Shown: one piece after another, positions 1 through 64,000 of the stretch | Layout: every line of letters begins with the position of its first letter | How positions within the stretch are numbered: position 1 is the stretch's first letter | DNA from: Henningerozyma blattae CBS 6284 | Lineage: Eukaryota; Ascomycota; Saccharomycetes; Saccharomycetales; Saccharomycetaceae | NCBI RefSeq assembly: GCF_000315915.1 | Contig: NC_020185.1 | Span: 1,860,001 to 1,924,000, forward strand | DNA: 64,000 bases | Direction of reading: 5' to 3' | The notes under the pieces: model-generated | Told to the model about the DNA's origin: nothing | What the model saw: the letters and a program-made list of their open reading frames with translations, nothing else | Database searches by the model: none | Program-made: the position numbers and the translations under genes

Positions 1-688
1 CACTTTGTTTAACTTCAGGTATATTAATTGACAAAATATTGCCACTAGTAGCATCTTTAACTTTCACTTTGTTAGGATCAATCCCTTCATGATAAAATTT
101 AATTAAATCGTTAAATAATTTTTTATTTCTTAAACTTTTAACTTCTTCACACCATGGATCATATTTGATTATTGTTAGTCGAAGTGTTTCTAGACTCGAC
201 TGAAATAGGATGACAGAACCAAATAATAGATAAATATATTTTGAGAAATGTTGATATTTAGTTTTAAACTGTTTATAACTATTTGAAGATTTAAGCTTAA
301 ATTGGCTAATTAATTGAAAGATTTTTGGCTTAGAGCTGGTCATTAATGAGCCATTAGCTGTTGAAAATCGATTTAAGCTTGGTATATCTGCAATATTTCT
401 ACCAGATAACTTCTTGAAACCTAGCGTAGAGGTAGATTGTGAAATAGGTCTTAATCTTAGCATTCGGAATCTTTGCACACATAAAATCCCAATAACTGTT
501 TGTGTACCAACCAAAGCCCAAAGGCCAGTTTTATTGTCAGATGCAGGAACTAAAGGTCCCCACATTTTCAAACCTAAACTTGGCCGTATATAAAATTTCT
601 CAATATCTCTTGAGGAATCATCAGTAGTATCAGTAGGACTCTTTGATGAGTTATCAGTTGATTTATTAGGAGGGGTATAAACAGCCAT
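1..688 (-). CDS. MGR1: Mgr1, i-AAA protease adaptor (5' part only)
   Basis: Partial gene: the ATG is at 688 and the reading frame runs off the left edge, so only about 229 residues are seen. Mgr1 is a mitochondrial inner-membrane adaptor that helps the Yme1 i-AAA protease recognise substrates. The visible part has the N-terminal block KFYIRPSLGLKMWGPLVPA (about residues 33-51), a first membrane segment near residues 58-75, a second near 145-162, then the conserved stretch KYDPWCEEVKSLRNKKLFND and YHEGIDPNKVKVKDA, all as in the S. cerevisiae protein. It lies next to the PDI-like gene exactly as MGR1 lies next to PDI1 in S. cerevisiae, which supports the assignment. Confidence 0.93.
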   Translation of the reverse strand, partial: MAVYTPPNKSTDNSSKSPTDTTDDSSRDIEKFYIRPSLGLKMWGPLVPASDNKTGLWALVGTQTVIGILCVQRFRMLRLRPISQSTSTLGFKKLSGRNIADIPSLNRFSTANGSLMTSSKPKIFQLISQFKLKSSNSYKQFKTKYQHFSKYIYLLFGSVILFQSSLETLRLTIIKYDPWCEEVKSLRNKKLFNDLIKFYHEGIDPNKVKVKDATSGNILSINIPEVKQS

Positions 689-1005
689 TACTAATTATCT
701 TTTAAAAGGTTTTGACGATTTTCCCTTATACTTTTAAAAGTCATTTGTTTTACGTCAGCTTATATTTTCTCTTTTTATATTTCTATAAACGCCGAAATTT
801 CACAATTGGCTAATTCGGAATGATATTATGTATACGTTTAATTTGCACCATTAATACATAAATATACAGATTCTAATTTTACAATAGAAAAATATTATTG
901 AAAGTAATATATTGCGTCTAGATGAAGACATATATACATCTATTATTTATTTGTATATCGAATAATAAACGTAAAAAAGAATTAGAATAGAAATGAAGCG
1001 GGAAT
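689..1005. other. intergenic, MGR1 promoter side
   Basis: AT-rich spacer between the MGR1 start and the 3' end of the PDI-like gene. It contains a CRE-like TTACGTCA at 750-757. I see no further gene. Confidence 0.5.
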
Positions 1006-2853
1006 TTATAATTCATCTTGAATTTCGACAGCTTCAGAAACTGATTCCTCAGCTTGTGTCTGAGCTTGTTCTACTTTTATATCATCACTTTCTTGAAATT
1101 CAGGAACTTCTTGAACCTGTTCTAGAACCTGTTCTTGAACTGGTTCAGATTCTTGGGCAGCTTCGGATACTTGAGCTGGGTCGGATTCTTGGACTAATTC
1201 CTCGAGTTGTTCTACCTCTTTAGCAGATTCATCAACAGGTTCACCAGCGTTAACAACAACTTGTTCTGGATCTTCATTGATAGCTAAGTCGCCTTCAACA
1301 TCAGTTTCCTTAAAAACTTTCTTCTTATATTCAGCAAAGACAGATTTGCCTGGGATATCATTCTTTGAATATTCTTCAGCGAAATCGCAGAAATGTTCTA
1401 CAGATTTACTTGTGTTGAAATAAATAATTTCAGTACCGTTACTGCCCGCTGGATATAAAGCAATTGTTGGAAATTTGTCAACATTTACAGATAGAATATC
1501 ATTGTTAAAAGCATTGATCTTTGCAAAACCGATTTTATCAGAATATGGATATAATAATTCAGCAGCCTTATCGAATAATGGATTGGTCTGTTTAGAACCT
1601 TCATCCCATGGGGAATAGTAATTGACAATGATATCTCTCTCATTATCCCTAACAAAGTCGTCATGAGTAGTACCAACTAATTGGTAAACAAATGTGTTTT
1701 CCTGAGTCTCTGGAACTGGTTCTGTTCCTATAACTGGATCAGCAGTACCATTCATAAATTTTTCAACTAAATCTCTAATGTCATTATGGTCGATTTTTAA
1801 AGGTTCTGTGATATTAGCATATTCTTCAGGTGATATTTGGTCAAAGGAGTATTTTCTATTGTTTGTCATATTGTGAATAGCAAATAATGGAAAGTTAGGT
1901 AATAAATTCAAGTTTTCAACTTGTTTACCGAACTTCAATGCGTCAACACCAACGAAATTCAATTGGTGACGGTATTTCATAGCTAATGGTTTCAATACTG
2001 ATAAGTAATCCATAAATTCTTCACGAACAACATAGAACAAGTAAGCTAATGGAGTGTTACCATTGACGTAATACATGAAATTTTCACCATTTAATTCGCC
2101 AATAACTGGTAAAGTTTGACCATTAACCCAAACCATTAGTAATTCTTTATTGGCTACCAATTTATAGAAAGAATAGGATGGGTAACTTGCAACAGAATAG
2201 CTACCGTCATATTCTGGATCATCTTCCTTAACATAAACCAATAATTCTTTTTCAGCTTCAGTGATATTTTCCTTTGGATATAAGATGAAATCAAAATCTA
2301 GAGTATTGTTTTGAGCAGCTTCATAAAATGTTTCATTCAAACCTTCAATACCACCTATGTTTGCGATGATAGTTTTATCAGAATTGTCAATAAAATTCTG
2401 TAATTCTTCGTCACTGTTAATGATTGTGACAGGAGCTGATAATAATGATTGTAAAGTGGTGATGAAATTATCAGCAGTTCTATGGCCAACAAAATCCAGT
2501 GGTTCTTCAATATTGATGTTTCTAAAGATTTTAATAGTTGGATAAACATCGATTTCCATGTTTTCACAGAATTCAATATTCTCTTCTGATTCACAATTCA
2601 CTTGAGTAAATAATATATCATCAGAATTCAAGGAATTCGCAGCATTGACATATTCATTAATCATGGCGTTAGAATAAAAACACCATGGTGCAAAAAATTC
2701 AACCATTGTAAGCTTAGTACCTTTAACAGTTTCATCAAAATTATTGGCATTTAGTTGAATAACTTTAGAATCTTCGGGAGCAATTGCAGAACCCAGAGCT
2801 GGAGTTATAGAATATAACACACTTGCAAGAAGTGAGAACTTGGAGAATCTCAT
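1006..2853 (-). CDS. EUG1: Protein disulfide isomerase family, EUG1-like with degenerate active sites
   Basis: 615-residue ER luminal PDI-family protein. A signal peptide is visible (residues 1 to about 22), followed by thioredoxin-like a, b, b' and a' domains and an acidic tail ending in QDEL, an HDEL-type ER retention signal. The first active site reads APWCFYS (C58-x-x-S61), so only one cysteine of the usual CGHC is left. The second reads SPWDEGSK (residues 414-421) with no cysteine. It therefore cannot be a normal dithiol oxidase; chaperone or residual isomerase roles are inferred. S. cerevisiae Eug1 has the related CxxS state. The order glucokinase-GRH1-PDI here matches EMI2-GRH1-EUG1 of S. 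cerevisiae chromosome IV. A canonical PDI1 elsewhere in the genome is expected. Confidence 0.88.
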   Translation of the reverse strand: MRFSKFSLLASVLYSITPALGSAIAPEDSKVIQLNANNFDETVKGTKLTMVEFFAPWCFYSNAMINEYVNAANSLNSDDILFTQVNCESEENIEFCENMEIDVYPTIKIFRNINIEEPLDFVGHRTADNFITTLQSLLSAPVTIINSDEELQNFIDNSDKTIIANIGGIEGLNETFYEAAQNNTLDFDFILYPKENITEAEKELLVYVKEDDPEYDGSYSVASYPSYSFYKLVANKELLMVWVNGQTLPVIGELNGENFMYYVNGNTPLAYLFYVVREEFMDYLSVLKPLAMKYRHQLNFVGVDALKFGKQVENLNLLPNFPLFAIHNMTNNRKYSFDQISPEEYANITEPLKIDHNDIRDLVEKFMNGTADPVIGTEPVPETQENTFVYQLVGTTHDDFVRDNERDIIVNYYSPWDEGSKQTNPLFDKAAELLYPYSDKIGFAKINAFNNDILSVNVDKFPTIALYPAGSNGTEIIYFNTSKSVEHFCDFAEEYSKNDIPGKSVFAEYKKKVFKETDVEGDLAINEDPEQVVVNAGEPVDESAKEVEQLEELVQESDPAQVSEAAQESEPVQEQVLEQVQEVPEFQESDDIKVEQAQTQAEESVSEAVEIQDEL

Positions 2854-3185
2854 GGTTATACGGGTTAGTTTCCTGGTATTTTTATTGAAGAATATTTATC
2901 CAATTGCTCTTGTCACAGATTTTATTTCATTTTATGCATGTCTACTATATGCTTTTACTTTTTGAAACCTTGGCGTTGTCTTAGGACAAGAATTCTCGAA
3001 AATTTCAGCAAGTTGTTTCCGCAGTTAAGATGACGCGTCAGTAACATGGTGTCAGAAAATGTTGAATAAACAGTAATACTGAAGTATTAAACTATATGCT
3101 ACAATATTGAGTTAGAAAACATCAATGTCGCGTGACTATACGTGTAATGTATAAATATATATATAATGAAGTATAATATAGATTT
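2854..3185. promoter_or_regulatory. EUG1-like promoter region
   Basis: 332 bp upstream of the PDI-like gene and downstream of GRH1. Two motifs stand out: the perfect 10-bp palindrome TGACGCGTCA at 3031-3040, and TACGTG at 3139-3144, which matches the core of the Hac1 UPRE-2 site. Induction by ER stress is a reasonable inference, not shown. Confidence 0.35.
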
Positions 3186-4340
3186 CTACTTGTGCAAGAT
3201 TGGTGGGGGGGTTGCGTCTTGGTCAACTTTCCTAACAGCACTTTGATCCTTACCTTCGTTGAAGTAGTCCATCATGTTAACTTTCTTTTCTTTCTTTTCA
3301 GCATGTGGTTTATTTTTCTTGGCTAGTGGAGGATGGACAACTGCATTTGGAATGAAAGTTTCTGAAGATTGTGGAGGCACTTGTTGAGGGGAAGTAATAG
3401 TGTTAGGTGAATAGGTAGAAGTTACATTTGGATTTGCAGGTGTTGGTGCCACCACCGTGCCATGTGGAGCAGGAATCCTATGAAGAAAACCATAGCCAAT
3501 ATTGCTGCCTAATCTTCCATCTGGGCCAATATTCACTGTGACTGGTCTGACGTTATCTTCAATTTTATTAAACACGTACAATATTAACGAATGGTTTGCT
3601 CTTGATCTGATGATATCCTGTAGCAATCCATTGCCACCAGTAGCCAGTAATCCATCTTGGCAGCCTATAATATAATCTTCATCAGGGATTAGGCCAGCCA
3701 CGAATGCTGGGCCATTTGGAATATTTAGATTTAAAATATGATAAGTAAAAGTAGAAGCGTTAAGTGGAGACCATTGGACTTTAAAGCTTAATTTTTGGAA
3801 TCCTTGTGAGTTTGAAGCATGTGTAGTAGTATTATTTGAGATATTTTCCAGGCTAATATCTGTTAGTTCATCCTCACTTGAATTTGGTAGTATTGATAAA
3901 TATTCATCACGAAAGGTTCCCCCTTTTGCAGACCAAATATTGAATTTAACAAAACTAGAGACGCTATTGTTCAATATTTCAAATATTTTATCATAATTTG
4001 GATATGGAGTATTATAATTATAAACCAATGGTAAAGGATTATCATTGATACCAACAATATGATCAAAATATGATTGCAATTGTAATTGACTTTCATCCAC
4101 GTACACGATACGCAACCCAGAAATAATGTTATTGTGCTTCTGTGTAAATTCAAATAGTGGTTGGGTCCCGGTCAAAGAGGGATCATCTGGACTATAATTA
4201 GGTGGTAACAATTGAGGTAATATTAAATTTGGAGGGATCGACTGGAAAAATGCATCTAATTGAGAATCCTGGGAAAACGATAAAGTATCCTGGACACTTT
4301 GTTCAATGGATTTTACTAAGGACTTAGCAATACGAAACAT
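3186..4340 (-). CDS. GRH1: Grh1, GRASP65/55 homologue
   Basis: 384-residue peripheral Golgi/ER-exit-site protein of the GRASP family. I start at the ATG at 4340, giving MFRIAKSLVKSIEQSV, an amphipathic N-terminus like that of S. cerevisiae Grh1, where acetylation and the helix promote membrane binding; upstream codons in frame lack an ATG. Two PDZ-like GRASP domains follow. Conserved stretches include KFNIWSAKGGTFRDEYLSI, FKVQWSPL, GLIPDEDYIIGCQDGLLATG and NIGPDGRLGSNIGYGFLHRI. The C-terminal region is low-complexity, rich in Pro, Thr and Lys. In S. cerevisiae it works with Bug1 in early secretory traffic and unconventional secretion. Neighbours match the EMI2-GRH1-EUG1 block. Confidence 0.95.
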   Translation of the reverse strand: MFRIAKSLVKSIEQSVQDTLSFSQDSQLDAFFQSIPPNLILPQLLPPNYSPDDPSLTGTQPLFEFTQKHNNIISGLRIVYVDESQLQLQSYFDHIVGINDNPLPLVYNYNTPYPNYDKIFEILNNSVSSFVKFNIWSAKGGTFRDEYLSILPNSSEDELTDISLENISNNTTTHASNSQGFQKLSFKVQWSPLNASTFTYHILNLNIPNGPAFVAGLIPDEDYIIGCQDGLLATGGNGLLQDIIRSRANHSLILYVFNKIEDNVRPVTVNIGPDGRLGSNIGYGFLHRIPAPHGTVVAPTPANPNVTSTYSPNTITSPQQVPPQSSETFIPNAVVHPPLAKKNKPHAEKKEKKVNMMDYFNEGKDQSAVRKVDQDATPPPILHK

Positions 4341-5780
4341 AATCAGTAGGTTGCTATGTCTTTGAGTTATTTTTTGCAGTTGCAAAAATATTACTTTTTT
4401 CACCTTAGGTATTTACATGCCAAAGAATTATTTTCTATTACAAGAGAAGCAATAAGTACCCGAAAAATAATCCTCACGTGATAGAATAAAAATTAGCTTG
4501 TGTTTATATTCACCAGCAATTGAGTGCTATGAATAAATATATACTCAAAATAATTTCTTGTACTTGTCAAAATTATTTGCTCAACAAGGTTACTTAATTG
4601 TTTCATTACACAGTTTAATGTTGATTAAGTCTCTATCTGGCAACTTTGTCAGCTGATTAATACATCCAATAAAGTCTAATTTCTTCTTGGCTATAAAAGC
4701 TAAATACAACGTTCAAGTGTTGAATAGTATATAGTTGCTAGCAATTTCCTAAATTTTATCTTTAAAATCCATTATAGTATTTGCACCAACTCCATCATTA
4801 AGAATTTGCCATATTCGTATTGCATCTATCACATCTAATCGGAGCTACAAATTCTTGAAAGATATCGTTTAATTTTTTTTCTATCAAGGTACCTACTACC
4901 TCACAGGCTGATATTTTAATTCAGACAGAGGGCATAAAAACCAGTATACCCTGATACAATATAAAAAGCTCTAATTCTTTCAATACTTCAAAATAACAGT
5001 ACCGGATACGTTTTTTCCAATTACCAATCTAGAAATGTTCTCGACATGTATAATATTTATATGGGTATATATATCTATGTAGTTGACGTCACTGTTTACT
5101 TATACTTCCAATAATAGCATTATGAGCCCTTACTGAATGTTTGACTAAATCCTTACTTTATCAGCTAATAACACAATTATCATATTTTCAGGAGGTTCCT
5201 GCGACCATTTAGGGAATACCTCAAAGAACCATGAACCATAATCTGTAATCTTTTTGCGTAGTATTTTTTCATGTCTGTATAACTTCCAACATTCTGAATT
5301 GACCCCGCATTTTTTTTCATTGGGTTTCCGCCTTAAGAAAACGGCGCAGAAACACCTATAATAATACTCCCCACTACAATTCCAAAAAGATTCACTGTTT
5401 TTAAAAGCAAGCTCCACTGTCTCCTGCACTTCAAAAATATCGATAAACTTACCTGTATTAACCTTCAAGTATGGAGCCGCTTATGTCATTTTGTTATATT
5501 CTAAGCTCGTACAACGTCTTCTCTGAATACAACATTCTCAGTACAGTTACCCGCACTTCTCACCACGCGCTGCATTTTTTCGCTCCAGGGGCGGTATATA
5601 TAAGCTATATAAGAAAGTGGACAACAGCAAGTTATACACAAAAGTCTGTAATAAAAAAAAGTATTTAAGCTTATTAGAAAAGTTACTAGATACAATTGAT
5701 AGCAACTAATATTGGAATCTATCAAACAAGCTTATAAATAATTATTAAACAAACACAACGATATACACTACACTGATCTT
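4341..5780. promoter_or_regulatory. divergent GRH1 / glucokinase control region
   Basis: 1.4 kb between divergent genes. A Cbf1-type box TCACGTGA is at 4474-4481, near GRH1. On the glucokinase side there is a Mig1-type site CCCCGCATTTT at 5303-5313, an STRE-like AGGGG at 5587-5591 directly before a TATA element TATATATAAG at 5594-5603, about 180 bp before the ATG. This fits glucose repression and stress induction, as known for EMI2 and GLK1 of S. cerevisiae. A doubtful small reading frame lies inside (5145-5468). Confidence 0.5.
5145..5468 (-). CDS. hypothetical 107-residue reading frame, doubtful
   Basis: An open frame from an ATG at 5468 with a Cys- and aromatic-rich product (SGEYYYRCFCAVFLRRKPNE). 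I recognise no family. It overlaps the Mig1-type site and upstream region of the glucokinase gene, so it may simply be promoter DNA that happens to be open. Kept only because it is the one frame over 100 codons in a long intergenic region. Confidence 0.12.
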   Translation of the reverse strand: MKVNTGKFIDIFEVQETVELAFKNSESFWNCSGEYYYRCFCAVFLRRKPNEKKCGVNSECWKLYRHEKILRKKITDYGSWFFEVFPKWSQEPPENMIIVLLADKVRI

Positions 5781-7301
5781 ATGTCGTTCGAACAACTTCA
5801 TAGAGAGACTGCCGCCAAACTAGACGATGCAGTAGATAAAATCTGTTCTCAATTGGTCGTAGAGAAGGAACAATTGAAGACCATGACTGAAGGGTTTATT
5901 GAAGCAATGGAAAACGGGTTAAACCATCCTAATTCTTCTGAGGTCAATTCATCCACAACACCATCTCCAAATTCTGCAGGTTTATCGATGTTACCATCTT
6001 TTGTTACGGGTTTACCAAATGGTACTGAACGTGGTATTCTATTAGCATGTGAATTGGGTACTATGCATTTCCGTATATGTTCTGTGGAATTGTTAGGAGA
6101 TCACACTTTCCAATTGAGACATGTCAAGTCACATTTACCACAAGAAGTCATTGAAGAGGATACTGCTTCAAGCGATAAATTATTCTCCTTTATGGCAAGA
6201 CGTACCTATGCTTTCATTAAGAGGGCTCATCCAGAAGTATTGGACCCACATGCAGGTGTCTCTATGAAAATGGGGTTCACTTTCACTTATCCTGTTGAAC
6301 AAACTTCTTTAAATGAAGGTATCTTGATCAGATGGACTAAAAATGTTCAAATTAAAGATACTGTAGGTAGAGATGTTGTTCAATTATTCCAAGATCAATT
6401 GGACTCTCAAGGTTTGGAAAGAATCCGTATTGTGGCCTTAACCAATGATACTGTAGGTACATTTTTGTCATTGTGCTATTCTTCTGGATCTTCTATGTCA
6501 AGTTTGGCCACTGGTGAAGTGGTTGAGCCTGTCATTGGTTGTATTATTGGTACTGGTACCAACGGTTGTTATATGGAATCTACAGAAAATATTGGGAAAT
6601 TACAACCGGAATTACGTGAAAGATTAATTAGAGAAGGTAAAACTAAGATGTGTGTCAATACAGAATGGGGGTCCTTTGATAATGAACTAAAATATATCCC
6701 AACTACGAAATATGATACTTTGATTGATCAAAAATTCTCATCAAATCCAGGTTTCCATCTTTTCGAAAAAAGAATTTCTGCCTTATATTTGGGTGAAATA
6801 TTAAGAAACATCCTATTAGACTTATACCAACAAGGTTTGATCTTAACCCAATATAGAACCGAAAGATCTCTACCACATCGTTTAAAGACTCCTTTTGAAT
6901 TAGGTTGTCAAGTTTTAGCTCATATTGAAATTGACGACTCTACCAACTTACGTGAAACAGAATTGACTCTATTGCAATCTTTAAGATTACCAACTACTCC
7001 ACAAGAACGTTATGCCATTCAAAAAATTGTTCGTGCTATTTCAAGACGTAGCGCTTATTTAGCTGCAGTTCCAATTGCTGCTATCTTAATGAAGACTGGT
7101 GCTTTAACGAAAAGATACCACGGTGAAGTGGAAGTTGGTTGTGATGGCTCAATTGCTGAATATTATCCAGGTTATAGATCTATGTTGAGACATGCTTTAG
7201 CTTTGTCACCAATTGGTACAGAAGGTGAAAGAAAAGTTCATTTAAGAATTGCCAAGGATGGTTCAGGTGTCGGTTCTGCCTTATGTGCTCTGGTTGCTTA
7301 A
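5781..7301 (+). CDS. EMI2: Glucokinase-family protein, EMI2/GLK1-like, with altered phosphate loop
   Basis: 506 residues, the full length of Glk1/Emi2. Most of the hexokinase fold is intact: GFTFTYPVEQTSLN sugar-binding region near 165-178, the catalytic Asp in LTNDTVGT (D223), GCIIGTGTNGCYME, and the C-terminal GCDGSIAEYYPGYRSMLRHAL nucleotide region. The N-terminal phosphate-1 loop, normally DLGGTN/HFR, reads ELGTMHFR (residues 91-98), so the Gly-Thr pair that contacts ATP phosphates is lost. Details such as GLILTQYR and LPHRLKTPF look more like Emi2 than Glk1. The gene forms the EMI2-GRH1-EUG1 block. Glucose phosphorylation is the family role; activity here is uncertain and a regulatory role is possible. 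Confidence 0.92.
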   Translation: MSFEQLHRETAAKLDDAVDKICSQLVVEKEQLKTMTEGFIEAMENGLNHPNSSEVNSSTTPSPNSAGLSMLPSFVTGLPNGTERGILLACELGTMHFRICSVELLGDHTFQLRHVKSHLPQEVIEEDTASSDKLFSFMARRTYAFIKRAHPEVLDPHAGVSMKMGFTFTYPVEQTSLNEGILIRWTKNVQIKDTVGRDVVQLFQDQLDSQGLERIRIVALTNDTVGTFLSLCYSSGSSMSSLATGEVVEPVIGCIIGTGTNGCYMESTENIGKLQPELRERLIREGKTKMCVNTEWGSFDNELKYIPTTKYDTLIDQKFSSNPGFHLFEKRISALYLGEILRNILLDLYQQGLILTQYRTERSLPHRLKTPFELGCQVLAHIEIDDSTNLRETELTLLQSLRLPTTPQERYAIQKIVRAISRRSAYLAAVPIAAILMKTGALTKRYHGEVEVGCDGSIAEYYPGYRSMLRHALALSPIGTEGERKVHLRIAKDGSGVGSALCALVA

Positions 7302-8109
7302 TTTTTTATATAGAACATCTCTTTAATGACTCTGCACTTTATAGTTTGTTTCTTTTCTAAATATTTGATTTTACGTACTTTATATTTATGTTGAACACTT
7401 GATTTTTGTTATTTTGATGTTTTACTCTTTAATTGTTTTATTTTCAACTATTTTACTTCTAATCAATTATTTTAATCTATACTAAAGGTTTAAATTTATG
7501 TAATAAATTTAAATATTATTCAAGTTATAATTCCTATTGAAAACCCTTTCTTTAAATATGAAAAAAAGTTCAAAACATTCAACATCAATATTTACATATT
7601 TGTCAAATAAATTATGTTCTGAATTGAAAGTAAAAACCAAGATGGTAATAAAAAACTGTAAATAAACCATTACTTTATACTTTTAGCAAAGAAAACTGTA
7701 AATATTTACATTTTTTTTCATAGCAGCATGTCGTTTTTTCCTACTTGGGTTTTTTATTGCCATGTATATATCCTAATTAGGATATATACATGGCCCATTA
7801 ACACGAAAAATCTACACGAAAATTTGAAAGAAAAAAGACAATTATACAAATAAAAATGTAAACAAATGATATTAAAAAATGTAAATACTCTTAGGTTCTC
7901 ACCACCACATTACTTATTTTCATGCCTATAATTTCAATCAAACAGCTGAGGGGAAAATATATGTCTTTAGTTAGTAATATACAGAATGTTTATTTATATT
8001 TATACAATTAGAAATCAGTTGTCAACATATATAAGTATAAATATTTATGCCTAAGTTGTTATTATTGCTATATTTTATTTTATATTATTTTTTTGGAATG
8101 CTCTTTCAT
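7302..8109. other. convergent intergenic region with recombination-enhancer-like cluster
   Basis: 808 bp between the 3' ends of the glucokinase gene and SPB1, so no gene promoter is needed here. It holds an alpha2-Mcm1 operator (7761-7792) and forkhead-type motifs GTAAATAAA (7658), GTAAATATTTAC (7698-7709), GTAAACAAA (7858) and GTAAATA (7881). I looked on both strands for a short a-factor gene ending in a CaaX box and found none. Confidence 0.55.
7759..7794. promoter_or_regulatory. alpha2-Mcm1-alpha2 operator 1, perfect 36-bp palindrome
   Basis: Two alpha2 half-sites (CATGTA at 7761, TACATG ending at 7792) flank a symmetric Mcm1 box CCTAATTAGG at 7772-7781. The outer GC/GC pairs extend the palindrome to 36 bp without a mismatch. 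Spacing is within one base of the 31-bp a-specific-gene operator of S. cerevisiae. It lies between two gene ends, not in a promoter; a role as a chromosome-arm control element is inferred. Confidence 0.85.
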
Positions 8110-10713
8110 TTAGTTTTTCTTCTTATGATGTTTCTTAGCAATTCTCTTCAATGCTCTTTGTTCGTTCTTCAGAACACCATCAACCATCTTATATTTACCT
8201 TTAATACCCTTAGGTCTACCTGATAAACCTTTGTTACTACCTGCAGCAACAACCAATGTAACCTTAGGCTTAGATCTTTGCTTCTTGGTAACTTTACGCA
8301 TCAATTTAGCAATTTCTTCAGACTTGTCTCTTTCAGATTTATCATTGTCATCATTAATTAAACCAGCCTTCTTCTTGATCTTCTCTAGTCTTGCAACAGC
8401 ACGCATCTTCTTTCTAGCTTTAGCTTCAGATACCTTCTTAATTGGTCTAGCATTCAACGCGCGTAACTTCTCTTTAATTGCCATAGCCGCTTCTTTAGTT
8501 ATTGGTCTATTGATCTTAGAATGTTGCTTCTCATCTTCAACAAACCATTCCGGTAAATTTTCTGTATCACGGAATGTGTATCTATTGAAACCTTCATCAA
8601 TCATATTATGTTTTGTCTTTTGGCCTAATGCTAATTGATGTGCTAATGTCATTGCTTCAACAGTAGCAATATCAATTTCTTTAGAATGCTTACTTTTCTT
8701 GGTTTGTTTTCTTTCTTCTTCAGAATCATAATCAGAATCCATTATATCATTTAAATCAGTGTTAGCACTATCATTAGCAACAATTTCAAAATCGTTGTCA
8801 CTATTACTTTCAGCATCACTGCTGTCAGATTCAGAGTTATTATCACTTTTCTTATCTCCAGTCGATATTGACATTTCGGAATGATTTCTTTTTCTTCCTA
8901 ATTTGGAAATATCACCAACAGCTTCAGAACCAACATCATTAACATTAAATTTACCTTTACCTTTTCCAATCGGTTCCATACCTGGTAAGTCAGCTGAAAC
9001 ATTTTCAAAAATTGGATCGTTGAATAACATTTTAGCTTTGTTACTTAGTTTGCCTTTCTCATCTTCAGATTGACTTTTTAATTTACTAATTAAATTATTA
9101 ATTGCTTCATCATCATCTGAATCAGATATGTCGGATGCTTCATCTTCTTCTACATACGCATCTGAATAGTCAATATCTTCATTTGCATCACCATCTGGTT
9201 GATTGTCAGTAAAACCTGTCCATTCCTCTTCGTGATCACCACCACGAGCTTGTTTTGCTCTAAACTTGGCATCTCTTTCCGATTTTCTTTCTTTATATTC
9301 ATTATACATCATATTCATCTCACTTTCCAAATCGTCTAAATTACTTAGATCATCACGTTCGGTGACTAAAGTTTCATCAATATGAATATCATTATCTTCC
9401 AATAATTGATCCTCTGTAAATACCATTCTCTTCTTACCCTTAGCAATCTTATCCAAAATACCAGTTTTCTCAGCTGTGTTTAAATTAAATAAGGAATCTT
9501 TACCAATGCTTGCAGCATCGATACCAATATCCTTTGGTGTCAGCATATTCATTTGCATTCTTGTTAACTCCTTTTGTTTAAGTTCATTCTTCTTTCTCTT
9601 TTCACGTTTATTCTTTAATCTTTGTTTCTCCTGTAAATTTTGTAATTCTTTCTCGATTTGTTCTTCCTCTGTCATTGGTTCAACAGTAATTTCTTCTTTA
9701 ACTACTTCACTTTCATCTTGGATATCTAATAATTCTCTGGCATATTTTCTCCATTTTAAAATCATTTTAAAGTCTTTCTTACCTAAAACCTTTAAATCCT
9801 CTATACAGCTTAAAAATTCTTTTGTAGTTTGTTTCATTTTCTTTAAAATCTGCCATTCAGTATTATTTTTATCAAATGTAAATTTATTCATTACACCTAA
9901 CATAGAAATTGGGTCTTCAGTTTTGACAAATTCCAAAATATCCGTTTCATGATACAATAAATTGTCACCTTCCTCATAACCCTGTCTCTTTCTCACCTTC
10001 TTTTCTGGGTTATAGATCCTAGATTCCATATTTTGTGGACCATCTGGTAATTCTTCAAAAACTTCCTTTGGATCTAATAACCTTGGGTCTATTCTTTTTG
10101 GAGCCTTAAAACCTTTACAAACAACAAAAATTTCTGCAGAAACATTTCTTGAAGCTGGTGGTTTTGTAGCTTCAACTTTTTCGAAAAACTGTTGAAATAG
10201 CCAGATAAGTTTATTATAATCCTTTGATCTGAATACCTTGGTGATGAAAGTACCATTAACAACTAAATTTTCAACTGCTAATTTTAAAGCTTGTAATGTT
10301 AAATGAGACTGGGTAAAAGCATCTTGAGCCCAGCCAAGACCGACATTTGGAGCACCATCATGTAAAACAGTATCAGCTTTCCAGGTCTTCATATAACCTC
10401 TAAGTTTAGATCTACAGTCTTCAGTCGTAATATCACTTTGGAAAGTAATGACATTTGGCATAGGCTTCATTGGGACAATATCAACACCAATAATTAAGGA
10501 ATTGATGGGGCATAATTTGGAGGCAACTTGACACCACGAACCTGGAGCAGCACATAAATCGATAACTACCTTGGATTTCTCTAAGAAATGACCATATTTT
10601 TCATTAATTTGAATGATTTTAAATGAAGAACGAGCACGGTAACCTTTTTCTTTAGCTAAATAATAGTATCTATCTAAACGACCTTTACTATTTTTCTTCT
10701 GAGTTTTACCCAT
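8110..10713 (-). CDS. SPB1: Spb1, 27S pre-rRNA 2'-O-methyltransferase
   Basis: 867 residues, close to the 841 of S. cerevisiae. The N-terminal FtsJ/RrmJ methyltransferase domain (about 1-215) shows the SAM motif VIDLCAAPGSWCQVA (49-63), VLHDGAPNVGLGWAQDA and FITKVFRSKDYN, which together carry the K-D-K-E type catalytic residues. A long charged middle and the Spb1 C-terminal domain follow, with NLPEWFVEDEKQHSKINRPI and a Lys-rich end. It methylates G2922 in the A-loop of 25S rRNA in nucleolar pre-60S particles. Its promoter carries PAC and RRPE motifs typical of ribosome-biogenesis genes. In S. cerevisiae the recombination enhancer adjoins this gene. Confidence 0.97.
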   Translation of the reverse strand: MGKTQKKNSKGRLDRYYYLAKEKGYRARSSFKIIQINEKYGHFLEKSKVVIDLCAAPGSWCQVASKLCPINSLIIGVDIVPMKPMPNVITFQSDITTEDCRSKLRGYMKTWKADTVLHDGAPNVGLGWAQDAFTQSHLTLQALKLAVENLVVNGTFITKVFRSKDYNKLIWLFQQFFEKVEATKPPASRNVSAEIFVVCKGFKAPKRIDPRLLDPKEVFEELPDGPQNMESRIYNPEKKVRKRQGYEEGDNLLYHETDILEFVKTEDPISMLGVMNKFTFDKNNTEWQILKKMKQTTKEFLSCIEDLKVLGKKDFKMILKWRKYARELLDIQDESEVVKEEITVEPMTEEEQIEKELQNLQEKQRLKNKREKRKKNELKQKELTRMQMNMLTPKDIGIDAASIGKDSLFNLNTAEKTGILDKIAKGKKRMVFTEDQLLEDNDIHIDETLVTERDDLSNLDDLESEMNMMYNEYKERKSERDAKFRAKQARGGDHEEEWTGFTDNQPDGDANEDIDYSDAYVEEDEASDISDSDDDEAINNLISKLKSQSEDEKGKLSNKAKMLFNDPIFENVSADLPGMEPIGKGKGKFNVNDVGSEAVGDISKLGRKRNHSEMSISTGDKKSDNNSESDSSDAESNSDNDFEIVANDSANTDLNDIMDSDYDSEEERKQTKKSKHSKEIDIATVEAMTLAHQLALGQKTKHNMIDEGFNRYTFRDTENLPEWFVEDEKQHSKINRPITKEAAMAIKEKLRALNARPIKKVSEAKARKKMRAVARLEKIKKKAGLINDDNDKSERDKSEEIAKLMRKVTKKQRSKPKVTLVVAAGSNKGLSGRPKGIKGKYKMVDGVLKNEQRALKRIAKKHHKKKN

Positions 10714-11628
10714 TTCTCAATAAAAGTAATTCTTGAATTATCTGATATTTAAAAATAACCAACAAATAGATTATGTAGTAATATATCAAAAGATAATCAA
10801 CTATACCTTAGTTTAAATTTTTTAATACTTTTTTAAACAATTGAGTTTTTCAAGCTCATCGCATCTCGAAAATTTTTCAGAATCAAAAGCGATGCTCAAA
10901 TTACCCGGGGTTCTCCAAATGTAAGCGCCATAAGGATTAATTTATCTAGCAATCTAGGCTGTCTATAAGAAAGCATGATAACTTAGCTACATTGGTAAAA
11001 TTATAAATATTTATTGTAAAAATATAGAAAATTTGGGTTAATATAGTACTAGGTAAAATTTAAACTTATCGAAATATAGTATAAATAAGGAAATCTGTGG
11101 AAATATATCATAACTTAAGTTCACTATAGTAGATACTGAAGAAATAATATTAAAAGACAAAATAATAAAAGCATTTTTGAGAAATAACGATTGGTTATAA
11201 ATATTCATCTTTGATAAGAAAGTCTTAAAGATAGAATGTGCTTGACTAATTGTAAGTAAAACTTCTTAGGAATTAGATTTACTTGGATATTATATTAAAA
11301 ATATTGTTAATGTATTAAAAAAATTAATGGAGTCCCTCTGTTAAATACATATAATTGAGATTTTGTAATAAATTTTCTGTTTCTTTATTTTTCTTTTTTT
11401 TATTTATCAAGTTATACTTAAGAAGAAATTATATATTTAGTTATAAATTCTATATATTAATAATTTCTTGAAAATAAATAAATACAAAAAAATATAAAAT
11501 AAATTCAAATAATTCCTCAAAAAACTAAACTAAAATAGAAAACTTTCTTTATAATAAGTAGAAGAAAATAATTAATATTATAAAAGGAGAAAAAAGTTGA
11601 GATTATAAAGAAAAGAAATTATTTAGAG
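10714..11628. promoter_or_regulatory. SPB1 promoter with PAC, RRPE and Reb1 motifs
   Basis: CTCATCGC at 10855-10862 is a PAC element read on the other strand, followed after 4 bp by the RRPE-like CGAAAATTTTTC (10867-10878) and a Reb1 site TTACCCG at 10901-10907. The rest, up to the PRD1 3' end, is very AT-rich and I see nothing in it. Confidence 0.7.
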
Positions 11629-13854
11629 TTAATTTAGACCTAATTCTTTTAAGAAAGCCTCATTTGATGGTTTTCTACCCAAAAATTGAATCAAATTATC
11701 TTCAATCTCATAGAGTCCACCTCTTGCTAGAACCCAATCTCTGTATTCTACCCCAACTTTAGTTTCTAATGGATTAGCAGCAAATTTAGTATAATACATA
11801 TCGGTAGCAAAAACTTCTGCCCACATATAGCCATAATAACCAGCAGAGTATGAATCAGACATGATATGCCCAAAAGAATCATAACCTTTAGTGAATAAAT
11901 CACCATTCTCAACTAAACTAACTTCCTCTCTTAATTCATTCCATAATTTTAAGAAATCCAAATTTTCTAGATCTTTTGAAGTATGAACTTTCATATCGAA
12001 TAGACCGAAGTGTAACTGTCTTAAAGCGAATAAAGCACCATTAACATGTTTTGTAGCGACTAGAGAATTTAACAATTCAGTTGGAATTTTTTCACCCGTT
12101 TTATAATGCTTTGATAAAGATAACAATTCGTTTTTATTCCAAGTCCAGAACTCTAACATCTGAGAAGGAGCCTCAACAAAATCCCAAGGAACAGCACCTG
12201 GTCCATTAAATCTTGAATTATTGTTTTTGCCAACTAGATCATGAATACCATGACCTAATTCATGGAAAAAAGTTGTAATCTCATTATGCTTCAATAAAGC
12301 AGGTTTATCAGCAGTGACTTTTGAGAAGTTACAAACCAAAGCTGTAACTGGGTACGATCTTTCATTATTTGGTTTAATATATGATGAAGAAATACCGAAG
12401 TTAGCAGCATGACCATATTTACCATCTCTAGGATGTAAGTCGAAGTAAATCCAACCCACAAATTCTGGGTTTTCTGGATTATCCATTTTCCAAACAGCTA
12501 ACTGTTTAACTTCCTTATGCCAAACATTTTTATTTTTAGAATCATCTTTTTCTTCGATAAATTTCAAATTTAATAAAGTTTCGTAAATATTTAACATACC
12601 TTCGATAGTAGAATCTAAAGGATAGTATTCTGATATTTTTTCTAGGTCAACATTATAGTTATCCTTTAAATACTTATTATCATAATATCTATGATCCCAG
12701 ACATAATAATGGTTGTCAAAAGGTAAGTTCAATTCTTTAAACTCTTTTTCTTTAATAGATTTTAATATTTCAATTTCTTTTGATCCTAGGGGCTTTAATC
12801 TATCAATTAAATCTTCTAAAAATTTAAAAACTGAATCTTGGGCCTTTGCCATTTTCAACTCTAAATTATAATTAGCGTAGGTTGAATAACCTAGGATATC
12901 TGCTAATTGATTTCTTAGTTTTAAGGTATTAGTAAATAAGACAGTATTCTCCGAAACTTTATTTTGGTCACCAGCAAAAGCTTTTTTTCTAGTTTCTGGA
13001 TTCCTTGCAGTCTTCAAAACAGGGAAAATATCAGGATATTTAAAAGTCACCTTGTACATTTCCTTACCAGTTTTCTCATCATTGAATTTTTCGAATTGCT
13101 CCATAACAGAGTCTGATACACCATCTAATTCTTCTTTAGTGAAGGCAACAAACTCAGTTTGTTCCCCCAAGTTAGTAGCAAATTTTAATGAATTATTAGC
13201 AATAGCTTTTTTTATTTCTTTAATCTTTTCTCTTTTAGATTCATCGAGATTTAAACCAGCTCTAACAAAATCTCTGTGAACTTTTCTAACAAACTCATAA
13301 TTTTCCAAATCTTTAGGGTCCTTCTCGTATTTATCTTTTGAATCTTTAATTTGATTCCAAATTTTATCAAATTGCAAGAATAACCCGTATCTTAAAGATG
13401 TTTCGATTTCGAAGTTTTGTAAAAGATCTGTAGCTTTAAATGACGCGTCTCTAATATCCTTTTCCGACGAGACATGTTGTAAGAAAGTTAATTGGTTTAT
13501 CAAAGATCCTACTTTATTTTCATAATTCATATAAGGAACTAAGAAGTTATTAAAATCAGGACTTTTCAAGTTAGTTAGGGCATCATAAAAATGATTGCTT
13601 TGGTCAATTAAATCTTCTGCATCTTTAACCAATTGAGAAGGAGTCCAATTCCAAGTAGGAGCAGCCTGTGGGGCATTTAAATTCACACATGCAGAGCTGG
13701 ACATTGATGAATAAGAGGATTTAAAATTTAAAGGGAGATTTTGAATAGACCTTAGATTGAATTGATTCTTGAAGACGATTGAATAATTGAATTCTCTTGC
13801 AAAAAGACCGTAACACCTAAGGAATAGAACACTAGTTTGATTTGCTAGCCACAT
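11629..13854 (-). CDS. PRD1: Prd1, saccharolysin (M3 zinc oligopeptidase)
   Basis: 741 residues. A thimet-oligopeptidase-type metallopeptidase that degrades short peptides in cytosol and mitochondrial intermembrane space. The zinc motif is HELGH at 531-535, in ITTFFHELGHGIHDL, with the third ligand region FVEAPSQMLEFW and the substrate loop HIMSDSYSAGYYGYMWAEVF. The ATG at 13854 gives a 50-residue N-terminal extension rich in hydrophobic and basic residues before M51 (13704, MSSSACVNLNAP); S. cerevisiae Prd1 also has such a leader, so dual start use for two locations is plausible. Gene order SPB1-PRD1-MRC1 follows the HML arm of S. cerevisiae, without KAR4 and KRR1. Confidence 0.97.
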   Translation of the reverse strand: MWLANQTSVLFLRCYGLFAREFNYSIVFKNQFNLRSIQNLPLNFKSSYSSMSSSACVNLNAPQAAPTWNWTPSQLVKDAEDLIDQSNHFYDALTNLKSPDFNNFLVPYMNYENKVGSLINQLTFLQHVSSEKDIRDASFKATDLLQNFEIETSLRYGLFLQFDKIWNQIKDSKDKYEKDPKDLENYEFVRKVHRDFVRAGLNLDESKREKIKEIKKAIANNSLKFATNLGEQTEFVAFTKEELDGVSDSVMEQFEKFNDEKTGKEMYKVTFKYPDIFPVLKTARNPETRKKAFAGDQNKVSENTVLFTNTLKLRNQLADILGYSTYANYNLELKMAKAQDSVFKFLEDLIDRLKPLGSKEIEILKSIKEKEFKELNLPFDNHYYVWDHRYYDNKYLKDNYNVDLEKISEYYPLDSTIEGMLNIYETLLNLKFIEEKDDSKNKNVWHKEVKQLAVWKMDNPENPEFVGWIYFDLHPRDGKYGHAANFGISSSYIKPNNERSYPVTALVCNFSKVTADKPALLKHNEITTFFHELGHGIHDLVGKNNNSRFNGPGAVPWDFVEAPSQMLEFWTWNKNELLSLSKHYKTGEKIPTELLNSLVATKHVNGALFALRQLHFGLFDMKVHTSKDLENLDFLKLWNELREEVSLVENGDLFTKGYDSFGHIMSDSYSAGYYGYMWAEVFATDMYYTKFAANPLETKVGVEYRDWVLARGGLYEIEDNLIQFLGRKPSNEAFLKELGLN

Positions 13855-14418
13855 TTAAACGATATTTAAATGCCCTTTTTTTTTTACTTGCTCTAAACAC
13901 TACCAATGCTATTATACAAAAGAGTTTTTGATAATTTTCGACATTATATTTTAAGGATTCAAACAAAAAAACTACTTGAAAGTGGTAGCGCCGTACTTAA
14001 CAAGAATTAACTATTAATAGCCTTCCATTTCACAGAATGAAGAAAGAATTTATGCTAGGTATGAGTGAAATATGTTCTATAAGTTGATACAGGCCTTACT
14101 ATCATCTATTTTTCAACTCAGAAAAGTTATGTTACCTTTGATATTTATCAAAAAAAGTTAGGTCTTAATGACAATTGTTAGATCCTGCGGTACAATTTTT
14201 TGAACTTTCTTTTTATTTATCTACGCGTTTTTTAATTCTACTTTGCTTTACGCGTCATTTTCCTGTATGGAAGCATTGCAGATTTATAATAATGGTTTCA
14301 TCATAGTTGCATACGATTGGATTAAAACAAGTAAGAGTAAGGTATATTACAGTAGATATTTTTTTTGTAAAGAACAATTAGTACACAAATAAGACTAGAT
14401 ATTCGTCTGTTGAAATAT
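13855..14418. promoter_or_regulatory. PRD1/MRC1 divergent promoter with two MCB elements
   Basis: Two perfect ACGCGT boxes at 14223-14228 and 14250-14255, 27 bp apart and about 165-195 bp before MRC1. MBF (Mbp1-Swi6) binds this sequence and drives G1/S transcription, the known pattern for MRC1. Confidence 0.8.
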
Positions 14419-17400
14419 ATGAACATGGATGCTGTTTTCGATAGTTTAGATGAGCTGAAAATAAAGAAGAGAACAACTTATAAGAAAGTACCAGAACAGG
14501 TTGCGACTGAACTCGATAAAGCTGCTACCACTATATCAAATCCTGTTCCATCTTTCAATTTATCGGAGGGGTTTTTGTTTGCAAATGATAAATTAGAGAA
14601 AATTAAAAATAGATTAAACTTGGGATCCAAATCTAATAACACAACTACTGGCAATGTGGATATACCTACTAATCAAAATAAATTTAGCGATCAATACAAA
14701 AATAGCCTTAAAGAGAGTGATGACGAGAATGAGGAAATTTTATTCTCTCAAAGTCAAGCATTTTTAGATACATATAACGATACAAAAAATGAAGATGATC
14801 GTATTCTTAATAAGAACACTGAGGACGTGATTGATGAGGCAGAAAAGAGTACTACATTTACTACCAACTATATAAGACCAGCAACTCATTTAAATTTTAG
14901 GAATACTCCAAACAACATTCATTCTGTCACTCAAGAAATAACGCAACAGACCCAATTGATATCGTCAACACAAAATATAAAATTAAATTCCATTTCATAT
15001 TCTCATAACCAAAAAAGTAAATTAGCATATAATACCTATCCCAACGAATCATTACCTACATCTCAAAGTATTGAAGAGAGATATAGAGTTGAAGACCCTG
15101 TCCAGACTACTCAAGATTCATCGTTTGCAAATACTCAACTAATAGAAGATTCTACTACCACAAGCCCTAAACGTACCATAGATTTTTCACAATTAAAGAC
15201 TCAACTAATAGATAGCAACAAGACTTCGTTATTATTTCAAACACAAAAGATTAATGAGGAATATATTGCTCAAAGACAACAAATAGATAATTCACAGACC
15301 CAGACATCTGGCAGTTTTCACTTCTCTCTCTCTCAAACTAAAGAACTATCGGAGCCCCAAAACATTAGCCTGGGAATAGTACCTCTCATAACAAAGGATG
15401 ATTATCATGAACAATCAGGAACACAAAGTAATGGAGCAGAAGAAGAGAATAATAATATTAATAATAATTCTAATACTAATAATAACCATGCTCCAATGCA
15501 CATTTCTCTAACACAAAATAAACCCAATAAATTTACTATGCCTACTTCAGCTATATCCGATGAGGATCGAAATAGCCAACGTCCTTTGAATGAATTATCA
15601 ACAAGTCGCTTGCTGACATTAACACAGATAGTACCATCATCTCCTGGGAAAGCAACAGCTGATGATCCTCCTAAGGGCCCATTAATGACACTCCCAGAAA
15701 AGACACAAGCAGATTTACTAAATACTGTTCCAAATCAGAATGATGCTCTTAATGAGATACCTCAGACAGCTAGGGATGATATTTTTCAAACATCTGTCAA
15801 AGATGGAATATTGGATAAGAAATTAAGAATCCATGAAATCCAAGATGCCTTACTGCAGGAAGTGAAAGAAAAAGAGAAACAAACAGAACACCATATACAA
15901 GATTCTGATTCTTTAACCAAAACTAAATTTACTTTTACAAAGGAAGATTTCCTAGCTGATTTAGATGATGACGATAGCGATGCTGTTTATGCCAATGGAG
16001 AGAATGATAAAAATGAAGACAAATCTGAGAGAGCTAATACGAGCCATGCAAAATTGAAAGCAATGCCTGTTACGATACCTCATCAACAAATTGAAGTTCA
16101 ATTTAACAAAGTTCAATTAAAAAATGTAATTGCTAAGCCAAAGCGAAAAGTAATACTTTCCCAATATGAGAATAGATTAAAAGAAAACCTTTTGTATAAT
16201 AATTCGATTGATTTATATTCAGATAGTGAAGAAAACACACAATCCGATATTTTATTCTCAACTGCCTCAAAGGCCCAAATTTTAGATATTCGTCATAAAT
16301 TGTCAAAAAAGAAACCACAAGTTAAAAAGAAAACTATCCAAACAAATTTGGATCAACTATTTAACAAATTAAAGAAAGCTTCAAAAAAACAGATTTTCGA
16401 TCATCAGAAAAATGCCATAGAGAGCAAAGGATTAAAATTGGAAGATTTAAAAAAAGAAAAAGAAATAGTTGAAAATTTGTTAGAACAAGAAATCGAAAGA
16501 AATAGAAAAATAAGGGCAAAAGAAAGGAAACGTGAAAATAAGAAAAATAAAGTTGATGATAAAAGTGTTCAATCTGCTAGTGACGAAGATGATTTCGATC
16601 ATAGTGCCAACGAACTTGAAGATAGCTTTTACAATGATAGCGATGAGAATAAAGAAATAATTGAACCAGAAGAAGAAGATTCTGAAGATGATATTAACAT
16701 ATTTAGACATAAAAAAGGTTTGAAGCTCGTTACTGAAGAGTCTGATTCTGAAAATGATAATCCATTAGAAAGCGAAAAAATACCAATAAACCCAAATATT
16801 ATTAACTTAGGCCATTATGGCGATAATTTGGATTCAAAGAGTACTATTTTTAATGAAAACTCTAAAAAGTTTATAGAAGACATTGAACAATTTGAAGCTG
16901 ACAATTCTACCGAAAATTCTAACAATGAACTAAATGAGTTGGAATATAAAAGACATATAAAGCAAGAACTTGAGAAACAAAAGCTTAAGGAAGCAAAGAA
17001 AAAAGCCAAATTAAGAGAACTGAAAAAAGTAGGTGCATCCAAGATGTTTGATATGGAGGCTGAAGAATCTGAGGATGAGTGGTTTGGTATTGGTGGTGCT
17101 GATGGAGAAGTTTCAGATGAATATGATTCTGAAGTTGAGAAACTGATTGATGATTATTCCAGACAAGACTTCAATCCTGACGAAATACGTAATAAATTAA
17201 TGAATGAAAATAAAGAGATGGATATTAAAATGGTAAATAGAATTTTATATGATATTAAGAATGGTGGATTTAGGAAAAGAAACAGAAATAATATCGATTT
17301 AGAGTTGAGTGATGACGAAGATGATGAACTAAGAGAGTATCGTATTAAAAGAAGAGAAATAATGAAGAAAAAAAGGCTTGAAGTTACTAATACCGACAAG

Positions 17401-18177
17401 ATTTTAAAGACATCAAAATCAAAGGCATTTTTTATGAGTATGGTTGATGATATAGTTGAAACAAGCAATCCCTTTATGATTACACAACCATCGGATGATG
17501 ATAGTGACGATAATAATATGGATTCTATTTCTAACAAAAATCATAAAGATGCTAATAATGCAAAAAAAGATAAAAAAGATAAGAGAACGGATGATCATGC
17601 AAGGCTATCCCAATCTTCTAGAAAGAAATTTGTAATGTCAGAAGATTTTGTTCATAAAACTTTATCGTTCTTGACAAAAAGTAAAGAAGTTAATGAGTTC
17701 CAACATGTGAACGAACATTACAAATCTCAAATTGGGACTATTAATGACATACAATCCCTAAAGCAAAAAAGTAGTATTAAAACTATGCATGTGCTCTCTA
17801 TGATGTCCCAAGATACAAATGTAGATCTTGATGCTAGTGATAAAGATGATGATGACATGATACATCATGCTGGGTCATTTGACAATTCATTTGATGATCC
17901 TCTAAGTAGCGTATCTAAAGCTCCATCAATCATAAAGATATTTGGGTCAACTCATGATATTAATGATAAGTTCAAGGATGGAAATAAAACTGTCACAATA
18001 TCTAATTCCTATAAGACTGTAGGGGGTATGAAAACTTCAATCACTTCATTTGGTAGGAGAAAGTTGGTTGCACCAGTGAAAACCCATAATAATTTCAATA
18101 AAAATAGAATTAGCAATATTAAAAGCTCCTCGAATAGTAAACTATTTAGAAACCAAGATAAAAGCTTCAAGGATTAA
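14419..18177 (+). CDS. MRC1: Mrc1, claspin-like replication checkpoint mediator
   Basis: 1252 residues from the ATG at 14419 (a second ATG at 14425 gives MDAVFDSLDELKIKKRTTYKKV, which aligns best with the S. cerevisiae N-terminus). Mrc1 travels with the replication fork with Tof1-Csm3, links polymerase epsilon to the CMG helicase and relays Mec1 signals to Rad53. The N-terminal half is rich in SQ/TQ sites for Mec1 (for example TSQS, TTQDSS, QTQTSG). Conserved blocks include LEDLKKEKEIVENLLEQEI, the INLGHYGDNLDSKS region, EAEESEDEWFGIGGADGE, and DINDKFKDGNKTVTISNSYK near the C-terminus. It is longer than the 1096 residues of S. cerevisiae through Asn/Asp-rich insertions. Neighbour VAC17 is conserved. 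Confidence 0.96.
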   Translation: MNMDAVFDSLDELKIKKRTTYKKVPEQVATELDKAATTISNPVPSFNLSEGFLFANDKLEKIKNRLNLGSKSNNTTTGNVDIPTNQNKFSDQYKNSLKESDDENEEILFSQSQAFLDTYNDTKNEDDRILNKNTEDVIDEAEKSTTFTTNYIRPATHLNFRNTPNNIHSVTQEITQQTQLISSTQNIKLNSISYSHNQKSKLAYNTYPNESLPTSQSIEERYRVEDPVQTTQDSSFANTQLIEDSTTTSPKRTIDFSQLKTQLIDSNKTSLLFQTQKINEEYIAQRQQIDNSQTQTSGSFHFSLSQTKELSEPQNISLGIVPLITKDDYHEQSGTQSNGAEEENNNINNNSNTNNNHAPMHISLTQNKPNKFTMPTSAISDEDRNSQRPLNELSTSRLLTLTQIVPSSPGKATADDPPKGPLMTLPEKTQADLLNTVPNQNDALNEIPQTARDDIFQTSVKDGILDKKLRIHEIQDALLQEVKEKEKQTEHHIQDSDSLTKTKFTFTKEDFLADLDDDDSDAVYANGENDKNEDKSERANTSHAKLKAMPVTIPHQQIEVQFNKVQLKNVIAKPKRKVILSQYENRLKENLLYNNSIDLYSDSEENTQSDILFSTASKAQILDIRHKLSKKKPQVKKKTIQTNLDQLFNKLKKASKKQIFDHQKNAIESKGLKLEDLKKEKEIVENLLEQEIERNRKIRAKERKRENKKNKVDDKSVQSASDEDDFDHSANELEDSFYNDSDENKEIIEPEEEDSEDDINIFRHKKGLKLVTEESDSENDNPLESEKIPINPNIINLGHYGDNLDSKSTIFNENSKKFIEDIEQFEADNSTENSNNELNELEYKRHIKQELEKQKLKEAKKKAKLRELKKVGASKMFDMEAEESEDEWFGIGGADGEVSDEYDSEVEKLIDDYSRQDFNPDEIRNKLMNENKEMDIKMVNRILYDIKNGGFRKRNRNNIDLELSDDEDDELREYRIKRREIMKKKRLEVTNTDKILKTSKSKAFFMSMVDDIVETSNPFMITQPSDDDSDDNNMDSISNKNHKDANNAKKDKKDKRTDDHARLSQSSRKKFVMSEDFVHKTLSFLTKSKEVNEFQHVNEHYKSQIGTINDIQSLKQKSSIKTMHVLSMMSQDTNVDLDASDKDDDDMIHHAGSFDNSFDDPLSSVSKAPSIIKIFGSTHDINDKFKDGNKTVTISNSYKTVGGMKTSITSFGRRKLVAPVKTHNNFNKNRISNIKSSSNSKLFRNQDKSFKD

Positions 18178-18593
18178 TTTCATAATACGTAACGCATTAC
18201 GATTTGGCCACTTACTGTGTCTGGAATCACATTTATATTTTATATACTTCCTAAAAGAGAACTAAGAATAAAGCTACCTTACATTACATTATATAGTATA
18301 TTATTATTTTGAAACTATAAAATATTAAAAATATGGAACTAAAAATTAAAGAAACTGATTAAAAAATAAAATTGAAGCAATATATTAATACGGAAAATTC
18401 TATAATAAATACTTTTAAAAAAGAACAGAAAGTAAAAGACAAATACAGAGGCAGAATCCAAAGGAAAAAAAAAATGGAAAAAAGAATAAATAAAAAATAA
18501 GTTTAGAGAAAATTAAAAGGTGAATTGAAAGAATAATATCAATAATATAAGTAATAGTATATGGCACAGTGAAAAATTAGAATAAAATAACTA
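18178..18593. other. convergent spacer MRC1/VAC17
   Basis: 416 bp, A-rich, between two gene ends. Nothing recognisable beyond terminator-like AT-rich sequence. Confidence 0.4.
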
Positions 18594-20135
18594 TTATAAT
18601 TTCAAATTTGTGTTTAGGGCATGCTCTAGATCAGAGACCGATATACCTCGAGATATAACAGCAGCATCCGTATTTTGATTATGCGTTTGCAAATTTGACT
18701 GGTAATGAAGTGGTGGCTCATAATGAAATTCATTTGAATGATTTAAGAGATCTCCGTAATTTGGCTTATTTTTTATTGGTTTAGGTGCTTTTGTTGAAGC
18801 TGCCTGTGTATTTGTTACAGATGAGGAAATTGATAATCTAGGTGTTGAAATTAAATTCAATATATTCCAATTACTAAAGACGGATGATTCTTTGTTTGAG
18901 GAAGGTAATGTATCTGTCGAGGGAGGATTAGGAGATTGGGATTCTGTTTTCAATTTTTTGGGTGTTGGCTGTTGTACGTATAAATTCAGCAAATCTACTG
19001 AATTAACTCTCATTTGATTTCGAGTATGTTCTGATGGTATTATTGTAGTAGTATTTAATTTTGAAATCATTGGGTTATACGTCAAGGAAACATTATTTGA
19101 TGATACGGAAGAAACTGAACGCAAATTTTTTTTCAATGTCAAATTTAAGAGAGAAGAAGGTGGCTTTAGAGCGGGTAAGGGTTGAATAAATTTCATATTT
19201 GATTTTTCCACAGACAAGATACTTTCATGAGAATTAAATTTCCGTAATGGTTCTGAAGTATTCTTAATTGATGAAGCTATTTTTGGAGTTGAGACAAATA
19301 TTGTATCTTGATCTGATATGCACGTAGGATCATCGTATTCATCATCATTATCATATCCATCCGGGAATTGAATTGACAATCTATTATTAGTTTTAAAGAG
19401 TGAATAATGTAATGGATCCATAGAATTTTTATTTCTTGTATTTGCTACTGAGAATGTTGGCTCTTCGAATGATTGAATTTTCACTGGAGAAATATCTGAC
19501 AACAATTCATTATTTTTAGACTTTTTCGAATTAAAATTTTTATAAGGCTTACTTTCTTTTTTATTTGATGATAACAATTTGTTGTAACTCGATCTATGTT
19601 TCAATTTCAAAGGAGATTCCAAATCGGGCTGGGGATGAGTATTCTGATTATTATTATGTTTCTGTCGCTGAAGGATCTTTAATGGACGAGGTTGAAATCC
19701 ATCAGTAATCTTTGAAAGTGAATCATTTGAGTGACTTGATTTATTTGATAAAGGTGAAGATCCATTTGTGACATTTTCTTGAATAGCAGATAATTCATTC
19801 ATCTTAATACTTAATGAATAAAATTCTGTTACTAGTTGCTGAACATATGCGTGACTATTGGTGTCATTCCCTGCAACATCAGAATCCGCTAAATTATAAG
19901 CATTCTGTTTTTCAATCTTATCTCGGATATATTGGGCTCTTAGATACAGAGAGTTCAGTTGAAACATATACCGATTATAATCTCTCTCAGCTTGTTCCAA
20001 GGATTCTGAAGTTGATGCACGTAGTCCATCACGATTCTGAAACCCTTGCTGATCTTTGATCCATAGGTCTAGTTGTAATACAGCCTCTTGAGCCTTAGTC
20101 AAGAGTCTTATTGACACTTCTTCCTGGAGCGCCAT
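18594..20135 (-). CDS. VAC17: Vac17, vacuole-specific Myo2 adaptor
   Basis: 513 residues from the ATG at 20135 (MALQEEVSIRLLTKAQEAVLQ); in-frame codons further upstream offer no ATG. The N-terminal 110 residues are helical, with LTKAQEAVLQLDLWIKDQQG and a coiled-coil-like stretch, as in Vac17, which binds the Myo2 tail there and Vac8 in its middle. The rest is Ser/Asn-rich and disordered, with likely PEST-type stretches that in S. cerevisiae allow timed degradation. Similarity is concentrated at the N-terminus, so the call rests partly on position: in S. cerevisiae VAC17 sits between MRC1 and HML (with CHA1). Here it is the last gene before the mating cassette. Confidence 0.85.
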   Translation of the reverse strand: MALQEEVSIRLLTKAQEAVLQLDLWIKDQQGFQNRDGLRASTSESLEQAERDYNRYMFQLNSLYLRAQYIRDKIEKQNAYNLADSDVAGNDTNSHAYVQQLVTEFYSLSIKMNELSAIQENVTNGSSPLSNKSSHSNDSLSKITDGFQPRPLKILQRQKHNNNQNTHPQPDLESPLKLKHRSSYNKLLSSNKKESKPYKNFNSKKSKNNELLSDISPVKIQSFEEPTFSVANTRNKNSMDPLHYSLFKTNNRLSIQFPDGYDNDDEYDDPTCISDQDTIFVSTPKIASSIKNTSEPLRKFNSHESILSVEKSNMKFIQPLPALKPPSSLLNLTLKKNLRSVSSVSSNNVSLTYNPMISKLNTTTIIPSEHTRNQMRVNSVDLLNLYVQQPTPKKLKTESQSPNPPSTDTLPSSNKESSVFSNWNILNLISTPRLSISSSVTNTQAASTKAPKPIKNKPNYGDLLNHSNEFHYEPPLHYQSNLQTHNQNTDAAVISRGISVSDLEHALNTNLKL

Positions 20136-20577
20136 TAATTCCTTTTTATTCCTCTTTTGTTTCTTTGAATTGGTTTCCCTCACACAGGCTATAGGAGCAC
20201 TGGTTTGAAGTAGTTAACGATAGTAATAATAGTAGTAATAATCTGTTTTGTCTACAGATCTTATAGTTGTATCTTTAAATCTTGTCTGGAAAATCCTCAC
20301 TTGGTTTGGTGAAAAGCTTATATAAATCTCGAACTCATACCATATTTGATCGGATCGACATATTTCCGCTTTGATTTTGAATCTTTTGGGACATCAAGAA
20401 TTTTTGTCAGTCACGAAATTATCACGTGATCAAAAATTCAAAATTTTAGATGGCATGCACTAAATGATTAAATTCTTTGGCACTTTTGCATCTACATCAA
20501 GTTAAATTGGAATTTTTTTCCCAGAAATTATGAGAGTTTTGGCTTGTAACTTATGAGTTGATTTCCTATGCAAGTTA

Positions 20578-20591
20578 TCGTTCAAAATGAC
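20578..20591 (-). promoter_or_regulatory. Abf1 site
   Basis: On the minus strand this reads GTCATTTTGAACGA, an exact fit to RTCAYTNNNNACGA. It could serve the VAC17 promoter about 440 bp away, or be part of a silencer-like element for the cassette, since S. cerevisiae HM silencers use Abf1. The choice is open. Confidence 0.6.
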
Positions 20592-20787
20592 TTGAAAGGA
20601 TTTTAATTTTAAACTCAAAAATTAAAAATGTTTGAAAAATTCACAGTCAGTGAAGTTATAACTTAATAACTATACTTTTTTTGCTTGGAAATAGATAGGA
20701 GCTACAATAAAATGTAAACAAAAAAACTAATAGCAACACTTTCACTCCCAACTGTTCGCATTTACACTATCCTAAGTATACAATTAC

Positions 20788-20817
20788 ATTTACATTTACA
20801 CTTACATTTACACTTAC
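20788..20817. repeat. hexamer tandem array ATTTAC/ACTTAC
   Basis: Five consecutive hexamers: ATTTAC, ATTTAC, ACTTAC, ATTTAC, ACTTAC, preceded by a shortened ATTAC. On the minus strand each is GTAAAT or GTAAGT, close to the forkhead core. It lies 100 bp from operator 2. Confidence 0.8.
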
Positions 20818-20914
20818 CCTCTAGTTGAATTAGGAATTGTATCGTTTGTTTATACTTTTGAAAATAGAACACGATAAAATTATACTACCAATACTGTAAA
20901 CATGATAACTCAGT

Positions 20915-20950
20915 GCCATGTAAATATCCTAATTAGGTCATTTACATGGC
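20915..20950. promoter_or_regulatory. alpha2-Mcm1-alpha2 operator 2
   Basis: CATGTAAA (from 20917) and TTTACATG (to 20948) flank the same Mcm1 box CCTAATTAGG (20928-20937), with the same 32-bp geometry and the same outer GC pairs as operator 1. The inner arms differ (ATAT versus TCAT), so it is not a perfect palindrome. The nearest gene start is VAC17, 780 bp away; no a-specific gene is visible. Confidence 0.85.
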
Positions 20951-21756
20951 TGCTAGCCTTTTTCGCTCCACGCGTTTCGGATTTTCCTGTCTAATTTTTG
21001 GCGAACATTTTTGACAGTCGGTCCGAGAGAAAAATTTTGTCAAGAGTATTTCAGTAGGCGACCTCAAAAAAGTTTCAAGATGGAAAAAAGAAGAAGGTAA
21101 CTGTATATATTAGAATGAATATTCGTGTTTGTTATTGCACTTTGTGTTTATTTCTGCAGCGGCTGATTACTTCGTTAAGAGCATGATAGGATGTTTACTT
21201 TGTTTAGGTTGTTTTGAAGATGGTACTCTCGTTGTTATTCACCATAGGCGTGTTATGATGATATAGCAAGTTGTTTGTTTGTTGTACTGACTCTCAGGAC
21301 AAACATCAAGCAATACACTCAAGATGCTTTTACATCTTTGTGTTTGTTTGCATAAACCAAAGTGCCTAGGTCTGGTTCATTTAGTGTGTCAATATAGCTG
21401 TTGCTGCTACGCTAACATATGAGGAAAATTTTTGTGTTGTTCGCTGCTTTGTCAGGACGCTGCTTTACAATGGGACTACATTCTATGCACTTTATTATCA
21501 TCTGCTGCTTTACTATCCCAAGATATACAAGTTTTTAATGCTCAAAATGTAAACAAGCAAATTGTTTATGTTGTGGATTATGGTTTGCTAAAATTTCCGT
21601 TTCAGGAATTTCGATGTTTGGTTTGTTGCAAGATACAATTGATATAATAAGAGGGAGACAACCATAGAGAGGGAGATGTAGAGTAGGATATAGAGGAGTA
21701 TATGGATTACTAGTAATATTGATAATGATATGCAAGGCCGAGTGGAAGTGACACAA

Positions 21757-22362
21757 TTACAAGAGTAGATGCATCTCCCTCTCGTAAGTTTGGCCTAGCC
21801 ACTCCACAAACCCACACTTGGGCTTGACAAAATTATACTCCTGCGAAAAAAAGTTCCATACATTCTGTTGGTTTGGATTTTCGTGCCATGCCGTGGATAA
21901 TAAACTTGACAAAATATTTTGTTTGAGGCCGTATCCGAATTGAGAATTATATGCCCGAAAGGCTATAAATCCATTTAGTACTCGCTCACTATTTACAGGA
22001 TTAGGATTGCTATTTACATTATTTGGAAAGCCATTATCAAATAAACTATTATTATCATTATACTCATCTTCGTAGAATAAATCAGATAGATAATTATCAT
22101 CATTATCCATAGTATATTCATTTAACATATGCTGTGTCGATATTATCTTCTGTTTTTCAACTTCAATGTTGTATAATAGAGTAGTAGGTGGAAATGGGAT
22201 CTTAATATTGTGGTTCTTATACAGTAGTATCGATATTCCTCTAGTTTCATTGAATTTGTTTCTCATAGATTTAGAATTTGTTTTCATTCTAATATTCTTA
22301 TTAAGTTTCAAATTTACTTTGAATAGTGCTTTTTTCGTGTGATTCATTGTTTTATTAGACAT
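21757..22362 (-). CDS. MATALPHA1: MATalpha1 / HMLalpha1, alpha-box activator
   Basis: 201 residues. Alpha1 activates alpha-specific genes together with Mcm1 (and Ste12). The alpha-box DNA-binding domain is at about 129-190: LNGFIAFRAYNSQFGYGLKQ, then LSSLLSTAWHENPNQQNVWN, then FSQEYNFVKPKCGFVEWLGQ. The N-terminal part carries the conserved IPFPPTTLLYNIE motif and an Asp/Glu/Asn-rich insertion at 85-110. The C-terminus is shorter than in S. cerevisiae by some residues after the alpha-box. It is divergent from alpha2 over a 347-bp shared promoter. As in S. cerevisiae, alpha1 lies on the Z side, facing VAC17. Whether it is expressed depends on whether the locus is MAT or a silent donor. Confidence 0.97.
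   Translation of the reverse strand: MSNKTMNHTKKALFKVNLKLNKNIRMKTNSKSMRNKFNETRGISILLYKNHNIKIPFPPTTLLYNIEVEKQKIISTQHMLNEYTMDNDDNYLSDLFYEDEYNDNNSLFDNGFPNNVNSNPNPVNSERVLNGFIAFRAYNSQFGYGLKQNILSSLLSTAWHENPNQQNVWNFFSQEYNFVKPKCGFVEWLGQTYEREMHLLL
21831..21845 (-). other. HO-site-like sequence at the expected Y/Z junction
   Basis: On the minus strand CGCAGGAGTATAATT, in the alpha1 codons for SQEYNF. The S. cerevisiae HO core is CGCAACAGTATAATT, so 13 of 15 positions agree; the two differences fall in the AC next to the cleavage point. It marks the likely Y/Z boundary. Cutting by an HO protein is inference. Confidence 0.6.
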
Positions 22363-22709
22363 CTAGCTACGTTAGATTATTGTTGTTCTTATCACTGGAA
22401 TCTTGGGAACAGAAAATATTTAGAAATAAGAATATGAATTCTTATTTCTATTTCTATTTATATTATTATTACATGACTATATTATTTGATACATTTCTTT
22501 ACATGGCCCCAAAGATCCGATTCGGAAACTTACATCCGTGCTACATCAGAGAATTTTGAAACTTATTGTTTTAGATTTACAGAATAAAGAAATTTATCAT
22601 TACGTTTGAAGTATAAATATAAGATTGGTTTTAATCAGAAGATTTTGTCTTTCTTAAATTTATTCTTCCAATTCAAGTAATCAACCCAAAGTAATATAAA
22701 TAATACAAG
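22363..22709. promoter_or_regulatory. bidirectional alpha1/alpha2 promoter
   Basis: 347 bp. A Rap1-type UAS TACATCCGTGCT is at 22531-22542 (10 of 12 to the ribosomal-protein-type Rap1 site); S. cerevisiae MATalpha also uses Rap1 here. The site TGATACATTTCTTTACATGG at 22487-22506 matches the a1-alpha2 haploid-specific operator in 12 of 15 fixed positions with correct spacing. A further alpha2-like half-site TTACATGA lies at 22470-22477. Repression of alpha1 in a/alpha diploids is the expected function. Confidence 0.65.
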
Positions 22710-23554
22710 ATGAATAAGATACCTATCGATACCTTACTGAATCCTACCAATTCAGAGAACATTAAAGAACAGTATGTTCAGTTAACCTCGTCTCAGTTTT
22801 TTTAATAGCACAACTACTAACACATTATTATTTCGTTTTATTATTGGCTCGTACTTATTAATAGATTACAAAACCTCAACAAAGAACTCCTTTCTATGTG
22901 TTCTCGTTTACCATCTGCTAAAAGTATGGAAGAAACTCAACTTTCAGAAATATTAAAAGTATGTATACTATCATTTTGTTTTTAAATTACTTGTGCAACT
23001 ACTAACCCCAAATATAGTTTTTGACAAAAACAATCAAACACGAACCCCTTGGAAAAGAGGAAACCGAACTCGTCACCACAACCGTCCAGCTGTCCACCGT
23101 CTTGTCCAGCCTCGTGAAGGAGGCCAGGCAGCTCCACCGCCTCCACCACTCTCAATCCACCCACAACCCACGCGTCTTCAACGTCCTCACCCAGCACATG
23201 ATGTCCAACTCCAACTCAACCTCCACCTCCCCCCACTCCAACTCACTCCCAAACTCACCCTCCACAAAAAAATCAACCACACCCCTAACAAATCCCTCAC
23301 CACCCTACTACTACTCCTCCTCCTCCCCCAAATCCCTCTCCCCACCCCTACAGCACACTCCCAGCCATCGTGGCCACCGCCTCCCAAAACATACCCTCAT
23401 CCCCCTCGAAAAATGGTTCCTCCACAACAAATCACACCCTTACCTACACAACTCTGACCTCCAAGCCCTCACAACACAATCCTCTCTCTCCAAAACACAA
23501 GTCAAAAACTGGATCTCCAACCGCCGTCGCAAAGAACGCTACAAATTGAACTAA
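22710..23554 (+). CDS. MATALPHA2: MATalpha2 / HMLalpha2, homeodomain repressor, three exons
   Basis: Three exons, 22710-22771, 22865-22958 and 23018-23554, encode 230 residues. Splice signals are perfect (see introns). The product opens with MNKIPIDTLLNPTNSENIKE, close to the S. cerevisiae N-terminus, then a helical region (NKELLSMCSRLPSA) and the coiled part TTTVQLSTVLSSLVKEARQL that mediates dimer/Tup1 contacts. A Ser/Asn/Pro-rich linker leads to a TALE-class homeodomain ending in LSKTQVKNWISNRRRKERYK, whose WISNRRR helix contacts DNA. It represses a-specific genes with Mcm1 and haploid genes with a1. Exon 3 has about 57% G+C (23041-23400) and C-ending codons, unlike exons 1-2 and the neighbours. 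Confidence 0.96.
22772..22864 (+). other. alpha2 intron 1
   Basis: 93 nt. Donor GTATGT at 22772, branch point TACTAAC at 22815-22821, acceptor TAG ending at 22864. It splits a Gln codon (CA/A) after codon 20, and splicing keeps the frame. Confidence 0.95.
22959..23017 (+). other. alpha2 intron 2
   Basis: 59 nt. Donor GTATGT at 22959, branch point TACTAAC at 23000-23006, acceptor TAG ending at 23017, only 11 nt after the branch point. It falls between codons 52 and 53. Confidence 0.95.
23204..23352 (+). other. 149-base G-free, C-rich tract in alpha2 exon 3
   Basis: No G occurs on the + strand from 23204 to 23352; within 23221-23340 I count 65 C in 120 bases. It encodes the Ser/Thr/Pro/Asn linker before the homeodomain. 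C-rich sequence resumes after the stop codon at 23611-23671. Confidence 0.9.
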
Positions 23555-26500
23555 ACTCCTAAACTGAGTGTATACACCTAACTATTAACACATTTTTTGA
23601 TAAATATCCAGTGCCTCCTCACCTCCTCCTCCTGTCCTACTCCCCCTAGCATCCCTCTCACTAGGGCCTATAGACTGTTAAAACATTGCTTTCTAATCGC
23701 AATGATAAATTCTTATAAACTTATACTATAAATATAAATTCGTTATCAGGTATATATTTTTAATAATTAGCGATTTAGTCAGATTCCAAAACTCCGAGAT
23801 TTTTAAGGGTTTCTTTGTTTGCCTTTATTTCGGATCTCTGTAGGAAAACATTCTTTAATAGGATAAAACACCGAACAAGGGATAATTAAACAATCGAAAG
23901 GAAATACAATGCGAAAGTTTTTTGTTGACGAAACAAAAAAAACCAACTTCTATAAAGCAGTGGCTACACTTTCAGAGCCCCTAGAATAATTATTCAAGTA
24001 CTTGAAGCTAAACAGAATTGAAAAAAACTTCCTGGTGATATTTTTCTTACAAAGTTCTAGGTGTTCATGCTTAATTCCAAGAAATCTACAGACAATATCC
24101 TAGTTAATTTCAATTGATCAAAAATTTATCAAGATTGTAAAATTTAGTTTAACATATTTTTTTATTCATTTTGGCTATAAATTAGGCAAAAATATCCTAC
24201 CCTGAGATAATTTCTTGATATGCATCAATATCACAAGCACAAATGGGATGAAAATAACTAATGTTTCAAAGAATATTATATTTCAGAAATGTTCACTACC
24301 TAAGTACATTAGAATGTCAGTAATGAACTAGGAAAATATACAAAGCTGTAACACAAAAGAATATCTGAGGATGTCACCATCAAACAGGTCTCTATAGTTA
24401 AAATAAACAGCTCTTATTGCAAAAACCTTTATATTCTACTTTTGTTTGTATTTTGATAACTTTTGGAGGTTTTACCTTAAGTACTTTCTTGATTATTCAT
24501 TTTGGGACATTTACAAGCACAGAATACACCAGAAAAACAGTTGTAGAATTAAACTACTCTAATTTAATATTAAGCACCCTTCTTGCTGAGTAACAAAGTA
24601 TTTACACTTCTGAGCTTCTTTCAAACACACTATTATAAAGGGTTCTATAGTTTTTAAAACCCTTGTGCTAAACCTTCAAAGTAATGTATCATTTTTTTTG
24701 AAAAAAATAATTAAGATGAATATTTTTTTCAAAAACGAGTTTTAACCGGTATTTGAGATTTTTTTCATTTTTTCTTCAATTTGAAAGTTCTTCAAATATT
24801 AATTGTACCCTAAAACAGTTAAATTCTAGTTCATTCTACGACAAGTTGTTAAATTATTTAAAAAATTCATGGTAATATAAAATTTACTTTTTTACCCAAT
24901 ATTAAGAACTCTGATTTATTTGAAATTTAGAACAATGATATCTCAATCGTTAGACGGGTGAATTAAACATGGGTAATATACACATATTTTGAATACTATT
25001 ATTGAGAATAACGGTATCCTATTAAATTGGAAACTTTCAAAATTCAAAATTTTAGAATATTATCGATAAAAAATTAAACTCTTAAAACAACATCTTTTAT
25101 AATGTAACTATTACAGTAACTTAGAAAAGCAATGCTGGGAAGGGTAAACTTAGCAGTGGATCTGCTTATTGGTATTTTTAAGAAGGACTAAAGTGAACGT
25201 TGATCTTGGCTCAAGGACTGAGATTAGATACAATATTTATCAAAGTGTTAATAAAAATTTAAGCCTCATATGAGAAATCTTTATGAAAAAAATTCCATTT
25301 ATCAAATTATTATAATATTAAAAAAGTTTCTCAAATAGATATCAGATTCTAGAACACAAAGCACAAAAAACCAGAACTAATTAAAAGTTTTACAAGAAGT
25401 AAGGGTTTCTAAAAAAAACAGTTCAGTTCACATACTGTAGAGAATTCAAAATTAGTGAAAACTATTCAGAAAGAAGTATTGGTTAGAGTATCTAAGAGGT
25501 TTAATAGTCTTGATGAAACCAACTCTATTCTGTTAGGAAAGAAACACAGCAAAGACAATTATGTCTAATGCTGTCTTCACTAAATTGCAGAATGTGTATA
25601 ATTTAGCAAAAGGAGCATACTACAGTACTATGGATTATTGTAACTCTATACCTTAGTTACATCACTGAATATGTAACGAAGATACACAGACATTTTGAAA
25701 AAAACACCGTAAAAACTTCAAAAAAGAGAACAAACTTATATCAAGAATATAAAATACCTGACTTTTTTTTTTAATTCCTCTGGGAGTTATGTTAGTTAGT
25801 GCTTCAGTCACTTAGTTCACCAAGGAAATTCGTAGCTATGTACTTTTCTCTGATTTGCATTAAATGCTGTACAAAAATAAACATGATACTTGAATGGACT
25901 TAAAATATATTTTTTCTAAACCAGTAAATAATTGCTACTTTTTTATTATAAACCATTTAAAAACCCAGGGAATAGTTCAGTTGAAACAAATGAATATTGG
26001 TGTTAATTTTTGTAAGATATTTTCATGAATTTTATTTCATAATCAAAGGAACTATCCTGGCTTTTTTGAAGCAAGGTAAGATAGTATGTAAGATAGTTAG
26101 GATTTAAACTACATATTAAACTGAATTACGGGTATTAAAAATATACTTAGATGATAATAAACCAGAATACGTATAATATTATATTATAACTTACACATAT
26201 TAATATACTGAGAATACTATTTATTCTCGGATTTAGTATTTCATGAATTTCAGAACCACGTGTAATGAGATATCTCTTCTGCACAGCATTTCATATATCT
26301 TAAATATGCATTTCTATAAATAATTAATAAATCAAATAAAATAGTATAGTGCCACCGCCTTATACCGTTTATTTACCAGATAAAGAGGTTCTCCGTTTAA
26401 CAATATAATCAGAATACGGAAAATCCATGATTGGTCGATAAAAGCAGCAACACGGAGATTAAAGTTTTTCACCTTGAAGTTGCTGATAAATATTACTATG

Positions 26501-28563
26501 CTGCATTACTAACTCCTTATAACATGACTACAAATTACAATACGATAAAATTTTAAAATGTATAGCAAATTCATGGACTAATATCTATTTATGTGTTTGT
26601 AAAGCATATATTAGAAACTTGGTTCTAAAATAGAATTGTTGCATAATAAACCTGTACTTGATACTTTCAATTGGGTTCTCTATAGTGGGATTATTATTTT
26701 TCTACTTTTAAATTTTTCTAATATCACCGTTTACTTAAGAAATTTTTTAAAAAAAGTATTTTGGTTGGAATATTTGATATTACATTTGACTCTGGATAAT
26801 TGACTACAGTTTTAGAATATTTTTATTTAAAAATTTATAAATGAATTAAAAGTAAATATGGGTTAGTATTTATCAGTAATTTTAGTACCATCTTTTAGGT
26901 ACACAACTTAATGGAAATAGTTCCTATTACAGAAACATTCTCTTCACGGAATACTATTAAATTTGGAAACTGTCTCCGCATTCTTTATACTTTTCGTTCA
27001 TATTTTCGTAGTTTGGTAAGGAAGAAACAAATTCGCAACCATTTGGAAATATCTATTTCCCACTAGTTAACCAAAAAGAAAAACATTTGGCCAGCTATCT
27101 TATTATTATTTATTTTCAAAATAAAGGCAAGCTGTAGCAAAAAAAGAACCAGTACTTTTTACCAAGTATCTAAAATATTGGGGTAATATTTCTAAATTTG
27201 TTTTCACAGAAAGTGTAATATCTTACAACATTTTCTCTAGATAATTCATAATTATATTCTGTGAAAGATCTAGCTAGAGATATCAATTCAAAGAAATTTT
27301 GTGGTAACCAATATAATTACAACAAAACAAACAACCAAACTAGTTACAACTTACAACAATAAACACCTTAAGATTAATGGCTAAAAGAAGTTGGATTGCA
27401 AAAAATATTTTGTTTTTGTTAAATATCCACCTAAAATCAAGCATTTTTCTCCAACAAATTATAAATTATTGAAGTGATATCTAGGTAGAAAAAAATTAGA
27501 AGAAAACTTGCTAATACTTACAAATTGACGAAGGGTCTAGTCGTACACCTTCAAACAATTCTTAATATTCTTAGTAAAAAAAGTAATATATTGAATTACA
27601 ATTTTTTCAAATGCTCTTTAGAGAAAGCTAAGTTGCATTTTATAATTTTGGCTGCCAATTTTTCTTAAAAGACCAAAGTTATTTTACTATTTTAGCTGTT
27701 TTGACACTTCTTTTGCAAGAATTTTATGTGGGATAGAGGATCAGACATTAAAATGAATAGCCTGAAACTTAATTTATAAAAACATGATAATATATAATTA
27801 AAGGATTCGTAATCCTTTAGATGGTTGAAATACATCAAGGAATATTGTATACACCGATATAATAAAACATAGCTATTTTATTATTCATTTTAATAATACA
27901 TTTATCATCTTATCGTACCAGAACAACATAGTAAAAGATAATAAAAAAAATACACAAACAGTTAGTTATAAAAGATAAATCCTTAGTTTTAGAGATTAAT
28001 TAAAGTAACTTACTTCATTGAGTGTATAACGTGAAGATAATAAATAAGATAAAGGAGAATATTCTACATAAATACAGCAGTATTATTCTGTGAAGCCTTA
28101 GCAAAGATAACAATACTATTAAACGATAGATATAAGCATAAAAAGATTCTATCCTTCGAAAGTACAATAAAGTCGAAAGACAAGGTACTCGGCATCCAAG
28201 TAGACTACATTAACAATAGCACAATTACAATAGTACTATCCACAAATACAATCTTGTGGTTCATTAAAAATAAATTCCCTAGAAAATTAAATCAGAGGTA
28301 ATGGTTTAGTAGTTACTTGCCGTTATTTTGTACTCAGTTCACCAAACAATACGTTTTCAAAAAGCAGACTATATATGAAAATATCCAGATATTTCTCTCA
28401 AGTATGAAAACCTTTTAGCATTGGAGAGCCTTTCTGGAAATATTACTGCTTGAGATTAAGACTAGAAATAATTATAGGAACTATTACAGGGGACATATAG
28501 TATGGTCTAACATAGTAAAAAATAGCTCAATATAGAAAAGTTAAAATACCCTGCTCTTAAAAA
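23555..28563. other. 5-kb gene-free region on the X side of the cassette
   Basis: No reading frame of useful size on either strand, no tRNA-like fold or box, no telomere-type TG repeat, no LTR ends and no point-centromere motif that I can see. The first 120 bp hold C-rich sequence continuing from alpha2; from about 23675 on it is uniformly AT-rich with many short A and T runs. It ends at the 3' end of PEX13. Ordinary spacers in this window are 0.3-1.5 kb. Confidence 0.7.
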
Positions 28564-29805
28564 TTATGCATTTATATCTTCAGTAGAAAGGCCTGGAATG
28601 TTCTCCTCATCTGTTTCTATTCTACGGATAATTTCAATGTAATTGTATGGTACATATCCTGTGCTACCATTCTTTGTCCTGACTTTCCACCATTCAGATT
28701 CGTTTCCAAATACATCCCTCCTATCAAGAATTGCAAGTAGCTCACCTTTCTTCATGGTTGCTTCTATTCTAGGATTTTCGGGGATAAAATCATATAATGC
28801 TCTACCGAATTCAAGTCTTGAGGGATCTAAAGAATGAATATCACCTCTGCTTTGAGAAGTTGAGTTTGAATATGCAAGATTTCTTCTTTGCGATGACTCT
28901 AATTTTTTGATAAACTTATTTAAAATGTATGGAAATCCAAAGACTGCAGATAAGAAAAAAATTAATGGTTTCAATGATAGCCTTCGATGCTTTATGGCAT
29001 CACTATTTGAGTAACTTGCTTCATCAGAGTTAAATTTAGAAAAGTCATCCATTAAACTTTGAACAGTATTATTCTTAGAATTAGGTGATAAGCCTAATCT
29101 GCCACCTGTAATAAGATATAGTAATTTCTTTAAAAGTTTCATTATAGTGAATATACCAAAAAATGATCCTAATAATTCTTTGATATATGAAAACTGCTCT
29201 GCCACTGATATCATTGTGAAAAAAGAGTTATGTGTAGCCATATATGTAGATTCTAACATTTGAGCAAACCCTGCCACTGCACCAATTAGACTTTCGATTA
29301 ATTGAAATGTAGACTGTGTCGAGTCACCAAATCTTTCAAACTCAGAGTTTCGATTCATAAATCCATTGTTAAATAATGATCCATATGGATTACCGTATGT
29401 ATTTGTAAAATTACCACCATACATAGAGTTATAACTATTGCCACCGTACATCCCATTATTTAAATATGAATTACCACCATATAAATTTGTTCCAGGCATA
29501 TATGATGATTCGTTTACAAAACGATTTGAATTAATACCCTGATCGAGTATATTATTAGGAGAAGAAAATTCAGGCCTATTTGCAGGTAATGAAGGAGGAG
29601 AGTCTACTTCGTGGATTGGATTTCCATTTATATCTAATCTTGATTCGGTATTTTGATTATTATTTATTATATTTTCAATTGAAGTTGAACCACCATCATT
29701 GATTGCTGATGGGTCGACTCTTTTATTGGTTTGCTCTATTTCATCTAAAGGGGGGTGCATTTCCCAAGGCTTAGGCCTTATATGTGCAGTATTCAGTTCG
29801 TTCAT
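28564..29805 (-). CDS. PEX13: Pex13, peroxisomal import docking protein
   Basis: 413 residues from the ATG at 29805 (MNELNTAHIRPKPWEMHPP); the two codons upstream lack an ATG. Pex13 is a peroxisomal membrane protein that forms the docking complex and a cohesive import pore with Pex14 and receives cargo-loaded Pex5. The N-terminal half is Asn/Gly/Tyr-rich with repeated YGGNSY-type units (about 110-145), as in the family's pore-forming segment. Two membrane segments follow (near 225-240 and 290-305), then a C-terminal SH3 domain (about 335-400): ALYDFIPENP, SEWWKVRTKNGSTGYVPYNY. It lies next to MMR1, as YLR191W lies next to YLR190W. Confidence 0.96.
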   Translation of the reverse strand: MNELNTAHIRPKPWEMHPPLDEIEQTNKRVDPSAINDGGSTSIENIINNNQNTESRLDINGNPIHEVDSPPSLPANRPEFSSPNNILDQGINSNRFVNESSYMPGTNLYGGNSYLNNGMYGGNSYNSMYGGNFTNTYGNPYGSLFNNGFMNRNSEFERFGDSTQSTFQLIESLIGAVAGFAQMLESTYMATHNSFFTMISVAEQFSYIKELLGSFFGIFTIMKLLKKLLYLITGGRLGLSPNSKNNTVQSLMDDFSKFNSDEASYSNSDAIKHRRLSLKPLIFFLSAVFGFPYILNKFIKKLESSQRRNLAYSNSTSQSRGDIHSLDPSRLEFGRALYDFIPENPRIEATMKKGELLAILDRRDVFGNESEWWKVRTKNGSTGYVPYNYIEIIRRIETDEENIPGLSTEDINA

Positions 29806-30450
29806 TTCCAAAGCAACAATTGGATAGTTGTTATGGAACTCTTATTAAGTTTAATTTTTTCTTTTTTTAAGGATTTATCCAATATTTTTACGTGTAAGAA
29901 TGCTATAATAGAATTCTAGATAATGCGGCCTTCTTTCGGGTTAACACAGAGACCCTTTCCTACCCATTATTCCACTTTTTGGAACATCATTTAAAAATTT
30001 TAAAACTATACAATATATAATGTATCTATTGATTAATTTAATTATTTTGTCTAAAAAATGTTATACAAAGTCAAAAATCAGATAGTCTGAAAAGTTAATA
30101 ACAAATTTGAGGAGAAAAAAGATAAGAAAGTTAAAATAGTGTTACAGGATAATAGAAAAATGGGAAAACTGGGTTAATAGGATAAAAAAATTAATATAGA
30201 TTAACATGGATACTAGGACCAGATGGTATCTATATATTCTTGGCCAAGAACGAGTAATTATGATTTTTCTCTTATGAAGAAGAAAAAAAGACAAACGGTA
30301 GAAGAAACTAATATAGAATTTGAAGTTGAGGTTAATATTAAAAAAAAGTGAGTGAAGAAAGCATTTTTATCATTATTATTATAATTATTATGTTTTTTTA
30401 CGGTTTATAATATTTGCATCGCATAAATATTATTTGAGTTACCGTAGAGG
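29806..30450. other. spacer PEX13 upstream / MMR1 downstream
   Basis: 645 bp, AT-rich, with purine-rich stretches around 30100-30360. Must include the PEX13 promoter; I see no clear oleate-response element. Confidence 0.35.
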
Positions 30451-32346
30451 TTACTTATGAATTTGTAGATGTAACTGTAAACCCATTTTCCTCTTTGGTG
30501 TTTGACGTAAAACCGATCTTCTTTCGGAACTTGTATCAGAAGTTGTTCTTGTACTTTGGATATTTTTCGATTTATCCATTAGTGTAGGAGGTGACATTAA
30601 TTGATTCATGGAATTGTTATTATTTATTGGGTTTTCGTTACGGTAGCTTGTTGAATTTTCCATTATCGATGTCAATACGGTTGAATTGGTTCTTGCAGAA
30701 ATTGGTTCTGAATATATTGTGTTACTATAGACACTTTCATTTGTAGAATAGTTATGAGCTAATTGATTCCCTATTTGACCGCCTGTGGTAGTATAATTGT
30801 TTGAATTTTGGCTTTGGTTTGAATTCTCAATAATCGAATTTAACATTGACTTATATTCTCTTATACTATCTTCTAGTGATTGAAGTTTTCTTTCCAATTG
30901 TGAGGCATGTCTTTCAGAGGAAATAAATGATTCAGTTTCATTATATTCATTATCAATAAAATGATTTTGTAAAGTTGATTGAGGAGATAGATGACGGCTA
31001 TTATTAAAAATTGGATTATTATGATTATTGCTATTATAACATGAGTCCATTACAGATTCATTTGTTGTAGTAATAGTTTTCATCAATTGCATATTTTGAG
31101 CTCTTAGATTTGCAATCTCTTGCTCTAATTGCTCAATTCTATTATCAATTTTACTTGCAGTTGTATTTGATAAGTTAGGCTGTTGTTGCTGCTGTTGTTG
31201 CTGTTGTATCATTGAATTTCTCTGTAAATTTAAATAATTATTATTAGATTGCAAGTTCATTTGATTAAACCAATCGAAATCTACATCAGTGGAAGCACTG
31301 GAGATAAAACTATATCTGTTGTGTTTCGGATTATTTATTTTAACAAATCCATTTTTATCCACTGGAAATTGTTCAACAGGATTTGAAATCATTAAATCAC
31401 TACTATTTTCTAACGTTAAAGAATTAGAAGTTAATTCAGACAAATCAGTAAAGATTCTTTCATTTACTGGACTTGTCATCCGGGATATAAATCTTGTTTG
31501 ATAATCAGGTATCTCTTGAGGAACAACATTGGAATAAGTTGGCACCTTTGATCTCTTTGGTAAACTAATCTTATTGACACTATTTTTTAAAACATTTGGG
31601 TTTGCACTTACATTTGAACTAGGATTTGTAAGTGGAGTGGCAATTACATCTGGTGTTGCATTTGTGTTTGAATTTGTGATTGTATTTGTATTTATATTTG
31701 AATTAGAATTTAATATCAGATTTTCTCTGGACTTAGAGTTAGCCTTTGGACTGTTTGATTTTTTCTTCTTTGGAGTCTTCTTTTTCTTTTTCTTTTCTAA
31801 AATATCCAGATTAGCATTTTCATCATTTAATGGATTTTGTGTATGTGTTTGCTTATTCCATTGAGTTCGCATCAGACATTGTTTGATATCTTGTTTCTTT
31901 TTATCTTTACCATCCAAATTATTTGAATCCAAATTATTTTTGCTATTTTTTTGAGAATCATTTACAGCTTGCTGCATTAAGATCGATGATAAAAGAGGAG
32001 TTTGATTATGTGGTTTCTTGATTTCGTCCTTGTTAAACATCAATGGCGTATTTTTAAAAAATAATAAAGAAGAAGGATTTAAATTTTCTTTTATAGAAGG
32101 ATCTGATAATCTTCTTGTTCTTTGATTATTCAATTTTGATAAAGACGTCTTATAAGTCCCAATTGAATTCAACGATAGTTTGGGGGGAGTCCCTAATAAT
32201 TGATGGAAAGTGTTGTTAGTCCCAGATACATTATTCGCTGTGCCTCCACCACCACCACCACCAAAGTTTGTATCATCCAAAGATGATACTCGCATTGGTG
32301 ACATTGGCGGTGTTAGACAACCTTTTTGAATTGGTGAACTAAACAT
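30451..32346 (-). CDS. MMR1: Mmr1, mitochondrial Myo2 adaptor (probable)
   Basis: 631 residues, longer than the 491 of S. cerevisiae. Mmr1 tethers mitochondria to Myo2 for transport into the bud. The start LTPPMSPMRVSSLDD, the segments LLGTPPKLSLNSIG and YKTSLSKLNNQRTRRLSDPS, and FFKNTPLMFNKDEIKKP followed by TPLLSSILMQQA have the look of the Mmr1 N-terminal region. A Gly7 run lies near residue 30, a Lys-rich patch near 190, a Gln9 run near 385, and a coiled coil (RIEQLEQEIANLRAQNMQLM) follows. The rest is Asn/Ser-rich and disordered. The assignment leans on adjacency to PEX13, conserved in S. cerevisiae with the same orientation. Confidence 0.78.
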   Translation of the reverse strand: MFSSPIQKGCLTPPMSPMRVSSLDDTNFGGGGGGGTANNVSGTNNTFHQLLGTPPKLSLNSIGTYKTSLSKLNNQRTRRLSDPSIKENLNPSSLLFFKNTPLMFNKDEIKKPHNQTPLLSSILMQQAVNDSQKNSKNNLDSNNLDGKDKKKQDIKQCLMRTQWNKQTHTQNPLNDENANLDILEKKKKKKTPKKKKSNSPKANSKSRENLILNSNSNINTNTITNSNTNATPDVIATPLTNPSSNVSANPNVLKNSVNKISLPKRSKVPTYSNVVPQEIPDYQTRFISRMTSPVNERIFTDLSELTSNSLTLENSSDLMISNPVEQFPVDKNGFVKINNPKHNRYSFISSASTDVDFDWFNQMNLQSNNNYLNLQRNSMIQQQQQQQQQPNLSNTTASKIDNRIEQLEQEIANLRAQNMQLMKTITTTNESVMDSCYNSNNHNNPIFNNSRHLSPQSTLQNHFIDNEYNETESFISSERHASQLERKLQSLEDSIREYKSMLNSIIENSNQSQNSNNYTTTGGQIGNQLAHNYSTNESVYSNTIYSEPISARTNSTVLTSIMENSTSYRNENPINNNNSMNQLMSPPTLMDKSKNIQSTRTTSDTSSERRSVLRQTPKRKMGLQLHLQIHK

Positions 32347-33538
32347 TATTTTTTTTTATTTTATTTTACCAATTCCTACGAATATATAAAGATAACACCA
32401 GCTCTTCTCCTTTTAATAAATTCTTTTTTTCTACTTGTTCTTGCGTTGTGTTGCGGTAAAGTTTGAGTCGTAGTCTTTGCTTCGTTACACCAGTTGGGAG
32501 TTTATTCTACTCTGCTTTAAAGTAGCAGAACAAATCTATGGAAGTAAAACAATAGTATCTTTCTCAACCAACTAGCTACTTATTAAAAGGAACGTTCAAA
32601 GTAAATAAACTTTCTGTTGTTTAGCAAACTAAAGATTTGAAAAGTGTAAAGAAAACGAAAGAAAAAAAAATATAAAGATAATAAAATGGGAGAGACACAA
32701 TATACAGACGACACAATTCGAGATGATTCCCGTGTTTATAACTGATGACAGCGTTGTGACTACAGATTTTTGTTTTCTAGTTAATCCTTTTTGATCGTAT
32801 AATTCAACAAGTACAACGTATGAGTTCTAATTGTCACACCAATAAAAGGTAAAGGATAAAATGAAAAGATGAAAATGAAAATAAAGTTGGAATTGAAATC
32901 TCGAACCATAAATCATCATCTTCCAGTAATCGAGTTTATTTTTTTAATGTATGTAATACTAGATCAGGTCTCAACGTATTATTTTAACTATAAAGAGCCT
33001 TTGTGTAACAAAACCCGGCATCAATAAACTTTTCCACGTAGCCTTGAAAAATTATATTTAACCAAATCCAGTAGTGACAATATCAGACCGATGGTTACAA
33101 ATTACCTGATCTGGGAAATAGTAAACATCAGTAAACATAAAGTGGAATTTCCTGTTCGGGTAACTATAATTGGTCCGTGATCTGGTGATTTAGGGTTGAT
33201 TAACTGGCTCGATAGGGCTATGATATTTGGTAATAGGGTTATACTTCAATAAAAACAAAATTATAAACCATGCATACATACTTATATATAAATATACATA
33301 TATACAAATCACACATAGATAAGGGGTGGGGGTCAGATGTATGAAGTACATATAGAGTGTAATAACAATATACTGGTGGGAGGAGCCAGGACAAACACGA
33401 AGTACACGTTTGCTGATTACAATCTTCCGTTCATAATCTAGAAGAGCTAACGTCTGTAGATTTTATAGGATGTAGGGTGTAGAGAAAGCAAACAAAAAAA
33501 TTGAATTAAAGTAAATTAAATTAGGAATTTCAAATTGT
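32347..33538. other. spacer MMR1 upstream / SBH downstream
   Basis: 1.2 kb with the MMR1 promoter at its left end. A small G-rich stretch (GGGGTGGGGGT, near 33325) and AT dinucleotide runs near 33280-33300 occur. I recognise no gene or RNA. Confidence 0.35.
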
Positions 33539-33832
33539 CTATTCATTGGAAGAAGAGACACCCCCGAATGCACTAGAAGTCATCTTGGAGATGACATGTA
33601 AAGCAATAACTGAGAAAATAAAACCGACAGCTAAAAATAAAATAACCAATGGGTCTACTCGTAACCCGTTAGCTTCATCGTTATAAATTTTCAAGATGGA
33701 ACCTTTCTTTTCATCACTGATTTGCGAAGCCTTTTGAACGGATTTTTCGTCTTTTCTTTGCTTGACAGCTTGAGCTTGTCTTCTCTTTTGCAAGGTACGT
33801 TGACCACCTGGGACGTTATTAGTGCTTGACAT
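33539..33832 (-). CDS. SBH1: Sec61 beta subunit (Sbh1/Sbh2)
   Basis: 97 residues from the ATG at 33832 (MSSTNNVPGGQRTLQKRRQ). Small tail-anchored beta subunit of the ER translocon (Sec61 or Ssh1 complex). The hallmark motif ILKIYNDEANGLRVDPLVIL precedes a single C-terminal membrane segment (about 66-86, LFLAVGFIFSVIALHVISKM). The middle is a Lys/Gln-rich cytosolic stretch. In S. cerevisiae SBH1 neighbours DOT6 and TRP2, as here, so SBH1 is the better symbol, though the sequence alone cannot exclude SBH2. Confidence 0.93.
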   Translation of the reverse strand: MSSTNNVPGGQRTLQKRRQAQAVKQRKDEKSVQKASQISDEKKGSILKIYNDEANGLRVDPLVILFLAVGFIFSVIALHVISKMTSSAFGGVSSSNE

Positions 33833-34957
33833 TTTCAATCCTTCTCGAATACTTAACTTGAAATTTTATAATTTATTTTCCAAAATTTCACAATTCTTGT
33901 TTGAATACAATAACCCAGTTATAATTATTTAAAAAAACCAAGAATGTATCTTCGTGTTCTATCCAATACCTTGACCATCATTACCCATAGTGTACTAAAT
34001 GCTAGATAGTTCTCTCCATCTTTGCATAATTATGCTTGCTAGTTTCTATGCGATTTCAAGAATTGAACTTAGTAGTCGTTTTGCACTTTCGTAGCAAGTT
34101 ACTAATTTGGGATTCTAAAGCCGGGTAACAAACACGTTATTTTTTTATATTTTCGTTGAAAATGATTTACATCCAAAAGAAAAAGAAAGGTACGCGTTTT
34201 TTATTTTGCACCCGGTGTTCGAAATCAGGATGGAGCAAAAACTACCAAAAATAATCAATATAATTTATATCATAACTTTGCACGAGGGAATTTTTTTTTA
34301 TTCTTATTCTTATTGGGCCATTGCCTTTTAAGATTATCAAAGTGAAAAAATTAGGAGGGATAAAAATAAAAATAAAATAAAATAAAAATAAAATAAAATA
34401 AAACAAGATATATATAAAAAAAAGATATATCAAAAAAAAGTGTATTTTACGCCGAAATCTTTACCAGATATATTTATAATCATCGCCTTTGAAACTAGGA
34501 TTTTCTAACTATTAACGATATTAAAAAAGCATACATTTGGTCTATATTATTTGCAATTGATACTTTTTTTTATTTATTTTTATTTTTTATTTTTTTTTGG
34601 TTAATTTGATATTATTTTCCATTTTGTCCAATAATTTTCGCAAAATATACTTCAAAGGAGAATACTTCAAAGGCTAATAAATATAAATCTATTCAAAGTA
34701 GAATTCATCTCGATATATCTATAATACTTTGTTTTTGTTCTTTTTTTGTTCTGTTTTTTTTTATATTTTTTTTGTTCTGGATTAATTTGTCTACGAGTTA
34801 AGTAATCCGTCAATATTTAAAAAAAATATAAACTTACATACCTTTTTTTTCATCTCAATTTTTTTTCCTTGAGATAAAAACGTTTGATTCTAGTTTGCCT
34901 TCCAAAAATTTAATACAATAAAACATACACCCTTTCACAAACTTATACAACTAACGA
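33833..34957. other. divergent SBH1/PIN4 control region
   Basis: 1.1 kb. Long T runs at 34560-34600 and 34740-34770 and an A4T-type simple repeat at 34366-34407. The last 100 bp before PIN4 are A/C-rich, a usual yeast leader. Poly(dA:dT) tracts suggest a nucleosome-poor promoter. Confidence 0.4.
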
Positions 34958-37168
34958 ATGACTAATTCTACTAGTGAGCAAGATATTTCTGCTTCAAATA
35001 GTACTGCAACAACTATTAATGGTGCAAAGAACAATGAAGGTGGCGATTTAAAAAATGATATCCAGCCCGTGGCTAGTATGAGTAATGCTAATACAAATGA
35101 AAGCTCAGATGTGGCTAGTAATTTTGATGTTAATAGTAATCCTCATCAACCCGCTAATAGTAACATAAATACTCCTACCCAAGAAGAAGATGTTATCCCC
35201 ACAGCTATTGTTATTAAAAACATTCCATTTGCTATTAAGAAAGAACAATTATTAGATGTAATTGCTAAGATGGAATTGCCATTGCCTTATGCGTTTAATT
35301 ATCATTTTGATAATGGGGTATTCAGAGGATTAGCATTTGCTAACTTTACTAATAGTGAGGAGACTGTTAAAGTTATTACTAATTTAAATGGTAAAGAAAT
35401 TGGTGGCCGAAAATTAAGAGTTGAATATAAAAAAATGCTGCCTGCTGCAGAAAGAGAAAGGATAGAAAGAGAAAAAAGAGAAAAACGTGGCCAATTGGAA
35501 GAGCAGCACAAATTTTTATCTAATCTATCACTACAATCGTTGGATAGAGTTCATTCAAACTCGAATATTCATAATCAACATTCAAATTCAACCTCAAATT
35601 TGAATTTGTCTTCTAGTAATAATAATTCCCAATTATTTGCTTCATTTATTTCTGGTAATATTAATAATCCACCAAATAGTTCTAATCAACGGCAATCACA
35701 ACAGCAACAACAGCAACAACAGCAGCAACAGCAGCAACAACAATCACCTTATTTGTCTACTCAAAATTCGACACCTTCATCTCATCACCAACATCATCCT
35801 CATCACCAACAACAAGCACAACAACAACAACAGCAAACGCAAACACAACAACAATTGTTTATTCAACAATCACAACATTTTGATAGCAAAATTCCAAATA
35901 ATAATAATAATGTTACTCCCACAGAAAGATATTATGCCCCATTACCTTCGTCATCAACTATGTCATTACCACCACAGCAATTAGATTTCAATGATCCTGA
36001 TACACTTGATTTATATACGCAATTATTATTGTTTAAAGAAAGAGAAAGACAATTTTATGAATTAGCATATCCTATTGGATTATCAGCTAATCATAAGCGT
36101 ATTATCAATGTATTGTGTTCGTTTCTTGGTTTAGTTGAAATTTATGATCCAACATTCATTCTTATAAGAAGAAAAAATCTTGATTCTAATAATTTACAGT
36201 CGCATTTACAACAACAAGGACAAGTTACTATGATTCAACCATTACAAGCCAGTTCTACCGGTGGGTCCATGAATAGATCACAGTCATATACCAGTTTATT
36301 ACAAGCACATGCAGCATCGATTTCTAATAATAATAATAATAATAACAATAATAATAATAGTACAAGTAATACAAATAATGCTAACAACAACAATAATAAC
36401 AGTAATAATAGCAATAGTAACAATAATAATAATGGGAATACGCCTAATTTGAATAATAATAATAATCACCACCTTCTTTCCTCTCATCATCAAAATAATT
36501 TGATATCTTCAAATGGGCTGGGATTAAATTTGACGAATTCTAATAGTAATAGTAATCTTAATAGTCTTGCTAATGGTATTTTATCTAGTACCTCCAGCAC
36601 TAATATGTTATCTAATAACTCTACCCCTAATATATTAGCCAACTCATCACCTATTACGTTAACTCAACAAATTCCTATTATATCTTCACCAAAACAACCG
36701 ATTCCTAATAATAGTATTACAAACCCTAATAGTTTACAAAATAGCGAAGGCCAAGTATTTTTAAGACAAACATCACATTTAGCTTCTTCAAGCTCACGAA
36801 TTCCATCTGGATATTCATCGAACCATTCATTGAATCCATTAAACCCATTATTAAGAAATCCTAATGCTTCACCAAACTCCACAATAGTTACACCAAATAC
36901 AAATACCACCAGCAATAGAGCTCCACCATTACAATTTTACCAAACATCCAATACATCACATCAACAGTTGGTAGCTCAAAATACTAATGGATCCACCCAT
37001 TCTAATTTTTCTATTCATTCGTATCACGATGATGCATTAGCCCAAGCCAATGTTGGCGCTTCTACTATATTAAACGATGTTTATAATGGATTAAGTAATG
37101 GATTAGAAGATGGGTTGAACAGGTCGTTAAGCAGTTTAGATTTACAGAATAAGAAGACTACTTGGTGA
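34958..37168 (+). CDS. PIN4: Pin4/Mdt1, RRM protein of the G2/M checkpoint network
   Basis: 736 residues. One RRM (about 85-160) holds IPTAIVIKNIPFAIKKEQLL, FNYHFDNGVFRGLAFANF and GRKLRVEYKKMLPAAERERI. A conserved second block is LDFNDPDTLDLYTQLLLFKE followed by YELAYPIGLSANHKRIINVL, an R3H-like region, then the MNRSQSYTSLLQAHAA motif. Poly-Gln (about 250-262), His/Gln and long Asn tracts (about 455-495) fill the rest, and the C-terminus DGLNRSLSSLDLQNKKTTW is typical. In S. cerevisiae it is a Rad53 FHA partner with many SQ/TQ sites, and overexpression induces the [PSI+] prion. Confidence 0.96.
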   Translation: MTNSTSEQDISASNSTATTINGAKNNEGGDLKNDIQPVASMSNANTNESSDVASNFDVNSNPHQPANSNINTPTQEEDVIPTAIVIKNIPFAIKKEQLLDVIAKMELPLPYAFNYHFDNGVFRGLAFANFTNSEETVKVITNLNGKEIGGRKLRVEYKKMLPAAERERIEREKREKRGQLEEQHKFLSNLSLQSLDRVHSNSNIHNQHSNSTSNLNLSSSNNNSQLFASFISGNINNPPNSSNQRQSQQQQQQQQQQQQQQQSPYLSTQNSTPSSHHQHHPHHQQQAQQQQQQTQTQQQLFIQQSQHFDSKIPNNNNNVTPTERYYAPLPSSSTMSLPPQQLDFNDPDTLDLYTQLLLFKERERQFYELAYPIGLSANHKRIINVLCSFLGLVEIYDPTFILIRRKNLDSNNLQSHLQQQGQVTMIQPLQASSTGGSMNRSQSYTSLLQAHAASISNNNNNNNNNNNSTSNTNNANNNNNNSNNSNSNNNNNGNTPNLNNNNNHHLLSSHHQNNLISSNGLGLNLTNSNSNSNLNSLANGILSSTSSTNMLSNNSTPNILANSSPITLTQQIPIISSPKQPIPNNSITNPNSLQNSEGQVFLRQTSHLASSSSRIPSGYSSNHSLNPLNPLLRNPNASPNSTIVTPNTNTTSNRAPPLQFYQTSNTSHQQLVAQNTNGSTHSNFSIHSYHDDALAQANVGASTILNDVYNGLSNGLEDGLNRSLSSLDLQNKKTTW
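36326..36450 (+). repeat. AAT/AAC codon repeat in PIN4
   Basis: Nearly uninterrupted AAT/AAC codons coding Asn with a few Ser/Thr. Slippage-prone; the length is likely to vary between strains. Confidence 0.8.
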
Positions 37169-37611
37169 TGTGTATGACAAGCGATTTTTCTCCAGAAATT
37201 CCTTATTTTTTATTTAATTATAAATTTTTTTTTCCAAAGTTAATTTTATTATGATTTAATGAATGATGATTATATAGTGTTTATAAATTAATGATTTTAT
37301 AGTAGTGTGTAATAATGTATTGTAATGTTAAGAGAGTACTGTTACGAGGGTTATTTGGAGTAAAACTGCTAAAATCCGCAAAGGGTAATAGGATTTGCAT
37401 TATTGTCGCCCTCATTCGGAGTATATATAAAGAAAAACAAAAATTATTAGAAGTTGTATAATGTATATATCTAAAAAACAAAATATCTATCAATGCTATG
37501 AAAACTACATTAGTGATAATACAAGATTACGATTAAGTATGGTATCACGATATTATTTTTTTCTAAAAAATGACTACGTCATGTATTATTATTATTATTA
37601 CTATCATTATT
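37169..37611. other. convergent spacer PIN4/DOT6
   Basis: 443 bp, AT-rich, with an ATT trinucleotide run at 37584-37600. Nothing else recognised. Confidence 0.35.
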
Positions 37612-39201
37612 TTATATGATATTTTTGAAAATAGTATTAATACTTGGTAAGGTATTAATTATTTTTGGGTTTGAGTTCATTCTTGATTCTTCACTAGAAG
37701 TATTATTATCAGTCTCATCATCAGTTGGTACATTTATATCCCTTGGAGAATTAGAAGTGGAAAAAATTGAAGGGGAATGCTCTTTTAATCCATTAGACGA
37801 AGTACTAGATGGAGAATTTGAAAAGGATCTAGCGATTGGCTGGTTTGGCATATTATGAATAGATAAGTTAATATCATTTACTTCAGCTTGGATATGGTTT
37901 TCTAATTCTGTTGGCATTTCCGCTTGTGGTTGTGGTTGTGTTTCCGGGTTTGGATTGATTGGTGGTGGAGAATTTAAAAGACAATTAATGGAAGTAGGGT
38001 TATTATGAATTGGATGAGAGATAGAATCTAGCCTACCTTTGATTTGAGATTCTGACTTATGAGGTAAGAGAATCGACAATTCCATTATAGAAAGACGCCT
38101 TTTATTATTTTCAAACAATAACTTATCTTCATCCAAAGACCAAGAATTATTGTTGTTCAAATGATGTATTTTCATCTTGGCAGAGTCTAAATAAGAATTA
38201 TGATTTGAAACCATAGTAGAATTTCTTCTTGGATGAACAATTGCATTATTAGTGGTAGAGTGGAATGATACTAGAGAAGATCTTCTGGTTGTGGTTGGAG
38301 TGGAAAATGGGGATAATGTGTTGAATGAAGACCGTCTAGAACGAGTCAAGAATGACTTGGGGTTGTATGTGGAGAAAGATGGAGTAGGTGGAATAGAAGA
38401 GAGAGGTGTCGAGATAGATGAACGACGAGATTTGATATGAATACGTGGCACAAATCCGACGTTTTCAGAATCTGGCGCGGTAGCCGCCGAAGAAGAAACA
38501 GAAGCAGGTACATGTTTTGGTGGGTGAAATGCGGAGCTAATGTTATTAGAAGTGGTTATGGTAGTAGTAGAAGTGACAGTATTTGCGGGAGTAGAAGCGG
38601 TACAAGGTGTGGCAGCAATAGAGTTATTATTAGTATTGTTATTGCTATCGCCATTAGCATTAGTATTAGCATTGGCATTGGCATTGGTACCTACATTAGC
38701 ATTGACATTAGTATTAGTGTTGGCGGTTGCATTGGTAGTTGCAACTGCATTGGCATTTGTAAAGTCAGGAGTGGAAAACACAATCTCCCTAGAAGGTGAT
38801 TTCTTTGCAGCAGGTTCTGGTGCTGTCCGTTGCGCGTGTAAAGGTAGGTCACCCAGGTCAATGTTGTGGATGTCAACAAGCGCAGTACGGTTAGCCTTGA
38901 GGCTACCAGATTTCAGACGGCGCCAACGGAACTGACATGCATTAGAAGTACGGCGGTCAAAGTGGAGGGCAATGTCCTTCCAGCCCATGTGACGGACCTC
39001 CTTAAGATGGCGCAACAACAAGTCGTCAGCTGGGTCCCAAGACGATGGGTTTTTGCTGGGAGCTTTTGTGGAGGCTTTTGTAGGGGCGTGCACCTGCATG
39101 TTTGCTGAGATAGTAATGTGGGTTGGGGCAGTCACGCGTGAGGTCTGTTGAGGTGGTTGAGGATGAATAGAAGTCATGGAGCGTATACGTTGTTTATCCA
39201 T
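37612..39201 (-). CDS. DOT6: Dot6/Tod6, Myb-type PAC-motif repressor
   Basis: 529 residues from the ATG at 39201 (MDKQRIRSMTSIHPQPP). The SANT/Myb domain is near residues 52-112: SSWDPADDLLLRHLKEVRHM, then GWKDIALHFDRRTSNACQFR and WRRLKSGSL. Dot6 and Tod6 bind the PAC motif GCGATGAG and recruit Rpd3L to repress ribosome-biogenesis genes when TORC1/PKA are low; the several basic RRxS sites (RRSSIS, RRSSFN, RRSSLV) fit Sch9/PKA phosphorylation. A second degenerate Myb-like segment (NSWSLDEDKLLFENNKRRLS) lies near 365. The Ala/Asn/Thr hexamer-coded tract at 38640-38760 is low-complexity. DOT6 and TOD6 are duplicates; SBH1 and TRP2 next door favour DOT6. Confidence 0.92.
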   Translation of the reverse strand: MDKQRIRSMTSIHPQPPQQTSRVTAPTHITISANMQVHAPTKASTKAPSKNPSSWDPADDLLLRHLKEVRHMGWKDIALHFDRRTSNACQFRWRRLKSGSLKANRTALVDIHNIDLGDLPLHAQRTAPEPAAKKSPSREIVFSTPDFTNANAVATTNATANTNTNVNANVGTNANANANTNANGDSNNNTNNNSIAATPCTASTPANTVTSTTTITTSNNISSAFHPPKHVPASVSSSAATAPDSENVGFVPRIHIKSRRSSISTPLSSIPPTPSFSTYNPKSFLTRSRRSSFNTLSPFSTPTTTRRSSLVSFHSTTNNAIVHPRRNSTMVSNHNSYLDSAKMKIHHLNNNNSWSLDEDKLLFENNKRRLSIMELSILLPHKSESQIKGRLDSISHPIHNNPTSINCLLNSPPPINPNPETQPQPQAEMPTELENHIQAEVNDINLSIHNMPNQPIARSFSNSPSSTSSNGLKEHSPSIFSTSNSPRDINVPTDDETDNNTSSEESRMNSNPKIINTLPSINTIFKNII

Positions 39202-39370
39202 CGCATTGTACCACGTCTGCCAGCACACCGCTTATATAGCATTCTGCTCCCGGCGCAGGATCTGGCGGCCGGGGTGAATCACCTCCGCAGGCCTACCCAC
39301 CCGCCCAGACCTACCCGTAGCACCTGCCGCGCAGCACGTAGTACGTAGCACACAGCGTACTCTGCTCCGT

Positions 39371-39403
39371 CGTGCCCGCTGCCCGAACGGGGCAGCGGGC
39401 ACG
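39371..39403. repeat. perfect G+C-rich inverted repeat
   Basis: Arms CGTGCCCGCTGCCC (39371-39384) and GGGCAGCGGGCACG (39390-39403), 14 bp without mismatch, loop GAACG. It could form a very stable hairpin in DNA or in the DOT6 5' leader. Confidence 0.95.
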
Positions 39404-39584
39404 CCCCACCTTCCCAATGAGGATGCTTGTTGCTCAAGATGTATTCGGGAATTTCGCCAGTACACCGTTAACTTCATCACGTGCATTGTTTGGGTAAATA
39501 CATTCATCCATTGTATCCGGAGTTTTTGGTTTATTTCTGTTTTTTATTTTATTTTTTTGCTGTTATTTTTCAGCTACACGTTAA

Positions 39585-39591
39585 TGACTCA
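39585..39591 (+). promoter_or_regulatory. Gcn4 site before TRP2
   Basis: TGACTCA, the exact Gcn4 core, 143 bp before the TRP2 ATG. Fits general amino-acid control of TRP2. Confidence 0.75.
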
Positions 39592-39733
39592 TCTGTCATC
39601 TCATAATTATCATCACTCATCATTAGCTTGTATTAAAGCGCACATTGGAAAGTTTAAAAAAAAATAAAAGATAAACATTAAAATGATTGGATATATATAG
39701 TATAAAATAACGCCTCTTCTCGGAACTTCTAAA

Positions 39734-41281
39734 ATGCTGGTTAATAATCATGAAATAAAAGTACAACCTGATTTAGCTACCTTGCAAACCATTATTGAAA
39801 ATGATACACAAGGATCTAATGTGTTTCCAGTTTATTCTTTCTTGCCTGCCTTGAATTTGAACTTAACTCCACATCAGGCATATTTGAAATTGTCCAAAGG
39901 TGCCAATAAACAATCATTTCTATTAGAAAGTGCTAAAAGTTATAACGAATTGGATAGATATTCATTCATCGGTATCAACCCAACAAAGATTATCACCAAT
40001 AATAATTCTCAAGATCCTTTAACTATTTTGAAAGATTATTTGAAAGACTTCAAACTTTCCAGTGATATCCCAAGTCTGCCACCTCTAAGTGGGGGTGCCA
40101 TTGGCTACGTATCTTATGATTGTATCAAATATTTTGAACCAAAAGTAAACTCAAATGGTCAATATGATAAAATGAAAGATACTTTACAATTACCAGAATC
40201 TCTATTCATGATTTCCAATACAATCGTCGCATTTGATCATGTTTTTCAAAGATTTCAAATCATCCATAATATTTGTACTAGCTCAACTACTACAGATTTA
40301 AAAGGACAATTCGATGAGGCACAATCAATTATTAAAAATATTATAAGTATTTTAATTACAAAAGATGAAATAGATTCTAATAATTACCCATTTCAAAAAA
40401 AAATTAAATTAAATCAAACTTTTACTTCAAATGTAGGTCAAGAAGGTTATGAAAATTTTGTCTCTTCTTTAAAACAAAACATTAAAAAAGGTGATATCAT
40501 TCAAGCAGTTCCATCTCAACGAATCTCAAGGCCAACTTCTTTACATCCATTTAACATCTACAAGCATTTGAGAATGGTAAACCCTTCCCCATACTTATTT
40601 TATATCGATTGTTTAGATTTCCAAATCATTGGTGCTTCTCCAGAATTATTATGTAAATCGGATTCCAAAAATAAATTGATTACTCATCCAATTGCAGGAA
40701 CTGTAAAAAGAGGTTCAACTTTAAAAGAAGATGATGAATTGGCAGACCAATTGAGATCTTCCTTAAAGGATAAAGCTGAGCATATCATGTTGGTGGATTT
40801 AGCAAGAAATGATATTAATCGTGTTTGTAATCCACGTACTACATCTGTTGATAAATTATTGACCATTCAAAAATTTTCTCATGTTCAACATTTAGTTTCA
40901 GAAGTTAGTGGGACTTTAAGACATGATAAAGATCGTTTCGACGCTTTTAGATCAATTTTCCCAGCAGGTACTGTCAGTGGTGCGCCAAAGATTAAAGCAA
41001 TGCAATTGATCTCTGGTTTGGAAAACGAAAAAAGGGGTGTATATGCAGGTGCAGTAGGCCACTGGTCTTATGACGGTAAATCAATGGATACTTGTATCGC
41101 ATTAAGAACAATGGTTTATAAAGATGATACTGTATATTTGCAAGCTGGTGGTGGTATCGTTTTCGATTCAGATGAAAATGATGAATACATAGAAACCATG
41201 AATAAGATGATGGCTAATAACAAGACCATTTTAGACGCTGAAGAATTCTGGGCTAAAAAGGTAGGTACTACCACTGATTAG
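39734..41281 (+). CDS. TRP2: Trp2, anthranilate synthase component I
   Basis: 515 residues, close to the 507 of S. cerevisiae. It converts chorismate and glutamine-derived ammonia into anthranilate with Trp3, the first step of tryptophan synthesis. The N-terminal domain has the feedback-inhibition motif LLESAK (residues 62-67). The chorismate-binding domain shows GDIIQAVPSQRISRP, HPIAGTVKRG, HIMLVDLARNDINRV, IFPAGTVSGAPKIKAMQLI and LQAGGGIVFDSD, all as in active enzymes. A Gcn4 site lies upstream. The gene is divergent from DOT6, as TRP2 and DOT6 are near neighbours in S. cerevisiae. Confidence 0.98.
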   Translation: MLVNNHEIKVQPDLATLQTIIENDTQGSNVFPVYSFLPALNLNLTPHQAYLKLSKGANKQSFLLESAKSYNELDRYSFIGINPTKIITNNNSQDPLTILKDYLKDFKLSSDIPSLPPLSGGAIGYVSYDCIKYFEPKVNSNGQYDKMKDTLQLPESLFMISNTIVAFDHVFQRFQIIHNICTSSTTTDLKGQFDEAQSIIKNIISILITKDEIDSNNYPFQKKIKLNQTFTSNVGQEGYENFVSSLKQNIKKGDIIQAVPSQRISRPTSLHPFNIYKHLRMVNPSPYLFYIDCLDFQIIGASPELLCKSDSKNKLITHPIAGTVKRGSTLKEDDELADQLRSSLKDKAEHIMLVDLARNDINRVCNPRTTSVDKLLTIQKFSHVQHLVSEVSGTLRHDKDRFDAFRSIFPAGTVSGAPKIKAMQLISGLENEKRGVYAGAVGHWSYDGKSMDTCIALRTMVYKDDTVYLQAGGGIVFDSDENDEYIETMNKMMANNKTILDAEEFWAKKVGTTTD

Positions 41282-41499
41282 CTTACTCTCGTTTATAATT
41301 ATATGTATATATCTATGTATATTGTACGTTTTTTTTTTTCCATTTTTTTTTCAATGGCATCGCATCTGGAGTTATCTTTTTTATGTCGTAGTTTTTTACT
41401 TGTTTTAAAAAATTAAAAAAAAGGTAATGACATTATTTCATTATAAAAATATTAAGTAGACAATTTACACAATACGGTTATCAATTGATTAGTAAAACA

Positions 41500-42120
41500 A
41501 TGATGTCTAAAGTAACTACTTCACTATCATTGTCTTTTCTAATAGGTTTGACAGCAGTCTCTTTAGTTACAGGATATTTTATTGGTCAAGCTACTTCCTC
41601 TCCAAGTAACCCATTCATTACAACATCGTCTAATAAAAATGCATTGACTAAAAAAGTTACAAATGGTTCAGAAGATGAAACTGAATTCGAGGAAGAAGAA
41701 GAAGAAGAGGAATTTGAAGTAGATTCAAATTCCTTAAATGAAATCCCAGGTGAAGTTAGAATGGCCTTAATCATTCGTCAAGATTTAGAAATGACAAAGG
41801 GTAAAATTGCTGCTCAATGTTGCCATGCCGCTTTATCTTGTTTCAGACTAATTGGTACCGACCCCTCAAGAGAATCATATAATTTAAATATGTTAAATAG
41901 ATGGTTAAGAGGCGGTCAAGCGAAAATCACTTTGAAATGTCCAAACAAGGAAGTTTTAGATGAACTATATGCCAAGGCCATTTCTTTGGGAATAAATGCT
42001 ACTGTCATTCATGATGCTGGTAGAACTCAAATTGCTGCAGGAAGTGCGACTGTATTAGGTTTGGGGCCTGCACCAAAGGCAATTTTAGACCAAGTAACAG
42101 GTGAATTGAAATTATATTAA
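41500..42120 (+). CDS. PTH2: Pth2, peptidyl-tRNA hydrolase 2 (mitochondrial outer membrane)
   Basis: 206 residues from the ATG at 41500 (MMSKVTTSLSL); codons before it lack an ATG. It cleaves the ester of peptidyl-tRNA and, in yeast, affects ubiquitin-linked turnover. An N-terminal membrane anchor (SLSFLIGLTAVSLVTGYFIG, about 9-28) is followed by a Glu-rich spacer (about 60-72) and the Pth2 domain: MALIIRQDLEMTKGKIAAQC, HAALSC, and the C-terminal VIHDAGRTQIAAGSATVLGL with the catalytic Lys, Asp and Thr region. It lies near TRP2, DOT6 and PIN4, consistent with merged ancestral gene order. Confidence 0.96.
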   Translation: MMSKVTTSLSLSFLIGLTAVSLVTGYFIGQATSSPSNPFITTSSNKNALTKKVTNGSEDETEFEEEEEEEEFEVDSNSLNEIPGEVRMALIIRQDLEMTKGKIAAQCCHAALSCFRLIGTDPSRESYNLNMLNRWLRGGQAKITLKCPNKEVLDELYAKAISLGINATVIHDAGRTQIAAGSATVLGLGPAPKAILDQVTGELKLY

Positions 42121-42520
42121 GTTCTTCATTTTTTGAAATTTTATCAATTTAGTTCTATAAAAAATTTGTATGTATTATCCATTCATTATTGAATCATGAC
42201 ATTTGGTGGCTTATATGGAACTGTAAATATTTGTAATCTATTTTTATACATAAATACATCGTCTTAATTAATGTTTTAAAGGCTTTAATATTTAATATCC
42301 AATGTTGTTTTTTTTAAAGAATAATTTCTTGTTAGATTAAATGGCAAGCACAAATAAACAAAAAGTAGAGATAGTATACTAGATATAAAGATAGATATAG
42401 AGATAGATAAAAGAAAGAAAAATTCTATATTTGATTTGATATTACATAAAAAGGCTTAATGAGAAATAATAGTAATGAAATGGAATAAAAAAAATATAAT
42501 AAAAAAATGAGTCTTTTATC
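42121..42520. other. convergent spacer PTH2/CDC33
   Basis: 400 bp, AT-rich, with an AGATA/GATA-type run at 42380-42412. Nothing else seen. Confidence 0.35.
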
Positions 42521-43153
42521 TTACAATGTAATAGATGGCTGAGGGTGTTTATTGTTTGCACTTGAATGTGGGAAGAATTCTAATTGATTTTCGTCATTCA
42601 ATTTTAATACTTGTTTGAACTTCTTACCAATTTCAAATAATGGTTCTCTATCTTCAGATTTAGTCCATAATGCAAATTTATATGTACCTTTTCTAACACT
42701 TAAAACGACACCATTAATTTGATATTCATCTTCATCAATAGTTTCTCCAATAACAGCCATTAAAGATCTCATCCATAATTCTTCAACATTATTGTTCTTA
42801 CCTCTAACTTGGAATGACCATTTACCACCCTTAGAGTTAGCTTCATCTTCCCATTCTGGTCTGATATCATTACGGAAGACATGATAATCTGATTTTAATG
42901 GAAGGTCAATTGGTGTAGGAATATTCTTAAAAATTGCCCAAAACTCTTCAACAGTTTCAAAGGATGTAACGGGACGCAGAAGATCAGACCAAGATTCGGA
43001 TTTATCTACTGCTGGCTTTGTATACCATAAAGTCCATTTAGTGTTTAATGGATGTTTATATTCAAATTGTGTACTATCAGATAAAATTGTCTTTGGGGTG
43101 TCTTCATTTAATTTGGTTTCATCCAATTTTTGTGTAACTTCATCAACAGACAT
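42521..43153 (-). CDS. CDC33: Cdc33, translation initiation factor eIF4E
   Basis: 210 residues (213 in S. cerevisiae). Binds the m7G cap of mRNA and eIF4G/p20. The cap-binding tryptophans are present: HPLNTKWTLWYTKP (near 35-48), EEFWAIFKNIP, RPEWEDEANSKGGKWSFQVR and ELWMRSLMAVIGE. The acidic Asn/Asp-rich N-terminus is family-like. The upstream region contains a Reb1 site TTACCCG at 43316-43322, about 165 bp before the ATG. Confidence 0.98.
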   Translation of the reverse strand: MSVDEVTQKLDETKLNEDTPKTILSDSTQFEYKHPLNTKWTLWYTKPAVDKSESWSDLLRPVTSFETVEEFWAIFKNIPTPIDLPLKSDYHVFRNDIRPEWEDEANSKGGKWSFQVRGKNNNVEELWMRSLMAVIGETIDEDEYQINGVVLSVRKGTYKFALWTKSEDREPLFEIGKKFKQVLKLNDENQLEFFPHSSANNKHPQPSITL

Positions 43154-43807
43154 AATTCCTTATTTGAACGTATGTTATATATAGTTCCTTGGTGGTGTTT
43201 TTTTTTATTGAACATTTATATATTTTTGCAAATCTTTATTTTATATTTATTTGGTCATCGCGGTAGTTTTATCTAGCAAATTTCCCAATTAATTGGAAAA
43301 AATTTCTATGAAACATTACCCGTACTTCATGAAATTCACAAGAAATGAAGAAAACTAAGTACGCTTTTAAAGATTTATGTTGACAAACAAGCTGAAAAAT
43401 TATAGTTTAGTATGTATTATATAGTGATTTAGCCTTATATAAAGCGTTATATCAGGTGTTTAGTTACCGTGATTATTATTTAGCAAAGTGCACTAAACTT
43501 TAGTCATTAATAATAGTTAGTGTAGCAAATAGATTTAAGGAGTCAATCTATTCAATAAACGCAAATATATTGTCTTCCCAAAATTCCTATATCTCGTTTT
43601 TAAAGGTTATTATTTATATTACCATTATCTTATTCATATTATTTAAAAGATTTGTCATAGTGGAAATTATAATTTCACACATAAATATTTAAATTGTTTA
43701 CAGTATCTAACAACCTTTTAGATAATAATCATATTCACTCTTACAAGCTACAAAATTTAATATAGTTTGAAATTATTTTCTTTTTAGTTACTTATCTACA
43801 GATTCAA
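43154..43807. promoter_or_regulatory. divergent CDC33 / BEM46-like promoter
   Basis: 654 bp with the Reb1 site TTACCCG at 43316-43322 on the CDC33 side. The right half is AT-rich with no motif I can name. Confidence 0.5.
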
Positions 43808-44665
43808 ATGCCAAGGAAAACAGTTTCAATGTTAGCAGGCGCAATCGGGGTTACCTCTTTAATTGTGTCTATGCTATATGTATTCCAAAATAAATTAGTC
43901 TACCCATCTTGGGCAGAAGGTGCAAGAAATCATGTTGCTACACCTGATTCTTATGATATACCCTACAAACGAGTCATATTAAAAACAAAAGATAATGTAG
44001 ATATTGAGGCTTATGATATGCGTAATGAGAATCGAGATTCTATTTCAACAGTACTCATTCTATGTCCAAATGCTGGTAATATTGGATACTTCCTACCCAT
44101 TGCAGATATATTTTATAAGAGGTTTGGTATGAGTGTCTTTCTATATTCTTATCGTGGCTATGGCCATTCCGAAGGTTCCCCATCTGAAACGGGTCTTAAA
44201 TTGGATGCAGACCGTGTCATTTCCTATTTATCAACAGATTCCTTTCATAAACAAAAAAAAATTGTCTTATTTGGTAGGTCATTAGGTGGAGCTAATGCTA
44301 TTTATATTGCTTCCAAATACCCACAATTAATCGATGGTGTGATCCTAGAAAATACATTTTTATCAATCCGAAAGGTTATTCCATATATGATTCCTATTCT
44401 AAAATACGTTGCAAACTGGTGTCATGAAATTTGGAACTCTGAATTAAGCATTACAAAAACTGGATCTTTTACTCCATTTTTATTCATGGGGGGGCAGAAA
44501 GATGAGATTGTACCGCCTTCTCACATGAAAAGGTTGTATGAATTGTGTCCAAGTACTCAGAAGCAAATATTCGAATTTCCACTGGGTTACCATAATGATA
44601 CAATTGTACAAGAGGGTTATTGGGAGATAGTAAAATCATTTTTGGAGGGATTTAAATTTATTTAA
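43808..44665 (+). CDS. Alpha/beta hydrolase of the Bem46 / YNL320W family
   Basis: 285 residues. An N-terminal membrane anchor (about 7-27, LAGAIGVTSLIVSMLYVF) precedes an alpha/beta-hydrolase fold. The nucleophile elbow is GRSLGG (Ser near 157), the acid lies in GGQKDEIVPP and the histidine in LGYHNDT, so a full Ser-Asp-His triad is present. SYRGYGHSEGSPSE is the family oxyanion-side motif. Related to fission yeast Bem46 and human ABHD13; substrate unknown. In S. cerevisiae YNL320W lies close to HXT14, ZIM17 and STB1, as here. Confidence 0.93.
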   Translation: MPRKTVSMLAGAIGVTSLIVSMLYVFQNKLVYPSWAEGARNHVATPDSYDIPYKRVILKTKDNVDIEAYDMRNENRDSISTVLILCPNAGNIGYFLPIADIFYKRFGMSVFLYSYRGYGHSEGSPSETGLKLDADRVISYLSTDSFHKQKKIVLFGRSLGGANAIYIASKYPQLIDGVILENTFLSIRKVIPYMIPILKYVANWCHEIWNSELSITKTGSFTPFLFMGGQKDEIVPPSHMKRLYELCPSTQKQIFEFPLGYHNDTIVQEGYWEIVKSFLEGFKFI

Positions 44666-45061
44666 AATTTGCTACTAAGATTATTAGTATTAATACAAAG
44701 ATAAACTATTCAAACGTTCAAAATTTTAACTAAGGAGGTGTACATAATATGTAAGGTTATTGGCTTCTTACTGTTCAGTCGAAAGGTTTCTTATTTTTTC
44801 TTTTTTTTATATTTAGATCATAATTTTGAATATTTTACTAAAAAAGGTTTTGAGTAATTTTGAAAAATGTCACTTTTAAAAATTGAAATGTCCTATTAAT
44901 CTACATAAATACAAAATATATTATTTTTAAAAAAATGGTTGATACAATATTCAATACCTTAACGTTCTTTCCCCAACTTATACTACCTTTGAAAATTAAG
45001 ATTATTATTATTTTACAGAACTATTTACATCCTTCTTAAAAAACTTTACTAAAGGATAAGG
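44666..45061. other. convergent spacer
   Basis: 396 bp between two gene ends, AT-rich with T runs at 44790-44815. Nothing else seen. Confidence 0.35.
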
Positions 45062-46672
45062 CTATTTTTTCCTATAATATTCATTAATCTCATTTTCACT
45101 TCTTCCCTTTGTTTCTGGTAACATAAATATATCAAATATTATACCAACTACTAATGATCCAACAAATATGTAACCGAATTTATAACCAATATGCTTTGTT
45201 ATAATTGGTGTTAAGAAGGAAACTAAAAAATTCATTAACCAATTGAAACCTGAACAAATTGAAATAGAAGTTACTCGAGTTTTAATAGGATATAGTTCTG
45301 AAATCAAGACAAATGATGCAGGTCCTAAAGTAGTGGCAAAAAATAATACATAGACACAAGTAGATATTATCATAATTACACCTGTAGATTTTAAATGCAT
45401 ACCAAAACTTGCAATGGAACTAAAAATGGTTAGGCTTAACATCATCCCTGTTGCCCCAATAATTAAGCAGCCCCTTCTCCCAAAAAACTCAATAAAGTAT
45501 ATACTCCAACATGTACCAAAAAAGTTGACTGAAGATAAAATTATGGCAGTTAGATATGGGTTTTGAATTCCTACTTTATTAAAAATAGATGTGCCGTAAT
45601 AAAAGAAATAGTTTATTCCTGATAATTGCTGAATCCCCATTACAAATACACCGATAAATAAACGAAGACCCAGTTTTGGTTCGCCAGTTATAAATTCAAA
45701 TCGTTTTTTAGTTTTATTGGGCCTTTCAATTGATTCGTTAAACATATCGTCTAATAATATTTTAATGAGAATATTATCCTCTGGTACACCATTCATTATG
45801 CTTAACGATTTTTTTGCACCTATTTCATCGTATTTCACTTTTGCTAAAAACTGTGGCGATTCTGGGACGAAAAATACTCCAATAAATACGAAAGCTACCC
45901 ATAATAGCCCTAGTGAGATTGGAATTCTCCATGTATTATTATTATGGATATCTGTAATATATGTTTTACAAAAATAGTTCAATAGGTTTCCTAAAACTAT
46001 TGCCAAAGTTATTATTAACTGGTATAATGCTATCATCGAACCTCTTATTTTAACTGGTGAACTTTCTGATACATACATGGGGACTAATACAGTATAACTC
46101 CCAACTGCAATACCTGCAATTATTCTTCCAACTAAAAACTGAATCCAATTATTATTCGGGATTATTTGAATAAGAATACCAACAAAGTATGTTACTGCAC
46201 TGATATGCATACCGATTTTCCTTCCCCAAAATGAACTAACTCTTGGAATTGTAATCCCACCAACTAAAGCTGCTAGGTTGAATATTGCTACTATCAATCC
46301 CTTCGTTGTTTCTGTAAAGTAGTTTGTACCAGTTTCTAAGCTTAAGGTATTCCCAAAGTTTTCTTGAAAACTGGGCATATTTACTATTCCACCGATTGTA
46401 CCTATATCCCAACCAAGTAAAAAGCCACCAAATGATACCATTGCACATAGAAGAATTGGCTTTACTAAATTTTGATTTGAGCTCTCTGTGCATTGTGAAG
46501 TTATTTCATTATCTGACTTAGAATTTACCACTGATATTTCATTCCTAACTTCTACTTCGCCTTCAAGTTCAGTCTCTGTTTCATATATTCCTTTGTTGTC
46601 ACTTATTTCTAGTTGAGATTTTTTAATATCTAATAGATCATCGCTTTTATTTTCTAACTTGGGTGCTATCAT
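45062..46672 (-). CDS. HXT14: Sugar transporter of the HXT family, HXT14-like
   Basis: 536 residues from the ATG at 46672 (MIAPKLENKSDD). A twelve-helix major-facilitator sugar porter with a 70-residue cytosolic N-terminus. Signature motifs: FLLGWDIGTIGG in helix 1, the loop SFWGRKIGM, VPMYVSESSPVKIRGSMIALYQL, PESPQFLAKVK (the usual PESPR/K Arg/Lys is Gln), GIQQLSGINYFFYYG, EFFGRRG and the terminal PETKGRS. Position beside the YNL320W homologue and ZIM17/STB1 matches HXT14 (YNL318C). Substrate not known; S. cerevisiae Hxt14 has been linked to galactose rather than glucose. The lone Gln in the PESPR motif may affect transport. Confidence 0.85.
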   Translation of the reverse strand: MIAPKLENKSDDLLDIKKSQLEISDNKGIYETETELEGEVEVRNEISVVNSKSDNEITSQCTESSNQNLVKPILLCAMVSFGGFLLGWDIGTIGGIVNMPSFQENFGNTLSLETGTNYFTETTKGLIVAIFNLAALVGGITIPRVSSFWGRKIGMHISAVTYFVGILIQIIPNNNWIQFLVGRIIAGIAVGSYTVLVPMYVSESSPVKIRGSMIALYQLIITLAIVLGNLLNYFCKTYITDIHNNNTWRIPISLGLLWVAFVFIGVFFVPESPQFLAKVKYDEIGAKKSLSIMNGVPEDNILIKILLDDMFNESIERPNKTKKRFEFITGEPKLGLRLFIGVFVMGIQQLSGINYFFYYGTSIFNKVGIQNPYLTAIILSSVNFFGTCWSIYFIEFFGRRGCLIIGATGMMLSLTIFSSIASFGMHLKSTGVIMIISTCVYVLFFATTLGPASFVLISELYPIKTRVTSISICSGFNWLMNFLVSFLTPIITKHIGYKFGYIFVGSLVVGIIFDIFMLPETKGRSENEINEYYRKK

Positions 46673-47742
46673 TTTCAAATGATATTCTGAGATAGTATTA
46701 TTTAGTTAATTTACATTTGAAATATGCCACCATAAAAATAAATAATTATCAATACAGGCTACATCTGACTTTATATAATTAAGTATTAGTATTAATGTAT
46801 TCAATTTATGTTTTTAAAAAATTCATTCTTAATGTGTCTTATACATAACATAGCCATTCATATCTTACCATTATTTTGGAATTGTGTTCCGCATATCATT
46901 TAGCTCAGAAATATAAATTTTCTGCCCCCCCTTTCCCATTGGCCCTAAAATAATAATGCTAACTATACAATTGGTATTAGGTAGATGAAATTTATTACAT
47001 ATCCGTCGAACAAATCCCTAAAAAATAGAATACCCTTAAATTTAAAATATAATAAAAACAATTAACATTTTCTCAAAAGATTTATGACGAACATCAAATT
47101 TGTCTTTTTAATAATCAAATGCCTTTAGAAATAGCCTATAAGCTCTTAATGTAGCTTTTTCTCAGTGAAAACGATGAGATGAGGTGAGATTTCCACTCTC
47201 TTCTCGGGATTTTTTAAGGCGGCTACCACAACTTTTGCGTCTTAGATTTAAAAAATCCAAATTCAACAAAAAACCTCAGTATAAATATATATTTATAAAA
47301 ATTTATTAGAATTTATAAGAATTGTTTTATATATCTGTATTTGTAAATATATAAATGAATAAGAGGGAGGGGTCACTCGGTGGCTTCTATCAGCTAATTT
47401 TTTTTTTAAAATACTGTAGTGTAGAATGAGCATTTTCATCTTTTTTTGGTGACTTTGTTTGACAGAAATGAAAAAAATACGTATCTAGAGTACCAATATT
47501 GAACTGAATTGCGATAAAGTATTTAAAAAACATATTTAATGAATGAAAAAGGAATTTGAAAGTTAGTGTAACAAAGAAGAATGAAAACAATATGGAAGTT
47601 GGAGAAAGGAAGAAAAAAAATGAAAACATTAGTAAGAAAAAAAAATTAGACCAAGGGAAAGGACAAATGAATTATTTTATTATAAAAGGTAGATCTATTG
47701 TAATTATTATTGACAATCAAAGAATTAGTATTAGTTTATGAT
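46673..47742. promoter_or_regulatory. upstream region of the HXT14-like gene
   Basis: 1.07 kb. A pyrimidine block (CCCCCCCTTTCCC, near 46923) and GATGAGATGAGG at 47193-47204 are visible, the latter PAC-like. Purine-rich AT sequence follows to the STB1 stop. No gene recognised. Confidence 0.35.
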
Positions 47743-49143
47743 TTATTTACCATTGGTATTAGTAGATGAGTGTTTCAATTCGAAACGAGCAGTATCACCA
47801 GGGAGTGAAGTTGGACAACTCATGTTCCCTACAGGACTCTTTGCTCTATTAAGTGTGGTGTGCTGAAGCATTCCACCAAATGTGAGGCTATTAACATTCG
47901 GTGAAGGACTGAATAAATTGTGAATATAATCCCCCATGTTAAAATTAGGAGTCTTGAGAAGATTTGCGGTAGCTCCTGATGACCTCAGTTCACGAGAAGG
48001 CGTCGTAGGAGCAAAGGATAATAGTGTTGAATTACCATGAATTGCATTTGACTTTTTCTTTTGGTTTGAAGGAGTTGCTGCTGAAAATAAAGTTGGAGAA
48101 TCTAGTAAAACATCTCCTAAGCCCACGTTTTGAGAAAATGTAGTATTAGCACCCGGAAAACTATTTGTAAGGTTTACATTGGGGGATGATATTGAAGTTT
48201 TAATATGTGATAATCTAATTGGTTGATCCTGTTCTTCAAGTTGTAAAGGATCATGCAAGTCTGTCATCATTTGGCGATAGATTAGTGATGAAGAAGGTGT
48301 AGAAGGAACTTTCGTCATAGGTGCAGAACTTAGACCGCCATGGTTACTAACAATAGCACCTGTGGCTAAAGCCCCTTTGGCAGGACTTCTAATAGTGCCC
48401 GTATAGGGACTTGCAGCTAAATACATCAATAAATCTGCTCCTATATCATTCTCCCCATTGTTGAGATTATTATCAGTTCTAGGGTTTCTATTGGGGGTCA
48501 TCATAAATAGTTTAGTGGCTGAAGATTGGAATTTAGGATCAAACTTATTGGGTGAGCCTCTACCCGGTGTCGAAGGAGGTTCAATGATTCTAACTTCTTT
48601 GATGTCAGATATATCTCTTTTCTGAGAGTCTCTCTTATTAGTGTTGGTTGGTTGTAAAATATTCACCTCTTTTCTCAAGCTCGTAACATGAGTAGTTGGT
48701 TGAAGAACTTGCGGTTGTTGTGTTTGAGCATCGATTAGATTTATGTTAGCTTCTGAGAAGGATATCCTGTGAAATCTATTTTTAGAATTCTCATTTGGAT
48801 TAGAGTTTTCAAGAGCATGTGATAAAGAAGTATTAGAAGTAGAGTTTCTTATCCCCTGAGCAAATGGTAATCCCTTTTTCAAAGGAGAAAATTTTGTTAC
48901 GATATGCTCGTGAGAAGTGGAACCAGCCCCCACTGACATCTTTCTTCTAGACTGAGGAGAACGCGTAACTCTATTGCTCTTGGGAGTGGCGACTCTGCTA
49001 AGCCCAAACTTCAATTGTCTTGTCATTTGGGCTAGCTCTGCCCTTTCCAAGATTTTCTGGGCTATCTCTTGCTCTTTTTCTGGTGATAAATCGTTTTTAG
49101 CATTAACAGTTTTCGTAGTGGTTTCGATCATGCTACTACTCAT
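47743..49143 (-). CDS. STB1: Stb1, G1/S regulator (SBF/MBF and Sin3 partner)
   Basis: 466 residues (420 in S. cerevisiae). Stb1 binds Swi6 and Sin3 and is a Cln-CDK target that helps time G1/S transcription. The N-terminus has LSPEKEQEIAQKILERAELAQMT followed by RQLKFGLS, the family signature. Other conserved blocks are GADLLMYLAASPYTGTIRSP, IRLSHIKTSISSP, TTPSRELR and LLKTPNFNMGDYIHNLFSPS. Many SP/TP CDK sites are scattered through a disordered protein. Divergent from ZIM17, as in S. cerevisiae. Confidence 0.95.
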   Translation of the reverse strand: MSSSMIETTTKTVNAKNDLSPEKEQEIAQKILERAELAQMTRQLKFGLSRVATPKSNRVTRSPQSRRKMSVGAGSTSHEHIVTKFSPLKKGLPFAQGIRNSTSNTSLSHALENSNPNENSKNRFHRISFSEANINLIDAQTQQPQVLQPTTHVTSLRKEVNILQPTNTNKRDSQKRDISDIKEVRIIEPPSTPGRGSPNKFDPKFQSSATKLFMMTPNRNPRTDNNLNNGENDIGADLLMYLAASPYTGTIRSPAKGALATGAIVSNHGGLSSAPMTKVPSTPSSSLIYRQMMTDLHDPLQLEEQDQPIRLSHIKTSISSPNVNLTNSFPGANTTFSQNVGLGDVLLDSPTLFSAATPSNQKKKSNAIHGNSTLLSFAPTTPSRELRSSGATANLLKTPNFNMGDYIHNLFSPSPNVNSLTFGGMLQHTTLNRAKSPVGNMSCPTSLPGDTARFELKHSSTNTNGK

Positions 49144-49545
49144 TGTATTGTAGTGGCTCTAGTCTTGGTTCTAGTTCTAATTCTTGCACCTTTTATAAAC
49201 TGTATTTTAATATCTTGGACAACAAGTCTCAAAAATATCTCACTGTCGTCGCAATTCCAATATCAATCCCAAACTCATACCCTAGCGATTTCAAAGCATC
49301 TACTTCCAGATTTTACCCAATCTTTAGCAAGTTCCTGTGGTTCGCGAAACTTTTGGTGTCTGTTCTGCTAACTTCGGTCGCGATAATTAGATTTCTACAA
49401 ACGGTAAACGTAATATTTCAGTCTTATTAAGGGCATTTAAGTACGTGCGTCATTTGCGTAAATAATCCAGCAATGAAAAATTGATAAACGAGTTGCGAAG
49501 TAAACCTAAAAACTAATTGTAGAGATAACCTCAAATACTTCAAAA
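49144..49545. promoter_or_regulatory. divergent STB1/ZIM17 promoter
   Basis: 402 bp. CGCGAAA near 49344 resembles an SCB box, which would fit G1 expression of STB1. The short open frames across it look spurious. Confidence 0.4.
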
Positions 49546-50130
49546 ATGCTTGGTATTCTAAAGAGCAGATCATTTGTATATGCCAGACCAGCACTAATAC
49601 GTCCCTTCCTTGCTGTCACATCTAGAGGTTTGCTTAAGTTATCAACTACTCAATATGCAAGATTCCTTCATATTTCGTCAAGGCATTTAAAATCTTCAAA
49701 AGACAATATCGATACTGAGAGAAATGGTACTAATACACAAACCGACGGAAGTAGACATCTTGGCACTTTTAAAGTAGACCAGCCACAGTTAATGATTGCG
49801 TTTACGTGTAAAAAATGTGATAATAGGTCATCTCATACTATGTCCAAACAAGCTTACACAAAGGGTACCGTACTAATAACTTGCCCTCATTGTCAAAGCA
49901 GACATTTAATTGCCGATCATTTGAAGATCTTTAGTGATAATCGCATTACTATCCAGGATATTTTAAAAGCAAAAGGTGAATCTGTTTCTCAGTCGGTAAA
50001 TGATCTGGTTTTTGAAGACATTCCTGAATCTTTAAAAAATGTGATTGGCCATTATGCAAAGGATGCTCCAAAGAACATGAGAGAAAAACTCGATAATAAA
50101 ACAATTCACAGTTTGCCGGGTGACAAATAA
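49546..50130 (+). CDS. ZIM17: Zim17/Hep1, mitochondrial Hsp70 escort zinc-finger protein
   Basis: 194 residues. Keeps the matrix Hsp70 Ssc1 (and Ssq1) soluble and supports import. The N-terminus is a basic, Ser/Arg-rich presequence (about 1-50). The DNL zinc finger (about 78-140) has [20 protein letters not shown], then [20 protein letters not shown]: two CxxC pairs bind zinc, and the family DNL is DHL here. The C-terminal 55 residues are variable. Confidence 0.95.
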
Positions 50131-50239
50131 CCGTTGCAATTACTGTTATTTTTATCATTATTATACTTTTTTTTATTGGCTTGTATCACATATTTATTAG
50201 AGAATTTAGTATTATATAGGCATTTAAAATAATTACATA

Positions 50240-51706
50240 TTAAGTTAAAAACATCATTGAAAAAAATATTAACATACACAGCATTCCTAGTCTTAGAATC
50301 TGTGACCCAAAATTTCTCTTAGGAGAGGAATTTTCTAGGGAAGCAGCCTCAACGCCAGATGATCTTACTATTGTTTCCTGTTTTTCAGATTTTAAATCAT
50401 TCACCACCTTTATTCTTTTTGACTCTTTGCTTCTCGCTTTTCCATTAATATCGTATATTTCATATTCACATTGCAAATCTTTATCCTCTAAAGTTACATA
50501 ATATCCTCTTAATCCATGGTTTCCTTTGAAAATAATTGGTGACGCAACACTTCTTATGGCAGTTCCTTCTATATTTAAATTATCATATCGATTTTTACAA
50601 ATTGGTAATTGGTGTTTATTGAAAAAGGCTTGTTTACTCGTGACATTAAGTGTTTCATCCGCGACAATAAATTTAGACATTTCTTTAGATCTTAAAGGAG
50701 GTATTTCTTTGTATGTATTCTTTAATTTTTCAAAATCACCCAAAATATGTGCATTTCCCTCTGAGTCTAAGGAAACTAATCCATAATTATTAGATTCTTG
50801 GGTAAATTCATACACCAATCCACCGCTAAAAGTAGGTGTCATCGGTTTAGAAAATAATGCCTTAACTTCATCAAATTGTCTTGGCAATACTTGATTACAA
50901 CCAAATTCAGAAAATATTATAGGCTTAGTGTAACTCGAGTAAGTTCTAATTAACTTATCATAGCCAGAGCTCTCCATAGTTTGTGTACCGCACCATTGAT
51001 AAGAATTGACGCCATAAAAATCAACGCTATTGTAAGTATCTCCCTTTTCTTCAGCACATTCCAAATAACTAGCTAAAGATGCTCTGTAATTCAAATCATC
51101 AGCTGCACTGTATCCGACAGGAATAGATCTGGGGCTGTGTTTTTCAATATATTTTTTCAAATCACCTATGATAACTTTAATATATTTTGGTGAAAATTGT
51201 GCAGACTTCATATCATTAACAACTTCATTTCCGGCAAAAAAACCCAAAGTGTTGTTATAGTATGAAAATTTTTCTACTACTTTAAATATATGCTGTACAT
51301 ATGACATCGTATATGTACTCCAAGGTTCATACCTATTCAAATGTTGTCCCTGTACTGGTGAATTAACATCAAGCAATAAATAAATACCTGCTGCTGCTAA
51401 CATGGTCATACATTTATCATGATCTAAATCTGGATTTATTGAATAAATACGGATAGTATTAATACCTAACTCTTGAAATAATACAATGTCACGAGCACAT
51501 TTTTCTGGATCAGAAAGTGGGTCACTTTTACTCAATTCTTCTGATGAGCCACCTGGCTGATAGTCCACTCCCTTAATATAAAACCTTTCCTTGGTAATAG
51601 AATCGACAAAATATTTCCCTACTACATCAATAGGGTGGATAGCCGCCCAAAGCTTGCTGGGTAATAATAATAAGAATAGGAATTGCTTAATAATATTTGA
51701 CTTCAT
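50240..51706 (-). CDS. GAS4: Gas4-type 1,3-beta-glucanosyltransferase (GH72)
   Basis: 488 residues from the ATG at 51706 (MKSNIIKQFLFLLLLPSKLW, a signal peptide). GH72 enzymes elongate and rearrange beta-1,3-glucan in the wall. Visible: FYIKGVDYQPGGSSEE, GINTIRIYSINPDLDHDKCM, GFFAGNEVVND with the acid/base Glu, and PIIFSEFGCNQVLP with the nucleophile Glu. The C-terminus has a Ser/Asn site before a hydrophobic tail (LRLGMLCMLIFFSMMFL), a GPI signal. There is no cysteine-rich CBM43 module, matching the Gas3/4/5 type. Closest resemblance is to Gas4, a spore-wall enzyme; the position near RFA2/ZIM17 on merged XIV/XV synteny and a middle-sporulation element upstream agree. Confidence 0.93.
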   Translation of the reverse strand: MKSNIIKQFLFLLLLPSKLWAAIHPIDVVGKYFVDSITKERFYIKGVDYQPGGSSEELSKSDPLSDPEKCARDIVLFQELGINTIRIYSINPDLDHDKCMTMLAAAGIYLLLDVNSPVQGQHLNRYEPWSTYTMSYVQHIFKVVEKFSYYNNTLGFFAGNEVVNDMKSAQFSPKYIKVIIGDLKKYIEKHSPRSIPVGYSAADDLNYRASLASYLECAEEKGDTYNSVDFYGVNSYQWCGTQTMESSGYDKLIRTYSSYTKPIIFSEFGCNQVLPRQFDEVKALFSKPMTPTFSGGLVYEFTQESNNYGLVSLDSEGNAHILGDFEKLKNTYKEIPPLRSKEMSKFIVADETLNVTSKQAFFNKHQLPICKNRYDNLNIEGTAIRSVASPIIFKGNHGLRGYYVTLEDKDLQCEYEIYDINGKARSKESKRIKVVNDLKSEKQETIVRSSGVEAASLENSSPKRNFGSQILRLGMLCMLIFFSMMFLT

Positions 51707-52109
51707 AATTAATACCAATACAGTATTTATGCTCTTATTAATTTTTTTTATTTTTTTTTAATACTTTCTTTAAGCAAAAGCTACTTACTGTCTACATATT
51801 TTCTGGCATTTTTTATTATTTTCGTATACTTTTTTGGAAAGTTTTAAATTCGAATTATTTTTTTTTGCGACACAAATTTGACAATCAAAATTTAAACCCT
51901 TTATATGAATTTTAAAAAAAAGTATCTTATATGCTTGCAAAGAAATAATTGGACCAATACTTGTAATAAATTAAATCATTTGGTAAAATGAATTGTAAAT
52001 AGTATTGAAATTCGAATATCCATATATGAAGAATTTAAAATGAGGCGAATAGGCTACATGGGTACGTATTATATTACAGATAGTATTTATTTTTCTAATT
52101 CATAAGATA
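51707..52109. promoter_or_regulatory. GAS4 promoter with middle-sporulation element
   Basis: 403 bp. GACACAAAT at 51869-51877 fits the Ndt80 consensus GNCRCAAAW exactly, 163 bp before the GAS4 ATG. T-rich sequence lies between. Confidence 0.65.
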
Positions 52110-52928
52110 TCATAAAGCGAAATAATGATCATCATCAAATGTAGGATATATGTAACCCTGCTCGATTAATTGTGTACAGCATCGTCTGGCTTGATCTTCA
52201 CTAATATTTAAGGATTGTGCAATTAAAGCTGTTGGCACAGCAAATTGGTTTGCATCTTGACCTTCACACTTCTTTCTACAGAAAGCCAAGACTTCTTGGG
52301 CTGTGTCACCACTATTTGAATTTTCTGAAACGAATAATGATTTACCTTCTTCTTGGGTGTCTTTAACAGCCTCACCTGATGGATTTTGCATTTTTCCCAT
52401 TGCAATAGCATGACATTTTATAACTTCTAAATGATGGGTAATTACTTCATTAAAAGAGTCAACAGTCCTAATTACAGCATATTGTACGTTTTTTTTGCCA
52501 CCAAATTCTTTTAAAGCACCGTGAACCTTAACATAACTGCCTACTTTATATTGTTGAGCTATTTGAGAATTACCTGCCTTTTCTGAATCATCTTGACTGG
52601 TAGAAATATCATTACTATCATCACTCCACTTTCTTACATCAATTTGGCCAGTACCATCTTCAATAGTTAGAAAGATGTTTGAAGTATGATCAGTAATGTT
52701 TCTCACGACACCCACAAAAGATATATGATTTAATTCTTGGTTATGGATAACAAAAGGGCCATCTTGAACCAATTGCTTAGATTCTGTAATTTGTTTGATT
52801 GTGACAGGTGTTAAAGAATTATTACGATTGATAGCTTCAGAGCCATCGGAGGAATGTATTTTATCACTGCTGTCAAAACCACCCCCTGTAGTTGATGAAT
52901 AATCTGTGTATGGTGTGAATGTAGCCAT
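52110..52928 (-). CDS. RFA2: Rfa2, RPA32 subunit of replication protein A
   Basis: 272 residues (273 in S. cerevisiae). Middle subunit of the RPA single-stranded-DNA-binding trimer. The N-terminus (1-40) is Ser/Thr/Gly-rich and carries the phosphorylation region. The OB fold (about 45-175) includes VTIKQITESKQLVQDGPFVI, ISFVGVVRNITDHTSNIFLT and IEDGTGQIDVRKW. A C-terminal winged helix (about 205-272) holds FCRKKCEGQDANQFAVPTAL and LNISEDQARRCCTQLIEQGY. Two MCB boxes upstream fit S-phase expression. Confidence 0.97.
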   Translation of the reverse strand: MATFTPYTDYSSTTGGGFDSSDKIHSSDGSEAINRNNSLTPVTIKQITESKQLVQDGPFVIHNQELNHISFVGVVRNITDHTSNIFLTIEDGTGQIDVRKWSDDSNDISTSQDDSEKAGNSQIAQQYKVGSYVKVHGALKEFGGKKNVQYAVIRTVDSFNEVITHHLEVIKCHAIAMGKMQNPSGEAVKDTQEEGKSLFVSENSNSGDTAQEVLAFCRKKCEGQDANQFAVPTALIAQSLNISEDQARRCCTQLIEQGYIYPTFDDDHYFAL

Positions 52929-53330
52929 TATAATATTATAGTTTAATGTAGAGATGACTTTGCCTTTAGTTATTTTATAGTTGCACCTATGGCGATAATT
53001 TAAGTGCTTTTTGTTTTATACCACTGAGCTGGATCTGAAGAGGAGATTGTACATGAAAGTTATTGGAAAAAGTCCGTTTACGCGACTCAAGAATTTATTC
53101 GGCGAGAACGCGTAAACTCAATATTTATAAAATTCTTAAGCTAACAGGCTTCATTTTAATAATGTATGTTTTCTATAGCCTCATTGTACAAACATTTAAC
53201 TTACACTCGACATATATACATTATTTTTTAGAAAAAAATAAATAAAAATAATTGAATGAATTAATTTATTAATAATATACAATTTTTGATTATATTACGT
53301 AGTGAAAAATGATGAGTTTTTTTTTGAATC
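52929..53330. promoter_or_regulatory. RFA2 promoter with MCB boxes
   Basis: 402 bp. ACGCGAC at 53080-53086 and ACGCGT at 53108-53113, 150-185 bp before RFA2. The right third is the KRI1 3' flank. Confidence 0.7.
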
Positions 53331-55211
53331 TCAATGCTTATATATACATTTATCATGCCTTCTTTTTTTATTTCTATGCTTTTTGTTAGAATGATGATGG
53401 CCAGAATGACGTTTCTTGTTATTATCAATTGGGAAACTGATTTCACCAGTATCTGCTAGACCATTCTCGTTCTTGAAAACAGACTTTCTCCATTCCTTTA
53501 ATCTCTTCGATTTAGTTACCTTTCTTCTATCCTTGTCTCTTAATTCTTTTGGTCTATATGGTGCAAATTTTTTCAAACCAATATATTGATTTAAGTCGGC
53601 ATCATCTGCAGCAAAAATTTCTCTTGCAGTTAGACCATAACTTTCTGGAGAAACTTCACGATAACGGAATTTCAAGCCATCTTCATCCCTGGTACGTGAT
53701 CTAGATTTTCGTTCTTCCTCTTCTTTTTCAACTTCTTCAATGATGGTCAATTTATTCTGTTGTATTGTTTTTTCAATAATCTCAGACATGTCCTTCTTTT
53801 CCTTTCTCTTTGATTTCTTTTCATTCTTTTTCCCTTTTCTGGTTTGTTTTTCTCTGGCATCATCATTACCTACTTCTTCATCATCCTCTCCTACTTCTTC
53901 ATCATCATCTCCTGCTTCTTCTGCATCACCTACTTCTTTATTATCATTTTCTTCTTTATCGTTATTAGCACCTTGCTCAGCGTTAAATTCAGCCATTAAT
54001 TCATCATCATCATCCCAGGTTGGTTTCCCCTCCTTATCATAAAATTCTTCATTAAAGATATCGCCAACAACTTGATCCCAGGAGTCAGCTGAGAAATCAC
54101 TGTTTAGTAAAGTTTCTGTGATTTTCTTAATCATCTTTTCATCTAAATCTGCACCATATTCTTTCTTTAATTGTTCTAAGACATCTGTGTATTTGTATTG
54201 TACCTTTTCTTCTTTCTTTTTATGAATTTTCTTTTCTCTGTTCTCATTTTCACTCTTTTTTTCTTGCTTTTCCTCCTCTCTCTTCTTTCTACGTGAAGTA
54301 TTAGCAGATCTTCTTAAAGTAGCTTGATTACGTGCATATGATACAATTTCAGCAGCATTAGGATCTTCATAACGAAAGTTGTATGCATGCTCAAATTCTT
54401 CAACTGCATCATCGAATTCCTCCTCATCTTCATCATTTTCTTGCTCGCCGTCTAGTGGAATGACTTTATCACCTTTCTTCGGAATCCATGCTTGCCCGCT
54501 AACGAAAGCTTCTAAGAACTTTTCTTCATCTTTAGAAGGATCAGGCAATTTTAAAGCAGGTGTTTTTGTCTTCTGTTTTGGTTCTTTTTTTGTTAAAAAG
54601 TCATCTTCGTCCTCATCACTGTCCTTAGAAGAGTTTTCTTTTTTATCTTCTGTCTCATCATTTTTAAAGGCATCATTAATTTCTGCCAATAATTGTTGTC
54701 TTTCTTCTCTTTGCTGTGAAACAAATGATTGTTTGCCGTCGACGGTTTTAGTGAAATCTTCATCATCATGATTCATCCTATCCTCATCTTCATCATCGGC
54801 AAAGGTATTGCCAGCAAGAAGGTTCATTCTATGATAGTCTTTCAAATAAATTGGTTTATGCTTGTCAGATGTTTGTAAGTTTGCAACTGCTTTTTCTGGT
54901 TCCTGAAAGAATTTAATCTTTGGATCTAATAATTTGTCAGTTTCATTATTCTTTATAGCATTTAAAACTTTATTGATACCATCCTCGACTTCTTCAGTGA
55001 CTAATTCACCAAAATCATCTTCGTTTTCACTAGATTCAGCATCAGAATCAGTTTCTGAGTCTGATACCGGCTTGACTTGTTTATTTTGGACAATAGTTTT
55101 TTTTTCTTCAGTTGTAGTAGGCTGATTTTGCAGCTGCTCTCTTTTAGCGGCTTCTCTAGCCTTTTTAGCGGCTTCTCTAGCCTTTTTAGCGGCAGACTTC
55201 TTTCTTGGCAT
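53331..55211 (-). CDS. KRI1: Kri1, nucleolar 40S-assembly factor
   Basis: 626 residues (591 in S. cerevisiae). Works with Krr1 and snR30 in early pre-40S (SSU processome) assembly. The N-terminus is Lys/Ala-rich with tandem AAKKAREAAKKAREAAKRE. Conserved blocks: KPIYLKDYHRMNLLAGN, AFVSGQAWIPK, AYNFRYEDPNAAEIVSYARN, KEEKVQYKYTDVLEQLKKEY, DDELMAEFN, and near the C-terminus FRYREVSPESYGLTAREIF and GLKKFAPYRPKELRDKDRRK. A repeated acidic DDEEVGEDDEEVG segment lies near 445. The C-terminal tail is basic (nucleolar signal). PAC and RRPE motifs lie upstream. Confidence 0.96.
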   Translation of the reverse strand: MPRKKSAAKKAREAAKKAREAAKREQLQNQPTTTEEKKTIVQNKQVKPVSDSETDSDAESSENEDDFGELVTEEVEDGINKVLNAIKNNETDKLLDPKIKFFQEPEKAVANLQTSDKHKPIYLKDYHRMNLLAGNTFADDEDEDRMNHDDEDFTKTVDGKQSFVSQQREERQQLLAEINDAFKNDETEDKKENSSKDSDEDEDDFLTKKEPKQKTKTPALKLPDPSKDEEKFLEAFVSGQAWIPKKGDKVIPLDGEQENDEDEEEFDDAVEEFEHAYNFRYEDPNAAEIVSYARNQATLRRSANTSRRKKREEEKQEKKSENENREKKIHKKKEEKVQYKYTDVLEQLKKEYGADLDEKMIKKITETLLNSDFSADSWDQVVGDIFNEEFYDKEGKPTWDDDDELMAEFNAEQGANNDKEENDNKEVGDAEEAGDDDEEVGEDDEEVGNDDAREKQTRKGKKNEKKSKRKEKKDMSEIIEKTIQQNKLTIIEEVEKEEEERKSRSRTRDEDGLKFRYREVSPESYGLTAREIFAADDADLNQYIGLKKFAPYRPKELRDKDRRKVTKSKRLKEWRKSVFKNENGLADTGEISFPIDNNKKRHSGHHHSNKKHRNKKRRHDKCIYKH

Positions 55212-56631
55212 AGTTTTACAATATATGTATTATAAATATTTTTTCTGTGACCAAATAATAAATATATATATATATATTACAAATAAAATTATAATATTAA
55301 ATTCTTGATTCTTTTTTATTTCAATATTATTTATGAGATGAGATGAGGTAAATGAAATTTTTAATTTTTTTTTAAGATGTATTCCGGGTAAAGCGTTAGG
55401 AAAAAATGAAAGTGAACTAAATAAAGGTAAATACTAAATTAAGTCATCGTGCACAAATAGCATTTAGATTAATGACACCTAACAAAGTATTTTAAAAAAA
55501 AATTAAATATGTAATAAAACTAATAAACAGATCTGAAACAATTTATAAATATAATACATTATAAAATATTTATATATATGGTTATATATAAGTAATAAAT
55601 AATCAACTAATAGACTTGAACTCCAATGTGAGGCAGTTTAGTAATTGGAATCTAAATGTGTTAAACAAAACAAAATATTAATATAATTTTTTATCTGATT
55701 ATAATCCTAGCCAAAAATAATAGAAATAATTGAAATGTATAGGAGATGACATTAGAAATGTCGTTTGCTCATGTTATCTATAGAAATATTTCAAAGTTAT
55801 TCATTTTAATATTTCAAATAAAAATCAATCAGTATGATGGTGATGAGGCATAAGTGAACATTTAACCAAATATATAATGTTGAAGAATTTTGCCCCTCCA
55901 AAAAAAATATTTTTTTCTATCAAACCATGTGAGTTAAAGGAGAATATATAAGTACAGTTATATTAATAGATACTAATCTTGGGATAAAAAAACAACAACA
56001 TATCTCTTTAAATAAAGATGTAAGTAAAAAAAGAAAGGAGTTAAGAGATATTGAAAGTATAAAAAAAAATAGAATTAGTGATACTTGTCAATGCAATAAC
56101 AATATAGTAGATAGGATGATATTATTGAAATAAAAAAATAGTGAAAATAGTTACTAGAAATATTTAAGAAAACACGTAAAAAAAAGAGATATTGTATTTT
56201 AAATATGGTCTTAGTGGCTATGGCAGTTGAAATAATAATAGTAATAATAAGTGTAATAATAGTAATAATAGAAATAGTAATAATAATAATAATAATAAAT
56301 AATATGATAGTTATAATAATGTAATAGTAATAATAATATAATAGTTGCCGAAGAAAAAAAATAGGAAGTAAGAAATAGATTAAGTAGAAGCAGAAGCAGT
56401 ATCAGAATCCGAATCAAATATATAAAAGTTGAAGGAAATGAAGTAGAAGGAAATGAAATAGTAAAAAAAGAATAATAACAATAACAACAATGATGATTAA
56501 TAAATATCAATTATAAACAATGATATTTAAAGGGAGAAAAAAGATTAGCCAAAATATGACGATGGAAACCATATTGGTAACGAATAGAAGATGGAAGAGA
56601 AATCTAGTTTCCTCATGCTATATGAATTCAA
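55212..56631. other. KRI1 promoter and MCK1 3' flank
   Basis: 1.4 kb. Tandem PAC cores GATGAGATGAG (55337-55347) and the RRPE-like TGAAATTTTT nearby mark the KRI1 promoter, about 130 bp before its ATG. The middle (55450-56200) is AT-rich with nothing recognised. The right end is a trinucleotide repeat. Confidence 0.6.
56230..56342. repeat. imperfect TAA/ATA trinucleotide repeat
   Basis: About 110 bp of TAA-type triplets, interrupted at several points, just past the MCK1 3' end. Confidence 0.85.
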
Positions 56632-57939
56632 TTATGGATTATTCGTATTATTTGAATTGTCATTTGAATTGGTATTACTTGTGACTGGAGTGGAATCTGA
56701 AGTATTAAAGTTTGGTGGTGGAGTGGAAGTTATATTATTATTAGCATTATTATTATTAGTATTGTTGTTGTTGTTGTTATTATTATTACTATTTTCATTA
56801 GCTTCATTTGAACCATTAGTATTAATTGAATAATTTGGTTTAATATTTTCAATCAAATCACCCAATATTTTCAATTCTAAGTCATCGAAATCAAATAAGT
56901 TTGGCAATAGAATTGGTTGAGTTTTGCCTCTTGGTAAGAAATATTTTTCATTTCTTAGATCATCAAAAAATGAATGAGCCAATATGTTTTTTGGTTGTAA
57001 TCTTTCAACTGGATCATAAACTAAGACTTTCATTAAAAGATCGATACCATCAGTTCCAGCATGACTGAAATATTTTTCGAATCTTTCCTTTGATGTACCT
57101 GTGAATAGAGGTTTTGAAAATAATGGACCGTCATAGGAAGGATTTGAGAAAAAAATGAATTTTTTAGCTGGAGGACCTAATAATTTGGAAATTTCTCTAA
57201 ATTGTAATAGGGGCTCTTGACCTTGGAATACAGCTTGACCTAATAACATTTCACCAATGACACAACCAAGCCCCCATATATCGATTTGAGTGGTATAATT
57301 AGTACAACCAAGAATTAGTTCTGGAGCTCTATAAAATCTAGAACAAATGTAACTAATGGATGGAGCATCTGGTTCCAACCTCTTGGCAGATCCAAAATCA
57401 CAAATCTTTAAGACCCCACTTTCTGGATTGACCAAGATATTTGAAGGTTTAATATCTCTATGACAAATACCCATGGAATGCAGATACATCATGGCTCTGG
57501 CTATTTGATAAGTATACAATTTAATATGTTTCAAGGGTAATTCCAATCTATTTGTGACGTATCTATTGATTTCTATCTGTAAAGTTTCTGGCAAACATTC
57601 CATAGCCAAATGTTGATAAACTTTATGATCTTGTGGTGATAGATGAGTAAAGAAATATTCCAATTTAACCACGTTTGGATGGTTTGTCATTCTCAAGATT
57701 TGCAACTCCCTTGATTTATATTCTGTTTGAGCAGGTACTTTCTTAATAGCAAAGGGACCGTACCAAGTCTCTTTATCTGGAGTGATATATGCTTGAACAA
57801 CAGTACCAAAAGCACCATGGCCAATCTTTCTATACTCTTTAATCAACATCTTCCTTGTGACGTTCGATTTATTGGAAGTAACATCATCAGCGACGAATTC
57901 TTCACATTTATAATTAGATTGTGGATTATGAGATGACAT
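56632..57939 (-). CDS. MCK1: Mck1, GSK-3 family kinase
   Basis: 435 residues (375 in S. cerevisiae). A dual-specificity kinase with roles in meiosis, centromere function, DNA-damage response and stress. Kinase landmarks: IGHGAFGTVVQAYI (Gly loop), FAIKKVPAQ (Lys), HRDIKPSNILVNP (catalytic loop), KICDFGSAKRLEPD (DFG), SYICSRFYRAPELILG with the activation-loop Tyr of GSK-3 kinases. The C-terminal 65 residues are Asn/Ser/Thr-rich (a run of 11 Asn), which explains the extra length. MCK1-MRPS18 adjacency is as in S. cerevisiae YNL307C-YNL306W. Confidence 0.95.
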   Translation of the reverse strand: MSSHNPQSNYKCEEFVADDVTSNKSNVTRKMLIKEYRKIGHGAFGTVVQAYITPDKETWYGPFAIKKVPAQTEYKSRELQILRMTNHPNVVKLEYFFTHLSPQDHKVYQHLAMECLPETLQIEINRYVTNRLELPLKHIKLYTYQIARAMMYLHSMGICHRDIKPSNILVNPESGVLKICDFGSAKRLEPDAPSISYICSRFYRAPELILGCTNYTTQIDIWGLGCVIGEMLLGQAVFQGQEPLLQFREISKLLGPPAKKFIFFSNPSYDGPLFSKPLFTGTSKERFEKYFSHAGTDGIDLLMKVLVYDPVERLQPKNILAHSFFDDLRNEKYFLPRGKTQPILLPNLFDFDDLELKILGDLIENIKPNYSINTNGSNEANENSNNNNNNNNNTNNNNANNNITSTPPPNFNTSDSTPVTSNTNSNDNSNNTNNP

Positions 57940-58917
57940 TGCTCTTTAAAAAAAAAGGATTCAATTTAATTGCTTCTTTGTCAAAATTTTTTTATATTTT
58001 TTTTAAACTTTTGCTTTTGTTTAATGAGATTACTATTTGCAATGAAGGGCTATTTATAAGTTATTAAGAAAAACAGTAATCTTCTATTTCTATTAACAGT
58101 GAATATGCTTATTCTCGTGACGTATATCTTAAAGGTATTGGAGATGGATTTTTCTATTTTCAATGAGTAATATCAATTGACAGCTACACGAAAGGGAAAT
58201 CAATAGAATTATAACACAGGGAAGAGAAACAGAAATACCAGTTCTAACACACAGACAAAGACAGATCCAAAACAAAGGAACTAAGCAATCGTGTTCAAAT
58301 TAAAGTAATTAAGCAGCTTTTAAAAGAAAAGGCCGGCCAAGCAACTTAAAGTATTTGAAATCTTGTCGATTGTAATGTCGTATTTACGTATTGCTACGGG
58401 CACTCTGTAGGTATTGTTACTTGTCTTTTTTTGGGTACGTGTAATAAATAAACAAGCCACGAAACGAGCAATAGGTTTTAGAATGCCCAGAAACATGATA
58501 ATAATAGTAATCGTCATAAAAGCAATCGTGATAATAATAGCAGTCGTAATAATAACAAACATCAATAACAATAACGTCAAATCTCGAGTTGTCGGAATTC
58601 CCTTGTAGAACAAAACCACGGCTTTACCACCAGCCTATCCGGCACATTGCCGAGACACGAACTTGCTGCACGTTTTTCTTTGCGGCAGGAACTATGCCGT
58701 ATGCGGTGATATATATGTTGATGACACGTGTCCTTCACGTGCAAAGCACGTGCGCAGAACTTGCTTCGTATATGGAGCCGAGGATATAATAACTCAATAT
58801 ACCTATACATATATACATAGACATGTACATATACATATACTTGCATATATATACATTTTTATATGGTTATAAAGTGCAGAGATAAGTAAATTGACAAGTA
58901 TTGCAAAACATATAACA
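57940..58917. promoter_or_regulatory. divergent MCK1/MRPS18 control region
   Basis: 978 bp. The MCK1 side has A/T runs. The MRPS18 side (58580-58770) is less AT-rich and carries three CACGTG boxes. Alternating TATA/CATA steps follow at 58790-58850. Confidence 0.6.
58725..58752. promoter_or_regulatory. three phased CACGTG boxes
   Basis: CACGTG at 58725, 58736 and 58747, each 11 bp from the next, 166-193 bp before the MRPS18 ATG. Cbf1 or another bHLH factor is the likely binder. Confidence 0.85.
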
Positions 58918-59634
58918 ATGTTGAACACGTTAAGGGTGAATGTATTTGGCAAATTATGCAGTGGCCCTTTCAGTGGCCCTATTACCAGGACCGCTGTAGG
59001 GTCTCTAATGGGGAAAAATATTCAACGAGCTACGTACTCTGGCATTAATGGGACACCCATACTACAGAATAAGGAAATGACAAACGTGTACAAACCACGT
59101 GGTGATTCCAACAACATGGCGGGCTTAACTACTCCCTCTACCAATTCCAAAGGGAAAAAAAATAACAATACTAAAATAAGAGTTCATAAATATATCTTGA
59201 ATTGTTTATTCACGAGAAATAACACACATTTCACGTTTTCTGCCATCGAAGAAGATCTCAAGAAGAGTGAGCAAATGGTAAATGAAAGTTCTAAAAAGAC
59301 TTACAACGAAGTTTACTTGTATTATTTGAGTTTGCCCAAAGTTGTTAAATTCCAAACTTCTACTGGTCGACTGGGATTCAGAAAAGCTGCAAGAGGGGAA
59401 TATGAAGCAGCTTTTCAAACTGCTGCCAAATTATTCGAAACTATCAAAGAAAAGAATTACTTGGATGCTGATATAGAGATTGTAATGAAACAGTTTGGTA
59501 AGGGAAGAGCTGCCTTTGTAGCTGCCTTGTCAGGGAAGGAAGGTCAATATATCAGAGGCAAGGTGGTTCGTGTGAGTGATGCTACTCAAATGAAGTTTGG
59601 TGGTGTCCGTGCACCAAGCGCAAGAAGACTATGA
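58918..59634 (+). CDS. MRPS18: Mitochondrial ribosomal small-subunit protein uS11m (Mrps18)
   Basis: 238 residues from the ATG at 58918 ([20 protein letters not shown]). The N-terminal 80 residues are a basic presequence and variable region. The uS11 domain occupies the C-terminal half: [60 protein letters not shown] and [20 protein letters not shown], ending in the [20 protein letters not shown] motif. It lies on the platform of the mitochondrial small ribosomal subunit. Confidence 0.95.
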
Positions 59635-60272
59635 TCCCAACTTTTGCATATCTAGATATACATATCTACATATATATATATTTCCATATATTCTTTACTC
59701 ATCATATTTAATCCGATTCTGTAAATAGATAAGATATAATGAAAGGCATTTTCCCTTTATATGCTTCGATTTGAACTTTTTTTCCGACTTGAATATTTCC
59801 TCAAAGAGGTAACACATTCCGGAATACAGATTTAGAATTTGATCTGTTAATTTTCTTTCGTTTTTTTTTTTTTCTTACTGCTGATTTTTCAAGACTGCTC
59901 GGTGTGTGGGTTTTCGGACACTAGACAAAAATTTGCAAAGTTGGGAAAAAATGTTATTACAGAGAATTGGAAAATGACTTTAGACAGAGTCTCATGAAGA
60001 ATGAACTACCAAGCTAGACGCAACTGGATTCTCAAATTTCAGTCCGTTACAGGAGGAAGGCTGGAACCTCTCCTCCTGTAACGAGGAAATCTGCATGATA
60101 TCCATCTTCACTGGCTTATTCACCATACCAGAGAATAATACTGAATATTGTACGTATTGTAAGAAATATACCATAGTTAAAAAAATTGAAAAAAGACGTA
60201 AGGTATAACGTAATGAGACGTTTTTCTGATACAATTTAAAGTACAATAAACTTAGGAAAACTAAAGACAAAA
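59635..60272. promoter_or_regulatory. RPL25 promoter region
   Basis: 638 bp. A Rap1-like GTGTGTGGGTTTT is at 59902-59914, with a T run (59860-59875) before it, the usual Rap1 plus T-rich layout of ribosomal-protein promoters. A 13-bp inverted repeat lies at 60046-60084. No intron signals in this leader. Confidence 0.55.
60046..60084. repeat. 13-bp perfect inverted repeat before RPL25
   Basis: CGTTACAGGAGGA at 60046-60058 and TCCTCCTGTAACG at 60072-60084, 13-bp spacer, 190-225 bp before the RPL25 ATG. Confidence 0.9.
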
Positions 60273-60701
60273 ATGGCTCCATCTGCTAAGGCTACCGCTG
60301 CCAAGAAGGCTGTTGTTAAAGGTACTAATGGTAAGAAATCTTTGAAAGTCAGAACCTCTGCTACTTTCAGATTACCAAAGACTTTGAAGTTGGCTCGTTC
60401 TCCAAAATACGCCACTAAAGCTGTTCCACATTACACCAGATTAGACGCTCACAAAGTTGTTGAAAAGCCAATCAACTCTGAAACTGCTATGAAGCAAGTC
60501 GAAGATGGTAACACTTTAGTTTTCCAAGTTTCTTTGAAATCTAACAAGTACCAAATCAAGAAGGCTGTTAAGGAATTATACGAAGTCGACGTTGAATCTG
60601 TCAACACTTTGATCAGACCAAACGGTACCAAGAAGGCTTACGTTAGATTGACTCCAGATTTTGATGCTTTGGACATTGCTAACAGAATCGGTTACATCTA
60701 A
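60273..60701 (+). CDS. RPL25: 60S ribosomal protein uL23 (Rpl25)
   Basis: 142 residues, the exact length of S. cerevisiae Rpl25, which binds domain III of 25S rRNA near the polypeptide exit and docks SRP, the translocon and chaperones. The basic N-terminus [20 protein letters not shown] carries the nuclear import signal; the globular part includes [16 protein letters not shown] and [20 protein letters not shown], ending [12 protein letters not shown]. Codon use is strongly biased (AAG, GGT, GCT, TTG), as expected for very high expression. The S. cerevisiae gene has an intron within its first codons; here the frame runs unbroken. Confidence 0.99.
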
Positions 60702-61255
60702 TCTATTTAGCATTTTTTGTAAACATAAACACAAAAATCATTGACTTAATTTAACATTATAACCAACCTAAACAACAACAACAATAAATTTACAAATCTT
60801 TTTATTTATTATAATAAATGATCAAAAAAGTATATTTTTACTGTAATATGATTTTATGTAACAAAAAACTTAAATCAATAGTTTAACTTATATAGATTAT
60901 TATTATTATTATCGTCATTATTATAATATATAAATAACCTTTTAACATATTTATTAAGTAATCATCGTTAAGGGAAAAGGATGATTAGGGGAAAATGAGA
61001 ATAGTGATTAACTATTCAAAACGAAGTCGCATAATCGATTGCCCTTTTTTTTTTTTATTTTTCAAAAAAAGAAAAAGATAAAACAAAATTATATAAATAT
61101 ACATGAATGGTTTAGTATTTATCTTTAACAGTATCCTTTTATTTATTGGGCTTTAATGTTTCTTTTCTTTCTTTGCAAACAAAGTGAGTAGTTATAGAAT
61201 GTTGATAAGGAAAGAGTATATCAATAAATGCAATAGAATTTAAATATGCAAGCAA
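60702..61255. other. convergent spacer RPL25/MDH2
   Basis: 554 bp, AT-rich, with an ATT run near 60898-60912 and a T run at 61046-61056. Nothing else seen. Confidence 0.35.
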
Positions 61256-62497
61256 TTATACTTCAATTGTCTTTGCTTGGTCAAAATTTTCGATTAATTG
61301 ATCAATACAAGGTGGTAACAAAACTTTCTTCTCATATTCGGATATATTCAATAATAATTCATAATCAATTTTTTTGACACCATGCTTATCAATTGTAATT
61401 GGTAATTCAAAAAATTCGATGTTCTTTGATTTTTCTTGGAAATTTTCATCCAACCAATTAGTCAATTTATCATTATCAGTAATATCTAAAGGTTTTTGAT
61501 TGGAATCTCTTATAGCAAGGAAAAACCCAGGTGAATCAGATATAGTTTCTACTTCATCCAATAATAATGATGTCAAATCTTCTAAGACTCTAAATCCAGC
61601 CAAGGCCATAGCTAATGTAGCAGAACCTTGACCATTCTTAGCCTTGACAACTTCATCACCACCAAATTGAATTCTCTTAGTGAGCTTAGCTACATCTTCT
61701 TCAGAAATTAATGTATTAATATTGGCAATGGTTTTTTTCTTATTTTTCGTTTGTGAGATTAAGGGAATAATAGTTAATCCCGAATGACCACCTATAACAG
61801 GTACTCTTAATGATTCAAAATCAATTACTATTCCTTTACTTCTTAATGATGTATGAACAAAGGTGGCTGCTCTAACAGAATCCAATCTTGTCACACCAAG
61901 AACACGTTTGGATATATCATCAATACTAGTGGTCGTTTTACCCTTTAACTCTTTCCTTAATTTACGAATAACTAAGGGAATCAATGAGTTCACAGGATTA
62001 GTAACCATCAAGATAAAACACTTGGAAAGATCACAATTCTTAACGACTTGATCCATCAAATTCAAGATAATCTTCCCATTGATCTGAAACAAATCTTCTC
62101 TTGTCATTCCTGGCTTTCTTGCCACCCCTGCAGTGACAACAATTAAATCAGAGTCTGTTAATGATTCAACTAGCCCATCTTCACCAGAATGAGAAGTCAC
62201 ATGAACAGCAGTATCAATATGGGAAAGATCCGTAGTCACACCGTTAACCCCATCTTTATTAATATCATATAAAGCTAAATGGACAGTACCATATCTATAT
62301 TTACTGGCAGATGAATTTGGTAACAATTGAGTCTTCAATAATAATGATAACGATTGACCAATACCACCAGCAGCACCAATAATTGTAATTTTTACAGGTT
62401 TAACAGCGTCGGCTTGGTTATTATCTACAACATCCTTATTAATATTGCCATCATCAGATGTAGTTAAATCTAACTTTGCCCTTTTCGTTTGTCTCAT
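61256..62497 (-). CDS. MDH2: Malate dehydrogenase, MDH2-like (cytosolic)
   Basis: 413 residues (377 in S. cerevisiae Mdh2). Interconverts malate and oxaloacetate with NAD; Mdh2 is the gluconeogenic cytosolic form. NAD-binding KITIIGAAGGIGQSLSLLL lies near 36-54; substrate arginines are in VARKPGMTREDLF, then NPVNSLIPLV, GVTRLDSVRA, and the catalytic His in VIGGHSGLTIIPL. A 35-residue N-terminal extension starts MRQTKRAKLDLTTSDDG, so the Pro-2 degron used by the GID ligase in S. cerevisiae Mdh2 is absent. No C-terminal SKL (ends TIEV), so it is not the peroxisomal Mdh3 type, and the extension does not look like a clean mitochondrial presequence. RPL25-MDH2 adjacency matches YOL127W-YOL126C. 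Confidence 0.93.
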   Translation of the reverse strand: MRQTKRAKLDLTTSDDGNINKDVVDNNQADAVKPVKITIIGAAGGIGQSLSLLLKTQLLPNSSASKYRYGTVHLALYDINKDGVNGVTTDLSHIDTAVHVTSHSGEDGLVESLTDSDLIVVTAGVARKPGMTREDLFQINGKIILNLMDQVVKNCDLSKCFILMVTNPVNSLIPLVIRKLRKELKGKTTTSIDDISKRVLGVTRLDSVRAATFVHTSLRSKGIVIDFESLRVPVIGGHSGLTIIPLISQTKNKKKTIANINTLISEEDVAKLTKRIQFGGDEVVKAKNGQGSATLAMALAGFRVLEDLTSLLLDEVETISDSPGFFLAIRDSNQKPLDITDNDKLTNWLDENFQEKSKNIEFFELPITIDKHGVKKIDYELLLNISEYEKKVLLPPCIDQLIENFDQAKTIEV

Positions 62498-63978
62498 TAC
62501 TTAAAAAAAAGAAAATAAAAATATTTAAATGTATATATCTTTGTATTACTTGAATCTAACAGTAAAACTGAAAGTTGCAAGAAAAATTCCAATAGTAGTT
62601 CTACAATAACACAAGCACAACATCTTAGATTTCCTCACCAGTTCTTGGTTATTATATATGGCCCCGAAACCAATTGCAAAAATAATGCCCAGAGATTAAT
62701 TACACATTACGTATTAGATTAAGAAACTTCTGTTTAACTTTCGGGGTGACGAGTTCAGCCCTTCTCTATGTTTAGTAATAGGCCACAATTCATGTGGGCT
62801 TATTTACCGGAAATGTTGCCCTCCCACATTTCAAGGACGACCGAGTGAGAAAGACCCAGGAACTTGAACGGAGGTGGAAAACAGTCAAGCAAATTTTTGA
62901 GGGTGGAAGTCTTTGCATTACAAGGTTAACATATGAGAAAGAAGTGATGATCCAATAGAATGAACTAATCGACATAGAAGTATAAAATCAAAGGGTGCCT
63001 AGGTGACTTGATCACCGGTACCGGCCCAATTTAGAAGCTATTATCAATACTAGATCATTTTGCGACTGATTTGTGATGATTAGAAACTTGTATAAAGTAA
63101 AAACCTCGTGTATTATAGTTCTATATATCTTTGAACTAATCGATGTCCTTTGTAAAAGTAATTCGATAAATGATTGAAAAAAATTCGATCCAAGGAAACG
63201 ATTTCCTAAAATCTTCTATTAGGAAATCAACTATGGCGGCTTGCAAAAGGGCAACAAATTTCACAATGGCGATTACCCGGATTGTCCTATGTCTTTGTGC
63301 GGGTAATTCTCTTGTGGGCCAATTTTAAAATTTTGAATGGAAAATTTTATTTTTGAAACAGGGAATTCAAAGTATAAAAGGAAGGCGGTTTGAAGTTGGT
63401 ATTTCGCCACCGATAGGCGTTATTTCCCAACGGGTATTTCCTTTGTTTTAGTTATAAAATATACTTGGTTAAATCAATTAAATAAACTAAATCAATCAAC
63501 CGAAACAGATTAAGCAGATATACTTTGTTTTTTTTTCATTTTTTATCCTTATTCTAATTAAACTTAACTTATTTTATTATATTTTATTTTATTCTATTCT
63601 ATTCTATTATTGTATTATATTATATTATATTCTATTCATTGATTAATAAATAAATATTAATTAAGTAATCTTTATTATATTAAGTATCATAAGTATCTCG
63701 ATATATTGTATTGTACTATCTCTCTACTCAAGTATCTTTCTGTTGATTAATTAAATATAGATATAAATTTCAGAAAATTAACTACAACTTAAACAGATCA
63801 TTTTATCATTTGCCCTAAACTTAAAGCTTTATACTATCGTATTAATAGCCACTGTCATTTTTATTAGTAACTTAGACAATTAATAGAATATAACTAGTCC
63901 TCAAATTTTTTTGGATACGAAAAAAACTAAAACATATCATAGCCAGAATCTTAAACTTTTTTTTCACTTAAATCAAAA
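62498..63978. promoter_or_regulatory. divergent MDH2 / next-gene control region
   Basis: 1.5 kb. A facing pair of Reb1 sites, TTACCCG (63273-63279) and CGGGTAA (63300-63306), lies in a G+C-richer stretch. The last 450 bp before the partial gene are AT-rich with TTCTA/TTATA-type repeats (63571-63640), a long leader of the kind seen before abundant RNA-binding proteins. I found no clear carbon-source-response element for MDH2. Confidence 0.5.
63571..63640. repeat. pentamer-like ATTCT/ATTAT repeat
   Basis: Tandem TTTTA, TTCTA and TTATA units in the upstream region of the last gene; simple AT-rich repeat. Confidence 0.75.
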
Positions 63979-64000
63979 ATGAACTCAGACGATGAAGATT
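63979..64000 (+). CDS. start of a gene cut by the window end, possibly HRP1
   Basis: Only seven codons are visible, MNSDDED. Hrp1 (mRNA 3'-end factor) of S. cerevisiae begins with a similar acidic MSSDEED and lies on the same strand a few genes past RPL25-MDH2. The preceding A-rich leader supports a real start. Seven residues cannot establish identity. Confidence 0.35.

Follow-up and report, generated by a model that had tools for sequence, protein, structure and literature searches.

The window analysed here is a 64-kb stretch comprising bases 1860001-1924000 of the 2.70-Mb contig C1 of Henningerozyma blattae. Near its left end, an intergenic gap of 808 bp with a G+C content of 22% (7302-8109) is flanked by the 3' ends of two genes, a hexokinase/glucokinase on the plus strand (5781-7301), which by synteny we take to be of the GLK1/EMI2 type, and on the minus strand SPB1 (8110-10713), encoding an rRNA methyltransferase. 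Among the best 120 of 4777 matches, SPB1 has no 100% identical partner apart from itself, and the named Naumovozyma, Vanderwaltozyma and T. phaffii proteins are 74-78% identical to it. The gap harbors a perfect 36-bp palindrome (7759-7794, core 7761-7792), identified by a palindrome search and by the layout that it shares with operators of a-specific genes. It is the longest perfect palindrome of the window, the runner-up measuring 18 bp. The original prediction had placed an exact 36-bp palindromic alpha2-Mcm1 operator at this position, between two convergent gene ends. All parts of this claim were borne out, since the palindrome is exact and the longest in the window, the 3' ends of the hexokinase/glucokinase gene (plus strand) and SPB1 (minus strand) face it from either side, and its layout is that found at 11 a-specific genes of the same genome. 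In the following, the palindrome is termed the RE1 operator, and the stretch of about 7589-7887 in which it lies the candidate element RE1.

Around the RE1 operator, forkhead-type GTAAAYA words are found as GTAAATA at 7589-7595 (minus strand), 7658-7664 and 7881-7887 (both plus strand), as GTAAACA at 7858-7864 (plus strand), and as a double forkhead palindrome, TGTAAATATTTACA (7697-7710), which contains two overlapping GTAAATA words (7698, plus strand; 7703, minus strand) and is present at two places genome-wide. The four forkhead-type motifs previously proposed (7658, 7698-7709, 7858 and 7881) are thus all present in the form GTAAAYA, and the word at 7589 is additional. Counting the palindrome as two, the gap 7302-8109 contains six GTAAAYA words compared to a mean of 0.83, and six were reached in none of 2000 dinucleotide shuffles. 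Moreover, GTAAATA (five times) is the most frequent in the gap of all 105 words that can be made from its letters. As sequence words, forkhead motifs therefore cluster around the RE1 operator. Two copies of CACGAAA, which we take to be the Swi4/Swi6 box (SCB) consensus, are located on the plus strand at 7802-7808, starting 10 bp after the operator core, and at 7815-7821; two SCB words in the gap were reached in one of 2000 shuffles.

The genome itself, searched over 14,041,469 bases in 10 contigs, served as the control for the operator type. On base composition alone, the exact pattern CATGT-N6-CC-N6-GG-N6-ACATG is expected 0.008 times per 14.04 Mb, and it was found without mismatch at four places: RE1, a second site beside the silent cassette HML (RE2, described below), a BAR1-type gene, and C7:819421, where the operator score is 10.0 compared to 26.9-36.6 for the sites taken as operators. 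Allowing up to two mismatches at the 32-bp spacing, 21 places were obtained versus 4 for the reversed pattern; eight of these are accounted for by the HML-side pair and by six a-specific genes, and the other 13 score no higher than 18.5. The six 32-bp operators precede genes for a BAR1-type aspartyl protease, a STE6-type ABC transporter, ASG7 (presumed from its neighbors SET2 and a TOS1-type gene, that is, by synteny), an AXL1-type M16 peptidase and two a-factors. Operators that are one base shorter (31 bp) precede STE2, AGA2 (PF17366) and three further a-factor genes; the two a-factor genes of the 32-bp group were named by eye against S. cerevisiae a-factor and are presumed to be such. With the 31-bp spacing, the search matched 18 places in the forward and 18 in the reverse direction, compared to 8 and 9 for the control. 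Those at STE2, AGA2 and the three a-factor places were examined, and further operators of the 31-bp type may exist. All 11 a-specific operators lie 156-450 bp from the ATG. Because STE2 was found by its family and the other ten of the 11 genes were found beside operator matches, the list shows the purpose of the operator type and not the full set of a-specific genes. An alpha2-Mcm1-type operator accompanies every one of the five a-factor genes, which are located at C1:304620, C1:425082, C1:572881, C2:1161495 and C10:109974; S. cerevisiae has two a-factor genes.

With a score matrix derived from the 32-bp sites of the six a-specific genes, RE1 scored 26.9 and RE2 31.0, compared to 27.0-36.6 for the six sites themselves (19.3-31.1 in leave-one-out scoring) and at most 13.5 for shuffled copies of 14 stretches. 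RE1 is the lowest scorer among the eight 32-bp operators. Nevertheless, since both HML-side sites score like the a-specific ones and above the shuffled copies, their assignment to the alpha2-Mcm1 operator type is well supported at the level of sequence. The two HML-side operators are also the most self-complementary of the eight (RE1, 32/32 positions; RE2, 28/32; the six a-specific operators, 18-24/32), and they differ from the a-specific operators in their surroundings. Within 200 bp, RE1 is accompanied by six GTAAAYA words and two SCB boxes, and RE2 by two GTAAAYA words, one of them inside the operator, and one MCB-type box. At the 11 a-specific operators, a single GTAAAYA was found within 200 bp in two cases (STE2 and one a-factor gene, in the latter inside the operator), the remaining nine being without one, and neither SCB nor MCB words were found within this distance of any of the 11. 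The contrast was weaker for the looser word RTAAAYA, with six copies at RE1, three at RE2, and 2, 2, 4, 2, 1, 0 and 1 at seven a-specific operators.

At 21656-23539 the window contains a silent cassette of the HML type, which carries alpha information, is 1884 bp long and is 99.9% identical to the MAT sequence C1:1727887-1729770. It encodes MATalpha1 (21757-22362, minus strand; alpha box, PF04769) and an alpha2-type homeodomain frame (23198-23554, plus strand) of 118 amino acids that ends early at the cassette edge. From the same ATG, the frame extends to 149 amino acids at MAT and HMR, and HML alone would therefore give no full-length alpha2. Four genes separate RE1 from HML, namely SPB1, a PRD1-type gene, MRC1 and VAC17 (18594-20135, minus strand); all of these, VAC17 included, are presumably neighbors of HML in S. 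cerevisiae too. On the far side, HML is adjoined by a frame-poor stretch (23555-28563, 5 kb, frames below 100 amino acids), and a similar stretch lies beside MAT (2889-9910 of the extracted region L023, 7 kb, frames below 90 amino acids), which contains two tRNA genes near its far end.

The second alpha2-Mcm1-type operator, RE2 (20915-20950, core 20917-20948), is identical to RE1 at 32 of 36 bases. The end of its core is 708 bp from the HML cassette, and 13.1 kb separate it from RE1. Both operators are located in the HML arm, and no further alpha2-Mcm1 operator was found inside 7302-8109. An ACGCGT word, which we take to be the MCB-type consensus, starts 22 bp after the RE2 core (20970-20975). 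GTAAACA words are present on the plus strand to the left of RE2 (20714-20720) and beside its operator (20896-20902), together with a short (TTACAN)n hexamer array (20784-20812, plus strand), longer versions of which adjoin MAT and HMR. The original prediction had included neither RE2 nor the HML cassette, and at RE1 it had listed neither the forkhead word at 7589 nor the two SCB boxes.

Two further cassettes were found outside the window: an alpha cassette at C1:1727887-1729896 and, at C7:267082-268753, an HMR cassette, whose translation shows, on inspection by eye, an a1-like homeodomain on the minus strand. The possibility that the cassette in the window is MAT was considered and rejected, as the other two cassettes each have more sequence in common with C1:1727887 than with one another. 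The shared lengths are 1884 bp between the C1 cassette and that in the window, and 668 bp of X between the C1 and C7 cassettes compared to 542 bp between the window and C7; the Z match to C7 is 132 bp for both. Since this pattern fits the recipient of conversion, C1:1727887 was assigned as MAT. Along 1884 bases MAT is 99.894% identical to HML, and along the 668 bp of X it is 100% identical to HMR, so that conversion must have been recent. RE1 is 13,862 bp from HML and 137,863 bp from MAT, which lies to its other side on the same contig, giving the order MAT - RE1 - HML. HMR is located on a different contig from HML and MAT, and all three cassettes are away from contig ends.

Besides the three cassettes, this species has an open HO-type frame of 583 amino acids with Hint and LAGLIDADG domains (C2:57832-59583), and judged by these sequences mating-type switching looks alive. 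FHA and forkhead domains occur together in at least two proteins, the FHA domain having been looked for in two of the five forkhead matches, and the genome contains four MADS-box matches. A point-centromere pattern, run in order to place the centromere relative to MAT and HML, gave 7 candidate matches in the 10-contig genome, of which only C1:1073704 looks AT-rich by eye.

Forkhead clusters are a property of the mating-type loci and not of RE1 alone. As background, 1573 overlapping intergenic windows of 400 bp were counted, covering 103 kb chosen around the cassettes and a-specific genes and hence not random. The 33 windows with at least three GTAAAYA words were all located at RE1, at both HMR flanks, at the HML flank with RE2, or at one MAT flank. 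The observed count was reached in none of 1000 shuffles for RE1 and for the HMR X flank, in 2 for the HMR Z flank, in 3 for the HML flank with RE2, in 6 and 21 for the MAT flanks, and in 699 for the other HML flank. Directly beyond the X side of HMR, C7:268754-269300 has six GTAAAYA words in 547 bp (0 of 1000 shuffles) and no alpha2-Mcm1 operator was seen in it; a tRNA-Asp gene is present at the far end of this flank (L025:1897-1968). In the 40 kb around MAT and HMR (L022-L025), the operator matrix found no site above 12.7. A weak operator-like site with exactly this score lies on the HMR Z side (C7:266162-266193; 8663-8694 of L024), where it overlaps an SCB. Since no operator was seen at the clusters of HMR and MAT, the GTAAAYA words may have a different function, for instance in silencing, origin firing or replication. 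The HMR-side cluster may also act as an enhancer for HMR itself, as would be fitting for a donor located on another chromosome. Arrays of (TTACAN)n with at least five units occur at seven places genome-wide. Three of these adjoin the three cassettes, in each case on the Z side and with the same orientation; those at MAT and HMR are C1:1727633-1727835 and C7:265334-265464.

From this arrangement it is likely that RE1 is a recombination enhancer (RE) that in a cells favors HML as donor and in alpha cells is switched off by alpha2-Mcm1. An RE-like element had been predicted here, and the sequence tests made were favorable, with an HML-type cassette 13.9 kb away beyond SPB1 and MAT on the same contig; binding, cell-type control and an effect on donor choice at RE1 are what we infer from them. 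In MATa cells, Mcm1 alone would occupy the RE1 palindrome and keep the stretch open, while several Fkh1-type proteins with forkhead and FHA domains would bind around the palindrome and SBF (Swi4/Swi6) would bind the two CACGAAA boxes. Upon cleavage of MAT by HO, the FHA domains would grip phosphorylated proteins at the break, bringing HML-alpha, 14 kb from RE1, to MAT and turning the a cell into an alpha cell. In MAT-alpha cells, alpha2 would join Mcm1 on the palindrome, RE1 would be closed and HML unfavored, and HMR-a on the other chromosome would then be used as the donor. RE2 probably constitutes a second part of the same control, because the S. cerevisiae RE also has two operators. Counting against such a role, sequences nearer the donors than the RE can be deleted in S. 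cerevisiae with donor preference unaffected, according to the accessible text of PMC6420890.

The strongest competitor to the enhancer reading, which we nevertheless consider unlikely, is that the RE1 and RE2 operators drive an unrecognized a-specific unit, either a small protein or a non-coding RNA, from an ordinary promoter and leave donor choice unaffected. The 11 other operators taken as genuine all sit 156-450 bp from an ATG, and small frames are present near RE1, the larger ones being of 53 and 58 amino acids; near RE2 no frame exceeds 39 amino acids. The 53-aa frame, on the minus strand from 7670 and 90 bp to the left of RE1, has a hydrophobic start. A word search found no homologue for it, but as such a search misses short, fast-evolving proteins this is weak evidence. 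The 58-aa frame, 254 bp to the right, runs antisense into the 3' end of SPB1. We rejected the idea of a small a-specific gene, such as one for a-factor, at the operators, since none of the small frames in 7201-8300, in 20136-21757 or within 500 bp on either side of the operators ends like an a-factor, and no recognizable a-specific coding gene was found within 500 bp of RE1 or RE2. The claim that the palindrome controls no ordinary promoter also agrees with the location of the a-specific genes that were found: the BAR1, STE6, ASG7, AXL1, STE2 and AGA2 types and the five a-factor genes are elsewhere and have operators of their own there. That both operators occur in the HML arm, 13.1 kb apart, is a further argument against a pair of ordinary promoters. 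The S. cerevisiae RE is itself transcribed according to the accessible part of PMC6736312, giving rise to R1L/S RNAs and to RDT1, a transcript specific to MATa that has a 28-aa frame, and transcription from RE1 would in any case be compatible with enhancer function.

Less probable still is a reading in which the forkhead words mark an Fkh-timed replication origin in the convergent gap, the Mcm1 core helping the origin and cell-type control being incidental. Replication origins are frequently found in convergent gaps, those of S. cerevisiae are acted on by Fkh1/2 and Mcm1, and clusters of the same type lie beside HMR and MAT; a lone Mcm1 site, however, needs no two perfect alpha2 half-sites at the a-specific spacing, and neither the two SCB boxes nor the 13.9-kb distance to HML would be expected of an origin. 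We give equally little credit to the notion that the HML-side operators and the forkhead clusters form a silencing or boundary system of the cassettes unrelated to donor choice. Both GTAAAYA clusters and (TTACAN)n arrays are indeed found beside all three cassettes, the unsilenced MAT included, but four genes and 13.9 kb separate RE1 from HML, the operator matrix exceeds 12.7 nowhere in the 40 kb around MAT and HMR, and SCB boxes have no obvious silencing role. Finally, a lucky palindrome in an AT-rich gap is hardly credible, for although a G+C content of 22% favors AT-rich words, base composition predicts only 0.008 exact operators per genome, and the forkhead and SCB counts were reached in 0 and 1 of 2000 shuffles, respectively.

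If the enhancer reading is extended to HMR, donor choice could be a contest of two enhancers on two chromosomes, a suggestion that we put forward tentatively and with more doubt than confidence. The two-part, alpha2-repressible combination of RE1 and RE2, 13 kb apart, would act for HML, and the operator-free forkhead cluster at C7:268754-269300 would act for HMR in both cell types, winning when the HML enhancer is shut. The accessible text of PMC6420890 raises the possibility of an HMR-adjacent enhancer of unknown nature in S. cerevisiae, of which the HMR-side cluster would, if the suggestion is true, be the counterpart. With a forkhead cluster lying next to HMR, this yeast allows a direct test of whether an HMR-side enhancer exists, and since HMR is on another contig the species separates the effects of an enhancer from those of simple distance.

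The RE is a textbook example of a cell-type-controlled element that steers recombination. The lineage of this yeast split from Saccharomyces soon after the whole-genome duplication, and an RE1-like combination in it would mean either that an old RE has moved to the other side of SPB1 or that the combination arose on two separate occasions. Among the titles and passages seen in full-text literature searches, none describes an S. cerevisiae-type RE in Tetrapisispora or elsewhere outside Saccharomyces.

Among known systems, the elements SRE2 and SRE3 of Schizosaccharomyces pombe are alike in being cis elements at the silent donors that steer donor choice, with two enhancers in competition, but they act via Swi2/Swi5 in heterochromatin, and no alpha2-Mcm1 or forkhead logic is described for them in the accessible text (PMC6420890). 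C. glabrata has, in the accessible part of PMC7591073, HML and MAT on one chromosome and HMR elsewhere; it shares with the present species the location of HMR on another chromosome, yet donor preference is absent and HML is used whatever the mating type, which counts against the RE reading. Within the genome analysed here, the 11 a-specific operators have the CATGT...CC-N6-GG...ACATG layout in common with RE1 and RE2; unlike these, they are positioned 156-450 bp upstream of a-specific genes, and the six 32-bp ones are less self-complementary.

The closest parallel is the S. cerevisiae RE, which is organized into regions A to E, with region C also holding an operator. In the sections of the literature accessible to us, it is described as having an alpha2-Mcm1 operator, several sites for Fkh1 and, within region C, a conserved SCB, and as acting via the Fkh1 FHA domain, being portable, and being shut in alpha cells by alpha2-Mcm1 (PMC3320585). 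It is located between KAR4 and SPB1, with the operators DPS1 and DPS2, the latter being required for recruitment of Sir2 and condensin (PMC6736312). The element lies between HML and MAT (PMC7591073), at a distance from HML given as 17 kb (PMC3320585) or, for an RE described as bipartite, as about 14 kb (PMC13144730). By these partial accounts, RE2 resembles the DPS2/RDT1 promoter in being a second alpha2-Mcm1 operator on the HML side, within a possible two-part layout (PMC6736312, PMC13144730). It differs in being 13.1 kb off and only 708 bp from HML, with an MCB nearby, and no RDT1-like gene was recognized. Several features also set RE1 apart: as predicted, it adjoins SPB1 downstream, between the convergent 3' ends of the glucokinase-type gene and SPB1, whereas the S. 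cerevisiae RE is upstream of SPB1, between KAR4 and SPB1; its operator is perfectly palindromic, the 6-base arms being equal; it has two SCBs, compared to the single one in the accessible descriptions; and HML and HMR are internal to contigs here, with HMR on another contig. The left part of the S. cerevisiae RE (DPS1), as far as it is described in the accessible text, nevertheless shares with RE1 the operator, the SCB, the forkhead sites, SPB1 as a neighbor, a distance of ~14-17 kb from HML and a position on the MAT-facing side. Leaving shared descent apart, RE1 would thus, on the sequence tests made, work like the S. cerevisiae RE.
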